This document shows, in pieces, positions 1-64,000 of a DNA stretch of 64,000 nucleotides. Below the pieces are notes generated by a model, which worked only from the letters and a program-made list of their open reading frames with translations, was not told the DNA's origin and searched no databases. Position 1 is the first letter of the stretch; the number at the start of each line of letters is the position of its first letter. Origin of the DNA: Cohaesibacter marisflavi (GTDB lineage Bacteria; Pseudomonadota; Alphaproteobacteria; Rhizobiales; Cohaesibacteraceae); NCBI RefSeq assembly GCF_900115225.1, contig NZ_FOVR01000008.1, positions 124,001-188,000 of the forward strand, written 5' to 3'. Made by a program: the position numbers and the translations under genes.

Positions 1-698
1 GAGAGTTGGTCGGTCGGCTCAACACTGCGCTTGAAAAAGGTGCCAAATGCTATTGGGTCTGCCCGCTGGTTGAAGAATCCGAAGTGCTTGAAGTCACAGC
101 CGCAGAAGACAGGCACGAGAGCCTCAAGAAGGTGTTTGGTGATAAGGTTGAGCTTATCCATGGCCGTATGTCAGCTGATGAGAAAAAGGCGGCGATGGAG
201 CATTTCAAGGATGGTGACGCACAAATCCTTGTTGCGACCACGGTGATTGAAGTGGGCGTGGATGTGCCTGAAGCCACCATCATGGTGATTGAACATGCCG
301 AGCGCTTTGGCTTGGCTCAGTTGCATCAGTTGCGCGGGCGTGTCGGGCGCGGCGACAAGGCCTCTTCCTGCATTTTGCTGTTTCAGGGTCCTTTGGGCAA
401 CATCGCCAAGGAGCGGCTCAACATGATGCGCGAAACCGAGGACGGGTTCCGCATTGCAGAGGCCGATTTACGCCTGCGGGGCGAAGGCGATGTGCTGGGG
501 ACCAAGCAATCTGGCATGCCGGGGTTTCGGGTCACCGACCCTGAGGTGCATAAGGATCTGATGGAAATGGCGCGCAAGGAAGCACGTCTCATTATCGAGA
601 TGGATCCGGGGCTGACTGGCAAGCGCGGGGATGCCTTGCGTGATCTTCTGTATCTATTCGGAAGAGATGAAGCCATCCGGCTTTTGAAGGCTGGATAG
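1..698 (+). CDS. recG: ATP-dependent DNA helicase RecG, C-terminal part (partial)
   Basis: The reading frame is open from the window edge, so only about the last 230 residues are present. RecG remodels stalled replication forks and Holliday junctions in the cytoplasm. The helicase C-terminal domain is clear: an ATTVIEVGVDVPEA segment (motif V), then QLRGRVGRG with the arginine finger of motif VI, then the RecG-typical RLRGEGDVLGTKQSG stretch. The TTG at position 6 is an internal leucine, not a start. The gene converges on the DUF502 gene across a hairpin. The only doubt is the missing N-terminal wedge and first helicase domain, which lie outside the window. Confidence 0.95.
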   Translation, partial: ELVGRLNTALEKGAKCYWVCPLVEESEVLEVTAAEDRHESLKKVFGDKVELIHGRMSADEKKAAMEHFKDGDAQILVATTVIEVGVDVPEATIMVIEHAERFGLAQLHQLRGRVGRGDKASSCILLFQGPLGNIAKERLNMMRETEDGFRIAEADLRLRGEGDVLGTKQSGMPGFRVTDPEVHKDLMEMARKEARLIIEMDPGLTGKRGDALRDLLYLFGRDEAIRLLKAG

Positions 699-705
699 CC
701 AACAA

Positions 706-729
706 GGACGCCCGCCAATCGGGGCGTCC
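706..729. terminator. hairpin between convergent recG and DUF502 gene
   Basis: GGACGCCC at 706-713 pairs with GGGCGTCC at 722-729 around an 8-nt loop. It lies 8 bases after the recG stop and 27 bases beyond the end of the opposing gene. Neither strand has a good T tract, so it may be a weak or Rho-assisted bidirectional terminator. Confidence 0.5.
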
Positions 730-755
730 AAGATGGGAAGAGCGAAGGTGAGGCC

Positions 756-1592
756 TTATTCGGCAGGTTCTGACTCTTTGGATTTTACTTTCTTGAGTGA
801 AGAAAGTTGATCCTTTGACGCTGGGGCCTTTTCTTCGTCATCCACCTCTATGTCGATCAGTTTTCGGGCCTTTTCGTGGTCTTCTTCAACGGCATGCTTT
901 GCGATGAATTCAGGAGAGACCAAACCAGCTGACACCACGAGCTTGGCGGCATCCTCAACGCTCATGTCGAGCATGATGATGTCACGGCGTGGCACAAACA
1001 GCAGGAAACCGGATGTCGGGTTCGGGGTGGTTGGCAGGAATACCGAGATATATCCCTGATGGGCATCACCCGGCTTTTCTTTCTCCTCAATGCGGTGGGC
1101 TACTTCACCGGTCGTTTCAGTGGCAACGAAAGCAAGAGCCCAAAGGTCGCGGCGAGGATATTCGATAACCACAGCCTTGGTGAATGTCTTGCCCTTTTGC
1201 GACAGCGCCGTTTCGAAAATCTGCTTGAGGGCATTGTAAAGGTTGCGTACGAGCGGCATCCGCCCGACGAACACCTCACCGAAGGTCAACAACGAACGTC
1301 CGACAAAGTTCGCCGTCAGAAAACCCAGTATCGTCAGGATGAGGAAGGAAAAGACAAGCCCTACCCCGGGCACGGAAAATGGCAGATAGTTATCCGGGTT
1401 GTAGATATGCGGAATATAGGGCTTTACGGTGGAATCGACCCAGCCGATGAAGGCCCATGTGATGTAAAGCGTGATCCCGATTGGGGCAGCGATGACAAGG
1501 CCGGTCAGAAAATAGTTTCGCACGCGGGCGCCAAAGGTGAGCCTGCCGCGATCCAGAGGGCCTTTTTTTTCTTCATTATTCTTCGATGTCAT
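756..1592 (-). CDS. DUF502 family inner-membrane protein
   Basis: A 278-residue protein of the DUF502 family, whose function is unknown. Two hydrophobic segments (about residues 26-48 and 72-95) precede a soluble domain that contains the family pattern VEYPRRDLWALAFVATET and VFLPTTPNPTSGFLLFVPR. The last 60 residues are charged and low in complexity (EVDDEEKAPASKDQ), probably disordered. In alphaproteobacteria this family often sits beside recG, as here, in convergent orientation; no functional link is known. The ATG is preceded by a purine-rich GGAAAC. Assignment to the family is firm; the role is not. Confidence 0.85.
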   Translation of the reverse strand: MTSKNNEEKKGPLDRGRLTFGARVRNYFLTGLVIAAPIGITLYITWAFIGWVDSTVKPYIPHIYNPDNYLPFSVPGVGLVFSFLILTILGFLTANFVGRSLLTFGEVFVGRMPLVRNLYNALKQIFETALSQKGKTFTKAVVIEYPRRDLWALAFVATETTGEVAHRIEEKEKPGDAHQGYISVFLPTTPNPTSGFLLFVPRRDIIMLDMSVEDAAKLVVSAGLVSPEFIAKHAVEEDHEKARKLIDIEVDDEEKAPASKDQLSSLKKVKSKESEPAE

Positions 1593-1903
1593 CTGTGTTG
1601 TTTCCGTATGAGATTGGCACCTGATGCGTCAATTGTCTCTTTCCATGTTCCTTTGGGGCGCAGAAAGAGTCAGATTCAACCTCGGGCCTGATCATGATGT
1701 GAGATGGCAAGCTGTCAATCAATTTACGCACTCAATCTATACTAAGATAATGCGCCCTGCTTCGACTTAAAAGATTAAGAAAGCGGTTTCCTGCTCGAAA
1801 AATGAGCGAGACCAGTTGTAGAATGGCATTTAACGCAATATCTTGTATGTAATGTTCAGAATTTTCCCCGTTTTTTGTTGCTAAAGGCCAAAAGGGCACA
1901 AGC
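1593..1903. other. 311-bp gap between divergent DUF502 and DUF454 genes
   Basis: The gap must hold both promoters. I see no convincing -35/-10 pair, hairpin or repeat. The region near 1735-1790 is AT-rich and is the likeliest promoter zone. Confidence 0.4.
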
Positions 1904-2281
1904 ATGAAAAGGTTTCAACAGCCGCTCTATTTGCTTGCGGGTCTTGTCTTGACGGGCATCGGCATTGTGGGCGCTTTTTTGCCTCTGCTGCCCTCGACCA
2001 TCTTTTTCATTCTGGCCACCTTCTGTTTTGCCAGATCGTCACCACGGCTTGAAGCCTGGCTCTTGCAGCACAGAGTGTTTGGGCCACCGGTTCTGGCATG
2101 GCGCGATCATAAGGCGATACCGCGCAAGGCTAAATATTTTGCCTTTGGCGGCATGGCGCTGGGCTTTGCCATGTTTGTTACTGCGGTTCAGCCCGGTGTC
2201 TGGCTTTTGATCCCGGTGATCCTGTTTTTTGCCGGTTCCGCGCTTTATGTCGGCACGCGGCCGGATGGCCCGGACGACTGA
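1904..2281 (+). CDS. DUF454 (YbaN-like) inner-membrane protein
   Basis: A 125-residue, very hydrophobic protein. Residues 8-40 carry the family signature, a glycine-rich first membrane segment followed by LPLLPSTIFFILATFCFARSS and SPRLEAWLLQH. Two more membrane helices follow near residues 78-117. The length matches E. coli YbaN. YbaN-like proteins have no established biochemical role. The ATG follows an AAAGGGCAC SD-like sequence. The gene converges with the GNAT gene, with 16 bases between stops, and the inverted repeat CTGAGC/GCTCAG spans that junction. Confidence 0.85.
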   Translation: MKRFQQPLYLLAGLVLTGIGIVGAFLPLLPSTIFFILATFCFARSSPRLEAWLLQHRVFGPPVLAWRDHKAIPRKAKYFAFGGMALGFAMFVTAVQPGVWLLIPVILFFAGSALYVGTRPDGPDD

Positions 2282-2297
2282 GCCGAGCGGTGGGTGC

Positions 2298-2882
2298 TCA
2301 GCCCTGAATGGCTGAGGCTGAAGGCGTTTCCTGGTGCTTTTCTCTCAGCGCGTCCCATTCTTCGCGCAGGATACCGTAACCCAGAGAGTCAAAATATTTG
2401 CCGTCGAGTATTCGAGCCTTGCGGTAGCAGGCCTCCTGCTTCAGACCGATTTTTTCTGCAAGAGCCATCATGCCAGCGTTGCCGGACCATGTTGTGAGGC
2501 CGATCCGCACAAGCGCAGGCCGCTCAGCCAATTGCTTGTCTATCCACATGGGCAAGGCCTTAGAACCAATGCCCCTGCCCCAATGTGATTGATTGAAGAG
2601 GACAATACCCACTTCCAGCCAGTTGGTTCTCTGGTCTTTCCAGTAGTAGGAAACCTCACCCAGAATACGGCCATTTTCTTCATCACAAACCAGTTGAAAA
2701 TTGAAAGACGGGTTCGGCTTGGTCAGCTCGAAACCGAATTCCATGATTTTCTTGTTCTGATCTGCTTCTGTCGGCATGCCCAGATAAGGGCCATTGAGAC
2801 GATGAAACGCCTGCTTGGGGGCTATCAGGGCGCGGTATAGTGGCAGGTCTTCAAGCGTTATGGTCCGCAGGATAAGGGGCAT
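2298..2882 (-). CDS. GNAT family N-acetyltransferase (RimJ/RimL type)
   Basis: A 194-residue single-domain acetyltransferase. It starts MPLILRTITLEDLP like RimJ-type enzymes, and the acetyl-CoA binding region SHWGRGIGSKALPMWID contains the (Q/R)xxGxG/A-type loop. The later NAGMMALAEKIGLKQEACYRKARIL matches the conserved GNAT segment ending in a large C-terminal strand. The substrate cannot be told from sequence; relatives acetylate ribosomal protein N-termini, amino acids or small amines. It lies between ybaN-like and glmS with no operon signal. Confidence 0.85.
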   Translation of the reverse strand: MPLILRTITLEDLPLYRALIAPKQAFHRLNGPYLGMPTEADQNKKIMEFGFELTKPNPSFNFQLVCDEENGRILGEVSYYWKDQRTNWLEVGIVLFNQSHWGRGIGSKALPMWIDKQLAERPALVRIGLTTWSGNAGMMALAEKIGLKQEACYRKARILDGKYFDSLGYGILREEWDALREKHQETPSASAIQG

Positions 2883-2898
2883 GGGGGTACACTTGACT

Positions 2899-2923
2899 GC
2901 CCGCCAGCCAAAGGCAAGCGGGC
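2899..2923 (-). terminator. hairpin after glmS
   Basis: A stacked hairpin, GCCCGC-CA-GCC-AAA-GGC-AA-GCGGGC, 26 bases past the glmS stop. There is no T tract on the minus strand, so intrinsic termination is uncertain; it could instead stabilise the 3' end. Confidence 0.4.
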
Positions 2924-2949
2924 CTGTTTGTGTGAATGGTGCAGATGGC

Positions 2950-4776
2950 TTATTCCACAGTTACGGATTTTGCAAGGTTGCGTGGCTGGTCCACGTCAGT
3001 ACCCATGAAATTGGCAGTGTAGTAAGCCAGCATCTGCACAGGCAGAGCGAAGACAATCGGTGCGATGACGTCTGGGACGGTGGGCATGACGATTGTGGTG
3101 CTGTCTTCCAGCGCATTCTTCTTGGCGCCCGACTCATCGGTGATGAGAATGATCCGGCCATCGCGGGCGGCGACTTCCTGCATGTTGGAAACGGTCTTGT
3201 CGTAATAGCTGTCATCGGGAGCGATGACGACGACCGGCATGGTTTCGTCAATCAGCGCGATCGGGCCGTGCTTGAGTTCCCCTGCCGCATAGCCTTCGGC
3301 GTGAATGTAGGAGATTTCCTTCAGTTTCAACGCGCCTTCCATGGCCAGCGGGAAGTTGGTTCCACGGCCCAGATAAAGCACATGCTTGACCTTGGAAAGC
3401 TCATGGGCCAGATCGGCGATGGTGTTGTCTGCCTTCAATGCCTGACGGATGAATTTGGGCAACTCGCTCAACGCTTTGACATAGGCTTGCTCTTCTCCTG
3501 CCGAAATGGTTCCACGCGCACGGCCTGCCATGATGGCAAGGGCGAGCAGAACCGAGAGCTGACAGGTGAAAGCCTTGGTGGACGCGACGCCGATTTCTGC
3601 TCCGGCAAGGGTCGGGAAAATGACATCGCTTTCGCGCGCTATGGTGCTTTCGGGCACATTGACGATGGAGGCAATATGCTGGCCTTCCTGTTTGCAATAG
3701 CGCAAGGAAGCCAGCGTATCGGCGGTTTCGCCAGACTGGGAGATAAAGAGCGCCAGCCCATTCTCCTGCATTGGCATTTCGCGGTAGCGAAATTCGGAGG
3801 CGACATCCATGTCGACCGGAATGCGGGCAAGCTTCTCAAACCAGTATTTGGCGACCACGCCTGCATAGTAAGCCGTGCCGCAAGCGCTAAGCGAGATGCG
3901 GTTAAGGCTAGCAAAATCAAACGGCAGTTTGCCCTTGAAGCGAACTGTTCCGTTGGCAAAATCCACATAATGGGCCAGCGTATGCTGAATCACTTCTGGC
4001 TGTTCATGGATTTCCTTTTCCATGAAATGCTTATAGTTGCCCTTGTCCACGATGTTCGCAGACGCAAGTGCCGTGGTGGCCTGCCGTTCGACATGCATGT
4101 TGTCTTCATTATAGAAAGTGGCCGTCCTTCTGGTCAGGACAACCCAGTCGCCTTCTTCCAGATAGGTCACTTCATCGGTGAACGGCGCAAGGGCAAAGGA
4201 ATCAGAGCCCAGATACATCTCTCCATCCCCATGGCCAACCGCCAGAGGAGAGCCTCGGCGGGCACCGATCATCAGATCTTCTTCGCCGCCAAAGATGATT
4301 GCGAGAGAAAACGCGCCTTCCAGTCGACCCAGAACGGCGGAGACGGCTTCTATGGGGCGCTTGCCAGCCTGCATTTCGTCATGAATGAGGTGCACGACAG
4401 TTTCGGTGTCTGTTTCCGTCTCGAATTTATGCCCCTTGGCTGTCAACTCTTCGCGCAACTCGCGAAAATTCTCGATGATGCCGTTATGCACGGCAGCCAC
4501 GTTGCCAGCCTGATGGGGATGCGCATTGATCTCGTTTGGAATGCCGTGGGTCGCCCAACGGGTGTGGCCGATGCCGATGGTGCCCGGCAATGGGTTTTCA
4601 CTCAGCAACTGTTCCAGATTGCGCAGTTTGCCTGCAGCGCGGCGTCTGTCGAGTTTGTTCTGGTTGATCGTGGCGACACCAGCGGAATCATAGCCGCGAT
4701 ATTCAAGCCTCTTGAGGGCATCCACCAATTGTGGCGCTACCGCTTCCTTACCAAGAATTCCGACAATTCCACACAT
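2950..4776 (-). CDS. glmS: glutamine--fructose-6-phosphate aminotransferase (isomerizing)
   Basis: Converts fructose-6-phosphate and glutamine to glucosamine-6-phosphate, the entry step of peptidoglycan and LPS amino-sugar synthesis, in the cytoplasm. The start is placed at the ATG giving MCGIVG, because Cys2 becomes the N-terminal nucleophile after Met removal; a GGAAAGAGA SD lies just upstream, and the longer frame would bury this cysteine. The protein then has 608 residues, the normal size. The glutaminase domain shows GHTRWATHG and HNGIIENF; two SIS domains follow (SACGTAYYAG, SQSGETADT, ALKLKEISYIHAEGYAAGE). The C-terminus LAKSVTVE carries the expected Lys603. It lies just downstream of glmU but behind a terminator. 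Confidence 0.97.
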   Translation of the reverse strand: MCGIVGILGKEAVAPQLVDALKRLEYRGYDSAGVATINQNKLDRRRAAGKLRNLEQLLSENPLPGTIGIGHTRWATHGIPNEINAHPHQAGNVAAVHNGIIENFRELREELTAKGHKFETETDTETVVHLIHDEMQAGKRPIEAVSAVLGRLEGAFSLAIIFGGEEDLMIGARRGSPLAVGHGDGEMYLGSDSFALAPFTDEVTYLEEGDWVVLTRRTATFYNEDNMHVERQATTALASANIVDKGNYKHFMEKEIHEQPEVIQHTLAHYVDFANGTVRFKGKLPFDFASLNRISLSACGTAYYAGVVAKYWFEKLARIPVDMDVASEFRYREMPMQENGLALFISQSGETADTLASLRYCKQEGQHIASIVNVPESTIARESDVIFPTLAGAEIGVASTKAFTCQLSVLLALAIMAGRARGTISAGEEQAYVKALSELPKFIRQALKADNTIADLAHELSKVKHVLYLGRGTNFPLAMEGALKLKEISYIHAEGYAAGELKHGPIALIDETMPVVVIAPDDSYYDKTVSNMQEVAARDGRIILITDESGAKKNALEDSTTIVMPTVPDVIAPIVFALPVQMLAYYTANFMGTDVDQPRNLAKSVTVE

Positions 4777-4884
4777 GGCAATCTCTTTCCAACAAATGAC
4801 TACGGATAATTTGATTTGAATAATCACTAACGCACTGTTGTGAGATTCTTGAAATCAAATCCGATTGCAGTTTCTAACGAAAAC

Positions 4885-4912
4885 GGAAAAAGGGACGCAA
4901 AGCGCCCCTTTG
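4885..4912 (-). terminator. Rho-independent terminator of glmU
   Basis: AAAGGG(A)CGC at 4889-4898 and GCG(C)CCCTTT at 4902-4911 form a stem with one mismatch and an AAA loop. On the minus strand it runs into TTTCCGTTT. It separates glmU from glmS, so glmS is probably transcribed partly from its own promoter. Confidence 0.75.
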
Positions 4913-4923
4913 TTCACACTTAA

Positions 4924-6270
4924 TTATTTGGAATCTTTTGATTTTTTGTAGCGAAACTGTGCGGCCCAGCCGGCCTTGATGATGGGTCTTGCGCGTGTGA
5001 ATGCCAGATCATCAGCGTTAACAGGATCGGTGATGACGCTGCCTGCGCCAATGATTGCACCATCTCCAATGGTTGCCGGAGCGACCAGAGATGTGTTGGA
5101 GCCGATGAAGGCGCCCTTGCCGATATCCGTCTTAAATTTGTTGAAGCCATCATAGTTGCAAGTGATGGTGCCTGCGCCGATATTCGCCTTGGAGCCGATG
5201 CGTGCGTCGCCAATATAGGTCAGGTGGTTGACCTTTGCGCCCTCTTCTACAAGAGACTTTTTGATCTCCACGAAGTTGCCCACCTTCGCCTTTGCTTCCA
5301 GAACTGTGCCCGGACGTAGACGCGCATAGGGGCCAATGGCGCAGCCCTCGCCGATTTCTGCATCTTCGAAATAGCAGTTGGCCAGAATGGTGACATTGTC
5401 CGCCACGGTTACGCCGGGTGCGAAAAAGACGTTTGGCTCAATGGTGATGTCTTGGCCCAATTTCGTATCATAGGCAAAGAAAACAGTTTCCGGCGCGGTC
5501 AATGTAACACCATTTTCCATGGCTTCCTGACGGGCTCTTTGTTGGAATGTCGCTTCGACTTTGGCCAGATGGGCGCGGCTGTTGACCCCCTGCAGTTCGG
5601 CTTCTGGGGCCTCGATTGCTGTCACTTTGAGCCCTTGTGCGTTGGCCAGTTCCACCGCATCGGTGAGATAATATTCGCCCTGCGAATTGTTGTTCTCTAT
5701 CTTGTCCAGAAGCTCGAGTAAATGAGCCCCGGAGAAGCCCATGATTCCACCGTTGCAGAAATTGATCTGGAATTCCTCGGGGGTGCAGTCCTTGGCTTCG
5801 CGAATGGCGACCAGATTGCCATCTGATTCGAGCAAGCGCCCGTAAGGGTCCGGAGTCTCTGTCCGGAAGCCCAGAACGACAACGTCAAAGCCTTCCGCCA
5901 GCTTTTCGCGCATGGAGCTGATCGTTTCTGCGCGCAAGAGCGGGGTATCGCCAAAGAGCACGATGACATCGTCCTTTGCCTCTTCCAGAGCTTCGCGTGC
6001 GGCCAGAACCGCATGGGCGGTGCCCAGACGTTCTGTCTGCTCGCAAGCTACGACAGATGGATGCATCTTGCGGGCAGCCTGCAAAACAGGATCCATATCC
6101 GGTCCGACGATGAGGGCTACCTGATCGACATCGGCCTGATGTGCGGCGTGGGCCACATGACCAACCATAGACAACCCGGCGATCTTGTGAAGGACCTTGG
6201 GTGTTTTTGATTTCATGCGGGTGCCGTGTCCGGCTGCCAGAATGATTGCCTGGCATGTGCGATGTGTCAT
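4924..6270 (-). CDS. glmU: bifunctional GlcN-1-P acetyltransferase / UDP-GlcNAc pyrophosphorylase
   Basis: Makes UDP-N-acetylglucosamine from glucosamine-1-phosphate, acetyl-CoA and UTP. The 448-residue protein has both expected halves. The N-terminal uridylyltransferase shows LAAGHGTRMK (residues 11-20) and ALFGDTPLLR-type sequence. The C-terminal left-handed beta-helix is made of hexapeptide repeats (for example IGEGCAIGPYARLRPG and IGSKANIGAGTITCNYDG) and contains the NYDG motif linked to acetyl transfer. The start MTHRTCQAII follows a clear SD (AGGAGGCTAAAG). The pairing glmU-glmS is common in Hyphomicrobiales. Confidence 0.97.
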   Translation of the reverse strand: MTHRTCQAIILAAGHGTRMKSKTPKVLHKIAGLSMVGHVAHAAHQADVDQVALIVGPDMDPVLQAARKMHPSVVACEQTERLGTAHAVLAAREALEEAKDDVIVLFGDTPLLRAETISSMREKLAEGFDVVVLGFRTETPDPYGRLLESDGNLVAIREAKDCTPEEFQINFCNGGIMGFSGAHLLELLDKIENNNSQGEYYLTDAVELANAQGLKVTAIEAPEAELQGVNSRAHLAKVEATFQQRARQEAMENGVTLTAPETVFFAYDTKLGQDITIEPNVFFAPGVTVADNVTILANCYFEDAEIGEGCAIGPYARLRPGTVLEAKAKVGNFVEIKKSLVEEGAKVNHLTYIGDARIGSKANIGAGTITCNYDGFNKFKTDIGKGAFIGSNTSLVAPATIGDGAIIGAGSVITDPVNADDLAFTRARPIIKAGWAAQFRYKKSKDSK

Positions 6271-6436
6271 CTTTAGCCTCCTGAGACCTGTCTTTGCAGA
6301 GTAAAGGACCGTTTATAGTATTTTCCTAAGGAACAATTGAAACAGATATACGAACGGGCCTTGCGGTTACAGCAAAAAAAGACTTTCCTTAAAAATGCGT
6401 GAAACATAAGATTCGCGCGTGTAAGGAGGCATTTGT

Positions 6437-7501
6437 ATGGCGCGGCCAGGCAAAGCCATCTTCGATGTGACCATGATGGCCGGTTGGGCGTTTGCGGCAG
6501 TGCTAACAGGTTTGGTTGCCTTGACGATGGTGGATGACACCGGTGATTCCGCCCGAGACCCCAATGTTGTGGCAACATTGGACAGCGCCGATGCACGTCT
6601 AGTTACCGGGTCTATCGATCAAATGCCGTCCGCCAACCTTGAAAAGGCACTTGGTGAGTCGGAAACGGCTCTCGTCGACCAACAGAATCAGACCTTCAAT
6701 CCGTTTTCGAAACGAACTGAGATCAATGCGCAGCAGTTGCAGGACTTAATCGCTGAATTGCACAAGATCAAGCAGGAAGTCGGTGCGTTTCATGTAACAA
6801 TGAAACGGTTGCGTGATGAAAATGATCGTCTGAAACAGCGTTTGGCCAAACTGGAGCTTGATGGTCCTGTTGGGCAGAGTGGCTCAGTACGCGTCGTGGA
6901 TCTTCCGCGACGGGATGACAGCCGCAACCCCTTTATTCTGGCCAATGGTCAGATCTCTCAGCCTATTGATACCCAATCAACGGGATCCATCGGAGCAACC
7001 GGCGCTTTGGAAGCCAATAGCGGTGCGTTTGACCCCTTCAAGGTGAATGATCAACCGAACATCAAGGTGACCGAGCAGCCCTTGACCATGGATTTTGAAA
7101 GGTCTACGCCTCATGACGCACAGATGCTGCCCAAAGACAAACCCACAGAGCACGTGGCTTCAGGCGGTGCGTTACAGCCTGTCAGTCAGGTTGTTTCTGC
7201 TCCAACAGACGTAAGGTTAAGTAGTCAAACGTCATTTGGGATTGATCTAGGAGCTTTTGTTTCCATCAGTGATATCCGAGCAGCATGGCAAGAGGTTTCT
7301 GGTGCGCAGAAGAATCTGGTTGGTGATTTGCGTCCGCTTAGTCGGGTTACAGAGCTTGACGATGGGCGGCTTGCTCTTCACCTCGTTCTTGGGCCTATTC
7401 CCAACGCAGCACAGGCTGCGTCGGTTTGTGCGCAATTGAACTATGCCAATTATGATTGTTCGGTTTCCGCCTATCGTGGACAAAGCCTTGCTTTGAACTA
7501 G
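6437..7501 (+). CDS. membrane-anchored coiled-coil protein with SPOR-like C-terminus
   Basis: A 354-residue protein of unknown specific role. Residues 13-36 form one membrane helix with a short cytoplasmic tail, so the bulk is periplasmic. Residues 95-145 look like a coiled coil (ELHKIKQEVGAFHVTMKRL, RDENDRLKQRLAKLEL). A low-complexity linker follows. The last 90 residues (FGIDLGAFVSISDIRAAW, then LGPIPNAAQAASVCAQL) resemble a SPOR domain, which binds denuded peptidoglycan at division sites. The start has an excellent TAAGGAGG SD. It is divergent from glmU. An envelope or cell-division role is inference. Confidence 0.75.
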   Translation: MARPGKAIFDVTMMAGWAFAAVLTGLVALTMVDDTGDSARDPNVVATLDSADARLVTGSIDQMPSANLEKALGESETALVDQQNQTFNPFSKRTEINAQQLQDLIAELHKIKQEVGAFHVTMKRLRDENDRLKQRLAKLELDGPVGQSGSVRVVDLPRRDDSRNPFILANGQISQPIDTQSTGSIGATGALEANSGAFDPFKVNDQPNIKVTEQPLTMDFERSTPHDAQMLPKDKPTEHVASGGALQPVSQVVSAPTDVRLSSQTSFGIDLGAFVSISDIRAAWQEVSGAQKNLVGDLRPLSRVTELDDGRLALHLVLGPIPNAAQAASVCAQLNYANYDCSVSAYRGQSLALN

Positions 7502-7635
7502 AATGCGGTTTTGTTATCAGTAGGCCTGCTCTTTTGTATGGTGTCTGTCGACAGATAGAGATTGTTTCCGCTCTTTAAAGCAATTATTATCGGCCCCAGA
7601 ATACCCTCCTTCTTCCAGTTTTTCGGAATTGTCTC

Positions 7636-8568
7636 TTGTCTCCCAAGTTCTTTGCCTATCTGCTGATGGCGGTCTGCCCGTTTCTGCTCGCCTCGAATAT
7701 TGTTGTCGGTGCTGCTGCCGTTCATACGATTGAACCCTTTACGCTCACCTTCCTGCGCTGGGGGATTGCGTCAGCGCTCGTTTTGCCCTTTGCGTGGTCA
7801 TCACTTTATGCCAACCGCAAGGCGCTCCTGTCTGAGTGGAAACTTATTCTGCTGACGGCTTTCATGGGGATGGGATTTAGCGGTTCGGGCGTTTATATGG
7901 CGCTCAAACACACCTCGGCCACCAATGGCACGCTGATCTATTCCTCCTGTCCGATCATTATCATCCTGCTGGAATGGATCTTCAGGGGACGCAAGATCTC
8001 GCTACGCGAAGCCATAGGGATTATTCTGGGTTTTACCGGTGTGTTGCTGATTGTGTGTAAAGGTCACCTTGAAACGCTATTGGCGATTGAATTTTCAAGC
8101 GGCGATCTGCTGTTTGTGGCGGCGGCAACTTCTTGGGCTGTCTATACGGTGCTCTCCAAGAAAAAGCTGTTTCAATCGCTTTCCACGATTGGCATGTTCA
8201 CGATTGTTGGGCTGGTGGGCGCTGTTATCCAGATCCCGTTCATGATCTGGGAATTAGCCAATTATGACACGCTGCCCACCGGTATGAATCAATGGTTGAG
8301 CGTGGCTGGATTGGTCTTTTCGGCCTCTATCGGGGCGCTACTGGCCTATCAATATATGATCCGGGTGCTTGGTCCGGCAACGGCAGGCCTTGTGATGTAT
8401 TTGATGCCGCCCTTCGGTATTTTTATGGCCGTGATGTTCCTTGGCGAAGACTTCAGAATTTTCCATCTTGTCGGCTTTATTTTGGTGATGAGTGGCGTTG
8501 TGCTGGCAACCTTTCCACTCAGCCTTCTGCGCAGACATAGAGCGGTAGAGGCTGTTGCTCAGGAGTAA
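7636..8568 (+). CDS. EamA/DMT family transporter
   Basis: A 310-residue polytopic membrane protein with about ten helices in two EamA repeats. The first repeat contains VVGAAAVHTIEPFTLTFLRW and KHTSATNGTLIYSSCPII, the second FVAAATSWAVYTVLSKK and the closing GEDFRIFHLVGFILVMSGVVL. These are hallmarks of small-metabolite or amino-acid exporters of the drug/metabolite superfamily; the substrate is unknown. The start is a TTG with GGA eight bases upstream; ATG at 7666 is a possible alternative that would shorten the first helix. It ends at a strong bidirectional terminator. Confidence 0.85.
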   Translation: MSPKFFAYLLMAVCPFLLASNIVVGAAAVHTIEPFTLTFLRWGIASALVLPFAWSSLYANRKALLSEWKLILLTAFMGMGFSGSGVYMALKHTSATNGTLIYSSCPIIIILLEWIFRGRKISLREAIGIILGFTGVLLIVCKGHLETLLAIEFSSGDLLFVAAATSWAVYTVLSKKKLFQSLSTIGMFTIVGLVGAVIQIPFMIWELANYDTLPTGMNQWLSVAGLVFSASIGALLAYQYMIRVLGPATAGLVMYLMPPFGIFMAVMFLGEDFRIFHLVGFILVMSGVVLATFPLSLLRRHRAVEAVAQE

Positions 8569-8595
8569 GCGCCCTTCAAGCTGGCTTGGTCTTTA

Positions 8596-8626
8596 AAAGG
8601 GGTTGGGAGCTGCTTCCAGCCCCTTT
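8596..8626. terminator. bidirectional Rho-independent terminator
   Basis: AAAGGGGTTGGGAG (8596-8609) pairs with CTTCCAGCCCCTTT (8613-8626), allowing two G-T pairs, with a CTG loop. T-rich DNA flanks both sides, so it can serve both the DMT transporter gene and ccdA, which converge here. Confidence 0.8.
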
Positions 8627-8629
8627 CCT

Positions 8630-9367
8630 TTAGCCGATGGAGTTGAGAGCTGGCAGCATTTCCTGAAGCCAGAAGGCTGCATTCTGCACCTGACCAGTGA
8701 TGAAAAGAATGCCAGTCAGGACCAGCAAAGCCCCCATGACCTTTTCAACGGTTCCCATATGCTTGCGAAAGCGTTGCATGGTGCTCATGAACTGCCCGGC
8801 AAAGAGCGCTGCGAGTAGGAACGGCACGCCCAGACCAAGGCTGTAGGCGGTCAGGAGCATCATGCCGCGTTGAACATTTTCCTCGGTTCCCGCGATTGCC
8901 AGAATCGTTGCGAGGACGGGGCCGATGCAGGGGGTCCAGCCAAAGGCAAAAGCCAATCCAATCAAATAGGCGCCAATGATCCCTGCCGGCTTCTTTTGAA
9001 CGTTTACGCGCGCTTCACGGTAAAGGAAGGCAATTCTGAAAACGCCCAGAAAGTGCAGTCCCATGATGATGATGATGGCGCCAGCAACATAGGAAAAGAA
9101 ACCCGAATAGAGCTTGAGATATTGCCCTATCACCGAGGCCCCTGCACCCAGAAGCACGAAGATGGTGGTAAAGCCCAGAACGAAGGCCAGAGCGGAAATG
9201 AAAATGCGCGTTGCTGCACGCTGTTTGTTCTCGTTGCCGGTGAACTCATCCATGCTCACGCCAGCAATATAGCAAAGATAAGGCGGCACCAACGGCAGAA
9301 CGCAAGGGGAAATGAAGGAGATGAAGCCAGCGAGAATCGCGCCGGTGATCGATACATCAAAATTCAT
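8630..9367 (-). CDS. ccdA: cytochrome c biogenesis protein CcdA
   Basis: An inner-membrane thiol:disulfide transporter that carries electrons from cytoplasmic thioredoxin to periplasmic cytochrome c maturation or other reductases. It has 245 residues and six membrane helices. The two redox cysteines sit in the family motifs SPCVLPLVPPYLCYIAG (helix 1) and GWTPCIGPVLATIL (helix 4), which are pseudo-repeats. The ATG follows an AAGGAG SD. No ccm genes are nearby, so the partner thioredoxin-like protein is encoded elsewhere. Confidence 0.92.
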   Translation of the reverse strand: MNFDVSITGAILAGFISFISPCVLPLVPPYLCYIAGVSMDEFTGNENKQRAATRIFISALAFVLGFTTIFVLLGAGASVIGQYLKLYSGFFSYVAGAIIIIMGLHFLGVFRIAFLYREARVNVQKKPAGIIGAYLIGLAFAFGWTPCIGPVLATILAIAGTEENVQRGMMLLTAYSLGLGVPFLLAALFAGQFMSTMQRFRKHMGTVEKVMGALLVLTGILFITGQVQNAAFWLQEMLPALNSIG

Positions 9368-9741
9368 TTCCTAGCTCCTTCAATTGCGAAATACCAAATT
9401 TTCGAATTCATGTTTAAAAAAAGCGCGGTTTTCTGCTTAGGGGGTGGAGATTGCTTTGTCCAATCACGCTGTCGCGATATGCCTTGCACTCGTCATCCAT
9501 TTCAGCTGTAGCATGCTGCTTTCAAATATGATGTCCATATCCCTATTTATCCACCTTTGCACTCGGAGATCGGATAAGGGGGCACGATGCCGTTCAGGTC
9601 GATTCCAGGACGTCAGAAACCCAGAGATTGAATCGTGCATCCAAACACGCCTTGATCGCTTCTCTATTCAGGTTTGAAATCACGAATTTATGACCTTAAT
9701 GAGGGTTTTCCACGAAAAGTAAAATGAATTTGGCGAGGGTG
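9368..9741. other. gap between ccdA and tRNA-Lys
   Basis: About 370 bases with no convincing gene. A short plus-strand frame at 9444-9677 has no SD or conserved look. The ccdA promoter must lie at the left end; the tRNA promoter lies at the right end. A 7-bp inverted repeat GCACGAT/ATCGTGC near 9583 and 9635 is too short to interpret. Confidence 0.4.
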
Positions 9742-9769
9742 TTGACTGGGGCGCAAAATGCGTTACAAC
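9742..9769 (+). promoter_or_regulatory. sigma-70-type promoter of first tRNA-Lys
   Basis: TTGACT (9742-9747), 16-bp spacer, TACAAC (9764-9769), ending 18 bases before the tRNA. The same 16-bp geometry recurs upstream of the next tRNA genes. Confidence 0.55.
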
Positions 9770-9787
9770 AGCGCTCACCAACGTTAA

Positions 9788-9863
9788 GTGCCCGTAGCTC
9801 AGTTGGTAGAGCATCCGACTTTTAATCGGACGGTCGAAGGTTCGAATCCTTCCGGGCATACCA
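9788..9863 (+). tRNA. tRNA-Lys (TTT), copy 1
   Basis: A 76-nt cloverleaf including encoded CCA. The acceptor GTGCCCG pairs with CGGGCAT (first pair G-T). The anticodon loop CTTTTAA gives anticodon TTT for Lys AAA/AAG. The T arm carries GGTTCGAATCC. It is identical to the copy at 10077. No strong terminator follows. Confidence 0.96.
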
Positions 9864-9992
9864 TTTTCCTCAAAATTTGAAGCGCTTATGGGATTCTCTT
9901 AATTGAGGAATTCAGTCGTTTTGGTTTTTAGGTTTGGTTTGGTTTTCCAGACAAATTTGTTGTAGAAAACCATATTTAGCGGAATTCATCGC

Positions 9993-10020
9993 TCGACTGA
10001 GTGGAAAATTCTGCTACAAG
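9993..10020 (+). promoter_or_regulatory. promoter of second tRNA-Lys
   Basis: TCGACT (9993-9998), 16-bp spacer, TACAAG (10015-10020). The geometry matches the promoter of copy 1 although the flanking DNA differs, which suggests that each copy is independently transcribed. Confidence 0.45.
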
Positions 10021-10076
10021 GGTCCGGCCTTTAACACAAAGGCAATGCGATGGTTTTACCATCACTTATGGAATAT

Positions 10077-10152
10077 GTGCCCGTAGCTCAGTTGGTAGAG
10101 CATCCGACTTTTAATCGGACGGTCGAAGGTTCGAATCCTTCCGGGCATACCA
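10077..10152 (+). tRNA. tRNA-Lys (TTT), copy 2
   Basis: 76 nt including CCA, identical in sequence to the gene at 9788 with anticodon TTT. Upstream and downstream flanks diverge immediately outside the tRNA, so the duplication is old or is maintained by gene conversion. Confidence 0.96.
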
Positions 10153-10299
10153 TTCCCCTCTCCCCCCAAATCATTGATATTGCAAAGAAGACATCTGGTC
10201 TGGCTTGTGATGCAGGCCGCTTTGCATCGACGTGTTCCGCTTGGATGAAAAAATTTAACAAAACGGTGCAGAACACCCAAAAGCGTATTAACGCGTATA

Positions 10300-10327
10300 T
10301 TGATTTTTTCTCCTGCTCTGGTAAAAG
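10300..10327 (+). promoter_or_regulatory. possible promoter of tRNA-Lys(CTT)
   Basis: TTGATT (10300-10305), 16-bp spacer, TAAAAG (10322-10327). The -10 element is weaker than the others; the call rests mainly on the shared geometry and position. Confidence 0.35.
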
Positions 10328-10375
10328 ACTGTCATCAAATTGATAAACAAGACTTCTCGTTTTGTTGTTGGTTAA

Positions 10376-10451
10376 GCGCCATTAGCTCAGCTGGTAGAGC
10401 ATCCGACTCTTAATCGGACGGTCCAAGGTTCGAACCCTTGATGGCGTACCA
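10376..10451 (+). tRNA. tRNA-Lys (CTT)
   Basis: 76 nt including CCA. The acceptor GCGCCAT pairs with ATGGCGT. The anticodon loop CTCTTAA gives anticodon CTT, reading AAG. It completes the lysine set with the two TTT copies upstream. Its body differs from them outside the D and anticodon arms. Confidence 0.96.
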
Positions 10452-10535
10452 CTCTCTTCTTTCACTTTGACCTGCGTTTTATGCATAGACGATTTATGTC
10501 ATCTCTGGCTGCGTTCTCAGATTTGGCCTAAAGAA

Positions 10536-10568
10536 AAGGCCACAGCCTCTGAAAGAGACTATGGCCTT
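10536..10568 (-). terminator. Rho-independent terminator of tgt
   Basis: AAGGCCACAG (10536-10545) and CTATGGCCTT (10559-10568) form a 10-bp stem with one mismatch. On the minus strand the stem continues into TTCTTT. It lies about 25 bases after the tgt stop. Confidence 0.75.
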
Positions 10569-10594
10569 GTTGTTAAATGGGACACACAAGCGCT

Positions 10595-12888
<2,294 letters not shown>

Positions 12889-12933
12889 GGTTCAGGCGAT
12901 TCTCAAATGGGCGTTTACAGGGCGCCCGGTCAT

Positions 12934-13338
12934 TCAGTTTGACCAAGCGCGGTTTTGCAGGACAACACGATATCCATCGGGATCTTCAAAGGTGATCCCG
13001 TCGACATCCCAATAGGTATTGTTGGATTGAACGGGTTCATATCCCGCATTGCGTATCATATCAACCCGTTTCTGCCATTCTGTCTTGTCTGGCAGATAGA
13101 AGACGAGCAGGCCTTCCTCATCAGGGGCTTTGGGGGCGGTTATCCCCTGCTCTTTGGTGAATTCAAGATGATAGGGTGCATTCGGGTGGCCGATGATCAG
13201 TCCATCAAAGCCATTGTGCCCTTTAAAGGAGCCGAGAAGGGAAAAGCCCAGACCATCGCAATAGAAGCGCTTGATGGCTTCGAAATTGCGACATGAGCGG
13301 GCGACGCGCATTTTGGGAAAACGGGTGTCATAGCTCAT
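12934..13338 (-). CDS. VOC family (glyoxalase/bleomycin-resistance fold) protein
   Basis: A 134-residue protein with the paired beta-alpha-beta-beta-beta modules of the vicinal oxygen chelate superfamily: RVARSCRNFEAIKRFYCDGL near the N-terminus and a closing GITFEDPDGYRVVLQNR. The central PYHLEFTKEQG provides a His and a Glu that could bind metal. The reaction cannot be assigned; members include glyoxalase I, dioxygenases and antibiotic-binding proteins. It stands between queA and the cyclophilins, separated by about 40 bases on each side. Confidence 0.85.
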   Translation of the reverse strand: MSYDTRFPKMRVARSCRNFEAIKRFYCDGLGFSLLGSFKGHNGFDGLIIGHPNAPYHLEFTKEQGITAPKAPDEEGLLVFYLPDKTEWQKRVDMIRNAGYEPVQSNNTYWDVDGITFEDPDGYRVVLQNRAWSN

Positions 13339-13377
13339 GTTGGTCCGGGCTCTTCGATCTTTAATGGGTGCCAGACC

Positions 13378-13851
13378 TTAGAGGTCAGCTGCAACCTTCA
13401 TGGAAACGATGCTGTCAGGATCCTGAACCGGTTCGCCGCGCTTGATCTTGTCGATATTTTCCATGCCCTCGATAACGTCACCCCAGTAGGTATACTGGTT
13501 GTCGAGCCAAGGAGCGGTATCAAAGCAGATGAAGAACTGGCTGTTGGCAGAGTTCGGGTCCATGGAGCGGGCCATGGAACAGGAGCCGCGAAGATGCTTG
13601 GTTGCGGAGAATTCTGCTTTCAGGTTCGGCTTGTCGGAACCACCGGTGCCGGTGCCATGCGGGCAGCCAACCTGTGCCATGAAGCCGTCGATTACGCGAT
13701 GGAAGACGATGCCATCGTAAAAGCCTTCACGGGCCAATTCTTTGAGGCGTTCGCAATGGGCCGGTGCCAGGTCCGGGCGCAGCGCGATGACAACCTTGCC
13801 TTTTGTGGTTTCCATAACGAGTGTGTTTTCGGGATCTTTAATCTCTGCCAA
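13378..13851 (-). CDS. peptidyl-prolyl cis-trans isomerase (cyclophilin), cytoplasmic
   Basis: Catalyses prolyl cis-trans isomerisation in folding proteins. The 157 residues form one cyclophilin domain, with the active-site segment FHRVIDGFMAQ (Arg of the FHR motif) and NSANSQFFI. There is no signal peptide, so it is cytoplasmic. The start appears to be TTG: AAGGAAGAG lies just upstream, and the resulting MAEIKDPENTLVMETTKG agrees with rhizobial relatives, while no ATG would keep this N-terminus. The paralogue with a signal peptide is immediately upstream in the same orientation. Confidence 0.92.
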   Translation of the reverse strand: MAEIKDPENTLVMETTKGKVVIALRPDLAPAHCERLKELAREGFYDGIVFHRVIDGFMAQVGCPHGTGTGGSDKPNLKAEFSATKHLRGSCSMARSMDPNSANSQFFICFDTAPWLDNQYTYWGDVIEGMENIDKIKRGEPVQDPDSIVSMKVAADL

Positions 13852-13934
13852 TTGTCTCTTCCTTATTGGTTCGAAAGGGTCCTTGAATTCAAGCCACAGG
13901 TGGCTTCATCCTGTTAAAGTTTGTTTTAATGGAG

Positions 13935-14483
13935 TTATTCGGCTGCGTCTGCAGCGACTTGCATCTTAACGATGACGTCAGGATTGCGCGGCGGTTCGCC
14001 CTTGTTGATCTGGTCAATATATTCCATGCCGGAGGTGACCTCACCCCACACGGTATATTGGCGATTGAGCCATGGTGCATTGCCGAAAGTGATAAAAAAC
14101 TGGCTGTTGGCGCTATTGGGGTTGTTGGTGCGGGCCATGCCAATGGTGCCGCGCTTGAAGGCGTGGTTGCTGAACTCGGCTTTCAGATCAGGAAGATCAG
14201 ATCCGCCTGCGCCAGTCCCAAGAGGGTCGCCCGTTTGGGCCATAAAGCCATCAATGACCCGATGGAATTTGAGGCCATCATAAAAGCCTTCTCTTGTCAG
14301 GGTCTTGATGCGTTTGACATGGTTTGGGGCAATATCGGGAAGCAGCTTGATGACCACCCGGCCATATTTGGTGTCCAGATAGAGCGTGTTCTCCTTGTCC
14401 TGAGCCTGTGCGGTCAGGGGAGCAGTCAGCGCAAGCGCCATAACGAGAGCGATGCATGCCAATGTGCGATGAATGAGAGCCAT
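13935..14483 (-). CDS. peptidyl-prolyl cis-trans isomerase (cyclophilin), periplasmic
   Basis: A second cyclophilin (182 residues) with a Sec signal peptide: RTLACIALVMALALTAPLTA followed by a likely AQA cleavage site near residue 27. The domain carries FHRVIDGFMAQTGDP and NSANSQFFITFGNAPWL. It is about half identical by eye to the cytoplasmic copy downstream, so the pair probably arose by tandem duplication and then targeting to two compartments. It follows coaD by 11 bases, suggesting a coaD-ppi-ppi transcript. Confidence 0.93.
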   Translation of the reverse strand: MALIHRTLACIALVMALALTAPLTAQAQDKENTLYLDTKYGRVVIKLLPDIAPNHVKRIKTLTREGFYDGLKFHRVIDGFMAQTGDPLGTGAGGSDLPDLKAEFSNHAFKRGTIGMARTNNPNSANSQFFITFGNAPWLNRQYTVWGEVTSGMEYIDQINKGEPPRNPDVIVKMQVAADAAE

Positions 14484-14494
14484 GAAATTTCCTG

Positions 14495-14995
14495 TCAGCT
14501 AGTGAGCTTCTGTTGGAATGCGGCCTGAACTGCATCAGGCACAAACGGAGATATGTCTCCGCCCAAGGTTGCTACCTGCCTTACAAGGCTGGCGGCAATG
14601 TGGCGGACTGCTCCGCTCGAAGGCAAATAGATCGTATGAATTTCTGGCGCCAGTGTTTCATTCATACCCGTCATTTGCATTTCGTAATCGAAGTCTGTGC
14701 CGTCGCGCAGTCCGCGGATCAGAATGGTGGCGTCAACGCGTTTGGCAACGTCGATGACAAGGTCATCAAAAGCCACCACTTCAAGCACGGTGTTCGTATC
14801 CCGCGCGATGGGCGCAACCACTTGGTTGATCAGGGCAAAGCGTTCATCCTTGGAGAAGAATGGTTTCTTGCCGTGATGCACACCAATGGCGAGCACGAGC
14901 TTGTCCACGATATGGCACGCGCGCTCAACGATATCGAGGTGCCCCAAGGTGATCGGATCGAAGGATCCCGGGTATATGGCGATTTTGTCTGTCAT
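14495..14995 (-). CDS. coaD: pantetheine-phosphate adenylyltransferase
   Basis: Adenylates 4'-phosphopantetheine to dephospho-CoA, the penultimate step in CoA synthesis. It has 166 residues after the start is placed at the ATG giving MTDKIAIYPGSFDP; the frame extends 12 codons further, but the shorter start matches the family. The nucleotidyltransferase signature GSFDPITLGHLDI is at residues 10-22, followed by IRGLRDGTDFDYEMQM, all CoaD hallmarks. It lies upstream of the two cyclophilin genes and about 650 bases from gyrA, a linkage common in Hyphomicrobiales. Confidence 0.95.
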   Translation of the reverse strand: MTDKIAIYPGSFDPITLGHLDIVERACHIVDKLVLAIGVHHGKKPFFSKDERFALINQVVAPIARDTNTVLEVVAFDDLVIDVAKRVDATILIRGLRDGTDFDYEMQMTGMNETLAPEIHTIYLPSSGAVRHIAASLVRQVATLGGDISPFVPDAVQAAFQQKLTS

Positions 14996-15174
14996 GAAGA
15001 AAGTCCTAGACTCACCGCTCTTCAAGCACAAGACAGAAATGGTCTAACAAACAAGGAAGAAAAAAAAATTGAACCATTCTGCACCTTCGCGCGTCTTATA
15101 AATGAAGGATGTTAACGAAGGTGAATGAAAGATGAACGGCTCGCTCAGTGCCCTTTCATCTGAGGAGCTCTAAA

Positions 15175-15438
15175 ATGGACACGAAAAGACAGAATGAGGA
15201 TCCTGTATTCGGGACTGATAAAATGACTGCTCTTAAAAGAACCAAGTTAATCGTAGCAACTGGCCTTCTTGTTTGCTTCATGGGGCTGACCTTTATTGCA
15301 GCAAGCGGGCATGCCGCCCTCTCTGAAGGTTATGGTTCCGATTTTGAACTCTCAAGTCTGTCTCTTTGGAATGATGTCCAGTCTGGCCAGTGCATTGCGC
15401 GAAAAGGAGCGCAAACCTGTGAGCCGGTGAGCCTCTAA
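15175..15438 (+). CDS. small exported protein of unknown function
   Basis: An 87-residue protein that I do not recognise. The ATG at 15175 follows GAGGAG with good spacing; a second ATG at 15223 is possible. Residues 21-49 look like an export signal (KRTKLIVATGLLVCFMGLTF then AASGHA), leaving a mature peptide of about 38 residues with two cysteines (SGQCIARKGAQTCEP) that could form one disulfide. It is alone on the plus strand among minus-strand housekeeping genes and is followed by a structured stretch and a very strong terminator, which argues that it is expressed. Function unknown. Confidence 0.6.
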   Translation: MDTKRQNEDPVFGTDKMTALKRTKLIVATGLLVCFMGLTFIAASGHAALSEGYGSDFELSSLSLWNDVQSGQCIARKGAQTCEPVSL

Positions 15439-15459
15439 ATTCCATAGAATACCCTACCC

Positions 15460-15495
15460 CGGTGGCTTGGACGATGGTCCATGGCGACACCACCG
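15460..15495 (+). other. two-tier hairpin in the 3' UTR of the small exported-protein gene
   Basis: CGGTGG (15460-15465) pairs with CCACCG (15490-15495), and inside it TGGAC (15468-15472) pairs with GTCCA (15477-15481). It lies between the stop codon and the terminator. It may be RNA structure; there is no match to a known family that I can name. Confidence 0.35.
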
Positions 15496-15513
15496 AGATT
15501 TCTGACCTGGTAG

Positions 15514-15553
15514 AATAAGCAAGTGATCTTGACGGATCACTTGCTTATTTTTT
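15514..15553 (+). terminator. very strong Rho-independent terminator
   Basis: A perfect 15-bp stem, AATAAGCAAGTGATC / GATCACTTGCTTATT, with loop TTGACG, followed directly by TTTT. It ends the small exported-protein transcript; its AT-rich lower stem lets it work on the other strand too. Confidence 0.92.
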
Positions 15554-15583
15554 GCGGCTTCTTTATCTCTGCCGTTTTGGGCA

Positions 15584-15612
15584 AATAAAAAGGGCTCCAT
15601 GAGAGCCCTTTT
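15584..15612 (-). terminator. Rho-independent terminator of gyrA
   Basis: AAAAGGGCTC (15588-15597) and GAGCCCTTTT (15603-15612) form a perfect 10-bp stem with a 5-nt loop. On the minus strand it runs into TTATTT. It lies 34 bases after the gyrA stop. Confidence 0.85.
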
Positions 15613-15645
15613 CTTTCGTGATCATATTGAATGCCGCCGAAGCGC

Positions 15646-18447
15646 TTATTCCTGTTCTGGCGTATCATCCGAAGGCGTATCGTCAGAAGGCGTTTCGCCG
15701 GATGGTGCTTCACCTGTCGGATCAACACCCGTCTCGTCGGTTTCCTCTTTTTCGTCCTCAGGAATACGCTCTACCGAAACCACACTCTCGTTTTCACGGG
15801 TCTTGAAGACCGTGACACCCTGAGTGGAGCGACCTGCGATGCGGATACCATCAATCGGACAACGAATGAGCTGGCCACCATTGGTGACAAGCATGATCTG
15901 GTCGGTTTCTTCAGCCGGGAAGCTGGCGACCAGACGTCCGTTGCGCTCGTTGACTGCCATGGCGACGATGCCTTTGCCGCCACGACCCGAGGTGCGATAT
16001 TCATAGCAGGAAGAGCGCTTGCCGTAGCCATTTTCCGAAAGGGTTAGAACAAACTGTTCTGCCGCTCCCATTTCAGCGTAGCGTTCAACCGGCAATGCGG
16101 TGGTTGGTGCATCTGCGGCGACTTCTGCCCCATCCTCGCCATTGACGGCGCGACGGGCGGCATTTGCCTGACGTAGATACTCGTTTCTTTCTTCAGGCGT
16201 TGCATCGAAGTGATGAAGGATCGACATGGAGATGACCTTGTCGTCTTCTTCAAGACGGATGCCGCGCACGCCGGTGGACCCGCGAGACTGGAAAACTCGC
16301 ACATCTTCAACCGGGAAGCGGATGCATTGGCCCTTGGCTGTGGTCAGAAGAACATCATCGGTCGCGCTGCAGGTTTCAACGCCGACGATGCCGTCTTCAG
16401 ACCCGTCTTCAAACTTCATGGCGATCTTACCGTTGCGGTTGACCTGTTTGAAGTCCGACAGCTTGTTACGACGCACGGAGCCGGAAACGGTGGCGAACAT
16501 CAGGTCGAGCGTATCCCAGCTCTCTTCATCTTCCGGCAGAGGAAGGATCGACGTGATGATTTCGCCTTGTTGCAGTGGCAACAGGTTGATCAGGGCCTTG
16601 CCCTTGCCTTGAGGGGCAGAGAGTGGCAGGCGCCAGACCTTCATCTTGTAGGCAATGCCGCGCGAGGAGAAGAACAGCACCGGCGTGTGGGTATTGCCCA
16701 CAAACAGCCGCGTGACGAAATCTTCGTCCTTGGTGGCCATGCCCGAGCGCCCCTTGCCACCACGACGCTGTGCGCGGTAGGTGGAAAGCGGAACGCGCTT
16801 GATGTAGCCGGAGTGCGAGAAGGTAACGACCATGTCTTCGCGCTGGATCAGATCTTCGTCGTCAAAGTCTGCGCCGCCCTCGACAATTTCCGTTTTACGC
16901 GGGGTGGCGAACTCTTCCTTGAGCGCGAGCATTTCATCTTTAACGATGGTGAAAATGCGTTCACGTGAGCGCAGGATGTCAAGATAGTCCGAGATCTTCT
17001 CACCCAGCGCATTCAGTTCATCGCCAACCTCATCACGCCCCAGAGCTGTCAGGCGCTGCAGGCGCAGATCGAGAATGGCGCGTGCCTGCTCTTCAGAGAG
17101 GTTATAGGTGCCATCTTCATGAATCGTGTGTCGCGGATCGTCGATCAGCGTGATCAGGGGCGCAACATCTTCCGCAGGCCAGCGGCGTTCCATCAACTGG
17201 GCCCGGGCCGTTGCCGGATCCGGTGCCTGACGGATGGTGCGGATGACTTCATCAATGTTGGCAACAGCGATGGCCAAGCCAACCAGCACATGAGCCCGAT
17301 CACGGGCCTTGTTGAGCAGGAACTTGGTCCGGCGGCTGACAACTTCTTCGCGGAAGGCGTTGAAGGCGACCAGAATATCACGCAGGTTCATCAGCTCTGG
17401 TTTGCCACCATTCAGCGCAACCATGTTGCAGCCGAAAGAGGTTTGCAGCTGGCTGAAGCGGTAGAGCTGATTGAGAACGACATCGGGGACCGCGTCGCGT
17501 TTCAATTCAATAACAACGCGCATGCCCTGACGGTCAGATTCGTCGCGAATATCGGAGATGCCTTCGATGCGCTTGTCGCGCACGGCTTCAGCGATCTTCT
17601 CGATCATCGTCGCCTTGTTTACCTGATAGGGAATCTCGTGAACGATCAGCGCCATGCGGTCCTTGCGGATCTCTTCCACATCGACCTTGCTTCGCATCAT
17701 GACCGAGCCGCGGCCCGTTGCATATGCGCTGCGAATGCCGGCACGGCCAAGAATGATGCCGCCGGTCGGGAAGTCCGGACCCGGGACGATTTCCATCAGC
17801 TCTTCGGGGCTGAGGCTCGGATTGTCGATAAGAGCAACGGACGCGTCAATCACTTCGCCCAGATTGTGCGGCGGAATGTTGGTTGCCATGCCGACGGCGA
17901 TACCCCCTGCCCCGTTGACCAGCAGGTCCGGGAATTTGGCAGGCAGAACAGCCGGTTCGCTTTCGGAGCCGTCATAGTTATCGACGAAATCGACGGTGTC
18001 CTTGTCCAGATCGTCCAACAGCGTGGAGGCGACCTTTTCAAGGCGACATTCGGTATAACGCATGGCAGCAGCACTGTCGCCATCGACCGAGCCGAAGTTA
18101 CCCTGGCCCTCGACAAGCGGAACGCGCAGGGAGAAGTCCTGCGTCATGCGCACCAATGCATCATAAATGGCACTATCACCATGAGGGTGATATTTACCCA
18201 TGACGTCACCGACAACACGCGCAGACTTGCGGTACGCCTTATTCCACTCGTAGCCATTTTCATGCATCGAATAAAGAATACGGCGATGCACCGGCTTGAG
18301 GCCGTCGCGAACATCGGGCAGCGCACGAGACACGATCACGCTCATCGCATAATCGAGATAACTGCGCTTCATTTCATCCGTTATGGATACGGGCTTGATA
18401 TCGGTACCGGGACCGTCGCCCGAGAGTGTATCTTGTGTATCTGTCAA
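15646..18447 (-). CDS. gyrA: DNA gyrase subunit A
   Basis: The breakage-reunion subunit of gyrase, which introduces negative supercoils with GyrB. The 933 residues include the catalytic tyrosine in [10 protein letters not shown] near residue 131. The quinolone-determining region reads [13 protein letters not shown] with Ser and Asp at the two key positions, the drug-sensitive state. Six C-terminal beta-pinwheel blades follow, including a GyrA-box-type [10 protein letters not shown]. The last 30 residues are an acidic Pro/Thr/Asp tail ([17 protein letters not shown]). The only workable start is a TTG at 18447; no ATG or GTG lies upstream of the conserved DIKPV segment. Confidence 0.97.
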
Positions 18448-18663
18448 AGGAGAATCTCTATCCCTGTCAAAAGGTATCCCTGTATAGCTGATTTAGCCTC
18501 GCGCAGCAAAGTTTTGCTCGCTTCCTGTGCGCAAAATGGCGCAACAATCACAGGATGGATGTTGAATATGCTGCACGCATGGTCAATGATGGGGTTCACA
18601 TTTGATATTGCATTGCTTTATCGCTCATTGTCCAACCCTGTTTTTCGCAGAAAGGCGCCCTGA

Positions 18664-19296
18664 ATGCCGCCAATTGACGTCATGCTCAATGCATTTGTCA
18701 CCCTTTTCGTTACCATTGATCCGATTGGCCTTGCGCCGATCTTTCTTGCTGTAACCAGTGGTGCGTCCAAACAGGCACGCATTAAAATCGGGACGCGAGC
18801 GGTCATCGTGGCTGCCGGTATTTTATTGATTTTCGCGCTGATTGGCCATGTCATACTGCAGGTGCTGGGTATTTCGCTGCCAGCCTTCCGAATCGCCGGT
18901 GGTCTTCTGTTGTTTGCCATCGCCTTCGAAATGGTGTTTGAAAAGCGCGAAAAGCGGAAATCGCAGTCTGCCGAGCAAGCGCTCTCAGATGATGAGATGC
19001 ATGACATTGCTGTTTTCCCATTGGCGATCCCGCTCATCGCCGGGCCCGGCGCTATCTCCGCCGTGCTGCTTTTGGGCTCTCAATCCTCTGACTGGATCAG
19101 CCGCGGGGCGATCTTCGCGATCGTCATTTTTGTGCTTTTGCTGGTGCTGTTGACCTTCGTCATTGCGGGCTGGGTGGAGAAGATGATGGGCGAAAGCGGA
19201 CGGAACATCCTGACCCGCCTGCTCGGCGTTCTTCTCGCCGCGCTTTCGGTGCAATTCATCGCCGATGGCATCAAGGCGATCATCGCTGTTGGGTGA
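18664..19296 (+). CDS. MarC family integral membrane protein
   Basis: A 210-residue protein with six hydrophobic helices of the MarC (UPF0056) family. Typical sequence is present: FVTLFVTIDPIGLAPIFLA at the N-terminus, FRIAGGLLLFAIAFEMVFE, and FPLAIPLIAGPGAISAVLLL in the middle. Despite its name the family has no demonstrated role in multiple antibiotic resistance. It is divergent from gyrA, sharing a 215-bp promoter region in which I see no defined element. No terminator follows. Confidence 0.9.
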   Translation: MPPIDVMLNAFVTLFVTIDPIGLAPIFLAVTSGASKQARIKIGTRAVIVAAGILLIFALIGHVILQVLGISLPAFRIAGGLLLFAIAFEMVFEKREKRKSQSAEQALSDDEMHDIAVFPLAIPLIAGPGAISAVLLLGSQSSDWISRGAIFAIVIFVLLLVLLTFVIAGWVEKMMGESGRNILTRLLGVLLAALSVQFIADGIKAIIAVG

Positions 19297-19391
19297 AGGT
19301 CTGGAGGGGGGCATTGCGGGCATTGTTCTGAAATTGCATGTCGATCAATCAAATCAAGCACACTCAGTTCTCCGTGACTACTTTGTTAACC

Positions 19392-20444
19392 CTAATTTCG
19401 ATCAAAAAGGTCTCTAATATTGAGATTAACTTTCACGGAGAAAAGTCGAGCGAGTTTGTGAAATAGGCTCTCGCTAGGTCGAAAACTAACAGATCGTCGA
19501 AATGTTTTCCCCTCTTCTGTAAGCTCGTTGGCGAACTCGCCTTCAACTACGTAACCACAGTCCTTCAATTGTTCCACAATCTCTGGGAGTTGATCTACTT
19601 CAGAAAGTAGTTCGTTTCCGGTGATCCGGTGGCCATGCTCAGTAGCCGTTTTCATATTAGCCTCGATTTGAGCTTCTGTACTATACCCCATATCGATAAG
19701 ACCCAATGCCAAGCTATCAGCTGGTGGAAAAAAGTATTGGAAGATATTCAACTCGCAAAGTCGTTCTTTAACCTTGTCAATTTTCTTTATGTCGCTGAAT
19801 AAATCCCAATCATCGTCTGATAATTCGTAAGTTGGTAAAGGACAAATTCCTTGCTGTCTATCTGCTGCCAAATTATCTATTTTTGAAAATTTTGTCAGAG
19901 CGTCAACAAGGAGCTGAGGCAAGTCCTCGCTATTTGTAGATCGCGCCATCTCCTTCCAATCAATTGATGTGATTTGTTCCATGAAGGTGAGTACATGAGA
20001 TTTCACTGGAAGATTGCTTTTGGCAATCGAATTTAGTGCAGCAGTAGCAGGTGCCCCGTAAGTCTCCTTCAAAAAATCACTCGCTTTGTCACCTAACTGA
20101 GGAAGCATCGTGAGCGGCATGATTTTTTGAATATCGATGGAGCCTGAGTCCGTGAAAAACATATTTCGGGCTGTATGGGCAAGGTCGAGAGCGAGTGGCC
20201 TAGCTACAAGAACTTTCACATCGGTCATTGTTGCTTGTACATCAACTCGCATTAGTGCAGCTATTCGAGGATTGTATTCGGCAGAAACCAAAACTACCCG
20301 TTTGCTACTATCATCGACCCCGATAGCTTCAACTGGATGTGAAATGCCACTCGCTCCGCGTATCTCCTTGGCTTCACGAAACTCTGTACCAATAGCCGCG
20401 CAGAAAGTTTCCCAGATTGGAGGCACATTTTTCTCATTCGTCAC
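19392..20444 (-). CDS. uncharacterised 350-residue protein in AT-rich DNA
   Basis: I do not recognise this protein. The GTG at 20444 is chosen because AAAGGA lies nine bases upstream; an in-frame ATG at 20477 has no SD. There is no signal peptide or membrane helix, so it is probably cytoplasmic. The N-terminal 100 residues look like alternating strands and helices (SSKRVVLVSAEYNPRIAALM, VKVLVARPLALDLAHTARNM). The C-terminal 90 residues (NELLSEVDQLPEIVEQLKD, CGYVVEGEFANELTEEGKTF) read like a winged helix. The gene is clearly AT-richer than its neighbours (20 G/C in 60 bases at 19741-19800) and stands alone, so it may be horizontally acquired. Function unknown. Confidence 0.7.
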   Translation of the reverse strand: MTNEKNVPPIWETFCAAIGTEFREAKEIRGASGISHPVEAIGVDDSSKRVVLVSAEYNPRIAALMRVDVQATMTDVKVLVARPLALDLAHTARNMFFTDSGSIDIQKIMPLTMLPQLGDKASDFLKETYGAPATAALNSIAKSNLPVKSHVLTFMEQITSIDWKEMARSTNSEDLPQLLVDALTKFSKIDNLAADRQQGICPLPTYELSDDDWDLFSDIKKIDKVKERLCELNIFQYFFPPADSLALGLIDMGYSTEAQIEANMKTATEHGHRITGNELLSEVDQLPEIVEQLKDCGYVVEGEFANELTEEGKTFRRSVSFRPSESLFHKLARLFSVKVNLNIRDLFDRN

Positions 20445-20659
20445 AACAATCGATCCTTTAAACAATGTAAGTAGCATAGTTGGATAATTACACTCTAGAC
20501 AGGATCAATAAAAGGCTTTTGGTAACGCTATACTCCATTGCCAGAATGTTCTGTGTAACTATGAGTTTAGATAACAAGTTTCGAATAGTTGCGCTCTTGA
20601 GCAAAAGTCAGCTTCGTCAGCATAGCTGAAACTTGTTCGTCAGTATAAAATGCCTCAAT

Positions 20660-20690
20660 AAAAAGCCCAACACACTGTGCCGGGCTTTTC
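20660..20690 (-). terminator. Rho-independent terminator of RND efflux operon
   Basis: AAAAGCCC (20661-20668) and GGGCTTTT (20682-20689), with inner CAC/GTG pairing. On the minus strand it reads into TTTTTATTG. It lies about 30 bases past the stop of the RND permease gene. Confidence 0.8.
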
Positions 20691-20716
20691 TTTTGTTTGT
20701 GTGCTCTTCCTTCTCG

Positions 20717-23700
20717 CTAGACCGGCCGGTCAGTCCCTTTGAGGGCGATATAGATGGCCGGGATCACCAGCACTGTCAGCAGGGTGGAGGACGCCAAGCC
20801 GAACAGAAGCGAAATGGCGAGGCCCTGGAAGATCGGGTCTGCGAGAATGACCACTGCACCAATCATGGCGGCAAGCGCCGTGAGCATGATGGGTTTGAAG
20901 CGGATGGAGCCCGCTTCCAGCAGGACTTCCTCGAGCGGCCGGCCAGACCCCTTTTCATGGCCAACGAAATCGACCAGCAGGATCGAGTTCCTGACGATGA
21001 TACCAGCAAGCGCAATGAAGCCGATCATCGAGGTGGCCGAGAATGGCGCATGGAAGATCCAGTGACCGATCATGATGCCGATGAGTGTCAGCGGGATTGG
21101 CGTCAAGACCACCAGCGGCACGCGGAAGGAGTGGAACTGTGCAACAACAAGGGCATAGATGGCAAGGATGGCGATGCCAAAGGCTGCCCCCATGTCACGG
21201 AAGGTGACCCACGTGACTTCCCATTCGCCGTCCCACAAAAGAGCGACCTCGGAATCATCCTCAGGTTGCCCGTGTAGAATGATCTTTGGCTTTGGTAGAT
21301 CACCCCAGTCATGGGAATCGATTTTGTCCTGTACGGCCAGCATGCCGTAAATGGGCGCCTCAAAGTCTCCGGCAAGGTCAGCCTGAACCATCTCGTTGGG
21401 CCGTCCATTGTGGCGATAGATCGGGAAGCTTGCCTGCTCGCGATCAATGCGGATCACGTCGCCAAGTTCCACCACGCCGCGTTCGTCGGGAATGGAGTTC
21501 TGCGGCACCGGAATGGTCAGGAGCCGTTCGGAAATAGTGAGGTCGGATTTGTCCGGTTTCACGGCGATCTCAACCGGTCGACGTCCGCCGCCCTTATGGG
21601 AATAGCCAACCACCTGACCGTTCAGATAATAGGAGATGGTGTTGTAGACATCGCCTTGTGAAACATTGTGATATTCCAGATTATCCTGATCGATGCGTAG
21701 GCGTGCCCGTGTCGTCGGTGTGCCGAAGCTATCGTCGACATCGACAATGAACGGAACTTCCTCAAACAGCTTGCGTACTTCGGTTGCCACGGCACGACGG
21801 GTTTCCGGATCGGGGCCATAGATCTCGGCAAGAAGCGTCGAGAGAACCGGCGGACCTGGTGGTACTTCCACCACCTTCAGCACGGTGCCTTCAGGGGCTG
21901 GCAGATCCTTGATCAGGTCACGCACTTCAAGGGCGATTTCATGGCTCGTGCGGCTTCTATCCGCCTTGCCGGACAGGTTGATTTGCAGATCGCCCATTTC
22001 CGGACTTGAGCGGAAGAAATAGTGCCGCACGAGGCCATTGAAGCCAAACGGAGCCGCTGTGCCCGCGTGGGACTGGATGGACTTGATTTCCTCAACGCCC
22101 TCCAGTTTGTGGGCAGCCGCCAGCAGAAGCCGGTCGGTATCTTCCATGGAAGAGCCTTCGGGCAGATCAGCAATGAGCTGCATTTCCGACTTGTTGTCAA
22201 AGGGCAAGAGCTTCACGGTCACATGCTTGGTATAGATCAGCATGGTCGATCCGATGGTGGCAAAGCCGACGATCAGCAGGAAGGCCCAGGCGTGGCTGCG
22301 ACCGTGGAGTACGGGTCTGGCAAAGGAGCGATAGACGCGCCCCAACACGCCGCCGTCCTCAGCTTCGCTATGGCCCGGTTTGCCGATGAGATTCATCAGC
22401 CATGGGGTCAGCATGACAGCAACGAAGAAGGACAGCACCATTGCGGCAGAGGCGACGGCCGGAATCGGGCTCATATAGGGGCCCATCATGCCGGATACGA
22501 ACATCATTGGCAGAAGCGCAGCCACAACAGTCAGCGTGGCAATAACAGTCGGGTTGCCCACCTCGGCTACGCCTTCGATGGCTGCCTGAATCTTGGAGCG
22601 ATCATCCTTCATGGCCCAGTGTCGCGAGATGTTTTCGATCATCACGATGGCATCATCCACGAGGATGCCGATGGCGAAGATCAACGCAAACAGGGATACG
22701 CGGTTGATCGTGTAGCCCATCAGATAGGCCGCAGCGAGTGTCAACAGGATGGTCGTCGGGATGACGATCAACACAACGATGCCTTCGCGAACGCCAATGG
22801 CGAGCCCCACAAGAATAACGATGGATACGGTCGCCAGCCCCAGATGATAGAGCAGTTCGTTGGCCTTTTCGTTGGCCGTTTCACCATAGTCTCGTGTTAC
22901 GTCCACCTGAATGCCCTGAGGGATGATTTCCCCTTTGAGCTGTTCGACGCGATCCAGAATGGAATGCGCGATGACAACGGCGTTGGCACCCTTGCGCTTG
23001 GCAATGGCCAGCTCAACAGCGGGCAATCTGTTGAAGCCGCCCCCTTCTTTTGGCGTCAGGTTCCAGACGCGGTGGTCATCCTGACTGCCTCCAACCACGA
23101 TGGTCGCCACATCCTTGACGTAGACCGGGCGTCCATCAAGCGTGGTGAGGAGCAAAAGGCCGATATCAGGCATACCATCAAGGGTCTGACCAACGGCAAC
23201 AGGCACTGTTTTGCCCGCTTCACGCACGGAACTGGCCGTGAAGGATTTGTTCGCTGCCTGTATCTTGCCAACCAGCTGTTGCAAGGTGACGCCGTAGAGG
23301 GCCAGTTTTTCCGGGTCCGGTTCCACGCGGATCTGGTTGGTCTGGCCGCCGACGATATAGGTCAGGCCAATATTGTCGAGCTTGGCCAATTCTACGCGCA
23401 GCTCGTCCGCTATGTCATAAAGAGCGGTGTCGTTCCATTTGTCAGCTACCGATGGCTCGGGAGACAGAGTGAGCACCGTGATGGCGACATCATCGATGCC
23501 GCGTCCAACGATTAGGGGTTCGGATATGCCCACGGGCATCCGGTCCAGATTGGCGCGGATCTTGTCATGCACCCTGAGAACGGCGGCATCAGAATCCGTT
23601 CCCACAAGAAAACGGGCCGTTACGATGACGCGGTCGTCATAGGTGTTGGAATAGACATGATCGATGCCATTGATGCTCTTGATGATGGTTTCCAGCGGTT

Positions 23701-23923
23701 CCGTGATAAGCTTGACAGCATCTTCTGCCTTGAGGCCATTCGCAGAGACCTGAATATCCACCATCGGCACTGAAATTTGCGGCTCTTCCTCGCGAGGCAA
23801 CATCATTAGGGCGATGAGGCCAAGCGCGAAAGCCGTAATCAGCATCAAGGGCGTCAGGGGCGACGTGATAAAATTCTTGGCCAGGTTGCCCGAAATGCCA
23901 AGAGCATGGGATTTCTTACTCAT
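20717..23923 (-). CDS. RND family efflux permease
   Basis: The inner-membrane proton-driven pump of a tripartite efflux system. The 1068 residues match AcrB/MexB-type length. The first membrane helix is near residues 28-46, followed by the large periplasmic loop, then the helix-4 motif GILVDDAIVMIENISRH around residue 420 with the two conserved proton-relay aspartates. The second half repeats the plan (FIALAGIIVRNSILLVDFVGH). It is preceded by its adaptor gene with 18 bases between them. The drug spectrum cannot be predicted. No outer-membrane gene is adjacent; the tolC at 43.4-44.8 kb could supply it. Confidence 0.94.
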   Translation of the reverse strand: MSKKSHALGISGNLAKNFITSPLTPLMLITAFALGLIALMMLPREEEPQISVPMVDIQVSANGLKAEDAVKLITEPLETIIKSINGIDHVYSNTYDDRVIVTARFLVGTDSDAAVLRVHDKIRANLDRMPVGISEPLIVGRGIDDVAITVLTLSPEPSVADKWNDTALYDIADELRVELAKLDNIGLTYIVGGQTNQIRVEPDPEKLALYGVTLQQLVGKIQAANKSFTASSVREAGKTVPVAVGQTLDGMPDIGLLLLTTLDGRPVYVKDVATIVVGGSQDDHRVWNLTPKEGGGFNRLPAVELAIAKRKGANAVVIAHSILDRVEQLKGEIIPQGIQVDVTRDYGETANEKANELLYHLGLATVSIVILVGLAIGVREGIVVLIVIPTTILLTLAAAYLMGYTINRVSLFALIFAIGILVDDAIVMIENISRHWAMKDDRSKIQAAIEGVAEVGNPTVIATLTVVAALLPMMFVSGMMGPYMSPIPAVASAAMVLSFFVAVMLTPWLMNLIGKPGHSEAEDGGVLGRVYRSFARPVLHGRSHAWAFLLIVGFATIGSTMLIYTKHVTVKLLPFDNKSEMQLIADLPEGSSMEDTDRLLLAAAHKLEGVEEIKSIQSHAGTAAPFGFNGLVRHYFFRSSPEMGDLQINLSGKADRSRTSHEIALEVRDLIKDLPAPEGTVLKVVEVPPGPPVLSTLLAEIYGPDPETRRAVATEVRKLFEEVPFIVDVDDSFGTPTTRARLRIDQDNLEYHNVSQGDVYNTISYYLNGQVVGYSHKGGGRRPVEIAVKPDKSDLTISERLLTIPVPQNSIPDERGVVELGDVIRIDREQASFPIYRHNGRPNEMVQADLAGDFEAPIYGMLAVQDKIDSHDWGDLPKPKIILHGQPEDDSEVALLWDGEWEVTWVTFRDMGAAFGIAILAIYALVVAQFHSFRVPLVVLTPIPLTLIGIMIGHWIFHAPFSATSMIGFIALAGIIVRNSILLVDFVGHEKGSGRPLEEVLLEAGSIRFKPIMLTALAAMIGAVVILADPIFQGLAISLLFGLASSTLLTVLVIPAIYIALKGTDRPV

Positions 23924-23941
23924 TTTATGACTTTCGTCCCT

Positions 23942-24955
23942 TTATGGCTGAATGAGTTCGTCGCCGACAGCAACGCCGGTCAGAATTTCAATCATGTTCT
24001 TGCCATTCTCATTGTAGGGTTGGCCCACCTGCACCGCGATTTCAGTCGGTTGGCCGTCTATGCCCTTGGCACGCACAAAATCGATGCCTGAACGGGTGAA
24101 GACCAGATCTTGTGGCACGAGATAAGCCTGGCGGCTGCCCGCTCCGACGCGGACCTGAATGCGTTCGCCAACAAAATAGTCGCCCAAGCCTTCAACGCTG
24201 GCATCGGCAAGAACCCGCCCATCCGAGATCTCCGGATAAACCTTTACGATCTCGCCGGTTTGCAGACAGGACGGATCGCACTCCATGCCACGACCGGCCA
24301 GCTCGATCGGATCGCCCTTCTTGAGGAATTGGGCGTGGCGCTCTGGCAGAGCCATGCGCAGGATATAGTTGTCTTTGGCAATGGTGGCGATGGATTCGCC
24401 GGTCATCACCACGGCACCAACCGTGATGGGCACTTCGAGCACACGCCCGGCCTGAGGCGCCAAAACGGCCCCCTCCTCCATCTGGCGAACAACGACTGCT
24501 TTTTGTGCTTTGGCAGCTTCGAGATTGCTCTGGGCGACATCAAACTGTGTGTTTGCAGAATCAAGCCGCGCTTTCGTGGTCGAGCCGCGTTCGAATAGTT
24601 GCTGGGCCCTATCAAGTTCGGTCTTGAGGTTGGATACTTGTCGCTGCGCCGCATTGATCTGGGCATCAAGGGCTTCGATCTGAAGGCTCAGCTTGGGGTC
24701 TCGCACCATGGCGATGGTTTCTCCAGCCTCGACATAGCTGCCCTCAGTGACGTTCAGTTCCTCCACGGTGCCAGATGTCCGCACGCGGGCCGAGAGGGAA
24801 TCAGTGCTCTGCACGGTGGCAAAAACCGCCTTTTTGTCTTCAATGGATGTTTGCTGGACTGTGAAGCTGTTTGCGGTGGTCGCATAGCCTGCAACGGTCA
24901 GAGCGAACAAACAGGCTGAAAGAAAAGTGCCTCGTTTTTGGAGTGCCTTGCGCAT
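23942..24955 (-). CDS. efflux RND transporter periplasmic adaptor subunit
   Basis: A membrane fusion protein that bridges the RND pump and an outer-membrane channel. The 337 residues start with an export signal (RGTFLSACLFALTVAGYA). The lipoyl/barrel-sandwich halves are visible at VEELNVTEGSYVEAGETIAM and GAVLAPQAGRVLEVPITVG, separated by a coiled-coil hairpin (ALDAQINAAQRQVSNLKTEL). It is the first gene of the operon and is read from a promoter that carries two direct repeats (24976-25002), so it is probably under a repressor encoded elsewhere. Confidence 0.92.
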   Translation of the reverse strand: MRKALQKRGTFLSACLFALTVAGYATTANSFTVQQTSIEDKKAVFATVQSTDSLSARVRTSGTVEELNVTEGSYVEAGETIAMVRDPKLSLQIEALDAQINAAQRQVSNLKTELDRAQQLFERGSTTKARLDSANTQFDVAQSNLEAAKAQKAVVVRQMEEGAVLAPQAGRVLEVPITVGAVVMTGESIATIAKDNYILRMALPERHAQFLKKGDPIELAGRGMECDPSCLQTGEIVKVYPEISDGRVLADASVEGLGDYFVGERIQVRVGAGSRQAYLVPQDLVFTRSGIDFVRAKGIDGQPTEIAVQVGQPYNENGKNMIEILTGVAVGDELIQP

Positions 24956-24975
24956 GGAAACTCTCTCCTGCTGTC

Positions 24976-25024
24976 AAATTACGTATATTAGTAATTACGA
25001 ATATAAGAAAACAATTACATTGTC
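24976..25024 (-). promoter_or_regulatory. promoter with paired operator-like repeats, RND operon
   Basis: On the minus strand TTGACA (complement of 25019-25024) and TATATT (complement of 24998-25003) are separated by 15 bp. Overlapping and downstream are two near-identical direct repeats, ATTACGTATAT (24976-24986) and ATTACGAATAT (24992-25002), 16 bp apart, with the palindrome GTAATTAC between them. Repeats over a -10 box suggest repressor control of the efflux operon. Confidence 0.5.
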
Positions 25025-25126
25025 AAAGCCTCATCTCCAGTTTTTATCTATTTTCATACTCAGGTCTATCCGGTAGAAGATTGAGCGACAATTTGCTTAT
25101 AGATACCGTCGTTGGGAGAAAATAAC

Positions 25127-26074
25127 GTGGCATCTCACGGTTCAAAGAAAGTCATTTATGCAGCATTGGCTGGCAATACGTTGATTTCAATTACGAAATT
25201 CGTCGCAGCTACAATTACAGGATCATCCGCGATGCTGTCGGAAGGCATTCATAGCCTTGTCGATACCGGTAATCAGGGATTGTTACTCTATGGTATAAGA
25301 CGCTCGGGGAGACCTGCCGACATCAAGCATCCTTTCGGCTATGGGGCTGAATTGTATTTCTGGGCGTTCGTTGTGGCTCTGCTTATTTTTGCTGTCGGTG
25401 CCGGTTTGTCTCTGTATGAGGGCATTGAAAAAGTGCTGCATCCCGAACCGATCGGAGACCCGACGATCAACTTTGTCGTATTGGGAGTAGCCTTCTGCTT
25501 TGAAGGGTGGGCCTGGTTTGTGGCCTTGCGCGAATTCCGCAATACGAAGGGCAAGCGGAGTTATTTTCAGGCGGTTGCCGACTCCAAAGACCCAACAGTC
25601 TTCACTGTGCTGTTTGAAGATAGTGCGGCCATGCTCGGCCTCATCGTTGCAGCTGTAGGTATTGGCCTTTCCCATTATCTTGAGCTTCCCTGGATGGATG
25701 GGGCGGCCTCTATTGTTATCGGCCTTATTCTTGGCATGACCGCGATATTGCTGGCCTATGAAACCAAGAGCCTGTTGATTGGGGAAGCTGCTTCCACCGA
25801 GAGCGAGGCCGAGATCGCTGCAATCGTCAATGCGCATCCGGCCGTGACCACGGTCAATGAATTGCGCACCATGCATCGTGGGCCGAACGAAATTCTGCTC
25901 GCGCTTAGTCTTGATTTTCGCGATGACATGATTGTGGGGCAGTTGGAGACAGTGATTGCAGATCTTGAGCGTCACATTCGTGAGCGTGTGCCGCAGGTCC
26001 ATCGCGTCTATATTGAAGCGCAGTCTTATGTAGACCACAAATCGGTCGAAGCACAGCTGACTTCATCTCATTGA
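25127..26074 (+). CDS. cation diffusion facilitator (CDF) transporter
   Basis: A divalent-metal/proton antiporter of the inner membrane, probably exporting Zn, Mn, Co or Fe. The GTG at 25127 is chosen because GGGAG lies eight bases upstream; the frame also allows TTG at 25112. The 315 residues show the CDF core: MLSEGIHSLVDTGNQ in helix 2 (His and Asp metal ligands), KHPFGYGAELYFWAF, and FEDSAAMLGLIVAAVG in helix 5. A cytoplasmic metal-binding C-terminal domain begins near residue 210. It is divergent from the RND operon and ends at a bidirectional terminator. Confidence 0.92.
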   Translation: MASHGSKKVIYAALAGNTLISITKFVAATITGSSAMLSEGIHSLVDTGNQGLLLYGIRRSGRPADIKHPFGYGAELYFWAFVVALLIFAVGAGLSLYEGIEKVLHPEPIGDPTINFVVLGVAFCFEGWAWFVALREFRNTKGKRSYFQAVADSKDPTVFTVLFEDSAAMLGLIVAAVGIGLSHYLELPWMDGAASIVIGLILGMTAILLAYETKSLLIGEAASTESEAEIAAIVNAHPAVTTVNELRTMHRGPNEILLALSLDFRDDMIVGQLETVIADLERHIRERVPQVHRVYIEAQSYVDHKSVEAQLTSSH

Positions 26075-26139
26075 GTTACTCGAGATCCTTTGAACCGATA
26101 TGCGTTGTAACGACTGGCTAAAAAATAGATCTTTAAAGG

Positions 26140-26166
26140 AAAAACCCGGCATTGAGCCGGGTTTTT
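26140..26166. terminator. bidirectional Rho-independent terminator
   Basis: AAAAACCCGGC and GCCGGGTTTTT form a perfect 11-bp stem with loop ATTGA, between the convergent CDF transporter and ssb genes. A and T tracts serve both strands. Confidence 0.88.
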
Positions 26167-26193
26167 GATTCTTTATCTGTGATGGGATACGCA

Positions 26194-26733
26194 TCAAAAC
26201 GGAATATCGTCGTCCATTTCGTCGCGGAAGCCACCAGAAGGCTGGCCACCCCCTGAAGGGCCCTGCCCGCCGCCGCCGAAGCCGCCCGGGTTTCCGCCAC
26301 CATAACCACCGCCACCAGGGCCGCCGAAATCGCCGCCACCGGACTGGCCGCCGCCAAATCCGCCACCGCCACCGCCTTCGCCGCGGTTATCCAGCATGGT
26401 GAGGTTGCCATTAAAGCCTTGTAAGACGACTTCTGTGGAATATCGATCCTGTCCGCTCTGGTCCTGCCACTTGCGCGTCTGCAGCTGGCCTTCCAGATAG
26501 ACCTTTGAGCCTTTTCTGAGATACTGCTCGGCGATCCGACACAGGCCCTCATTGAAAATGACCACGCGGTGCCATTCGGTCCGTTCGCGCCGTTCGCCAG
26601 AGTTGCGATCTTTCCAGCTTTCGGAAGTGGCGACAGACAGGTTGCAGATCGGGCGGCCATCCTGAGTTCTGCGAATATCGGGATCTGCTCCCAGATTGCC
26701 AACCAGAATGACTTTGTTTACGCTACCGGCCAT
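26194..26733 (-). CDS. ssb: single-stranded DNA-binding protein
   Basis: Coats single-stranded DNA during replication, repair and recombination. The start is placed at the ATG giving [15 protein letters not shown] with an AAAGGAC SD; the longer frame adds 34 non-conserved residues. The 179-residue protein has an OB fold ([39 protein letters not shown]), then an extended glycine-rich linker, and ends in the acidic tip DDDIPF that recruits repair proteins. It is divergent from uvrA, a classic SOS-linked arrangement; an imperfect LexA-type box lies in the shared gap. Confidence 0.96.
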
Positions 26734-27119
26734 TGCTTTGTCCTTTGTTTCTTTGCTGTGTCCTGATGATCCGATCAGGGTTTTGGCACAGCATATGCGG
26801 CTTCGCTGCTGACTTCCATATGGGCTTTGGCGCAATCCCCATCCTTTGGTTCATGCGTAATTTGCATAGTCGTGTTGCAATGAATAGGTTCACAACATAG
26901 AACAAATCAGGTACAAATAAAAGCCCTGCGCCTAACATGACCATGATTGGAAGCAATCAAAATTGGCCATTGCCTTGATTTTTATAAACCGATATTGCAT
27001 CGGGAGAAAAATGTGACCCGTTGCCAAGGGAGCTGTGATCTCTGGCTCTCCAGGCATCGTAAAGCATAGTCGGGTGAAAACCAGACGCCTGCCTCGCGCT
27101 GATAGAAAGACTGTTTGAC
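26734..27119. other. 386-bp divergent ssb-uvrA regulatory region
   Basis: It contains no credible gene; short minus-strand frames at 26932-27199 overlap the uvrA start and have no SD. It holds the LexA-like box at 26900-26914. AT-rich DNA at 26910-27000 probably carries the promoters. Confidence 0.5.
26900..26914. promoter_or_regulatory. imperfect LexA (SOS) box between ssb and uvrA
   Basis: GAAC-N7-GTAC, read on the other strand as GTAC-N7-GTTC. The alphaproteobacterial LexA site is the direct repeat GTTC-N7-GTTC, so one base differs. Position between two genes that belong to the SOS regulon in relatives supports it; the mismatch weakens it. Confidence 0.35.
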
Positions 27120-30014
27120 ATGACGATTGATAAAAAAGTGTCCGTTGCACCTTCGATGAAAGCGATATCGATTCGCGGTGCCCGGGAACATAATCTCAAG
27201 AATGTTGATCTTGATATTCCGCGCGATCAGCTCGTGGTCATGACCGGCCTGTCTGGCTCCGGCAAAAGCTCGCTAGCGTTTGATACCGTCTATGCCGAAG
27301 GGCAGCGACGCTATGTTGAATCCCTCTCGGCCTATGCTCGCCAGTTTCTTGAAATGATGCAGAAGCCCGATGTGGATTCCATTGAGGGGCTTTCGCCTGC
27401 CATTTCCATCGAACAGAAAACGACCTCGCGTAACCCGCGTTCGACAGTCGGGACCGTGACTGAGATCTATGACTATCTGCGCCTTCTGTTCGCGCGCGTG
27501 GGTATTCCTTATAGTCCGGCGACAGGCTTGCCGATTGAAAGCCAGACGGTCAGCCAGATGGTGGACCGTGTCATGGAGCTGCCCGAGAAGACCCGCTTTT
27601 TGCTTTTGGCGCCCATTGTGCGTGGGCGCAAGGGCGAGTTCCGCAAGGAGTTAGCCGAGTTGGTCAAGCGCGGGCTCACGCGCTTCCGGATTGACGGGCA
27701 GATGTATGATGACGGCGATTTGCCGACGCTGGACAAGAAGTTCAAACACAATATCGAGGTTGTCGTTCACCGTATGGTGGTCAAGGAAGGCATCGAGAAA
27801 CGCCTTGCCGACTCGCTCGAATTGGCTCTGGAGTTGGCCGATGGGCTGGCCATCGTCGAAATGGTGGATCAGAAGGAAGAGAATGGGGAAGCCAAGCGGA
27901 TTACTTTTTCGGAGAAGTTCGCCTGCCCTGTTTCCGGTTTCACCATTCCGGAGATCGAACCAAGGCTCTTTTCCTTTAACAATCCGTTCGGCGCCTGCCC
28001 TGTTTGTGATGGTCTGGGGAGTGAACTTCAGGTGAGCCCCGAGCTCGTCATCCCTGACAACTCCCGGAGCATCAAGGATGGGGCGATTGCGCCTTGGTCC
28101 AAGACCTCGTCTCCCTTCTATCGCCAGACGTTGGAGGCGTTGGCCAAGCATTTCGATTTCTCTCTTACGGTTCCCTGGATCGAGCTGCCCTTCAAGGCGC
28201 AGGAAGTCATTCTCTATGGTACCGGCAAGGAGAAGGTGCTCTTTGTTTATGATGACGGGGCGCGATCCTACAAGACGACCAAACCGTTTGAAGGTGTCAT
28301 TCCCAATCTTGAGCGTCGGTTTAGAGAAACCGAGAGCAGCATGGTGCGCGAGGATATTGGCAAATATCAATCTGCCCACGCTTGCTCTGCCTGTGATGGG
28401 CATCGCCTCAAACCCGAAGCGCTTGCGGTCAAGCTGGATGGCAAGCATATCTCACAGATTTCAAGTCTTTCCATTCGCGCCGCAGCCCGGTGGGTGCAGG
28501 ATCTGCCCGCCACCCTGTCTGAAAAACAGATCGAGATTGCGGAACGTATCCTTAAGGAAATTCGCGAACGGCTGAAGTTCCTCAACGATGTTGGCCTTGA
28601 ATATCTGACGCTCTCGCGTGGTTCGGGGTCGCTCTCTGGCGGTGAAAGCCAGCGCATCCGGTTGGCCTCCCAGATTGGTTCTGGGTTGACCGGAGTTCTT
28701 TATGTTTTGGATGAGCCATCTATCGGCTTGCATCAACGCGATAACGCACGCTTATTGGAAACACTCAAGCATTTGAGGGATCTAGGCAACACGGTGATTG
28801 TCGTTGAGCATGATGAAGACGCTGTGTTGGAAGCTGACTTCGTTGTCGATGTTGGGCCTGGGGCTGGTATTCACGGTGGGCACATTGTGTCTCAAGGCAC
28901 GCCGGCCGAAATCATGGCCGATCCGGCGTCTCTCACGGGCCAGTATCTTTCTGGTGCGAAGACCGTTTCTGTTGACCATAGTCGCCGCAAGGGAAAGAAA
29001 AAGAAACAGATCACGGTCGTCAATGCGCGTGGCAACAACCTCAAAAATGTTACGGCTTCCATTCCTCTTGGCACTTTTACATGTGTGACCGGGGTGTCTG
29101 GCGGCGGCAAGTCCACTTTCCTTATTGATACGCTATATAAGAGCGCGGCCATGAAGCTGAACAGGGCGAGGGAGATGCCCTCGCCGCATGAGCGGATCGA
29201 AGGGCTGGAGTATGTCGACAAGGTGATCGATATCGACCAGTCCCCCATCGGACGGACGCCGCGCTCCAACCCGGCCACCTATACTGGCGCCTTCACGCCT
29301 ATTAGAGACTGGTTCGCGGGGCTGCCCGAAGCCAAGGCGCGCGGCTATGCACCCGGTCGCTTTTCCTTCAATGTTAAAGGCGGGCGCTGTGAAGCTTGTC
29401 AGGGCGACGGCGTCATCAAGATCGAGATGCATTTCCTGCCGGATGTCTATGTTACATGTGATGTTTGCAAAGGGCATCGCTATAACCGAGAAACACTGGA
29501 AGTTCAGTTCAAGGGTAAGTCGATTTCAGACGTACTTGATATGACCGTTGATGAAGCGGCTGACTTCTTCTCTGCGGTTCCTGCTGTACGTGACAGGATG
29601 GTGACTTTGCAACGGGTCGGTTTGGGCTATGTGAAAGTGGGGCAACAAGCCACGACGCTTTCTGGTGGCGAGGCGCAAAGGGTCAAGCTTGCCAAGGAGC
29701 TTTCGAAACGCTCAACGGGGCGGACGCTCTATATTCTGGATGAACCGACCACAGGCTTGCATTTTCATGATGTGGCCAAGCTGCTCGAAGTTCTTCATGA
29801 ATTGGTCAATCAGGGCAACACGGTTGCCGTGATTGAGCATAATCTTGAAGTGATCCAGACTGCAGACTGGATTCTTGATCTTGGACCGGAAGGTGGTGAC
29901 GGCGGCGGGCAGATCGTCGTTGAAGGAACGCCTGAGGACGTCATGAAGTGCGAAGAAAGCTACACGGGTCAGTTTTTGAAAGAACTGAAGGAACGGCGTG
30001 ATTCTAAATCGTGA
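27120..30014 (+). CDS. uvrA: excinuclease ABC subunit A
   Basis: The damage-recognition ATPase of nucleotide excision repair, working with UvrB and UvrC. The 964 residues are full length. There are two ABC modules: Walker [10 protein letters not shown] at 43-51 and GVSGGGKST near 660, with signature motifs [13 protein letters not shown] and [13 protein letters not shown]. Zinc modules are visible at CPVCDGLG and [16 protein letters not shown]. The start is ATG with a weak upstream AGAAAGA. No close terminator follows, only a long imperfect hairpin 50 bases downstream. Confidence 0.98.
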
Positions 30015-30063
30015 GTCCTTTTTGATTTTTATTGAGGGAAAATACGTAATACTTTCGGCGATG

Positions 30064-30137
30064 CACAATGAGAATTGTTTCTGGGAAAAATTTCAAGATA
30101 TTGAACTTGTTCATTTTTTTCCAAAACTCTCATTGTG
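30064..30137. repeat. long imperfect inverted repeat downstream of uvrA
   Basis: CACAATGAGA (30064-30073) is perfectly repeated inverted as TCTCATTGTG (30128-30137). Inside it GGAAAAA (30084-30090) pairs with TTTTTCC (30116-30122). The element spans 74 bases. It could be a 3'-end structure of the uvrA mRNA, an unusual terminator (T-rich DNA follows) or a remnant of a small mobile repeat. Confidence 0.5.
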
Positions 30138-30149
30138 TTTTAGCATGCA

Positions 30150-30163
30150 TTGATCTAAATCAC
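30150..30163. promoter_or_regulatory. FNR/FixK-like box
   Basis: TTGAT-CTAA-ATCAC matches nine of ten conserved positions of the FNR/FixK consensus TTGAT-N4-ATCAA. No annotated gene starts nearby on either strand, so its target is unknown; it could drive an unannotated transcript in the gap before the DUF1127 gene. Confidence 0.35.
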
Positions 30164-30586
30164 TGATGTGATCGCTATTTGTGTTGCGTTGCAAAATTCG
30201 CAATAATGAATATTGCAATTTTCTGACTTTCCTTCTCAAGATTTTTGCTTTTCACAAGCCCCCTGCTCTTGACCAAGTAAGCATACGTCCTACTACGTAT
30301 GTTCGCGTGATTTTGAGATTCGAAACCGCATATTTCCAAGTCATTGAAGTGATGTATTAATTTCCTGAATTTCGTTCTGGCTATGCGAAATGTGCGAGGC
30401 CTTTGAAATAGCAATGACGGTTTTGCATGATCTGCAAGACAGCTATGCATATTTTTGCAGTGCAAATGTCGGGTGTCTTTTGCTATCTATTTATCAACAG
30501 CAACGAGATGTTGATTAAAAAACGAAACAGTCATCTCTTTAGAGATGCAGAGTCACTTGAAGGTTCGGCAACGTAGGATCGAAAAG
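30164..30586. other. AT-rich gap before the DUF1127 gene
   Basis: About 420 bases without a credible gene. A minus-strand frame at 30175-30465 has no SD and an unconserved composition. The DUF1127 promoter must lie at the right end. A small hairpin GCAATA/TATTGC is present near 30200. Confidence 0.4.
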
Positions 30587-30736
30587 ATGCTTGATACGGT
30601 TGTTCAGAATTATAGGCAGTGGCGCAATTTTCGTGACACGGTCGATAATCTTAATCGTCTGTCGAATAGAGAATGCGAAGTCAGCATTTCTCGTGCAGAC
30701 GTAACGCAGACCGCACGACGCGCGGTTGGTATGTAA
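30587..30736 (+). CDS. DUF1127 family mini-protein (CcaF1-like)
   Basis: A 49-residue basic protein with ATG at 30587 and AGGA eight bases upstream. YRQWRNFRDTVDNLNRLSNR followed by SISRADV matches the DUF1127 pattern (YRRWRxxRxxxxxLxxLSDREL then DIGLSRxDI). The usual DIG is replaced by EVS, which may mark divergence. In Rhodobacter the DUF1127 protein CcaF1 is an RNA-binding protein encoded directly upstream of the CcsR sRNAs and cotranscribed with them; in Agrobacterium members affect phosphate and stress responses. Here three hairpins with CCUCC loops follow within 20 bases of the stop, the same layout. Function is by analogy. Confidence 0.75.
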   Translation: MLDTVVQNYRQWRNFRDTVDNLNRLSNRECEVSISRADVTQTARRAVGM

Positions 30737-30752
30737 CAGATTTATAGGAATC

Positions 30753-30780
30753 CAGACTTTCTCCTCCTCCCGAAAGTCTG
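30753..30780 (+). ncRNA. anti-SD hairpin 1 (CcsR/cuckoo-type sRNA)
   Basis: CAGACTTTC (30753-30761) and GAAAGTCTG (30772-30780) form a perfect 9-bp stem. The 10-nt loop TCCTCCTCCC exposes CCTCCTCCC, the anti-Shine-Dalgarno motif that defines CcsR RNAs in Rhodobacter and the cuckoo/alpha-r14 family in Hyphomicrobiales. It lies 16 bases after the DUF1127 stop, so it is probably processed from the mRNA 3' end. Confidence 0.7.
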
Positions 30781-30784
30781 AGAC

Positions 30785-30815
30785 GTTTCGAAACGATTCC
30801 TCCCCGTTTTGAAAC
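30785..30815 (+). ncRNA. anti-SD hairpin 2 (CcsR/cuckoo-type sRNA)
   Basis: GTTTCGAAACG (30785-30795) and CGTTTTGAAAC (30805-30815) form an 11-bp stem with one G-T pair. The loop ATTCCTCCC again exposes CCTCC. The stem sequence is unrelated to hairpins 1 and 3, so the loop is what is conserved. Confidence 0.65.
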
Positions 30816-30823
30816 ACCCTTAG

Positions 30824-30857
30824 AAGCCCACCGGATCTCCTCCCCCGGTGGGCTTTT
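30824..30857 (+). ncRNA. anti-SD hairpin 3 and terminator (CcsR/cuckoo-type sRNA)
   Basis: AAGCCCACCGG (30824-30834) and CCGGTGGGCTT (30845-30855) form a perfect 11-bp stem with loop ATCTCCTCCC (30835-30844), then TT and a T-rich tail. It doubles as the intrinsic terminator of the DUF1127 transcript. Confidence 0.72.
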
Positions 30858-31005
30858 CTAATTTCAGGCATTAAATCCAAAGAATCGACACTCAACGGTC
30901 AGTGGCCGCAGAATGTGTTTTTTGTTATGCGTAGATGCTCTGCCAGCCAGCTATCTCCAGGCTTAGCGGCTGAGCATCATGGTGTGCTGTGGGATAAAAG
31001 AGGCT

Positions 31006-31626
31006 CTAATGTCTGGCTGGGGATTCAGCCATCCAGTCTTCCAGAGGCTTGATCTTGGGAAAGACGCCATTGTCATAGATCCAGCTATCGATCGCGTAGC
31101 GTCTGTCATTCTCGGTATTGAGTACGACGGCGGTTGCGTGAGGGTAGCGGCCATCAAGGAAGAAGCCTCGTGCGACCGGCGATTGAACCTTGTGGTATTT
31201 CAGAAAGCCATGCTGCTGGGCAAAAGTGATGAGCGATGTGGTGTTACTGGCTTCGTCTATGCAGTCCATCTGGCCGGGGACGCCGGCATTCCTCATATCC
31301 AGCCCACCCTTGTCCTTATCTGAACCGACATAGGGGCCGACACGTTTTTCAAACCAAGCGACGGCATTGCCTATGGCCTTAAGCTCCGCCTCGGGGCTTT
31401 TGCGCCCGGCGTGGAGTATTCTCTTGAGTTTTGCAAGATCGCCCTTGGTAAAGTGATAGCCATATTTCAGGCTGCAGCCGAATGCGTGGCAAACATAGAT
31501 GGTAGTTTTCGTGGGGGCGCGATTGTTCATGGCGCTGATCCAGCCGCTGGTGGAGCTGGATGTCTGGGCGTTGCATCCTGCCAACGCAATCAAAAGGGGA
31601 ACGGTTGTTATGAGTTTGAATTTCAT
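31006..31626 (-). CDS. lipoprotein with a transglutaminase-like Cys-His-Asp pattern
   Basis: A 206-residue protein that I cannot name. The start is placed at the ATG giving [18 protein letters not shown], a signal peptide ending in a lipobox (LALAGC-like, Cys18), so it is an envelope lipoprotein; the frame is open 14 codons further. The mature part has [15 protein letters not shown], then YPHATAVVL, then [12 protein letters not shown] cysteine at the start of a helix followed by His and Asp in strands is the order of the transglutaminase/cysteine-protease triad. No partner gene adjoins. It is divergent from trmFO. Enzymatic activity is inference. Confidence 0.65.
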
Positions 31627-31869
31627 GAAGATTGTTCCCGTTTGATAGGCCTTCGATCTGTGGTTCAATGTGTGTTATCACTGCGTCGTCAAACTGCCAA
31701 CAAAAAAGTGGCTATTGTCCTACGAACAAGACCCGAGTTTCCTGCGATGAAATTTGAGTCAGATTTTCAGCATGTCTTGCATTTTTCCAAAACAGTGTTA
31801 GGTATCGCTACTCGACGGATTTCTGCCGGTTCGTCAGGCATAGTCAATCCAAACAGAAAGATCAGCGAA

Positions 31870-33276
31870 GTGACACAGAGCAACAAATCGGTGCGTATCA
31901 TCGGGGCCGGGCTTGCCGGATCAGAGGCCGCCTGGCAACTGGCCAATGCGGGCATTCCGGTTACCCTTCATGAAATGAGGCCGAATCGTTCAACGGATGC
32001 TCATTTGACGGATCATTGCGCCGAGCTTGTATGCTCCAACTCTTTCCGTTCGGATGATCATGAGGCCAATGCGGTTGGCCTGTTGCATCAGGAAATGCGT
32101 GAAGCTGGCTCGCTGATCATGGCATGCGCAGATGCCAATTCCATTCCGGCTGGCGGCGCTTTGGCGGTTGCAAGGGAAGCTTTTTCTGAAGCGGTGACGG
32201 AAAAGCTCTCCAGTCATCCCCTGATAGTGATTGAACGGGGCGAGCTGGACTCCTTGCCCTCTGCGGATGAAGGCCCTTGTTTGGTGGCGACCGGTCCTTT
32301 GACGTCCGAGGCCCTGTCCAAGTCTATTTTGGCGCTGACGGGCGAAGAGTCCCTCGCCTTTTATGATGCGATTGCGCCAATCATTCATTTCGATTCCATC
32401 GATATGGATAAAGCTTGGTTTCAGTCGCGATATGACAAAAAAGGCCCGTCGGGCACCGGAGCTGACTATATCAACTGCGCCATGAATGAAGCGGAATATA
32501 CCGCTTTCCTCGAGGCTATGTTGAGCGCTGATAAAGCCGAGTTCAAGGAATGGGAAAAGGCGAAATATTTTGACGGCTGCTTGCCCATCGAGGTCATGGC
32601 CGAACGTGGACGGGACACGCCCCGTTATGGTCCGATGAAACCGGTTGGCCTGACCAACCCGCATAAGCCTGATGAAGACCCGTTTGCAGTCGTCCAGCTC
32701 AGACAGGATAACAAGTTAGGTACCTTGTTCAATATCGTCGGCTTTCAGACCAAGATGAAATATGGTGCGCAAGCTGAGGTGTTTCGTATGATCCCGGGGT
32801 TGGAAAATGCCCAGTTCGCGCGGCTTGGCGGTATTCATCGCAATACCTTCCTCAATTCGCCCAAGCTTCTTGATGAAAGCTTGCGGCTGAAGAGCCATCC
32901 GCACCTGCGTTTTGCCGGACAGATTACCGGTTGTGAAGGCTATGTGGAATCCGCTTCTATTGGCTTGCTCGCTGGTCGTTTCATTGCAGCTGAAATGCAT
33001 GAGCGGGCTGCTGTGCCTCCACCTGAGACTACGGCTTTTGGTGCCTTGTTGGCTCATATTACCGGTGGGCACTTGATTGACTCCAACGGAGGCAAACGCT
33101 CTTTCCAGCCAATGAATATCAATTTTGGCTTGTTTCCACCGGTCGAATTTTCTCGCCGACGTGAGGATGGATCCAAGATGCGTGGCGTAGAAAAGCAGCT
33201 GTCCAAGAAAAAAGCTCTTTCCAAACGCGCGCTGGATGACACCAAAGCCTGGTTGGACGCCATTCAAATCAGTTGA
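31870..33276 (+). CDS. trmFO: FAD/folate-dependent tRNA-(uracil-54-C5)-methyltransferase
   Basis: Makes ribothymidine at T-loop position 54 using methylene-tetrahydrofolate and FADH2. The frame is open far upstream (from 31411), but homology starts at [18 protein letters not shown], so the GTG at 31870 is chosen, giving 468 residues, the usual length. The Rossmann FAD motif GAGLAGSEA is at residues 11-19. [14 protein letters not shown] contains the FAD-linked active-site cysteine region, and [16 protein letters not shown] closes the FAD fold. It converges with the squalene-synthase-like gene with 3 bases between stops. Confidence 0.93.
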
Positions 33277-33279
33277 TTT

Positions 33280-34149
33280 CTAGAATTTGCTGGCCATACG
33301 CCAAATGCTCCAATAGCTGCGCCAGTTGGAAATCTCAAGATGATCATGAGGTTTCCACTGGCGTTTTAGTAATATTGGCAGAACAGGTGCGAGCGCCATA
33401 AAGGCTGGTGTCAGATGGGCGTTTCCACCCTCTTTTATGTCCTTGAGACCCTCTATGGACTCTTTGTGCAAATCGGACGCTTTCTGGCACAAGGCCATGA
33501 TCGCCTCTGCGCTCTGCTTGGAGTGCGGCGTAGCGTAAAGGTCCTGCTCGGAAAGGCCAAAACTTTCAAATATATCAAGCGGCAGAAAGAGCCGTTTTGC
33601 CTTTGCCGCTTCTGGCCACGTCCGAAGGTGTTCAGCCAGGCTTATGGCCTTGCCTGCTGTCATGAATAGCAGGGCAAGCTGGTCTGGCGATTGGCCATCA
33701 TTCAAAATGCGACAGGCAAGAGCGAGGCGCATGCCCTTTGTCGATCTCGCGTAGCTATCATAGGTGTTGTCATTCGGAATCGGACTGGTAGAAAGATCTA
33801 ATGAGTAGGCATCCACGATGGCTTCCAGTTGATCGGACGGGAGCTGGAACTGTTTCTGCGTTTGCTTGAGTGCTGTAGCCAGGGGGCCAATATTGGCCAG
33901 CCCGCATCCGTCGGTGAAGTTTGATTGGGTGTCCGATAGGATGTCTCGCCACCATTGCAGTCTGATTTCGCCCATTTCTTTTGAGCTGACCTGAGCGGGT
34001 ATGCGGCGAAGAGTGGTAAGAAAGGCAAAAAGCGCCATCAGTGCAGGCCGCTTCTCTTGCGGGGCCGTCAGGGCCGCGAAATGGCTGACAGGATCGAGGG
34101 CCTTTAATTCACTCTGGCAGAAAGAAAAGACATCTTCGGAACCAGACAT
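33280..34149 (-). CDS. squalene/phytoene synthase-like protein (NDUFAF6-related)
   Basis: A 289-residue all-helical protein of the squalene/phytoene synthase superfamily (LQWWRDILSD, STKGMRLALACRIL, GKAISLAEHLRTWPE). The two aspartate-rich DxxxD motifs needed for prenyl-diphosphate chemistry are absent at the expected places, so it is unlikely to be a terpenoid synthase. Mitochondrial NDUFAF6, a complex I assembly factor, has the same features. The gene lies directly downstream of a Mth938-domain gene (NDUFAF3-like) and secF, the order that linked these proteins to complex I assembly. Role inferred from that synteny. Confidence 0.8.
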   Translation of the reverse strand: MSGSEDVFSFCQSELKALDPVSHFAALTAPQEKRPALMALFAFLTTLRRIPAQVSSKEMGEIRLQWWRDILSDTQSNFTDGCGLANIGPLATALKQTQKQFQLPSDQLEAIVDAYSLDLSTSPIPNDNTYDSYARSTKGMRLALACRILNDGQSPDQLALLFMTAGKAISLAEHLRTWPEAAKAKRLFLPLDIFESFGLSEQDLYATPHSKQSAEAIMALCQKASDLHKESIEGLKDIKEGGNAHLTPAFMALAPVLPILLKRQWKPHDHLEISNWRSYWSIWRMASKF

Positions 34150-34173
34150 GGAGTACTCCGCGTTGATGGTCGG

Positions 34174-34689
34174 TTATGACACCGGAAATAACGCCGCAGC
34201 AACGGCCCGGTCCTCAGATAGCAGAATATTCAAGGTTCTTACCGCTGCGCCCGTGTTCATGATATCCAGCTTTATGCCCGCTTGACGCATGTGGTTCGCA
34301 AGCGATTGGGCGAGTGGCACAATGAGATTGCCCGTTCCAAGGATCAGAAGTTCGATGTCGCGGCTTTCAGCCAGCAGCTTGGCAAAGTGATCAGTCGTCA
34401 GAGCATTGACTGTTTCGACGTCCCAGCGGTGCACGCCACTGGGCAAAAACAGAATGGCTCCCTGATGGGACATTTCGCCAAAGCGGAAGCCGCCATTGCC
34501 ATAGAAATCGATTGGGTCATGTCCGGGATAATAGGCATCTGTCATTTCAAGGCCGGATGCCGGAGCCATAGTATCTTGGTCTGTTTCAACCGTTGGATCA
34601 GTGTCCACGCCAGAGGTTGTCTCTCCGGCGTGGGAATTGTCTTTCAAATTGGGCGAGGCCTTTTTGCCCTGCAGCCATTTGAATACCAT
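34174..34689 (-). CDS. Mth938-like domain protein (NDUFAF3-related)
   Basis: A 171-residue protein whose last 120 residues form a Mth938 domain: YYPGHDPIDFYGNGGFRFGE, LPSGVHRWDV, LLILGTGNLIVPLA and the closing STGAAVRTLNILLSEDRAVAA-type motif. The domain corresponds to mitochondrial NDUFAF3, a complex I assembly factor. The first 48 residues are polar and probably disordered; ATGs at codons 41 and 49 could give a shorter protein. The start chosen lies 3 bases after the secF stop, implying translational coupling. It precedes the NDUFAF6-like gene. Confidence 0.85.
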   Translation of the reverse strand: MVFKWLQGKKASPNLKDNSHAGETTSGVDTDPTVETDQDTMAPASGLEMTDAYYPGHDPIDFYGNGGFRFGEMSHQGAILFLPSGVHRWDVETVNALTTDHFAKLLAESRDIELLILGTGNLIVPLAQSLANHMRQAGIKLDIMNTGAAVRTLNILLSEDRAVAAALFPVS

Positions 34690-34692
34690 CGA

Positions 34693-35652
34693 TCAGGACG
34701 CTGCTGTGCCTTCTACTTCTTCTCCATCGTCTGGCTTCTGAACATGTTCAGACCGCAGATTGAAGAAGATCAGCAGTGGGGCTGCGATGAAGATCGATGA
34801 GTAGGTGCCGACGAAAACACCCCAGATCATGGCGAAGGTGAAGGAGCGAATGACCTCCCCGCCAAGGAAATAGAGCGAGCCAAGTGCCAGCAAAGTTGTG
34901 AAGGATGTCAGGGTCGTACGAGAGAGCGTCCGGTTGATGGACTGGTCAAGCACTTCCTTGAGCGGCATCTTCTTGTATTTGCGCAAATCTTCACGAATAC
35001 GGTCGTAAACAACCACGGTATCGTTCAAAGAATAACCGACAATCGTCAGGATAGCTGCGATGGTGGTCAGGTTGAAGTCGATCTGCAACAATGCGAACAC
35101 ACCGATGGTCATGATCACGTCATGCGCCGTAGCGGCAACAGCCCCAACAGCAAACTGCCATTCGAACCGGAACCAGATATAGACCATGATGGCGAGCAAC
35201 GCCGAGAGGACCGAGATGGCGCCGGTCGTTGCCAGTTCGCCCGAAACTCGGGGACCAACCACCTCAACGCGGCGGTAAGTCACTGCGTTGCCGAGGGTTT
35301 CCTTGACCAGAGACACGACACGCTGCTGTGCCTCTTCTGCGCTTTCGCCTTCGCCGCCCTGGGTTTGAACGCGGATCAGCACGTCATTCGGTGCGCCGAA
35401 TTCCTGTACTTCCACATCGCCCAGATCCAACGCATTGAGGTTGCCACGGATAGACGCCAGATCGGCGACATCTTCAGCCGTCTGGATTTCAATCAGCGTA
35501 CCGCCCTTGAAGTCGATGCCGTAATTGAGGCCCGCGATCAAGAACAATACAATGGATGCGACAAGCAAGGTGGCTGAAAGCGGAAAGCTCCAGTACCGAT
35601 GCCGCATGAACCGGATTTTGGTGCCATCCGGGATAAAACGAATTGGTTTCAT
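34693..35652 (-). CDS. secF: protein translocase subunit SecF
   Basis: With SecD and YajC it uses the proton gradient to pull proteins through SecYEG. The 319 residues have a first membrane helix near 19-41, the periplasmic P-region starting at FKGGTLIEIQ, and five C-terminal helices including GYSLNDTVVVYDRIRE, the SecF signature. TLSRTTLTSFTTLLALGSLY follows. It is 18 bases downstream of secD. The gene order yajC-secD-secF then continues into the two complex I-factor homologues. Confidence 0.96.
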   Translation of the reverse strand: MKPIRFIPDGTKIRFMRHRYWSFPLSATLLVASIVLFLIAGLNYGIDFKGGTLIEIQTAEDVADLASIRGNLNALDLGDVEVQEFGAPNDVLIRVQTQGGEGESAEEAQQRVVSLVKETLGNAVTYRRVEVVGPRVSGELATTGAISVLSALLAIMVYIWFRFEWQFAVGAVAATAHDVIMTIGVFALLQIDFNLTTIAAILTIVGYSLNDTVVVYDRIREDLRKYKKMPLKEVLDQSINRTLSRTTLTSFTTLLALGSLYFLGGEVIRSFTFAMIWGVFVGTYSSIFIAAPLLIFFNLRSEHVQKPDDGEEVEGTAAS

Positions 35653-35670
35653 TTTCTTATCTCCGGTAGG

Positions 35671-37305
35671 TCAGATTGGCAGATTGGATGGGCGACGGTA
35701 TTTGATCCATGTCGCAACAATCAATCGGTTGAAAGTGAATGCCGAGAAGACGGTCGTTACGATGCCAACGGCCAGCGTAATCGCGAAGCCTCGCACTGGA
35801 CCAGAGCCCAGAGAGAAGAGGATCACTGCGGCGATGAAGGTCGTGATGTTGGCGTCGAGAATGGTGCCCAAAGCGCGGGAGTAACCCGCATCAATTGCAG
35901 CAATTGTAGAGCGACCATAATTGTTTTCTTCTCGTATGCGTTCGAAAATCAGAACGTTGGCGTCCACTGCCATGCCAACAGTCAACACGATACCGGCGAT
36001 GCCGGGCAATGTGAGCGTGGCACCGAGGAAGGAAAGTACCCCGAGCAACAGGCAAACGTTCACCGCCAGCGCGATATTGGCAAAAATGCCGAACAGGCCA
36101 TAGGCAATGATCATGAAGATCACGACGGCAAAAGCACCCACGATACCGGCAATTTCACCGGCAGCAATGGAGTCAGCACCAAGGCCCGGACCAACCGTCC
36201 GTTCTTCAACAATGGTCAGCTTGGCGGGCAACGCACCGGCGCGCATCAACACGGCAAGGTCGTTGGCGCTTTCGGCTGTAAAGGAGCCGGAAATAATGCC
36301 GGAACCGCCGCGGATTGGTTCACGGATGGATGGGGCTGAAATAACCTCATCATCAAGTACGATGGCGAATGGCAGGCCAACATTCTGCTCGGTAACGCGA
36401 GCAAACTTTTTGGCGCCCGATGTATTGAAGCGGAAGGAGACAACCGGTTCGTTTGTACGGGAATCAAATGTGGGCTGCGCGTCATCCAGTTCGTCACCGG
36501 AAATCAGAACGCGTTTCTTGACGAGATATGGAACACGGTTTTCCTGAGCTGTCGGGTTCTGTGGATCGTCAGCCTCGTAGAGAATTTCGGAATCCAGCGG
36601 TGGACGCGTCTGAAGAGCCGTTTCTGGCGCCATGGACGTGTCGACCATACGGAAAGACAGGTTCGCGGTTGTTTCTAGAATGTCTTTCAGGCGATCCGGG
36701 TCTTGCAGGCCAGGGACCTGAACGAGAATGCGATCTTCCCCTTCGCGCTGAATGGATGGTTCGGTCGTTCCGAGTTCGTCAACGCGGCGGCGAATGACTT
36801 CTACCGACTGAGCCACTGCGTTTGATACGCGCGAGGTGATGCCCTCCTCGGTCAACACAAGGCGCATCAGGCCATCGTCATTGACTTCGAGCGAGGTTTC
36901 CATCGCGCCACCACCAGTGAGTAGCGAGGTCGAGACAGGTTGAACCAGATCTTGCAATTTTTCACGCGCAGCGTCTAGCTGCGTGATATCGCGGATGCGG
37001 ACCTGAACAGCGCCATCTCTAGCAGCCAGACCAGTGTAACCGATTTTATCTTCACGCAAAGCAGAACGAACATCACCGCGCAGGATCTCGAGCCGATCCT
37101 CGATAATGCCTTCTTTTTCCACCTGCATGAGAATGTGCGCACCACCTTGCAGGTCAAGACCAAGCACAATCTTGCTGTTTGGCAGCCAGCTTGGATAATC
37201 GTCTTGCAGTTCCTGGTCGGAAAAGAGGTTGGGAATAGAAAAGAGAAGGCCTACAATAACCACTAGTAAAACCAGTGTCACCTTCCATCGGGCAAAATGT
37301 AGCAT
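35671..37305 (-). CDS. secD: protein translocase subunit SecD
   Basis: The larger proton-driven accessory subunit of the Sec translocon. It has 544 residues. After an N-terminal helix (8-27) comes the P1 head with LGLDLQGGAHILMQV, a later NVGLPFAIVLDDEVISAPSI region, and six C-terminal membrane helices, where GMAVDANVLIFERIREE holds the conserved aspartate of the proton path. It is separated from yajC by 76 bases that contain a stable hairpin. Confidence 0.96.
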   Translation of the reverse strand: MLHFARWKVTLVLLVVIVGLLFSIPNLFSDQELQDDYPSWLPNSKIVLGLDLQGGAHILMQVEKEGIIEDRLEILRGDVRSALREDKIGYTGLAARDGAVQVRIRDITQLDAAREKLQDLVQPVSTSLLTGGGAMETSLEVNDDGLMRLVLTEEGITSRVSNAVAQSVEVIRRRVDELGTTEPSIQREGEDRILVQVPGLQDPDRLKDILETTANLSFRMVDTSMAPETALQTRPPLDSEILYEADDPQNPTAQENRVPYLVKKRVLISGDELDDAQPTFDSRTNEPVVSFRFNTSGAKKFARVTEQNVGLPFAIVLDDEVISAPSIREPIRGGSGIISGSFTAESANDLAVLMRAGALPAKLTIVEERTVGPGLGADSIAAGEIAGIVGAFAVVIFMIIAYGLFGIFANIALAVNVCLLLGVLSFLGATLTLPGIAGIVLTVGMAVDANVLIFERIREENNYGRSTIAAIDAGYSRALGTILDANITTFIAAVILFSLGSGPVRGFAITLAVGIVTTVFSAFTFNRLIVATWIKYRRPSNLPI

Positions 37306-37330
37306 AAGGCTATCCTACCACCATAGGCAG

Positions 37331-37355
37331 TGCACCCGGACCATGTCCGAGTGCA
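37331..37355 (-). promoter_or_regulatory. hairpin in the yajC-secD intergenic region
   Basis: TGCAC (37331-37335) pairs with GTGCA (37351-37355) and GGAC (37338-37341) with GTCC (37345-37348), with loop CAT. Lying 26 bases upstream of the secD start on the same transcript, it may be an attenuator, a processing site or part of secD translation control. No T tract follows. Confidence 0.35.
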
Positions 37356-37381
37356 TATGAGTATCAAATATTCGAATGCGA

Positions 37382-37717
37382 TTATTTAGCGTCGCCTGCT
37401 GGTTCGCTCTTGGAGCGGACTTCGGCAATCGACTTACGCATCAATTTGATCTTTACGCCTTCTGCAATTTCGACAGAAATTTCATTTTCGTCAGTCGCAT
37501 TGGTCACTTTGCCGACAATGCCGCCATTGGAGACGATTGTGTCGCCACGACGAACATTGGAAATCAATGCAGCGTGCTTTTTCATCTGCTGACGTTGCGG
37601 GCGAATGATCAGGAAATACATGATCACGAAAATCAGGATGAACGGCAAAACGGAAATCAGGAATTCCGGACCGGCGGCGGCACCTGCGCCCTGTGCATAA
37701 GCTGGCGTTACAAACAT
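37382..37717 (-). CDS. yajC: preprotein translocase subunit YajC
   Basis: A small single-span partner of SecDF. The 111 residues start MFVTPAYAQGAGAAAG and contain one membrane helix (about 20-40) and the YajC motif YFLIIRPQRQQMKKH, followed by RRGDTIVSNGGIVGKV, a small beta domain. The SD is AAAGGAG. It heads the yajC-secD-secF operon and is divergent from the DUF815 ATPase. Confidence 0.95.
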   Translation of the reverse strand: MFVTPAYAQGAGAAAGPEFLISVLPFILIFVIMYFLIIRPQRQQMKKHAALISNVRRGDTIVSNGGIVGKVTNATDENEISVEIAEGVKIKLMRKSIAEVRSKSEPAGDAK

Positions 37718-37969
37718 TTCTTGCTCCTTTGAGGCCAGTATGGACGTATCCCGTCCCTTTAGGCTTTTGTAAATTTGAGCGGACTATAGCGGTCCCGGCG
37801 GAGATTGCAAATAGTCAGTTGATGGTTTGCAACGTCCGGTCCAATTCTGCTAATCAAGGCTTAGACATAATGATCCTTTGTGCAAAGGGAAAGGGTGAAG
37901 GCAGCCATTATTGCTGTTTTTCTGCACCTAATTTGGCACAGGGCGACAAAAGACGGAGACTCCGGTTTC

Positions 37970-38848
37970 ATGACTGCCAAAACACTTGCTGATATTGCCG
38001 CAATTCTGAAGGACATACATGCGAGCATCGAGCGTGCTGTCCCCCCACTTCCCGAAGATGTGGATCTTGGAGCGGCGGATGCCTTTGTCTGGCATGCAGA
38101 TCCGGTACCGCATTTGCAGGCGGTCAGTAAGGTGAACCGGGTAGAGCTTTCTCTCCTCAAAGCGGTCGATCGCAACCGCGATATGATCCTTGAAAATACC
38201 CAACGTTTTGCCAAGGGCCTGCCTGCCAACAACGCCCTGCTCTGGGGCGCGCGCGGCATGGGCAAGAGTTCGCTCGTGAAGGCCTGTCATGCGGCGGTCA
38301 ACAAGGAACTGGAAGGCAAGGCGACCGCACTCAAGCTGATAGAGATTGCGCGCGAGGATATCGATAGCCTGCCAATTCTGATGAGTATCCTCAGAGAGCA
38401 CGAAGAGCGCTGCATTCTCTTCTGTGATGACCTGTCGTTCGATACTGGCGAGACGGCCTATAAGTCGCTCAAGGCGGTTTTGGACGGGGGTATCGAAGGC
38501 CGTCCGGGGAATGTATTGTTCTATGCGACCTCGAACCGGCGCCACTTGATGCCACGGGACATGATCGAGAATGAACGCTCAACCTCGATCAACCCGAGTG
38601 AGGCCGTACAGGAAAAGGTATCCCTCTCCGATCGTTTCGGGCTTTGGATCGGGTTTCACAATTGCTCTCAGAATGACTATCTGGCGATGGTTGAGGGCTA
38701 CGTGACTGAATATGGCATCGAGGTGGATGCGGATGAGTTGCGTTCTTCTGCGCTGGAATGGGCAACGACGCGTGGATCCCGCTCAGGCCGTGTAGCCTGG
38801 CAGTTCATTCAGGATCTCGCTGGCGCCAAGGGTGTGCAGATTTCGTAA
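37970..38848 (+). CDS. DUF815 family AAA+ ATPase
   Basis: An ATPase of unknown cellular role. The ATG at 37970 follows GGAG, giving 292 residues, the family size; the frame could extend 30 codons upstream. The P-loop WGARGMGKSSLVKA, Walker B CILFCDDLSFD and sensor FYATSNRRHLMPRDM are all present, followed by the family's SDRFGLWIGFHNCSQNDYL. In Hyphomicrobiales and Rhodobacterales it usually lies next to yajC, as here. No substrate is known. Confidence 0.88.
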   Translation: MTAKTLADIAAILKDIHASIERAVPPLPEDVDLGAADAFVWHADPVPHLQAVSKVNRVELSLLKAVDRNRDMILENTQRFAKGLPANNALLWGARGMGKSSLVKACHAAVNKELEGKATALKLIEIAREDIDSLPILMSILREHEERCILFCDDLSFDTGETAYKSLKAVLDGGIEGRPGNVLFYATSNRRHLMPRDMIENERSTSINPSEAVQEKVSLSDRFGLWIGFHNCSQNDYLAMVEGYVTEYGIEVDADELRSSALEWATTRGSRSGRVAWQFIQDLAGAKGVQIS

Positions 38849-38871
38849 AGACAGCGCCCTTTTGTCTGGCG

Positions 38872-39123
38872 CTAGTGGGTTATTCTCTGCGCGATGAAAC
38901 GAAGCTCGGAGCCGATTGCCATTGTTTTGCCGATACGGTCAGGGTGCGTAACGATGAAGGAAGCATCCTCACTCATCGTGTAGCGCGTCCTGTCGTTGAT
39001 CGGTAGTGTTTGTTCATAGAGCTTTCTCAATAAATGCTCTACCTGACTCTGTTCCATCCGCCTGAAGGATCTGGAGTAGAATTCTTCGGCGCAATCATAT
39101 CCCTTGATGACCCAGTCAGACAT
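38872..39123 (-). CDS. small uncharacterised protein (83 aa)
   Basis: I do not recognise this protein. GGGAGGATTTT immediately before the ATG is one of the best SDs in the window, so the gene is probably real. The sequence (MSDWVIKGYDCAEEFYSRSF, EHLLRKLYEQTLPINDRTRY) is hydrophilic and mixed alpha/beta, with no signal peptide or membrane helix and one cysteine. It lies between the DUF815 ATPase gene (convergent) and valS (same strand, upstream of it in the window). Confidence 0.65.
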   Translation of the reverse strand: MSDWVIKGYDCAEEFYSRSFRRMEQSQVEHLLRKLYEQTLPINDRTRYTMSEDASFIVTHPDRIGKTMAIGSELRFIAQRITH

Positions 39124-39215
39124 AAAATCCTCCCAGTGTTAAGGTGCATTTGATGGGCCTTACAATGCGAGTTTACGCCTGTTTGCTCTTCTCCTCAATT
39201 CAAACAAGGGATATA

Positions 39216-39247
39216 GAAACCCCGCCAGCGGATGCTAACGGGGTTTC
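39216..39247 (-). terminator. terminator of valS
   Basis: GAAACCCCG (39216-39224) and CGGGGTTTC (39239-39247) form a 9-bp stem, with AGC/GCT pairing in the loop, about 25 bases past the valS stop. The T tail on the minus strand is short (TATAT), so efficiency is uncertain. Confidence 0.65.
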
Positions 39248-39272
39248 AATTTGTGTCGTGTGCGACCAGACG

Positions 39273-42131
39273 CTAGAGAGCGGCCAGAATGCGGTCGAGG
39301 GCTTCTTGAACCTTGGCTTTCAGTTCATTCTGCTCGGCCAGTTTGGCTTTTTGCTCTTCAACGATCTCTGCTGGAGCGTTGGCAACGAACTTCTCGTTGC
39401 CCAGCTTTTTCTCGAATTTTTCGGCGACCTTGGCGATCTTGTCGAGGTCTTTTTCGAGACGCGCCTTTTCCGCATCCAGATCGATGATGCCTGCCAGTGG
39501 CAGCGCAACGGTTGCTTCATGAACAACAACCTGAGCGGAGCCCTGTGGCACGGCTTCAGAGACCTTGATGTCTTCAACCCGTGCCAGACGTTTGATGATG
39601 GCATCATGGGCTGCAAGGCGGGCCTTGGTTTCATCTGATGCACCAACAACTTCAAGCTTGAGCTGGGTAGACGGCTTGATATTCATCTCAGACCGGATCG
39701 ACCGAATGGCAGTGATCATGTCGACAAGCCAATTGATGTCATCAGCTGCGCCTGTGTCCTTAATGTCATAGCTTGGCCAGTCTTCCAGAATGAGCAGACC
39801 CTTGCGAGCCGGACCGGTTTTACCGGTTTCTGCCCAGAGCTCTTCCGTGATGAATGGCATAATCGGATGCAGAAGCAAACAGATCTGGTCCAGAACCCAA
39901 GCTGCACAGGCCTGTGTTTCGCTCTTGGCTGCGCTCTCGCCTTCGGCCTGCAGAACAGGTTTGGAAAGCTCGATATACCAGTCGCAATAAAGGTTCCAGA
40001 CAAAGCGGTAAAGCGTGTTGGCTGCATCATTGAAGCGATAGGCTTCAATGGCGTCAGACACGTCTTTTGCGGCCTTGGCCAACTCGGTAACAATCCACTG
40101 GTTGACCGTTTCCTTAACGGTAGACGGATCAAATTCAGCGGTGCGTTCGCAGCCATTCATCTGGGTGAAGCGGGTTGCGTTCCAAAGCTTGGTGCCGAAG
40201 TTGCGGTAGCCTGCAACGCGGCTGGTGGCCAGCTTGATGTCGCGTCCCTGTGCGGCCATGGCCGTCAGGGTGAAGCGAACGGCGTCCGCACCATATTCGT
40301 CAACCAGATCGAGCGGATCGATGACGTTGCCTTTGGATTTGGACATCTTGGCGCCATGCTCATCGCGCACCAGCGCATGAACATAAACGGTGTGGAACGG
40401 CTCTTCCTTCATGAAGTGCATGGACATCATCATCATGCGGGCAACCCAGAAGAAGATGATATCAAAGCCGGTAACCAGAACGTCGGTCTGGTAATAGCGT
40501 TCCAGCTCAGGTGTCTTGTCAGGCCAGCCAAGGGTTGAGAATGGCCACAGCGCCGAGGAGAACCAGGTGTCCAGCACGTCTTCGTCGCGCTTCAGGTCTA
40601 CATCCTTGCCATAATGCGCCTTGGCCTGTTCGGCCGCTTCTGCATCATCATGGGCAACAAAGATGTGATCATCCGGGCCGAACCAGGCCGGAATGCGATG
40701 GCCCCACCAGAGCTGACGGGAAATACACCAAGGTTCGATATTTTCCATCCACTCGAAATAGGTCTTTTCCCAATTCTGCGGAACGAACTTGGTGCGCCCT
40801 TCCCTGACCGAGTCGATCGCTGGACCCGCAAGGGTCTTGGCGTCGGCAAACCATTGGTCAGTCAGCATTGGTTCAATGACAACACCGGAGCGGTCGCCAA
40901 ACGGCTGCATGATCTTCTTGTTTTCGACGAAAGGAACGTCGTTGCCTTCTTCATCCTTGGCGAAAACGCAAAGGCCTTCAGCGTTGATGGCGTCAACGAT
41001 CTGCTTGCGAGCCTCGAAGCGATCAAGACCGCGATATTCGTCAGGAACGAGGTTGATTTCATCCACTTCGCGTTCGCCGGGCAATTCGCCGGTCTTGGCG
41101 ATTTCCAGTGCTTTGGCAGCGCATTCGGCATAAGGGGCGCCATCGGCGCGCATGCCTGCCTGTACGTCCATCAGACGGTAGCAAGGGATCATGTTGCGTC
41201 GGGCAACCTGATAGTCATTAAAATCGTGCGCACCGGTAATTTTAACGGCACCAGAGCCAAAGTCCGGATCGGGATATTCATCACAAATGATCGGGATCAG
41301 ACGACGATGCTCTTTCGGTCCAACCGGGATTTCACAAAGCTTGCCAACGATTGGTGCATAGCGCTCATCGGACGGATGAACCGCAACGGCGCCATCGCCC
41401 AGCATGGTTTCAGGACGGGTCGTTGCAATGGAAATATAGTCGCGTTCTTCGGTGAAGAGGATATTGCCGTCTTCATCCTTCTCGACATAGGTGTAGGTTT
41501 CACCGCCTGCGAGTGGATATTTGAAGTGCCACATATGGCCGTCGACTTCCTTGTTCTCGACTTCGAGATCGGAAATCGCGGTTTCAAATTTCGGGTCCCA
41601 ATTGACCAGGCGTTTGCCACGGTAGATCAGGCCTTCGTTGTAAAGCTGAATGAAAACCTTCTGAACGGCCTTGGAGAGGCCCTCGTCCATAGTGAAGCGT
41701 TCGCGAGACCAGTCAGCAGTGGCACCAAGGCGACGCAGCTGATTGAAGATGGTGCCTCCGGATTCGCCCTTCCACTGCCAGACGCGATCAACAAAGGCAT
41801 CGCGGCCCATGGAGCGGCGGTCCGGCTCATTGTTGGCGGCCAGTTGGCGTTCAACAACCATCTGTGTTGCGATACCTGCATGGTCCATGCCTGGCTGCCA
41901 GAGGACGTCCAGCCCCTTCATGCGGTGATAGCGGATCATGACGTCCTGAAGGGTGTTGTTCAGGGCATGTCCCATGTGCAACGAGCCGGTGACGTTCGGC
42001 GGTGGGATGACGATGGAGAAGCTGTCCTGTCCATCCTTCTTGCCAGCGCCGGCTTTGAATGCGCCGGCTTTTTCCCATTCATCATAAAGGCGCGGCTCTA
42101 CGGTCGCCGCATCAAAAGTTTTTTCAAGCAT
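39273..42131 (-). CDS. valS: valine--tRNA ligase
   Basis: Charges tRNA-Val. The start is placed at the ATG giving MLEKTFDAATVEPRLY, as in rhizobial relatives, although the frame opens 31 codons earlier; the protein then has 952 residues. Class I signatures: PPNVTGSLHMGHALN (HIGH motif at 52-55) and KMSKSKG near residue 594. The editing CP1 domain (TTRPETMLGDGAVAVHPSDE) is complete. A C-terminal coiled coil (LEKDLDKIAKVAEKFEKKLG) contacts the tRNA elbow. It is followed upstream by popZ, tolC and pcm on the same strand, a conserved block. Confidence 0.97.
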   Translation of the reverse strand: MLEKTFDAATVEPRLYDEWEKAGAFKAGAGKKDGQDSFSIVIPPPNVTGSLHMGHALNNTLQDVMIRYHRMKGLDVLWQPGMDHAGIATQMVVERQLAANNEPDRRSMGRDAFVDRVWQWKGESGGTIFNQLRRLGATADWSRERFTMDEGLSKAVQKVFIQLYNEGLIYRGKRLVNWDPKFETAISDLEVENKEVDGHMWHFKYPLAGGETYTYVEKDEDGNILFTEERDYISIATTRPETMLGDGAVAVHPSDERYAPIVGKLCEIPVGPKEHRRLIPIICDEYPDPDFGSGAVKITGAHDFNDYQVARRNMIPCYRLMDVQAGMRADGAPYAECAAKALEIAKTGELPGEREVDEINLVPDEYRGLDRFEARKQIVDAINAEGLCVFAKDEEGNDVPFVENKKIMQPFGDRSGVVIEPMLTDQWFADAKTLAGPAIDSVREGRTKFVPQNWEKTYFEWMENIEPWCISRQLWWGHRIPAWFGPDDHIFVAHDDAEAAEQAKAHYGKDVDLKRDEDVLDTWFSSALWPFSTLGWPDKTPELERYYQTDVLVTGFDIIFFWVARMMMMSMHFMKEEPFHTVYVHALVRDEHGAKMSKSKGNVIDPLDLVDEYGADAVRFTLTAMAAQGRDIKLATSRVAGYRNFGTKLWNATRFTQMNGCERTAEFDPSTVKETVNQWIVTELAKAAKDVSDAIEAYRFNDAANTLYRFVWNLYCDWYIELSKPVLQAEGESAAKSETQACAAWVLDQICLLLHPIMPFITEELWAETGKTGPARKGLLILEDWPSYDIKDTGAADDINWLVDMITAIRSIRSEMNIKPSTQLKLEVVGASDETKARLAAHDAIIKRLARVEDIKVSEAVPQGSAQVVVHEATVALPLAGIIDLDAEKARLEKDLDKIAKVAEKFEKKLGNEKFVANAPAEIVEEQKAKLAEQNELKAKVQEALDRILAAL

Positions 42132-42393
42132 TGCACATCCATATTGCAGATCGCCCAGCGCGTTCGCTTGCAGATCTGTCATTCTGAGGCTTGAACCGAC
42201 ACAAGCAGAGTTACGACAGCGCACTGGTCGGTACGAAAACTGTATCGGTTATGGTGTAAATCCCATTCCCCCAAAGCTGTCAACCATTTGCGAGGCTAAC
42301 TGGTCAAACTTCGTGCTATGGGCGCAATTTTTACGACAAAAACACGCAATTGGGGGAGTCTTGAGACGATTGTGAAGGAGTTGGGGCGGGCGA

Positions 42394-43113
42394 TCAGCGG
42401 TAATGCTGCTCGCCCCTGGACACTCGTTCGATCTCCGCACGCACCAGGCGTTCTACCATCACTGGCAAATTTTGGTCGAGCCATGCCTTGAGCATCGGGC
42501 GCAGCATATCTTCGACGACATTTTCAATCGTGCGTGAGTTGTTGTTCAAGATTGTATGAGTCAAATCACCAAAGGCGCTGGTGACCTTCTGAGATGTGTC
42601 ATCGGAGACCAGAGGTGCGCCGCGTTCGACATTCGGCAGAGGTCCATCGGGCATTGAAGCGGAACTGAAGGCAGACTGAAGAGCTTCAGGAACAGCCTCT
42701 TCCAGCTTCTGATTGACGATATCCTCGATCGGAGCCGTTTCCTCCTGCTCCTTGGTCGCCTGCTCTGCATTGGCGAACATGACGTCGTCGTCTTGGGGTT
42801 CGACAAAGTCGGATTCTTGCCATTCGGATGAAAGCTCAAGAACGTCTTCTTCCTTGGGGGCTTCTTCCTCTTCCATGGCAGCCATAGCCGCGGCCATGTC
42901 GATTTCCTCTTCTTCCGGTTCCGGCTGAGGAGAAGGTTCATCAAACAGGGCGTCGAGCGCTTCCTGACTCATGGCTTCATCGGGATCTGCCTCTGGCTCT
43001 TTGGCTGGAGTTGCTTCATCTCCGATAGCAGCTTCTTCATCCGAGATAATCCTACGGATGGAAGCGAGAATCTCCTCCATGGAAGGTTCTTGAGCTGCAC
43101 TGGAATTTGACAT
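42394..43113 (-). CDS. popZ: PopZ-type polar organising protein (DUF2497)
   Basis: A cell-pole scaffold that in Caulobacter and Agrobacterium anchors the chromosome origin and polarity factors. The start is the ATG giving MSNSSAAQEPSMEEILASIR, preceded by GTGAGG; the frame extends 20 codons upstream. The 239 residues show the three PopZ parts: the short N-terminal helix EEILASIRRIISDE that binds partners, a long acidic Pro/Glu-rich disordered middle, and the C-terminal oligomerising helices (ENVVEDMLRPMLKAWLDQNL, VMVERLVRAEIERVSRG). It lies between valS and tolC. Confidence 0.9.
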   Translation of the reverse strand: MSNSSAAQEPSMEEILASIRRIISDEEAAIGDEATPAKEPEADPDEAMSQEALDALFDEPSPQPEPEEEEIDMAAAMAAMEEEEAPKEEDVLELSSEWQESDFVEPQDDDVMFANAEQATKEQEETAPIEDIVNQKLEEAVPEALQSAFSSASMPDGPLPNVERGAPLVSDDTSQKVTSAFGDLTHTILNNNSRTIENVVEDMLRPMLKAWLDQNLPVMVERLVRAEIERVSRGEQHYR

Positions 43114-43375
43114 GGCCTCACCCGAAACTAACGACAAACAGGTCATAGAGCGCGCATGTTCCGCCGTGAACATGATTCGCCCATCTTTTAACTATAGAGT
43201 GTTTGTCAATTTGTTGAAATCTGTTCCGCAAAAAAGCATCAATGAGATGTGGAGTGAAGGAAATATGCGTTAATTTCCCCGTAATCCTGCTCTTTTCGAT
43301 CATGCGCAACAAATGAACGATGCTGAAATACTTGTTTTGGTACGCGATCAATTTGGTCTCAGACCTACCAAAACG
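43114..43375. other. popZ-tolC intergenic region
   Basis: About 260 bases before the tolC terminator. It must contain the popZ promoter; I cannot place it with confidence. A small hairpin GGAAAT/ATTTCC lies near 43258-43277. Confidence 0.4.
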
Positions 43376-43404
43376 CGAAAAGCCGACTATGAGCCGGCTT
43401 TTCG
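43376..43404 (-). terminator. Rho-independent terminator of tolC
   Basis: CGAAAAGCCG (43376-43385) and CGGCTTTTCG (43395-43404) form a perfect 10-bp stem with a 9-nt loop, 34 bases past the tolC stop. On the minus strand the right arm ends TTTTCGCGTTTTG. Confidence 0.78.
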
Positions 43405-43438
43405 TTTGAGTTTTCTTCGCGATCTGAATGTTGGCTAC

Positions 43439-44824
43439 TCAGCGTCCATCTGGGGTGCGCAAGCCAACCCACTTGTCACGAACCGCGTTGTAGTGCTCGG
43501 TAGGATCGTAACGCTGCACTTTCAGCTTCAGATTGGAAGCGGAAAGATTGCCGGTTGCGGAGGCAACCGCAAAAGATGCAACGATGCGATCATGTTGCGC
43601 CTGAACCAAGGCAATGCGTGCAGAGATCAGGTCTTCCTGCTGATCAAGAACGTCGAGCAGTGTACGCTGACCAACTTTCTGTTCTTCGATCACACCCTGC
43701 GTGGCCAGTCGTGCTGCCTTGACCTGTGCCTGAGCGGCTGTGATTGACGGGATACTAGCCTGCAGGGCCGCCCATGCGGAAGCGATGCCGGCTCGAATCT
43801 GTGCTCGCGCCAGATCCAGCTGGATGCGCGCCTGACCGAGACTTTCCTTGGCCTGACGAACGGCTGAATGGTTGGCGCCGCCAGAGTAAAGCGGAATGCT
43901 GATGTTACCGGTAATGGAAGCGCTGTTGGTTGCGCCGTCAATGTTGGCATTATTGTTGTTGTTCGACCAGCTTCGGCCGGCTTGCCCTGTTACTGAAACA
44001 GTGGGAAGTAAAGCGCCTTCAGCGATCTTTACAGCCAATTCGGATACATCAACATTGTAGGTTGCTGAGCGGATGGCCGGATGCTGGGAAAGGCCCTGAT
44101 TGACGGCTGCGTTCAAGGATTTGGGGAACAGATTGTCAACCGAATAGCCGGCAACCAGAGTGCCTGCCTTTTTGCCAACCAGTTGTTCGTAGGTTGCGCG
44201 GCTTGCCGTCAGATTGGCTTCCGCAGCATGTACCATGGAAATTGCTGCAGCGAGGCTTGCTTCAGCCTGATTGACGTCGGTATTGATGGTTTCACCAACG
44301 GCGAAGCGATCTCTTGCGGAGCGCGCCTGCTCTCTCAGGAAAGCAACATTCTGTTTGCGCAACTCAAGAATGGCCTGGTTCTGCAGGATGTCCATATAAG
44401 CTGTGGCTACTTCGAGCAAAACGGACTGTTCTGTGCTTTTGAGGCTTTCTCTTGCTGCTTCAATGGCTGCTTCAGCTTGCTTGACACCATTTTGGGTGCG
44501 ATTGCCACGATAAAGAATCTGTTGGACCTGAAGCACCATGTTCAGCGTATTGGCTTGGCTATTTTCCAGATACCCGGAACGGAATTCGGAATTTGTCCAA
44601 CTGCGCTGGGCTGATGCTGTCCCCGAAATCGTCGGGCGATAACCTGCCAGGGCCTGAGGCACATTTTCGTCGGTTGCGCGCAAACCAGCACGCGCCGCGT
44701 TGAGCGTCGGGTTGTTGCTATATGCAAGCGACAATGCGTTTGAAAGATTTTCAGCAGAAGCGCCATGCACGTTGCATAGCAGTGCAGTTAAAGCACATAG
44801 CGAAATTGTCCGAAGCCTAGCCAC
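43439..44824 (-). CDS. tolC: TolC family outer-membrane efflux/secretion channel
   Basis: A trimeric outer-membrane channel for RND pumps and type I secretion. The GTG at 44824 is chosen because AGGAG lies seven bases upstream and the result begins with a signal peptide (VARLRTISLCALTALLCNVH, cleaved after GASA). The 461-residue protein has the two pseudo-repeats of TolC (NALSLAYSNNPTLNAARAGL and TLLDVLDQQEDLISARIALV). It lies between popZ and pcm. It could serve both RND systems in this window and secretion of the RTX protein at 60.7 kb. Confidence 0.93.
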   Translation of the reverse strand: MARLRTISLCALTALLCNVHGASAENLSNALSLAYSNNPTLNAARAGLRATDENVPQALAGYRPTISGTASAQRSWTNSEFRSGYLENSQANTLNMVLQVQQILYRGNRTQNGVKQAEAAIEAARESLKSTEQSVLLEVATAYMDILQNQAILELRKQNVAFLREQARSARDRFAVGETINTDVNQAEASLAAAISMVHAAEANLTASRATYEQLVGKKAGTLVAGYSVDNLFPKSLNAAVNQGLSQHPAIRSATYNVDVSELAVKIAEGALLPTVSVTGQAGRSWSNNNNNANIDGATNSASITGNISIPLYSGGANHSAVRQAKESLGQARIQLDLARAQIRAGIASAWAALQASIPSITAAQAQVKAARLATQGVIEEQKVGQRTLLDVLDQQEDLISARIALVQAQHDRIVASFAVASATGNLSASNLKLKVQRYDPTEHYNAVRDKWVGLRTPDGR

Positions 44825-45174
44825 ACCATTACTCCTAAATGAATTTTCGACATGGTTAGCCTCACCACGTCGATACTTGGATGTTCTTTTGTCGAGGACC
44901 ATAATAGGAAGACAAATGTATTCCTAGAGGTCAGTCGTTCGATTCTCTTAAAAAAATGTGAATACTGCTTTATTGCAACACTTTAAGAAACGGTGCCGTA
45001 AAGATGTAGCCACTATTTTGTCGCACAATGATGTCGTGCATGTGTATCATATTGTGGAAGCTAAAGGATTTCCTCGTGGAAATGTTCTTCCAAGATACTG
45101 GTAGCGGTCATTTCTGCTCTTAATTCCTGATTCTGACGGCGAGTCATTATGAAATGATTATCAGGCGATTGCGC
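44825..45174. other. 350-bp gap between tolC and pcm
   Basis: AT-rich non-coding DNA holding the tolC promoter. No hairpin or repeat stands out, and I cannot place the promoter with confidence. Confidence 0.4.
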
Positions 45175-45828
45175 TTAGAAATGAAAGGCTTGCGGCTTCT
45201 GGAATTCTCTCAGCACTGGCGCGTTGGTATCAAAAGCGGAAATGCTGGAAAAGTTGTCTCCCTTGCGCAGGATGCGCACCGCTTCAGCCATGGTTTTATC
45301 ACCCTTTGCTGCAACAAGGGTTCCCCCTTCTTTTAACTGCATGAGGAGTGATTGAGGGATCTCTTCCACGGTGCCATTGATGAATATGACATCATAAGGC
45401 CCTTCGGAAGGAACGCCTTCTTTTACATCGCCCGGAATTACAGCGACATTGTCATACCCCAGATCCGAAATGGCTGCCTCTGCGGCTGTCGCCAGCGCCT
45501 CATCGCTTTCCACTGCAACGACTGTGTTGGATAGCCAAGATGCGATAGCAGCCGTGTACCCAGAGCCAGAGCCGATGATCAGAACGAGATCGTCTGGTTT
45601 TATGTCGGCCAGTTGCAGCATTTTCGCCAAAGGCGATGGTTGCGTCATCACGCGCGTATCGGAGATGCGGATGTCTGCGTCCGAATAAGCCAATTCCTGT
45701 TTGCTGTCTGGAACAAACTTTTCTCGCGGCACCGAAAGGAAGGCTTTCAGAATAGCGTAGGACGTGACATCTGTCGTGCGGATCTGGTTGTCCACCATGT
45801 TACGCCGCGCTTGATCGAACTGGATCAT
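45175..45828 (-). CDS. pcm: protein-L-isoaspartate O-methyltransferase family protein
   Basis: SAM-dependent methyltransferase that starts repair of isoaspartyl residues in aged proteins. It has 217 residues. MVDNQIRTTDVTSYAILKAF, VPREKFVP and TQPSPLAKMLQLA correspond to the PIMT N-terminal motifs; the SAM loop is LIIGSGSGYTAAIAS, with post-I acidic VAVESDE. The usual ISQPY is TQPSP here, a variant typical of the alphaproteobacterial branch, so substrate range may differ. It precedes tolC. Confidence 0.88.
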   Translation of the reverse strand: MIQFDQARRNMVDNQIRTTDVTSYAILKAFLSVPREKFVPDSKQELAYSDADIRISDTRVMTQPSPLAKMLQLADIKPDDLVLIIGSGSGYTAAIASWLSNTVVAVESDEALATAAEAAISDLGYDNVAVIPGDVKEGVPSEGPYDVIFINGTVEEIPQSLLMQLKEGGTLVAAKGDKTMAEAVRILRKGDNFSSISAFDTNAPVLREFQKPQAFHF

Positions 45829-46064
45829 CTTCCGAACTCCTCATCGCTTCACAGGCCTGTACCGGCGGGCTTATAGAGTGCACTATATTAAGTGCTATTC
45901 CTTCCGTGGGAAGGCGTATTTCTTTTCAATTTCAATATCGCTCTGATGGCGTCGTGGCAAGGGCAAAGGCTGTATATATACTTAAAGGTGTATGACTTTC
46001 TGTGCCGGGAGATAAAATTTCTGGGGGTGTTATCAAAAATGTCAAAAATGTCGTGGATTTGGAC

Positions 46065-46092
46065 TTGAGACATCAATAGCCATTTGCTATTG
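46065..46092 (+). promoter_or_regulatory. possible promoter of tRNA-Cys
   Basis: TTGAGA (46065-46070), 16-bp spacer, CTATTG (46087-46092). It has the same spacing as the tRNA-Lys promoters and lies 24 bases before the tRNA. Confidence 0.4.
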
Positions 46093-46116
46093 AGCTTCCA
46101 CCACATACGCACGGAT

Positions 46117-46190
46117 GGCTCGATGGCGGAGTGGTGACGCAGCGGATTGCAAATCCGTGTACGCCGGTTCGATTCCGGCTCGAGCCTCCA
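46117..46190 (+). tRNA. tRNA-Cys (GCA)
   Basis: 74 nt including encoded CCA. The acceptor GGCTCGA pairs with TCGAGCC. The anticodon loop around TTGCAAA gives anticodon GCA. The T arm reads CCGGTTCGATTCCGG. A hairpin terminator follows 28 bases downstream. Confidence 0.95.
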
Positions 46191-46218
46191 ACTCTCCTAA
46201 ATAATTCAAGCGCTTATT

Positions 46219-46240
46219 AAGACTTGCTAAAGCAGGTCTT
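46219..46240 (+). terminator. terminator after tRNA-Cys
   Basis: AAGACTTGC (46219-46227) and GCAGGTCTT (46232-46240) form a 9-bp stem with one G-T pair and loop TAAA, followed by CTGGTTTT. Confidence 0.6.
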
Positions 46241-46314
46241 CTGGTTTTGTGCATGCTGTGACATCTGCCTCCTCTTTCATGGCGCGCTTTTTACACTGGC
46301 CAGATAAGGACATG

Positions 46315-47334
46315 TCATGCTGCGATTGTGACGGTTCTGTTCCTGCCTTTGCTTTTCGCCTGATAGAGACATTTATCCGCGACGCGTAACAATTCCGTGA
46401 CAGAATAGACGTTGCTTGTGTTGAGGGATGAGACGCCAAAGCTGGTGGTAACGGAAATCTCCTGATTACAATAGTAGGTTGGCATATTGGCAATGCTTGT
46501 GCGGATTCGTTCCGCAATTTGAAAGGCGTCAGCTATTTCGGTCTGGGGTAGCAATATGGTGAACTCCTCCCCTCCAAAACGAGCTGGTGTATCAAAAGCG
46601 CGTATCTGGCTGCGACAGATATCTGCGATCTGCTGCAACACTCTGTCCCCTGCCGCATGGCCATAAGAATCATTCACTTTCTTGAATCTGTCGATATCGA
46701 AAAGGATCAGACTCAAATCGGAATCATATCGTTTTGAACGTTCAAGTTCTTGTCGCGCCTTGAGCCAAAAGCCCTGTCTTTGTTGCAGTCCGGTCAGGCA
46801 ATCGAATGTTGCGAGAGATCTGAGTTCGATTTCGTCAATCACAACGCGCCCCATATCATATAGATTGGCCAGTTGATCGTGAGTAAGCTTGCGTGGCTTG
46901 TGGTCCATGATGCAAAGGACGCCAAGATGATGGCCCGAAGGCGATGTCAAAGGCACGCCCGCGTAAAAGCGGATCTTGTGCGGGCCCTGTACGATATCGG
47001 AGTTTTTGAAGCGATCATCCAGCAAACTGTCTTCGACAACGAGTGGGTGGCCACTTTCCAATGCGACGGCGCAAAAAGACCCTTCTCTGGTGGCCTCATC
47101 CAGATGCAGCCCCTGCTTGGATTTGAACCATTGGCGGTTTTCGTCTGCAAGGGAAATGAGGGCGATTGGGGTATCAAACAAATCTCTGGTCAGGCGTGTA
47201 ATGCGGTCAAATGTCTCTTCTGGTTCGGTGTCCAGAATCGCATAGCGCTTCAATTCCTGCAGGCGGCGATGTTCAGTACAAGTCACCAGAAAACTCCCTT
47301 GGCTGGTGGGGGCAATTTGGCCGGTATTTTGCAT
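46315..47334 (-). CDS. GAF-GGDEF diguanylate cyclase
   Basis: Synthesises the second messenger c-di-GMP. The 339 residues have no membrane helix. A GAF-type sensor (about 25-170: RYAILDTEPEETFDRITRL, VPLTSPSGHHLGVLCIMDH) precedes a GGDEF domain with the active-site motif ARFGGEEFTILL and, five residues before it, RAFD, the RxxD inhibitory site. So it is likely an active, product-inhibited cyclase that senses a cytoplasmic ligand. It is monocistronic, between tRNA-Cys and the cobalamin genes. Confidence 0.93.
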   Translation of the reverse strand: MQNTGQIAPTSQGSFLVTCTEHRRLQELKRYAILDTEPEETFDRITRLTRDLFDTPIALISLADENRQWFKSKQGLHLDEATREGSFCAVALESGHPLVVEDSLLDDRFKNSDIVQGPHKIRFYAGVPLTSPSGHHLGVLCIMDHKPRKLTHDQLANLYDMGRVVIDEIELRSLATFDCLTGLQQRQGFWLKARQELERSKRYDSDLSLILFDIDRFKKVNDSYGHAAGDRVLQQIADICRSQIRAFDTPARFGGEEFTILLPQTEIADAFQIAERIRTSIANMPTYYCNQEISVTTSFGVSSLNTSNVYSVTELLRVADKCLYQAKSKGRNRTVTIAA

Positions 47335-47806
47335 AGAGTTTATTAATAAAATGTGACCTCAAGTTGTGATCGTAATTGAATAAAACTTGCTGAAATTTGC
47401 ACTTTCATGCGGAATGAAATGGCCTTTCTCTAAATGGATAATTTCTGGCGTGTTCTTGACAAACATGGATAGAAAAAAAATTTGTCATTACATAGATTTA
47501 CAGACGTTTCATTAGTTATGTTGGGGTCTGATGCGAACATGACCCAGGCCTTTTCTGCTATTGAAAAATTGATTACAATTGCATCTATTGGGCGGCCCTG
47601 TTGGGAAAGGTGCAAAAGTTAACGCAATGGGTGCGCTTTATTTGTAAATGCTATTGTTTTGTTGAATTCTCAAATCAATTTGGCATTGGCAATTATTCTG
47701 GTCATATCAATCCGAACGGTTGCTCAAAAGCCCGTTTGGGTTTGCATCCCATGGCTAAAAGGTCTATGCGTTAGTCTCAATTGCCGAACAATTTGGGGCT
47801 TGGATT
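47335..47806. other. 472-bp gap upstream of cobD
   Basis: No credible gene. A 7-bp perfect inverted repeat TGACAAA/TTTGTCA lies at 47457-47487. I looked for a cobalamin riboswitch before cobD and found no B12-box-like sequence. The gap is AT-rich with long A and T runs near 47465-47490. Confidence 0.4.
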
Positions 47807-48835
47807 ATGGTAGCCAGCGACGACAACATTATGATGCATGGGGGCGATCTGTCCGCAGCAATGAACCGATATGGCGGAACACGGGAAGGTTGGCTGGATC
47901 TATCTGCTGGTATCAACCACGTGTCTTATCCATTTGATAGAGATTCTGCACTGGATTCAATTGGTTGTCTTCCGACACAAGCGGATCTTGTCGATTGTCT
48001 GGCAGCTGCGCGCGTGGCTTACAATGTTCCCGATGAAGTATCGATTGTTGCGTCATCCGGGACGCAGTCTCTTATTCAGTCCATGCCGGTGCTGTTGGGC
48101 ACAAACCAGAGTTGCCTCATTCTCGGACCGACCTATTCTGAGCATCAGCGCGCCATGGCGCGTGCCGGTGTTGATGTGGCGATGGTCAATGAAGTGCCGA
48201 AGGAATTCTTCCCGGGCGATTGCCTGCTGGTTTGCAACCCGAACAATCCGGATGGTCGAACGCTGGAAGCTGAGTTGCTCGTTGAATTGGCGAGCAAGCT
48301 GCATCGCCAGCGGGGACTACTCATCGTTGATGAGGCCTTTGCGGATGTAAATCCTCAGTTGAGCGTAATGCCGCATCTCGCTGAAATGCCAAACTGCGTC
48401 ATTCTGCGCTCCTTTGGCAAATTCTTTGGTCTATCCGGCATCCGGCTCGGCTTCCTCATGGGGCATGAGGTCCAGATTAGCAAGATTCGCGACATGCTGG
48501 GTCCTTGGGCTGTTTCCACCCCTGCCCTGCGCGTTGGCACTCAAGCGCTGAGTGATCTGGAATGGCAAAAGAGCCAGCGTGAAAAGCTTCAGGCTCAAGC
48601 CGAGCTGATGGACAAGGTACTCGATAAACGTGGTCTTTACACCGCTGGAGGCACGTCGCTTTTCCGTCTGGTGATCAAGGAAGACGCGCGCGATCTTCAC
48701 CGCAAGCTGGCTGAAATGCACATCTGGTCACGTATCTTCGACTATCGCTCCGATTATATCCGTTTCGGTATTCCTATCGATCAGAAAGCGATGAACCGAT
48801 TTGACGAAGCACTTGGCAAGGTTATGTATCGGTGA
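47807..48835 (+). CDS. cobD: L-threonine-O-3-phosphate decarboxylase (CobD; CobC in P. denitrificans)
   Basis: A PLP enzyme that makes (R)-1-amino-2-propanol phosphate, the aminopropanol linker of cobalamin. The 342 residues follow the histidinol-phosphate aminotransferase fold. HGGDLSAAMNRYGG and WLDLSAGINHVSYP are typical of this enzyme; CNPNNPDGR and LRSFGKFFGLSGIRLGF contain the PLP-binding region, with the lysine in SFGKFF. It overlaps cbiB by 4 bases (GTGA), an operon encoding the two steps that attach aminopropanol. Confidence 0.93.
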   Translation: MVASDDNIMMHGGDLSAAMNRYGGTREGWLDLSAGINHVSYPFDRDSALDSIGCLPTQADLVDCLAAARVAYNVPDEVSIVASSGTQSLIQSMPVLLGTNQSCLILGPTYSEHQRAMARAGVDVAMVNEVPKEFFPGDCLLVCNPNNPDGRTLEAELLVELASKLHRQRGLLIVDEAFADVNPQLSVMPHLAEMPNCVILRSFGKFFGLSGIRLGFLMGHEVQISKIRDMLGPWAVSTPALRVGTQALSDLEWQKSQREKLQAQAELMDKVLDKRGLYTAGGTSLFRLVIKEDARDLHRKLAEMHIWSRIFDYRSDYIRFGIPIDQKAMNRFDEALGKVMYR

Positions 48836-49827
48836 TTCCATTTGGTGGACTGTTCGCTGGTGCGGTCCTTCTGGCTTTGCTTCTGGACGCGGTGTTTGGT
48901 GAGCCTGATTGGTTATGGCGCCGGATGCCGCATCCTGTGGTTTTTTTCGGTAAAGCGATTTCCTTTTTCGAGACACGTTTCAATCGCCCCAAGGACCAAA
49001 GTGCCTTATTGGGGCGGTTAGCGGGGACTTTTTCCCTGGCTATCCTTCTTCTGCTGGGCTGCGCTCTGGGAACCGGGATACAGCTCGGGTTGATGGAGCT
49101 TGGTGGCGTTGGGGGCGTTCTGATTGCCGTGATTGCTTCGACCCTGCTCGCTCAGAAAAGTCTTTATGAGCATGTGGAGCGGGTCGCCGTGCCGCTATCT
49201 CAATCTGACTTGCAAGGTGCACGCGCTGCTGTTTCCATGATTGTCGGACGCGACACCAGTAAGCTAGACGAGGCGGGCGTTACGCGCGCGGCCATAGAGA
49301 GTCTTGCGGAGAACTATTCCGATGGAATCGTTGCACCACTTTTTTGGCTGGTGCTGTTCGGGCTGCCGGGGCTTATTTGCTATAAAATCGTCAATACTGC
49401 CGATAGCATGATTGGTCACCGGAATGAGCGCTACCTCTATTTCGGCTGGGCGGCGGCGAGGCTCGATGATGTGCTCAATCTCATTCCGGCGCGTCTCACC
49501 ATGATTCTATTGCTTTTCTCGCCTGTTTCCCTGCATCGCTCCCGCACGGTTGCCTTCCAGTCATGGACGCGCTTTTTCGCTGATGCACGGCGCCACCGGT
49601 CTCCCAACGCCGGCTGGCCTGAAGGGGCCATGGCGCGCAGGCTTGACATTGCCCTCTCCGGCCCGCGCTATTATGAAGGCGTGTTGGTGGATGAGCCGTT
49701 TGTCAACGACACCGGAAGGCGGCAGATCGGAGCAGATGATATTGTGCTGGCTCTAAAGCTGTATGGACGTGCCTGTCAGTGTCAGTTTGTGATCGTTGCA
49801 CTGCTTGGCACCGGCGCTCTGATCTAA
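48832..49827 (+). CDS. cbiB: adenosylcobinamide-phosphate synthase (CbiB; CobD in P. denitrificans)
   Basis: An inner-membrane enzyme that joins adenosylcobyric acid to aminopropanol (phosphate). The GTG start overlaps the cobD stop. The 331 residues contain several membrane helices and the family motifs LDAVFGEPDWLWRRMPHPVV, GRDTSKLDEAGVTRAAIESL, AENYSDGIVAPLFW and NTADSMIGHRNERYLYFGWA. cobD supplies its substrate. cobU, the next step in the pathway, is encoded just downstream on the opposite strand. Confidence 0.95.
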   Translation: MIPFGGLFAGAVLLALLLDAVFGEPDWLWRRMPHPVVFFGKAISFFETRFNRPKDQSALLGRLAGTFSLAILLLLGCALGTGIQLGLMELGGVGGVLIAVIASTLLAQKSLYEHVERVAVPLSQSDLQGARAAVSMIVGRDTSKLDEAGVTRAAIESLAENYSDGIVAPLFWLVLFGLPGLICYKIVNTADSMIGHRNERYLYFGWAAARLDDVLNLIPARLTMILLLFSPVSLHRSRTVAFQSWTRFFADARRHRSPNAGWPEGAMARRLDIALSGPRYYEGVLVDEPFVNDTGRRQIGADDIVLALKLYGRACQCQFVIVALLGTGALI

Positions 49828-49872
49828 AGGCTGGAAGTCCTTGTGTAGAGCTTCCGACTTATTGCCTCTTCG

Positions 49873-50427
49873 TCAAAGAACGAGCTTTGGTTGGTCATTT
49901 GGTTTGAGCAGAAGGGGTAAGCCACAGCGCACTTCAACGACTCGCTCACACGCTTTGGCAAGTTGCTGATTCAATCTGCCCTGATGGTCGCGGAATTGCC
50001 GCACCTGCGGGGATGACGGAACAATCCCCTGCCCCACTTCATTTGAAACGATAACAATATGAGCATGCGTTTCTGCCATGGCATCGAGAAAACCGCCCAC
50101 ATGGTCTTGCAGTGGTAAATCATGATAAATCAGATTGTTAAGCCAAAGAGTGGCACAGTCGATTAGAAGCACTGTCTCTGCGTTGTCATGTTCTTTCACG
50201 ACGCGATCAATGGCGATCTCTTCTTCGATCGCTTGCCAGCGTGGGCCCCGGTCGTCCTTGTGTTTCTGTATCCGTGCTGCCATCTCCTTGTCGCCAGAAA
50301 AAACCGGTGACGTAGCCACATAGATCAGATTGAAGGGACTGTCTTCACAGAGCGTCTGAGCAAATGCGCTTTTGCCAGATCTCGCTCCGCCCACAACGAG
50401 CGTCGTTCGTGCGGAATGCGTCTTCAT
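49873..50427 (-). CDS. cobU: adenosylcobinamide kinase / guanylyltransferase (CobU/CobP)
   Basis: Phosphorylates adenosylcobinamide and converts the phosphate to GDP-cobinamide. The 184 residues carry the P-loop VGGARSGKSAFAQ at 12-24 and WQAIEEEIAIDRV, plus VLLIDCATLWLNNLI and VIVSNEVGQGIVP, all family hallmarks. It converges with cbiB and overlaps the small membrane-protein gene by 4 bases (ATGA), so the two are translationally coupled. Confidence 0.94.
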   Translation of the reverse strand: MKTHSARTTLVVGGARSGKSAFAQTLCEDSPFNLIYVATSPVFSGDKEMAARIQKHKDDRGPRWQAIEEEIAIDRVVKEHDNAETVLLIDCATLWLNNLIYHDLPLQDHVGGFLDAMAETHAHIVIVSNEVGQGIVPSSPQVRQFRDHQGRLNQQLAKACERVVEVRCGLPLLLKPNDQPKLVL

Positions 50428-50708
50428 GCCAGATCATGCTCCTGTGTTTTCTGAGGCGCTGGAAGCAGTTGGCTTCTCTTGCGCTTTTCCATCTTGATGG
50501 CGATCTTTCTGCGATATTTGCGTAAGAATGGCAAATCGATCGAAAGGATCAGTAGGCCGAGCGGGAGCATCCAGAATCCGAGGATCGGTAAGAAGCCAAG
50601 TATACCACCCAGAATCAAAAGCACGCCCAAGACCTTTCTGGCAAATGGTGACTGGGGTATTTTTATCGTTTTGGGACCAAAGCGAAATTCTTTTTGCGGG
50701 CTGATCAT
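50424..50708 (-). CDS. small PGPGW-like transmembrane protein
   Basis: A 94-residue protein with a helical membrane hairpin (residues 27-60: VLGVLLILGGILGFLPILGF then WMLPLGLLILSIDLP) and a basic C-terminus (LRKYRRKIAIKMEKRKR). The glycine-rich GFLPILGFWMLPLGLL turn is the pattern of the PGPGW family of unknown function. It overlaps cobU by 4 bases and is the first gene of that pair, but a role in cobalamin metabolism is only suggested by position. Confidence 0.75.
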   Translation of the reverse strand: MISPQKEFRFGPKTIKIPQSPFARKVLGVLLILGGILGFLPILGFWMLPLGLLILSIDLPFLRKYRRKIAIKMEKRKRSQLLPAPQKTQEHDLA

Positions 50709-50892
50709 CTGACGGGCAATCTTTGCGATGTTGTTGATAATTTACTCTTTTTGCCAATCCACCACAGCAAAACAGCGGAATTATGGCGCTTATGCACTGC
50801 TTGGTGCTGTTCTGCAGTTTAAGCTTTCTATGACAGTTGCCCTGTCTTTTCCACTGATCCACAAGAGAAATTAAAAAGATGAAAAAAGGGGC

Positions 50893-50920
50893 TTGGCAAG
50901 CGCGGCTCTCTCCATTAGAA
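50893..50920 (+). promoter_or_regulatory. possible promoter of tRNA-Asn
   Basis: TTGGCA (50893-50898), 16-bp spacer, TTAGAA (50915-50920), 51 bases before the tRNA. The -10 element is poor; the call rests partly on the shared spacing. Confidence 0.35.
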
Positions 50921-50971
50921 ACCACCTCACCAACGTTGAGACGGAAACAACGGATCAACGAAAAAGAGTTT

Positions 50972-51047
50972 TCCCCAGTAGCTCAGTTGGTAGAGCAAGC
51001 GACTGTTAATCGCTGGGTCGCTGGTTCGAGTCCGGCCTGGGGAGCCA
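50972..51047 (+). tRNA. tRNA-Asn (GTT)
   Basis: 76 nt including encoded CCA. The acceptor TCCCCAG pairs with CTGGGGA. The anticodon loop CTGTTAA gives GTT. It is a substrate of the queuosine pathway encoded by queA-tgt in this window. A strong terminator follows. Confidence 0.96.
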
Positions 51048-51051
51048 TATT

Positions 51052-51085
51052 AAAGGCCTGTTACTTTCGAGTAACAGGCCTTTTT
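51052..51085. terminator. strong bidirectional terminator with UUCG tetraloop
   Basis: AAAGGCCTGTTACT (51052-51065) and AGTAACAGGCCTTT (51070-51083) form a perfect 14-bp stem capped by TTCG, then TT. It ends the tRNA-Asn transcript and, on the other strand, the RND operon that converges on it. Confidence 0.92.
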
Positions 51086-51108
51086 GATTCCTTACATCAT
51101 GGTGTCGA

Positions 51109-54100
51109 TCAGGCCTTTTTCTTTCCGTATCCGAAGTCTGTCAGAATGGCGAAGAGGCTAGGCACAAGGAAGAGCGACAACACGGTGGCGGTGAGCAAGC
51201 CAAAGGCGAGACTGTTGACCAGCGGGATAAGGAATTGCGCCTGTGTGCTCGTCTCGGAGAGCAGCGGCAACAAGCCTGCTATCGTTGTGAGGGATGTCAT
51301 CACCACAGCGCGCAAACGGGCCTTGGCTGCCTGCTTTGTTGCCTGCAACGGGTCGTGTCCTGCTGCCATTTCCTCATGGATGAAGGATACCAGCAGGATA
51401 GAGTTGTTGACTACCACGCCGGAAAGTGTTGCCAATCCCACAAGGCTTGGTATGGAGATATCCAGCCCCATGAGAAGATGGCCGATTACCATGCCGATTG
51501 CACCCAGAGGAATGGCTGCCAGCACCACGAAAGGCAAGACATAGCTTCTAAACTGGAAGCTGAGCAGGATGAAGACGAACGCCAGCCCGATATAGAAGTT
51601 GGTGAGAAGCGAACCGCCTGTTGTGGCTGCTTCCTTGCCCTGTCCATTGAAGGCGACGCTTACTGCCGGATATGCTTTCTTCAATTGCGGTACGAACCCG
51701 GTTTTCACTTCCATCATCAATTCGCGCGCATTGACTACTTTGGGTTTGATGGAGCCCTGAATGGTGACCGTGCGCAGACCGTCCACGCGGTTGATGCGGG
51801 CATAGCCGCGGCTCTCGGTGACATCCGCTACGGTCGATAGTGGGATTTTTGATCCGTCTGTTGCCGTCACATAGATGGAGTTGATCCCTCCCCGGCTATC
51901 AATGGCGCCTTCGGCCAGCCTGACGCGCACATCAACGCCGTAGCGACCCGTCTGGATCTCCAGACCTGTATTGCCCTGAACGACCGCTCTGAGCTCTTCT
52001 GAGACGGATTTGGCTGTCAGGCCAAGGCCTCCGGCGTCATCATGCAGCTTGACGATATATTCGGGTTTGCCTGGGCGCAGATCATCCAGCACATCCACCA
52101 CGCCTTCGTAATTATAAAGGAAGGCCTTGAGGTCGTTGCCTGCCTGCTTGATCTGTTCAAGATTGCTGCCGCGCAAACGGATGTCGATGGCGTTGCCAGC
52201 CACTCCGCGTTCCTTGTCGGTGAATTTCATGGCAAGGCTGCCCGGAACCGGTCCGGTATATTTACGCCATTTGGAGAGCATTTCCTGAAGCGAGCCCTCC
52301 CGATCTTGCGCCCGCAGGAGATCGGCACTGATGGTTGCCAGATGGGGGCCCTTCTCGTTGGCGTCTGCGTTGATCCCGTAATAGACAAGGACGTTGTTCA
52401 CCAGATCCTTGCCATCTTTCTGCATGGGGGCGAAATCCGCGTTGACCTTGTCGAGCGCTTTGACGACCTGCTGCACAGCCAGCTCAGTCTCAGAAAGTGG
52501 CGTCCCCTGAGGCATCAGGATACGAGCCTGAATCGTGTCGCTTTCCAGATTGGGAAAGGACCGGAATTTGAGCATCCCGCTGGAGAAGGCGCCAAAGGAG
52601 AGAATCAGCAACGCAATGATGAAGCCAGTCGTGAGATAACGCCAACTCACGGCCCAATCGATCATCGGGCCGAAAATACCGGTTCTGAAGCGTTCAAAGC
52701 CTCGCTCGAAAGCGGCATGAAATCGGGATTGTTTCTTGCTGCCTTGATTCTTGAGCGAGTGATAAAGGTGCGATGGCAGGATCAGGAAAGCCTCAATGAG
52801 GCTGATAGCAAGCGTAATGACCAGAATGACCGGAAGTACCTTGAGCACAGCGCCGATCTTGCCTGCCATGAGGGCCAGTGGGCCAACAATGAGGATTGTC
52901 GTCAGGAAGGAGGAAATGACGCTTGGCAGTACCTGCCTTGTGCCGTTTACGGCTGCTTCCAGCTCACTCTCGCCCCGCTTGAGGCGGGCGCCGATATTTT
53001 CCGATATGACGATCGCGTCGTCCATCAAGAGGCCGGTGGAGACAATGAGCCCAACCATGGTCATGGTGTTGAGCGTATAGCCCAGCCCTTGCATGGCGAA
53101 AATTGCACCCAGGAAGGAGACCGGCAGTCCCATGGCAACCCAGAAGCTGTAGCGCAGGGAGAAGAAGACCCACATGGTCAGGAACACGAGAACAAGCCCC
53201 TGTATGCCGTTGTCTGTGAGGATCCGCAGCCGGTCGACGATGTTCGGCGACACATCCTGCGAGATATCGAGACTGACACCCGGAGGGGCGCTGGCACGTT
53301 CGCTTTCCAGAATGGTATCGATGAGGGTCTTGATCTTCAGGGTATCCTGATTGGGCGTCTTGGCAATTTCAATCAGGGCGGCGCGCTGGCCGTTGAAAGT
53401 GACTTTGTCCTCGGCAAATTCGAAAGTCTTGGTGACGGTGGCGATGTCTTTCAGGCGAACGATGCCACCATCATCTGAGCTCTTGATGACGAGTTCGGCA
53501 AATTCACGTGGTTTGCGCCTCTGGTCCGCATAGCGCAACACCAGATCGCCACTCTTTGTTTCCAATGTGCCTGCTGGCAGGTCGACGCTCTGCACCTTGA
53601 TGGCGTTGGCCACATCGGTGATGCTAAGGCCCAGGTCGCGTAAGGCCGTTTCGGATACACGAATGTCAATCAATGGGTCGGCAAAGCCCTTCATTGTGGC
53701 TTGCGCGATCTGCTTGTTGCGCATTACCCGCGAGAGCACCTTGTCGGCATAGGCAAACAGGGCGCCCGGATCGTCAATGCCGGTAATCGCGATTGTCGAG
53801 ATTGTTGCGGTCCGCTCCATCTTGGTAACGGTGGGGCGCTCTACATTGGCCGGAAAACCGGTAATGGCTTCAATCTCGCTTTTGATATCGTTGTAGAAGG
53901 TATCAAAATCGCGCCCCTCGATCATGGTCACGACTGCGATGGCGAGATTTTCTCTGGCTTCACAGGTCATTTCCAGCTTGTCGGGAATAACGCCGAGCGC
54001 TTCTTCGAAGCGGAGGCATACCGCCTCTTCAACGTCCAGCGCCGTGGCGCCGGGATAGCTGACGCGGACCTCCACCTGGGTGGGGTCGGTTGCCGGGAAT

Positions 54101-54201
54101 GTGTCGCGTTGCAGTTTCGGCAAAGCCAGAATACCGATCAGCAGAATGCCGACCATCAGCAGGTTGGCTGCTGTGGGATGTTTGGCGAAATAGCGGATCA
54201 T
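51109..54201 (-). CDS. RND family efflux permease (second system)
   Basis: A 1030-residue proton-driven RND pump. It has the N-terminal helix MIRYFAKHPTAANLLMVGIL, the porter loops, and helix-4 motif STGLLMDDAIVISENIGARL around residue 395 with paired aspartates. The second half holds GLATLSGVVVNNSILLVSFI. It resembles the branch of RND pumps found with HlyD-like adaptors rather than AcrB itself. It starts 2 bases after the adaptor gene, so it is translationally coupled. The substrate is unknown. Confidence 0.94.
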   Translation of the reverse strand: MIRYFAKHPTAANLLMVGILLIGILALPKLQRDTFPATDPTQVEVRVSYPGATALDVEEAVCLRFEEALGVIPDKLEMTCEARENLAIAVVTMIEGRDFDTFYNDIKSEIEAITGFPANVERPTVTKMERTATISTIAITGIDDPGALFAYADKVLSRVMRNKQIAQATMKGFADPLIDIRVSETALRDLGLSITDVANAIKVQSVDLPAGTLETKSGDLVLRYADQRRKPREFAELVIKSSDDGGIVRLKDIATVTKTFEFAEDKVTFNGQRAALIEIAKTPNQDTLKIKTLIDTILESERASAPPGVSLDISQDVSPNIVDRLRILTDNGIQGLVLVFLTMWVFFSLRYSFWVAMGLPVSFLGAIFAMQGLGYTLNTMTMVGLIVSTGLLMDDAIVISENIGARLKRGESELEAAVNGTRQVLPSVISSFLTTILIVGPLALMAGKIGAVLKVLPVILVITLAISLIEAFLILPSHLYHSLKNQGSKKQSRFHAAFERGFERFRTGIFGPMIDWAVSWRYLTTGFIIALLILSFGAFSSGMLKFRSFPNLESDTIQARILMPQGTPLSETELAVQQVVKALDKVNADFAPMQKDGKDLVNNVLVYYGINADANEKGPHLATISADLLRAQDREGSLQEMLSKWRKYTGPVPGSLAMKFTDKERGVAGNAIDIRLRGSNLEQIKQAGNDLKAFLYNYEGVVDVLDDLRPGKPEYIVKLHDDAGGLGLTAKSVSEELRAVVQGNTGLEIQTGRYGVDVRVRLAEGAIDSRGGINSIYVTATDGSKIPLSTVADVTESRGYARINRVDGLRTVTIQGSIKPKVVNARELMMEVKTGFVPQLKKAYPAVSVAFNGQGKEAATTGGSLLTNFYIGLAFVFILLSFQFRSYVLPFVVLAAIPLGAIGMVIGHLLMGLDISIPSLVGLATLSGVVVNNSILLVSFIHEEMAAGHDPLQATKQAAKARLRAVVMTSLTTIAGLLPLLSETSTQAQFLIPLVNSLAFGLLTATVLSLFLVPSLFAILTDFGYGKKKA

Positions 54202-54203
54202 GA

Positions 54204-55553
54204 CTATTTGTTCCCCTCGCTAGGCGCTTTGCCAGAGGCTTCAGCCATTACACGTTCCAGAAGCTTCTTGTCCGGTTTTGGCCCGACTAGCATGCCGTCC
54301 ACCGGTGCAGGCAGGTCGGATACGACCACCTTGTCATTTGGTTCAAGACCTGACATCAGAACCGCAATGTCGCCCTGAATATAAGCCACCTTGACCGGCT
54401 TGAAATGCAGACGCTTTTCAGCGTCCACAACCATCACCTTGCCTTTGCGAATGGCTGATGCGGGAACGGCAATCTTGTCTTTCTTGGGTTGCCCCTGAAG
54501 GATGACTTCCACGGCGGTATCTTTGACCAAAGGTGGTTTTTGGCCCGGAGTTGCCTGACCATACGGGTCTGTAACGGTCAACACGATGCCGCGGGTTCTG
54601 GTTTTGGGGTTCATGACCGCCGAAACGCGGTCGACCTTGGCATCCCACAGGATATCTTTTTTCGGTGTGCGCAGGATCACCTTGGCTTTCAAGGCGTCAT
54701 GTCTCTGCGATAGTCCGCCTCCCTCTGCAAGAGCTTCCAATGGAGCCCCCTCCTCGCCAGCTTTGCCAAAGAGTGGATTGAGCGCGCCAATGGGGAATTG
54801 CGCGACGATTTCCGCAATGGCTATACTATCCCCCGAGAAAAGCTGTTGGCCCTTGTTTACATATTGGCCGACGGCGATATCTACGCTTTCGAGCCGCACG
54901 TCGAAGGGGGCTTTCAGCTCGGTGCGCTCCCGGTTGAGTGCAGCAATTTCGCGCTGTTGCAGCAGCACTTTGCGTTCAGCCTCATTCAATTTGAGCGCGC
55001 TCAACAAAGACTGCACCTTGGCATCCTGCGTCAGCAGTGCTCGCTCTGCGGTGTCTACAATCGATTGGGACGCCGAGCCACGTGAAAGCAATTCGGTTTT
55101 GCGAGCCAGATCTTCCTTGAGCAAAGCAAGAGAGCGTTCCTCGATCTTTAATGATACCTTCGTGGTTTCATCTTTTGCATCAAGGGCTTCGCTTTGAGCG
55201 TCTATCTGAGCCAGGGCTAGGTCATATTCACGTTCGTCGATACGAAGAAGACAGGTTCCCGCTGCAATGAGCAAACCGTCACGGAGTTTTTCTGAAGTCC
55301 AGATTACCGGACCTGCAACTTGCGCCACGGCATCCCATGTGCGGCTGGGCTGCACCTTGCCAAAGCCTGATATGGAAGGAATTGCGGAGACGGGTTTGGC
55401 GGCAATCACTTTGACCGGTGTTGCTTTTTCCTGTTTATCGGTTGCTGCCCTTGGAGGCTTGGCCGCTTGGCTGAAAAACATGAAAAGAGCGATTGCTATC
55501 AAGATGGGCGGAAGAACAAGAGTCTTTTTCAGAATGTTCATGGCGAGGCTCAT
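54204..55553 (-). CDS. efflux RND transporter periplasmic adaptor subunit (second system)
   Basis: A 449-residue membrane fusion protein. An N-terminal anchor (LVLPPILIAIALFMFFSQA) precedes the barrel-sandwich halves and a long coiled-coil hairpin (about residues 115-215: ERSLALLKEDLARKTELLSR, ERKVLLQQREIAALNRER). The C-terminal beta domain includes VDAEKRLHFKPVKVAYIQGD. Two ATGs four codons apart are possible; the first is kept. It is the first gene of a two-gene efflux operon, with a 215-bp upstream region next to the LysR gene end. Confidence 0.92.
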   Translation of the reverse strand: MSLAMNILKKTLVLPPILIAIALFMFFSQAAKPPRAATDKQEKATPVKVIAAKPVSAIPSISGFGKVQPSRTWDAVAQVAGPVIWTSEKLRDGLLIAAGTCLLRIDEREYDLALAQIDAQSEALDAKDETTKVSLKIEERSLALLKEDLARKTELLSRGSASQSIVDTAERALLTQDAKVQSLLSALKLNEAERKVLLQQREIAALNRERTELKAPFDVRLESVDIAVGQYVNKGQQLFSGDSIAIAEIVAQFPIGALNPLFGKAGEEGAPLEALAEGGGLSQRHDALKAKVILRTPKKDILWDAKVDRVSAVMNPKTRTRGIVLTVTDPYGQATPGQKPPLVKDTAVEVILQGQPKKDKIAVPASAIRKGKVMVVDAEKRLHFKPVKVAYIQGDIAVLMSGLEPNDKVVVSDLPAPVDGMLVGPKPDKKLLERVMAEASGKAPSEGNK

Positions 55554-55768
55554 GGTGCTTTCGAAACGGGGAAGAATCAGGACAGAATTTCCTTTAATTC
55601 AATGTTTTGAAAGTAGCTTGCGGTTGAGCCTTTGTACAAGTCGCAAATCTTATCCTATGGTATCCTTTTGTATCCATTGAGGCGAGACGTCGCGGTTTGC
55701 TGCGATATGCAAACGCGCGGCTATGTCGATAGAGATGGGAGTGTTGCAACTTGGAGTTTGTGGATGTT

Positions 55769-56662
55769 CTAGCTGAGGACACTGCGCAAACGCGGTGAGG
55801 CGAAGTCTATGAAACTGCGCAGCTTTTGTGGCACCGGTCGACCGAGATAGATAATGTTGACGGGCCATGGCTGTGGCTCATCTTCCATAAGGATGATTTC
55901 CAAGCGGCCCTCTTTGACTGCTTTGGATACCTGATAGGACAAAACACGCGTTATACCCAATCCGGAAGCGGCGGCTTCGATTGCGGCCTCGGCGGTATTG
56001 ACGCCGAGACGCGTATTGACCGGTACTTGTCTTGCGGATTTGTCTGAACCGAATGACCAGCGGTCTGCGGGCATTAGATTTTCAAATGTGACGCAGGGAT
56101 GAGAGACAAGGTCTTCTGGCGTCTGTGGGTGTCCATGGTTTTGCAGATAGGATGGGCTCGCACAGGCCACTTGTCGCACCTCACCCAATCGGCGCGCGCG
56201 CAAGCTGCTGTCTGGCAAATGGCCAATGCGTATGGCTGCATCTATTTGCTCTTCCTGAAGATTGACACTGCGATCCGTTTGCTCCAGACGCGCCGTTACA
56301 TCCGGGTAGGACGCCAGAAAATCTGTCAGCACCGGCAATATGTGCAAGCGCCCGAACACAATCGGTGCCGTTAGCGTCAAGAGCCCCTTGGGTTCAGAAA
56401 ACTCCCCGGCCGCAGTGCGCTCTGCTTCATCAACTTCCTCAAGAATTTGGCGACAGGCCGCTACATAGGCTGTGCCCTGATCAGTCACTGTCAGGCCACG
56501 GGCCGACCGGTTGAGAATGGTGGTGCCGATACGGCTTTCAAGGTCGGATATCCGACGACTGACCGTTGTGAGTGGCAAACCAAGGCTGCGCGCTGCGGCT
56601 GAGAGACTACCCGCATCAACAACGGCAACGAGAACAGACATGGCGTCAAGACGATCAGACAT
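55769..56662 (-). CDS. LysR family transcriptional regulator
   Basis: A DNA-binding regulator with 297 residues from the ATG giving MSDRLDAMSVLVAVVDAGSL; the frame also allows a TTG ten codons earlier. The N-terminal winged helix-turn-helix reads SLSAAARSLGLPLTTVSRRI. The effector-binding domain follows (LTAPIVFGRLHILPVLTDFL). It is divergent from the AhpD-like gene with about 110 bases between starts, the classic geometry for LysR control of its neighbour. Confidence 0.93.
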   Translation of the reverse strand: MSDRLDAMSVLVAVVDAGSLSAAARSLGLPLTTVSRRISDLESRIGTTILNRSARGLTVTDQGTAYVAACRQILEEVDEAERTAAGEFSEPKGLLTLTAPIVFGRLHILPVLTDFLASYPDVTARLEQTDRSVNLQEEQIDAAIRIGHLPDSSLRARRLGEVRQVACASPSYLQNHGHPQTPEDLVSHPCVTFENLMPADRWSFGSDKSARQVPVNTRLGVNTAEAAIEAAASGLGITRVLSYQVSKAVKEGRLEIILMEDEPQPWPVNIIYLGRPVPQKLRSFIDFASPRLRSVLS

Positions 56663-56775
56663 GTTTCCAAATTCCGGAAGGTTTCCTTCCAATCTTATTG
56701 TCTTATCAAATAAATTGGAAGCCCTATTTTGACTGCATCGAAAGCAAACGCGATACTAACAAAGGAGAAACAAAC

Positions 56776-57324
56776 ATGTCTCGCATACCATACCCATCCA
56801 CGATTGATGCAGCCCCAGAAGCGTCTCGCCCCCTTCTTGAACAAGTAACCAAGCAGTTGGGCAGCGCGCCGAACCTCTTCCGTCTTGCAGGGGTAAACCC
56901 TGCTGCTCTTGAAGGCTATCTTGGTCTTTTCGGTGCGTTGGGCAAAGGACAGTTGCCTGCGGCCACTCGTGAGCGGATTGCGCTGGCTATCTCCGAGTTT
57001 AACGGCTGCGGCTATTGCCTTTCGGCTCACACCTATCTGGCAACCAACATTGCCAAGCTGCCAGCCGAAGAGATTTCCGCAAACCGTCAAGGGCGCTCCA
57101 CTGATGCAAAGGCAAATGCCGCTATCGTCTTTGCTTTGGCAGTTGCCAAAAACCGCGGTCACATCGCGGATTCCGATCTGGCCGCTGTCCGCGCTGCTGG
57201 CTACGACAATGCTCAGGTTATCGAAATTGTCCTGCATGTCGCGTTCAATATCTGGACCAACTATCTCAACGAAGTCGCCAAAACAGAGATCGACTTCCCA
57301 GTGGCAGAAGGCGTCGCCGCCTAA
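56776..57324 (+). CDS. AhpD-like carboxymuconolactone decarboxylase family protein
   Basis: A 182-residue alkyl-hydroperoxidase-type protein. The ATG at 56776 follows AAAGGAG; the longer open frame upstream belongs to the LysR promoter region. The redox signature [12 protein letters not shown] places Cys78 and Cys81 in a CxxC followed by His85, as in AhpD, so a peroxidase or thiol-redox function is likely rather than decarboxylation. It is divergent from the LysR regulator and followed by its own terminator 13 bases past the stop. Confidence 0.9.
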
Positions 57325-57337
57325 TCGGTGCCCAACT

Positions 57338-57368
57338 GGCGGCGTTCCCTGTGTTCGCCGCCTTTTTT
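57338..57368 (+). terminator. Rho-independent terminator after the AhpD-like gene
   Basis: GGCGGCG (57338-57344) and CGCCGCC (57356-57362) with an 11-nt loop, then TTTTTT. It lies 13 bases after the stop and 39 bases before the next start, so it probably reduces transcription of the two downstream genes relative to the first. Confidence 0.85.
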
Positions 57369-57407
57369 CTTCTCCCTATTCTTATCATCTCGCTTGAGGA
57401 GTTTCTC

Positions 57408-57872
57408 ATGAGCCGACCACCCCTACCCCCGTTTTCGCGCAATGATGCTGTTCGAAAAGTCCGTCTGGCCGAAGACGCCTGGAACAGCCGCGACCCCGAA
57501 GCGGTTTCGCTCGCTTATACGCCAGAAAGCCGTTGGCGCAACCGCAGCACATTCCTCAATGGACGCGCGGAGATTGTTGCCTTTCTGAGCGAGAAATGGA
57601 GCAAAGAGCTGGATTATCGCCTGATCAAGGAACTCTGGGCCTTTCAAGGTAACCGGATTGCAGTGCGGTTTGCCTATGAATGGCAGGATAAAACCGGTCA
57701 ATGGACACGGTCCTATGGAAATGAGAACTGGGAATTCGATGAAGAAGGACTGATGGCAGTGCGCTTTGCCTGCATCAATGACCTGCCCATCAAGGAAACG
57801 GATCGTCTTTTCCGTTGGCCACTGGGGCGTCGGCCTGATGATCATCCATCCCTTGCTGCGCTGGGGCTGTAA
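57408..57872 (+). CDS. DUF1348 / NTF2-like family protein
   Basis: A 154-residue protein of the DUF1348 branch of the NTF2-like (cystatin-like cone) fold. The ATG at 57408 has TGAGGAG upstream. Landmarks are [39 protein letters not shown] and [23 protein letters not shown]2-like proteins bind small hydrophobic ligands or act as isomerases or hydratases; no substrate can be assigned. It is the middle gene of a plus-strand trio opposite the LysR regulator; the stop is one base before the next ATG. Confidence 0.88.
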
Positions 57873-57873
57873 G

Positions 57874-58488
57874 ATGATCCCTCATGGTTTCACACCTAGT
57901 GATGTGGCGTTTTCATGCGCGGTAAAAGCCACACAAGAGGCGAAGGGCTCGCGAGAGCTCTATGCCCGTATGGAACAAAAGCGCCCATGGTCCGAACGAG
58001 TGACGCCGGAACTGGAGCGTTTCATATCGCAGCAGACGAGCTTTTTCCTTGGCACAGCCAATGCTCAGGGCCAACCTTATATTCAGCATCGGGGCGGGCC
58101 CGCTGGATTTCTGCAAGTGCTCACCGATACCCGACTTGCTTTTGCCGATCTGGCTGGAAACAGGCAATATATCACGCTTGGCAATCTTTCGGAAAATCAG
58201 CAAGCCTATCTGTTTTTGATCGACTACCAAGAAGCGCGGCGTATCAAGCTTTGGGGCACGGCAAGAGTGGTGGAAGATGATGAAGCGCTGCTGGATCAGC
58301 TCAAAATGGCGGAGAGCAAGGGGCGACCTGAGCGGGTTATCCTGTTTGATCTTATCGCGTGGGACGTCAATTGTCCGCAGCATATTCCTCGCAAGATGGA
58401 CACAGACAAAGTGTCTGAACTGCTTGCGGAGCGGGACGTGCGCATTGCAGATCTTGAAGCGCGGCTTGCGCGACGCGATGCGCGTTAA
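57874..58488 (+). CDS. pyridoxamine 5'-phosphate oxidase-family (FMN split-barrel) protein
   Basis: A 204-residue flavin-reductase-like protein. The ATG at 57874 lies one base after the previous stop; earlier in-frame starts would overlap that gene. The split-barrel core is visible in FISQQTSFFLGTANAQGQPY, IQHRGGPAGFLQVLTD and YITLGNLSENQQAYLFLIDY, then RIKLWGTARVVEDD. Its C-terminus is a charged helix (ELLAERDVRIADLEARLARR). It is a probable FMN-binding oxidoreductase of unknown substrate. It overlaps the acyltransferase stop by 4 bases in convergent orientation. Confidence 0.87.
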   Translation: MIPHGFTPSDVAFSCAVKATQEAKGSRELYARMEQKRPWSERVTPELERFISQQTSFFLGTANAQGQPYIQHRGGPAGFLQVLTDTRLAFADLAGNRQYITLGNLSENQQAYLFLIDYQEARRIKLWGTARVVEDDEALLDQLKMAESKGRPERVILFDLIAWDVNCPQHIPRKMDTDKVSELLAERDVRIADLEARLARRDAR

Positions 58489-60497
58489 TTCAGGGCTCTA
58501 TGGCTTGAGCGCATCGCCGCGATGATATCGGGCAAGATGAGATCAACCCCAAGATTGCTTAGGTGATCATCATCAATATAAAGCGGTCTTTTCCCCTCTA
58601 CCACCGCGCATGCGCCTTGAGAACAAAACCTCTCATGAGGATAAACAACGGTAACGTCGGGTCTTTTGGCCAACCGCTCCAGGGCCTGGAGTGTTTTGGC
58701 CTGTCGCTTGTCAAATGCTTCTCGCTTAGAGATGGGCAACAGGAAGTCGAGATTTGTTGAGCGAATAAGCATCTCGGGTACGTTATAGTCGATCTCGGGC
58801 ACGGGGCCGACAATGACGACATGAGCACCCAGATCTGTAAAATTGGCTACGGTGCGCGCCAAGGCATCGTTGAAATTGATTTTCTGGCCATTGTTCTTGT
58901 CGTCGAACAGCGGTGTAGGCAAGCCCCCATCGCCGGGCGAAACCATATCCGAGGCATAGTTGCCCCAGCGGGTGGAGAGTACAACAAGTGGCACCTTTTT
59001 CGCTTTTACGACTTCCTGTAAATAGTGTCCCAGTTGTGCGCATTCCTCGCGGTTTTTCAGCTTTGATATATGAACGTCCAGTAGCGCCGGACAGGCTGGC
59101 ATCACGGCCAATATGCCACTCATACCAAGCTTATTAAGGTCAGGCTTGAGTTCATGCCAAAGCATTCCTGCATGGCTATCGCCCCACATGATGAACAGCT
59201 CATTGTTGCTTGCGCCCTCAGTCTGACATGAAGAGATCGCCGCTTTGCGCATGCTGTGCAATCCTTCAATCGGTGTACAAGACGGAACCGGGGAGCCCTT
59301 ATTTTCAACCTGATAATAGATCTCTTGTGCTGGCGGGTTCAACCGCTGCGGAATACCCTTCAAATTGATCACGATACCGGCTATCAGGCACAGGGCAGCT
59401 AGTATTGCCCCCATCCCGCCAAGGGCCAGACTATGGCGACGCCCTTCACGCGCTCGCCGTAAGGGGGTTTCTATGAATTTCCAGCTGAGAAAAGACAAGC
59501 CGGTGGCAAGCAGGAACAGAACGCATTTCTCTGCAAAAACCAGGTCGCGCCCTAGATACAAGGCCGGAAATACGATGATTGGCCAGTGGAACAAATAGAG
59601 CGAATAGGAAATCTGGCCAAAGAACAGTGCTGGAGGAGACGTGACAACCCTTTTGTAAAAACTGCCGTTTCGCGGAACGATTTGCACCAGAACTGCCGTT
59701 GCCGAGACGGGCAACAAAGCGACAAGGCCGGGGAACGTGGTGTTCTCATCTATGAGCGTTACGGATGCAACAAGGCCAATGATTGCCGAATAGGTCAAGA
59801 CAGCTGACAGCGCTTTGCCCGGCTTGAAGCGACCGTCCCAATAGGCGATCAGCCCACCAACACCAATTTCCCAGAAGCGTGTGATGGGCATATAGAAGGC
59901 AAAGTTGCTGTCAAAAAGCAAATAGACGGTAAGCACATTGCTGATGAAGGAAATAGCGAGCAAGGCCAGCAGAACCATCAGAATAGCTTTGGAACGATTG
60001 GTCGCAAAGCGTGCCGATAGCAGCAGCAACAGGGGAATGAGGAGGTAGAATTGGAACTCTACACCGAGCGACCATGTGTGTAGCAACGGGATGGTTCTGG
60101 CCGCTGCGGCAAAATAGTCCAGACGATCATTGAAATAGATATTGGAGCCGGAAAATAACGCAGCAACGGATGATTCCGCCAGTGAAACAAACTCCTTGGG
60201 CGTGTTGATGATGAAGCCAACCGCCAGCGCGAGGGCGACAACCAAAATCAGCGCAGGATAGATCCTGCGGATGCGCCGGTCGTAAAAGCCTGCAAGCGAG
60301 AATTTCCCATCGATAATGTCTGGCAGCATGCTGCGCAGAATGACATATCCGGAAATAACATAAAAAACATCTACCCCAACGAAGCCACCAGGAATGAAGG
60401 CAAAGTTGAGATGGAACAGGAAGACTGAAAGCACCGCGAATGCCCGTAAACCGTCGATCTCCGTGCGATAGCTGGCGCTTTTGACTGGGTCTTTCAT
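58485..60497 (-). CDS. acyltransferase 3 / SGNH-domain O-acyltransferase
   Basis: A 670-residue inner-membrane enzyme of the OafA type that acylates surface polysaccharide or peptidoglycan. About ten membrane helices make the acyltransferase-3 domain (residues 10-360), beginning YRTEIDGLRAFAVLSVFLFH with the catalytic-type His. The C-terminal periplasmic SGNH domain has the nucleophile motif FIMWGDSHAGMLWHE and the closing DDDHLSNLG with Asp and His. It overlaps the preceding convergent gene by 4 bases. No other glycan genes are adjacent, so the target is unknown. Confidence 0.93.
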   Translation of the reverse strand: MKDPVKSASYRTEIDGLRAFAVLSVFLFHLNFAFIPGGFVGVDVFYVISGYVILRSMLPDIIDGKFSLAGFYDRRIRRIYPALILVVALALAVGFIINTPKEFVSLAESSVAALFSGSNIYFNDRLDYFAAAARTIPLLHTWSLGVEFQFYLLIPLLLLLSARFATNRSKAILMVLLALLAISFISNVLTVYLLFDSNFAFYMPITRFWEIGVGGLIAYWDGRFKPGKALSAVLTYSAIIGLVASVTLIDENTTFPGLVALLPVSATAVLVQIVPRNGSFYKRVVTSPPALFFGQISYSLYLFHWPIIVFPALYLGRDLVFAEKCVLFLLATGLSFLSWKFIETPLRRAREGRRHSLALGGMGAILAALCLIAGIVINLKGIPQRLNPPAQEIYYQVENKGSPVPSCTPIEGLHSMRKAAISSCQTEGASNNELFIMWGDSHAGMLWHELKPDLNKLGMSGILAVMPACPALLDVHISKLKNREECAQLGHYLQEVVKAKKVPLVVLSTRWGNYASDMVSPGDGGLPTPLFDDKNNGQKINFNDALARTVANFTDLGAHVVIVGPVPEIDYNVPEMLIRSTNLDFLLPISKREAFDKRQAKTLQALERLAKRPDVTVVYPHERFCSQGACAVVEGKRPLYIDDDHLSNLGVDLILPDIIAAMRSSHRALN

Positions 60498-60682
60498 CGC
60501 TTATCTGGTCCGTGCATTTGGGTCTGTTGGTCTGTTTGTTGCAGAAACTATTGGAAACACCAAATCAAGTAAAGCAATTGCTGATTAGCAACAGATAGGC
60601 GTGAAAAATCCACCTCCTTTTTCGAGAGAAAGAAGGAGAGATCGAGGCGTTTATGGCACCGTGATTTTATGAAATGAGAGCG

Positions 60683-60724
60683 CGCTTGTTGACAGCGATC
60701 TATTGCCATCTCTGTCAACAAGCG
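60683..60724 (-). terminator. hairpin after the RTX gene
   Basis: CGCTTGTTGACAG (60683-60695) and CTGTCAACAAGCG (60712-60724) form a perfect 13-bp stem with a 16-nt loop, 24 bases past the RTX stop. No T run follows on either strand, so it may act as a 3' stabiliser or Rho-linked terminator. Confidence 0.55.
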
Positions 60725-60748
60725 ACAGACACGTCGGGTTACGACGGG

Positions 60749-63568
60749 TTACAATGTGATATCCAATCCATCGAGTGAAGTCAGATTGACCAACTCAATT
60801 TCGAAGTCGGCAACAGCATCGCCGTTATTGTCCGCGAAAAGCATGATGCTTGAGCCCGAGGTCTGGATCCAGACAGCGTTGGCGCTAGCTCCTGCACTGG
60901 AAAATTGGAAGCTATCATTTCCTACCGCCGACAGGTTGGCATCGATGCCAGAGAGATCAATCTGATCTTCCCGGCTCTCGAAGAGGTAGATCATGTCATG
61001 CTGGGCTGCGCCCGCCCGGCTATCATTGATGCTATTGAAGACAAAGGTATCAACGGCATTGTCATTGCCTGCATACATTTTGTCGGCTCCGGCGGAGCCT
61101 ATCAGTCTGTCAGCACCCGCGCCCGCATAGAGCTGATCGTTGCCCAGGCCCCCGTTGAGGATGTCATTGCCATTTCCACCATTGAGTATGTCGTTGCCCT
61201 GATTGCCATTGAGACGATCATTGCCCAACTGCCCGTTGAGACGGTCAAAACCGGTGCCGCCATTAAGAGTGTCGTTTCCTCCCTTGCCATTCAACGTATC
61301 ATTTCCGGCAAGGCCATTAAGGCGGTTGTTACCCATGTTGCCATTCATGATATTGGCTTGCATGTTGCCGGTGCCGTTGATGTTGGCGTTGCCCGACAGG
61401 GTCAGATGCTCGATATACTGACTGTTGGCCTTGAGATTGTAGTTGGTGGTGCTGAAGACACGATCGATTCCCTGCCCGGCGAGCTCGTTTATCTTGTCGT
61501 TATAGGCGTCGACATAATAGCTGTCGTTGCCGCCATTGCCCGACATGGTGTCCAAGCCTGCTCCACCATAGAGGCGGTCATTATGGGCGCCTCCAAACAG
61601 CGTGTCGTTGCCGTTGCCGCCATAGAGCACATCATTGCCATTGCCACCAAACAGGCGGTCATTGCCCTGATTGCCGTTAAGGGTGTCATAGCCATTGTGG
61701 CCATAAAGACGGTCATTGCCGGTGCCTCCTATGAGGGTATCAGCCCCGCCCCTGCCGTAGAGTGAGTCATTTCCCGCGAGGCCATTGAGCCGGTTGTTGC
61801 CCATGTTGCCATTCATGATGTTGGCTTGCATGTTGCCGGTGCCGTTGAAATTGGCGTTACCTGTCAGCGTCAGATGCTCGATATATTGGCTGTTGGCTTT
61901 GAGATTGTAGTTGGATGAACTGAAGACACGGTCGGTGCCTTCTCCGGGCTGTTCGTTGACCTTGTCGCCATAGGCGTTGACGTAATAGATGTCATTGCCC
62001 GCATTGCCTGACATGGTGTCCAGACCGGCTCCGCCATAAATTCGGTCGTTGCCCGCGCCTCCAACAATCGTGTCATTGCCTGCATAACCGAAGATAGTGT
62101 CATTTCCCACGCCGCCAGACAGACTATTGTTTGCCGCATTGCCGCGGATGGTCTGCTTCGTTACATCCGTATTCTGGATGGTAGCAATGCCAGTGGAATC
62201 CGCGCTTCCATTGGCAATGCTGCCATTGGGCGTAACGACGAGAGAGAAGATTTCATCTCCCTCACTGACCGTGTCATTAAGGAGCGTAACGCCAACAGAC
62301 GCGACGGTCTGGCCCGCAAGAAACGTGACCGTTCCGCTTTTGGCAACATAATCCTGTCCAGCCGTCGCAGTCCCGTTTTCCGTGCTGTAACTGAGTGTAA
62401 TATCCGAGCTGGATGGCTGAGAAAGTTGCAGTTCGAAAAACACCTGCTTGCCGCTGGTCGTGCCTTCGCTGACGACCGGATCGGAAACAAACAAAGAGAC
62501 GTCGGTTGCGCTGCCGTCGTCATCCTGAATGATACCTGTGGCAGAAATACTATCTTCGCCGCCAGCCAAAACGGCGTTTGTTGGCTCATACAGAACGACC
62601 GAGAAATTCTCATAATTTTCAACGTCCGAATCCGCCAGAATGGAGATGATTACCTTTTGCTCGGTTTCTCCGGGTGCGAACGTGATCGTATCATACTTGG
62701 TGTAATAGTCGCTCAATGCCGTAGCGCTGCCGTCTTCGCGTGTTGTTGCTCTGACGGTAACGGTGTCGCTGGATGGCTCGGAAAGTGTAACCGTGAAATA
62801 GAGATAGGTCTGGTAGTCTGCTTCTTCCATCACACCGCCGGAAAGGGAAACGACGGGCTGGTTTCCCGACCCAGCATCGTCATCGAGTAGATAGGCAGTG
62901 CCCGTGGAATCCTCGACAGAATTTGCGATGCTAGAGTTTGGTGTGACAACAAGGTTGAAAAACTCATCCCCTTCGGTGGTGGTGTCGCCAGATATATCCA
63001 CTGCAATGGTGGCGACGGTCTGGCCCGCTTGAAAGGTTACTGTTCCGCTTTTGGCGGTATAGTCAACGCCTGCGACAGCAGAGCCATCAACGGTCTGATA
63101 GGCCAGAGAAATACTCGACGTGGGTGCCTCGGAAAGACGGATCTCGAAGACAGCTTGCTTGGTTCCGCTATCCCCTTCATGGATGATCGGGTCAGAGACA
63201 AACAGAGCAAGATCGGAACCGCTGCCATCATTATCCTCGATAATGCCGGTGGCCGTCATGCGATTTTCTCCGCCTGCCAGCGTGGCATTGACAGGGTTGG
63301 TCAGGACAACGGTAAAGTTCTCGTCTGCCTCATCTATAGAGTCGCTTTGAGAAAAAATGTAGAACGTCTTTTCAGTTTCGCCTGCAGCAAACGTCAAGGT
63401 GCCAGAACCGATATTCACGTCGTCCTGAATGCGGGCGCTACCATCTTGCAGTATGCCCCAATCGACGGATACCTCCGAAGTGGATGCTTCCGAGAGGGTG
63501 GCGGTGAAAAGAAAGGGAAATGCTTCTGTGCGAGACAGACTGGCAATGGAGATAATGGGATCCGGCAT
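60749..63568 (-). CDS. Calx-beta / RTX calcium-binding secreted protein
   Basis: A 939-residue, acidic, probably type I-secreted protein. There is no N-terminal signal. Residues 1-470 hold four Calx-beta domains in an A-B-A-B order (for example SGTVTFQAGQTVATIAV and SGTVTFLAGQTVASVGV). Residues 475-840 are RTX nonapeptides (GGxGNDxLx; GGNGNDVLYGGNGNDTLFGG). The last 100 residues (DTFVFNSINDSRAGAAQHDM, REDQIDLSGIDANLS) are the C-terminal domain typical of type I substrates. An adhesin, matrix or enzyme-scaffold role is possible; no catalytic domain is visible. No type I transporter genes are adjacent, but tolC lies at 43.4-44.8 kb. Confidence 0.9.
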   Translation of the reverse strand: MPDPIISIASLSRTEAFPFLFTATLSEASTSEVSVDWGILQDGSARIQDDVNIGSGTLTFAAGETEKTFYIFSQSDSIDEADENFTVVLTNPVNATLAGGENRMTATGIIEDNDGSGSDLALFVSDPIIHEGDSGTKQAVFEIRLSEAPTSSISLAYQTVDGSAVAGVDYTAKSGTVTFQAGQTVATIAVDISGDTTTEGDEFFNLVVTPNSSIANSVEDSTGTAYLLDDDAGSGNQPVVSLSGGVMEEADYQTYLYFTVTLSEPSSDTVTVRATTREDGSATALSDYYTKYDTITFAPGETEQKVIISILADSDVENYENFSVVLYEPTNAVLAGGEDSISATGIIQDDDGSATDVSLFVSDPVVSEGTTSGKQVFFELQLSQPSSSDITLSYSTENGTATAGQDYVAKSGTVTFLAGQTVASVGVTLLNDTVSEGDEIFSLVVTPNGSIANGSADSTGIATIQNTDVTKQTIRGNAANNSLSGGVGNDTIFGYAGNDTIVGGAGNDRIYGGAGLDTMSGNAGNDIYYVNAYGDKVNEQPGEGTDRVFSSSNYNLKANSQYIEHLTLTGNANFNGTGNMQANIMNGNMGNNRLNGLAGNDSLYGRGGADTLIGGTGNDRLYGHNGYDTLNGNQGNDRLFGGNGNDVLYGGNGNDTLFGGAHNDRLYGGAGLDTMSGNGGNDSYYVDAYNDKINELAGQGIDRVFSTTNYNLKANSQYIEHLTLSGNANINGTGNMQANIMNGNMGNNRLNGLAGNDTLNGKGGNDTLNGGTGFDRLNGQLGNDRLNGNQGNDILNGGNGNDILNGGLGNDQLYAGAGADRLIGSAGADKMYAGNDNAVDTFVFNSINDSRAGAAQHDMIYLFESREDQIDLSGIDANLSAVGNDSFQFSSAGASANAVWIQTSGSSIMLFADNNGDAVADFEIELVNLTSLDGLDITL
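61333..61600 (-). repeat. internal RTX duplication, copy near the 3' end
   Basis: This DNA is closely repeated 468 bp (156 codons) away at 61801-62068, for example around the encoded NLKANSQYIEHLTL and NMQANIMNGNMGNNRLNGLA. The two copies are read in the same frame. Confidence 0.8.
61801..62068 (-). repeat. internal RTX duplication, copy near the 5' end
   Basis: Partner of 61333-61600 with an exact 468-bp offset at both ends checked (ccatgttgcc at 61333/61801, and the TCCA at 61551/62019). Differences are mostly third-position changes, so the duplication is not recent. Confidence 0.8.
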
Positions 63569-64000
63569 TCGTTACTCTCTCAAGTGTCAACCAACTGATA
63601 TGGTGGCAATTGATCCTGTCAATCCTGCCAGCGAAATTGCAGGAGAGAACTCGGTCTGAGCCTTTGGGAAATCCGGATGCATTTTTAAGCGCAGCGCAGC
63701 TCAGAAGTCAGAAACAATTGGTTTTTTCGATCTAAAGTTACGTCGTACATACACGTACACAGTAAGGGCAAAGGGTTCATGATGCAAACTTGATTTGAGA
63801 AATTCTAAACTAAATTCAAAAAAATGGAGATCTATCCATCTCGACTTTGTTGTTTGAAAACAATGGTATAGCTTTCAGTTATGGTTTTGTGTATCACTGC
63901 TTAATTTCTTAAATTTTGAAATGTGATTATCTAAACTGTGCTGGGTAATAGTTACCTTTTGCCTCTGGGAGAACATCTATTTTTCGTTCTGACAAAGAAA
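63569..64000. other. 432-bp AT-rich gap upstream of the RTX gene
   Basis: Contains the RTX promoter but no element I can place. I see no credible gene, tRNA or terminator up to the window edge. Confidence 0.4.

Follow-up and report, generated by a model that had tools for sequence, protein, structure and literature searches.

A DUF1127-ar14 small RNA unit of Cohaesibacter marisflavi and its predicted control by an LsrB/VtlR-type regulator

Small RNAs (sRNAs) of the ar14 family, also known as cuckoo or alpha-r14, are defined by three hairpins, an anti-Shine-Dalgarno (aSD) motif left unpaired in each loop, and hypervariable stems (PMC10746234, PMC7143759). The S. meliloti member, NfeR1, represses ntrB and two transporter mRNAs via its aSD motifs, with more transporters predicted as targets; LsrB binds and activates NfeR1 at a site reading TGCA-N6-GCAT, and NfeR1 expression needs LsrB (PMC10746234). 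Brucella VtlR, an activator, controls mainly three DUF1127 genes and AbcR2 (PMC12595884), and Agrobacterium VtlR activates atu1667, with GCAT-N3-TG-N3-T as the published VtlR box (PMC7486931). The VtlR/LsrB regulons of Brucella and Agrobacterium comprise three DUF1127 genes or atu1667, AbcR, and VrsA, and Budnick et al. left open whether atu1667 acts as a small protein or an sRNA. Reports on AbcR in S. meliloti conflict: co-activation of AbcR1 and NfeR1 by LsrB is stated in PMC10746234, whereas Budnick et al. report no LsrB effect on AbcR1/2, so the presence of a box and control by the regulator need not always coincide.

DUF1127 genes followed by CcsR-like RNAs have been published as the “CIN1 locus” (PMC10253847), so this kind of arrangement is already known. 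In R. sphaeroides, CIN1 consists of ccaF1 and four separate RNAs (CcsR1-4) and has an RpoHI/RpoHII promoter (PMC10253847). The ar14 family, its association with DUF1127, and LsrB control of orphan ar14 are all already published.

The window analysed here, i.e., the whole 64,000-nucleotide stretch of Cohaesibacter marisflavi DNA, holds an ordinary ar14 sRNA behind a tiny DUF1127 gene, and the family is already known. A first-pass annotation, made from the letters of the window, had called this a CcsR/cuckoo-type locus and proposed a covariance-model search as a check. That search (an Rfam scan, repeated with alignment) placed ar14 (RF02344) at 30747-30860 on the forward strand, with 76.5 bits against a gathering cut-off of 58.8 and the full model covered (1-123). 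The locus has the three hairpins, unpaired aSD loops and variable stems of the published definition, with loop 2 in a shorter form (TTCCTCCC), and a short DUF1127 gene lies directly upstream on the same strand, so the cuckoo/alpha-r14 identification stands. The cited order of DUF1127 gene and CcsR-like RNA is likewise that of the CIN1 locus, with the RNA directly behind the gene in one unit (PMC10253847). The Rhodobacter part of the label falls away: where R. sphaeroides has four homologous RNAs in a row and an RpoHI/RpoHII promoter (PMC10253847), one three-hairpin RNA of the NfeR1 type follows the DUF1127 gene here, and the promoter region carries an LsrB-type box. NfeR1 and the present locus share three hairpins, aSD loops, variable stems and several copies per genome; unlike NfeR1, the locus has a DUF1127 gene between promoter and sRNA, and its loop 2 differs from the CCTCCTCCC of NfeR1-type alpha-r14. 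The reading we consider probable is a CIN1-type unit in which LsrB/VtlR activates one DUF1127-ar14 transcript whose CCUCC loops silence mRNAs at their Shine-Dalgarno sites.

Copy number, which had been left for discovery, is three ar14 units per genome: a whole-genome search returned three matches at E <= 0.001, all above the cut-off, and each sits directly 3' of a DUF1127 frame. Among 41 genomes (this one and 40 relatives), a match at E <= 0.001 is present in 29 and one above the cut-off in 21; in an order-wide sample the corresponding figures are 116 and 65 of 297, under stricter filters by which weak matches are lost. Genomes G007 and G015 belong to the window's genus, and the closest DUF1127 genes in named relatives are those of Cohaesibacter (nine loci, one gammaproteobacterial). 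A set of 18 Cohaesibacter genomes contains 37 ar14 matches above the cut-off, a count that leaves out six weak genus matches and two loci of the family outside the genus. The six weak, ar14-like matches (L063-L068) score 31-35 bits, below the cut-off. They have no LsrB-type box (4 to 6 mismatches in 15 at best), and no DUF1127 frame stands in front of them where our script detected a loop cluster. Some are close behind ordinary genes, e.g., genes that by eye seem to encode a sugar-binding and an L,D-transpeptidase-like protein.

Upstream of the DUF1127 gene, the 26 bases at 30424-30449 on the forward strand (TGCATGATCTGCAAGACAGCTATGCA) form a putative LsrB/VtlR-type operator and match TGCA-N7-CA-N2-ACAG-N3-TGCA exactly. 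On the reverse strand this box reads GCAT-AGC-TG-TCT-T, which is the published VtlR box, and it has TGCA-N6-GCA, as does the LsrB site of S. meliloti NfeR1 (PMC10746234). A putative -10 element, CTATCT, lies 33 bases after the box at 30483-30488 (forward strand); its placement follows from the spacing of this hexamer in the genus, and it would put the transcription start near 30495. If so, the box spans -71 to -46, similar to the NfeR1 site at -72 to -57 (PMC10746234). A sigma-70 consensus scan of 30015-31010 gave two sites (1.7 expected), neither of them at 30483. Within the same region, about 400 bases (30015-30423), AT-rich by eye and without a convincing gene, separate the box from an upstream gene that we take to be uvrA-like.

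The 5.3-Mb window genome contains four exact sites for TGCA-N7-CA-N2-ACAG-N3-TGCA, one upstream of each of the three ar14 units and the fourth upstream of an AbcR-like sRNA next to the LsrB gene; the reversed pattern has no site. For the 15-base core of the box there are two exact sites, both before DUF1127-ar14. The genome's sole one-mismatch box (L109, 1499 onward; G000:C28:208905) has no ar14 or DUF1127 match. As in an LsrB/VtlR regulon, the published operator lies upstream of the unit and the genome encodes an LsrB ortholog; judging from these features, an LsrB/VtlR-type regulator is most likely the on-switch of the DUF1127-ar14 unit.

The box recurs across the genus. All 37 ar14 copies that score above the cut-off have its 15-base core upstream, with no more than 3 mismatches in 15, and at 34 of the 37 loci the box is followed, 32 or 33 bases on, by a -10-like hexamer. 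The 18 genus genomes hold 76 sites with at most one mismatch, against two for the reversed pattern; many of the 76 are not at ar14. Thirty of them are exact, with 22 before ar14, six before an AbcR-like RNA beside LsrB (these six RNAs are near-identical by eye) and two elsewhere, both in genome G014; some of the 46 one-mismatch sites were followed. One stretch of G014 (L228, 1528 onward), outside the ar14 matches, combines an exact LsrB-type box with CCTCCC and CTCCC motifs behind it (read by eye) and is possibly another LsrB-driven sRNA. The box was first spotted from a comparison of two loci and refined on loci that were counted afterwards; the extra-generic matrix test and the held-out set alone escape this circularity, and both are drawn from related, high-scoring loci.

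Outside the genus, 40 ar14 loci from 24 genomes in five families were hand-picked among the best-scoring matches listed. A weight matrix built from Cohaesibacter only, with a threshold of 2.4 (the 99% level of mononucleotide shuffles), found the box upstream of 18 of the 40, with one more locus tying at the printed precision. It exceeded the threshold downstream in 5/40, four of these (L138, L170, L171, L172) being in stretches with a second ar14 unit. The published VtlR box precedes only 6/40 and, being too restrictive for loci beyond Cohaesibacter, was rejected as the sole criterion. A looser pattern, drawn up once the matrix result was known and then fixed for new loci, matches upstream in 22/40 and on the other strand in 1/40, with a dinucleotide-shuffle mean of 0.005/40. 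Of 20 loci held out from other families, 14 have the fixed pattern (other strand, 2/20), and it occurs five times in 53,940 control strand-bases. At ten further loci, eight of them below the cut-off, it lies within about 550 bases upstream in four. Loci without it upstream accordingly number 18/40, 6/20 (held-out) and 6/10 (lower-scoring). Without an intervening DUF1127 gene the pattern stands at about -66 to -105, and with one it is mostly at about -283 to -325; box and ar14 without DUF1127 between them occur at a number of loci in other families too.

The LysR protein of the window genome matches 9HH1 with 409 bits over its whole length, and 9HH1 is A. tumefaciens LsrB (PMC11975290). LsrB-like proteins (E <= 1e-60) are present in 22/22 ar14-bearing genomes and in 9/12 without an ar14 match, so LsrB is more widespread than ar14. 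The gene order trxB-lsrB-abcR is common to the Brucella/Agrobacterium systems and this genome, where the gene that precedes the LysR gene and the AbcR-like sRNA is presumably trxB-like (named by eye). The AbcR-like sRNA under the fourth box scores 33.2 bits to RF02345, below the 40-bit cut-off. As in the Brucella VtlR regulon, three DUF1127 genes and one AbcR-like sRNA carry the box. In this genome each of these DUF1127 genes has ar14 behind it.

In A. tumefaciens LsrB, C144/C273 and C236/C244 are proposed as a redox switch; C144 and C273 are common to S. meliloti and B. abortus LsrB, and changing C273 impaired function whereas changing C144 did not (PMC11975290). Unlike Agrobacterium LsrB, the Cohaesibacter regulator has no C144/C273 pair: in the alignment it has Val at both positions, and its single Cys is at 190 in 7/7 genus sequences. 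Among 21 aligned LsrB proteins (20 from other genera plus the window genome's own), both residues are found in three, all in family f24 (four sampled), and ten have no cysteine at all. The sampled LsrB/VtlR proteins outside f24 are without the full pair (L102 4487-5377, L226-L233, L237-L256). Its lack in Cohaesibacter makes oxidative control by that switch doubtful: peroxide control of the locus via C144/C273 is unlikely, and LsrB would likely answer to another input here.

The promoter and regulator also bear on a different account of the locus, namely an RpoH stress-sigma unit as in Rhodobacter, induced by heat or oxidative stress, with a DUF1127 protein that guides RNase E maturation of the RNA. 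Although the gene order matches that of ccaF1-CcsR, which has an RpoHI/RpoHII promoter (PMC10253847), this account is unlikely, because the promoter can be explained by a conserved LsrB-type box at a fixed distance from the -10 element, and Cohaesibacter LsrB has Val/Val at the 144/273 positions and one Cys.

The RNA itself is consistent with a CIN1-type silencing unit. All three hairpins are on the forward strand: hairpin 1 at 30753-30780 (9 bp, loop TCCTCCTCCC at 30762-30771), hairpin 2 at 30785-30815 (11 bp, loop ATTCCTCCC at 30796-30804) and hairpin 3 at 30820-30861 (10 + 5 bp, loop ATCTCCTCCC at 30835-30844). The first two are drawn from the fold and covarying pairs, the third from the fold and the TTTTCT after its stem. 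The loops are exactly as the first-pass annotation had quoted them, with positions right to the base, and every one contains CCTCC; that of hairpin 2 is without the full CCUCCUCCC. In 2000 dinucleotide-preserving shuffles of 30737-30865, CCTCC-loop hairpins with stems of at least 7 were absent from 1947, single in 53 and double in none. The native sequence folds at -48.9 kcal/mol, compared with an average of -25.6 (sd 3.4) for 200 shuffles. In an alignment of 30 of the 37 above-cut-off genus copies, each of the three loops retains TCCTCCC in 30/30 (by eye). Eleven of the 31 pairs of the consensus fold show at least one both-sided, pair-keeping change; four pairs are broken or gapped, each in 2 to 5 of the 30 sequences. 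The suggested pattern of a conserved loop on a free stem is therefore borne out, and the loss of the loops in close relatives, which had been named as grounds for doubt, was looked for and not seen.

Hairpin 3 probably doubles as a terminator. The T tail described behind it exists and is short (TTTTCT); the terminator scan, whose rule accepts loops of 3-8 bases only, did not call it. Other CCTCC-loop hairpins in the window (at 43074, at 60613, and at 3671 on the other strand) were not joined to the locus; the one at 43074 falls inside a reading frame of the other strand. CCTCCTCCC alone was tried as a marker and rejected for lack of specificity, as it has 36 sites and the reversed pattern has 30.

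The DUF1127 gene occupies 30587-30736 on the forward strand and encodes a small protein of 49 residues, as annotated earlier; 16 bases separate its stop codon from the first stem, in keeping with the “within 17 bases” given there. Its Pfam DUF1127 score, from a scan that used the frame starting at 30545, is 22.4 bits and so narrowly misses the cut-off of 23.3; the match spans only positions 1-25 of the 37 in the profile. A whole-genome search scored it 22.7, or 23.3 together with neighbours in frame. An in-frame ATG also lies further upstream, at 30545; the orthologous frames of G011 and G014 lack an equivalent. Proteins of the window type have the DLGI motif replaced: they read RECEVSI or near it at the place where the rest have RDLNDLGI or a similar sequence. 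This replacement agrees with the weak, partial Pfam match. Comparison with eight orthologs gave pS of 0.15-0.52 and pN of 0-0.037; by these values the protein is under purifying selection, and the gene is a conserved paralog, not a product of decay.

A DUF1127 gene precedes 35 of the 37 genus copies of ar14. This, the TTTTCT that ends hairpin 3, and the position of the RNA directly behind a gene would suit a mainly cis-acting role for the hairpins, in which they jointly form a terminator and stabilise the 3' end of the DUF1127 mRNA. However, a terminator has no need of CCTCC in three loops, yet every aligned copy keeps it. Two genus copies (L057 in G012 and L059 in G008) are moreover orphans that resemble NfeR1, with a box about 100 bases upstream (3/15 mismatches) and no DUF1127 gene between; some copies in other families also have box and ar14 alone. 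The genus orphans indicate that the RNA can stand alone, and a mainly cis-acting role is improbable. It is more improbable still that the RNA is a sponge titrating an RNA-binding protein or another RNA via its CCUCC loops: three like seeds per RNA, three copies per genome and the want of a known NfeR1 chaperone would fit, but it is by these motifs that NfeR1 silences its targets ntrB and two transporter mRNAs (PMC10746234).

Under the favoured reading of a CIN1-type silencing unit, LsrB/VtlR would bind 30424-30449 and activate the promoter with its predicted -10 element at 30483. A single transcript would start near 30495, include the DUF1127 frame and end at hairpin 3. The ar14 part (30747-30860) may act within this transcript or be freed by RNase E, as in Rhodobacter. 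The three CCUCC loops would then serve as interchangeable seeds, pairing with mRNA Shine-Dalgarno sequences and blocking translation. The AbcR-like sRNA, which also has the box in front, would share some of these targets.

We found no paper that names DUF1127-ar14 units as LsrB/VtlR targets; our search extended neither to the original cuckoo paper nor to Eisfeld 2021 (on LysR-controlled sRNAs of Agrobacterium). Tentatively, LsrB-box DUF1127-ar14 units and AbcR may form an old core of the LsrB/VtlR regulon across Hyphomicrobiales, its control being older than, or independent of, the Agrobacterium LsrB thiol switch, and the DUF1127 targets of VtlR may be double products (a protein and a silencing RNA). 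The proposal carries somewhat less weight given that published work already allows for atu1667 acting as an RNA.

The locus itself is one more ar14 unit; what it adds is testable wiring, i.e., a predicted promoter control. The regulator data point away from a simple redox trigger. In this marine genus, three protein-plus-sRNA units and one AbcR-like sRNA appear to answer to a single LysR regulator, and such wiring would join research on VtlR and DUF1127 to research on LsrB and NfeR1 (ar14).
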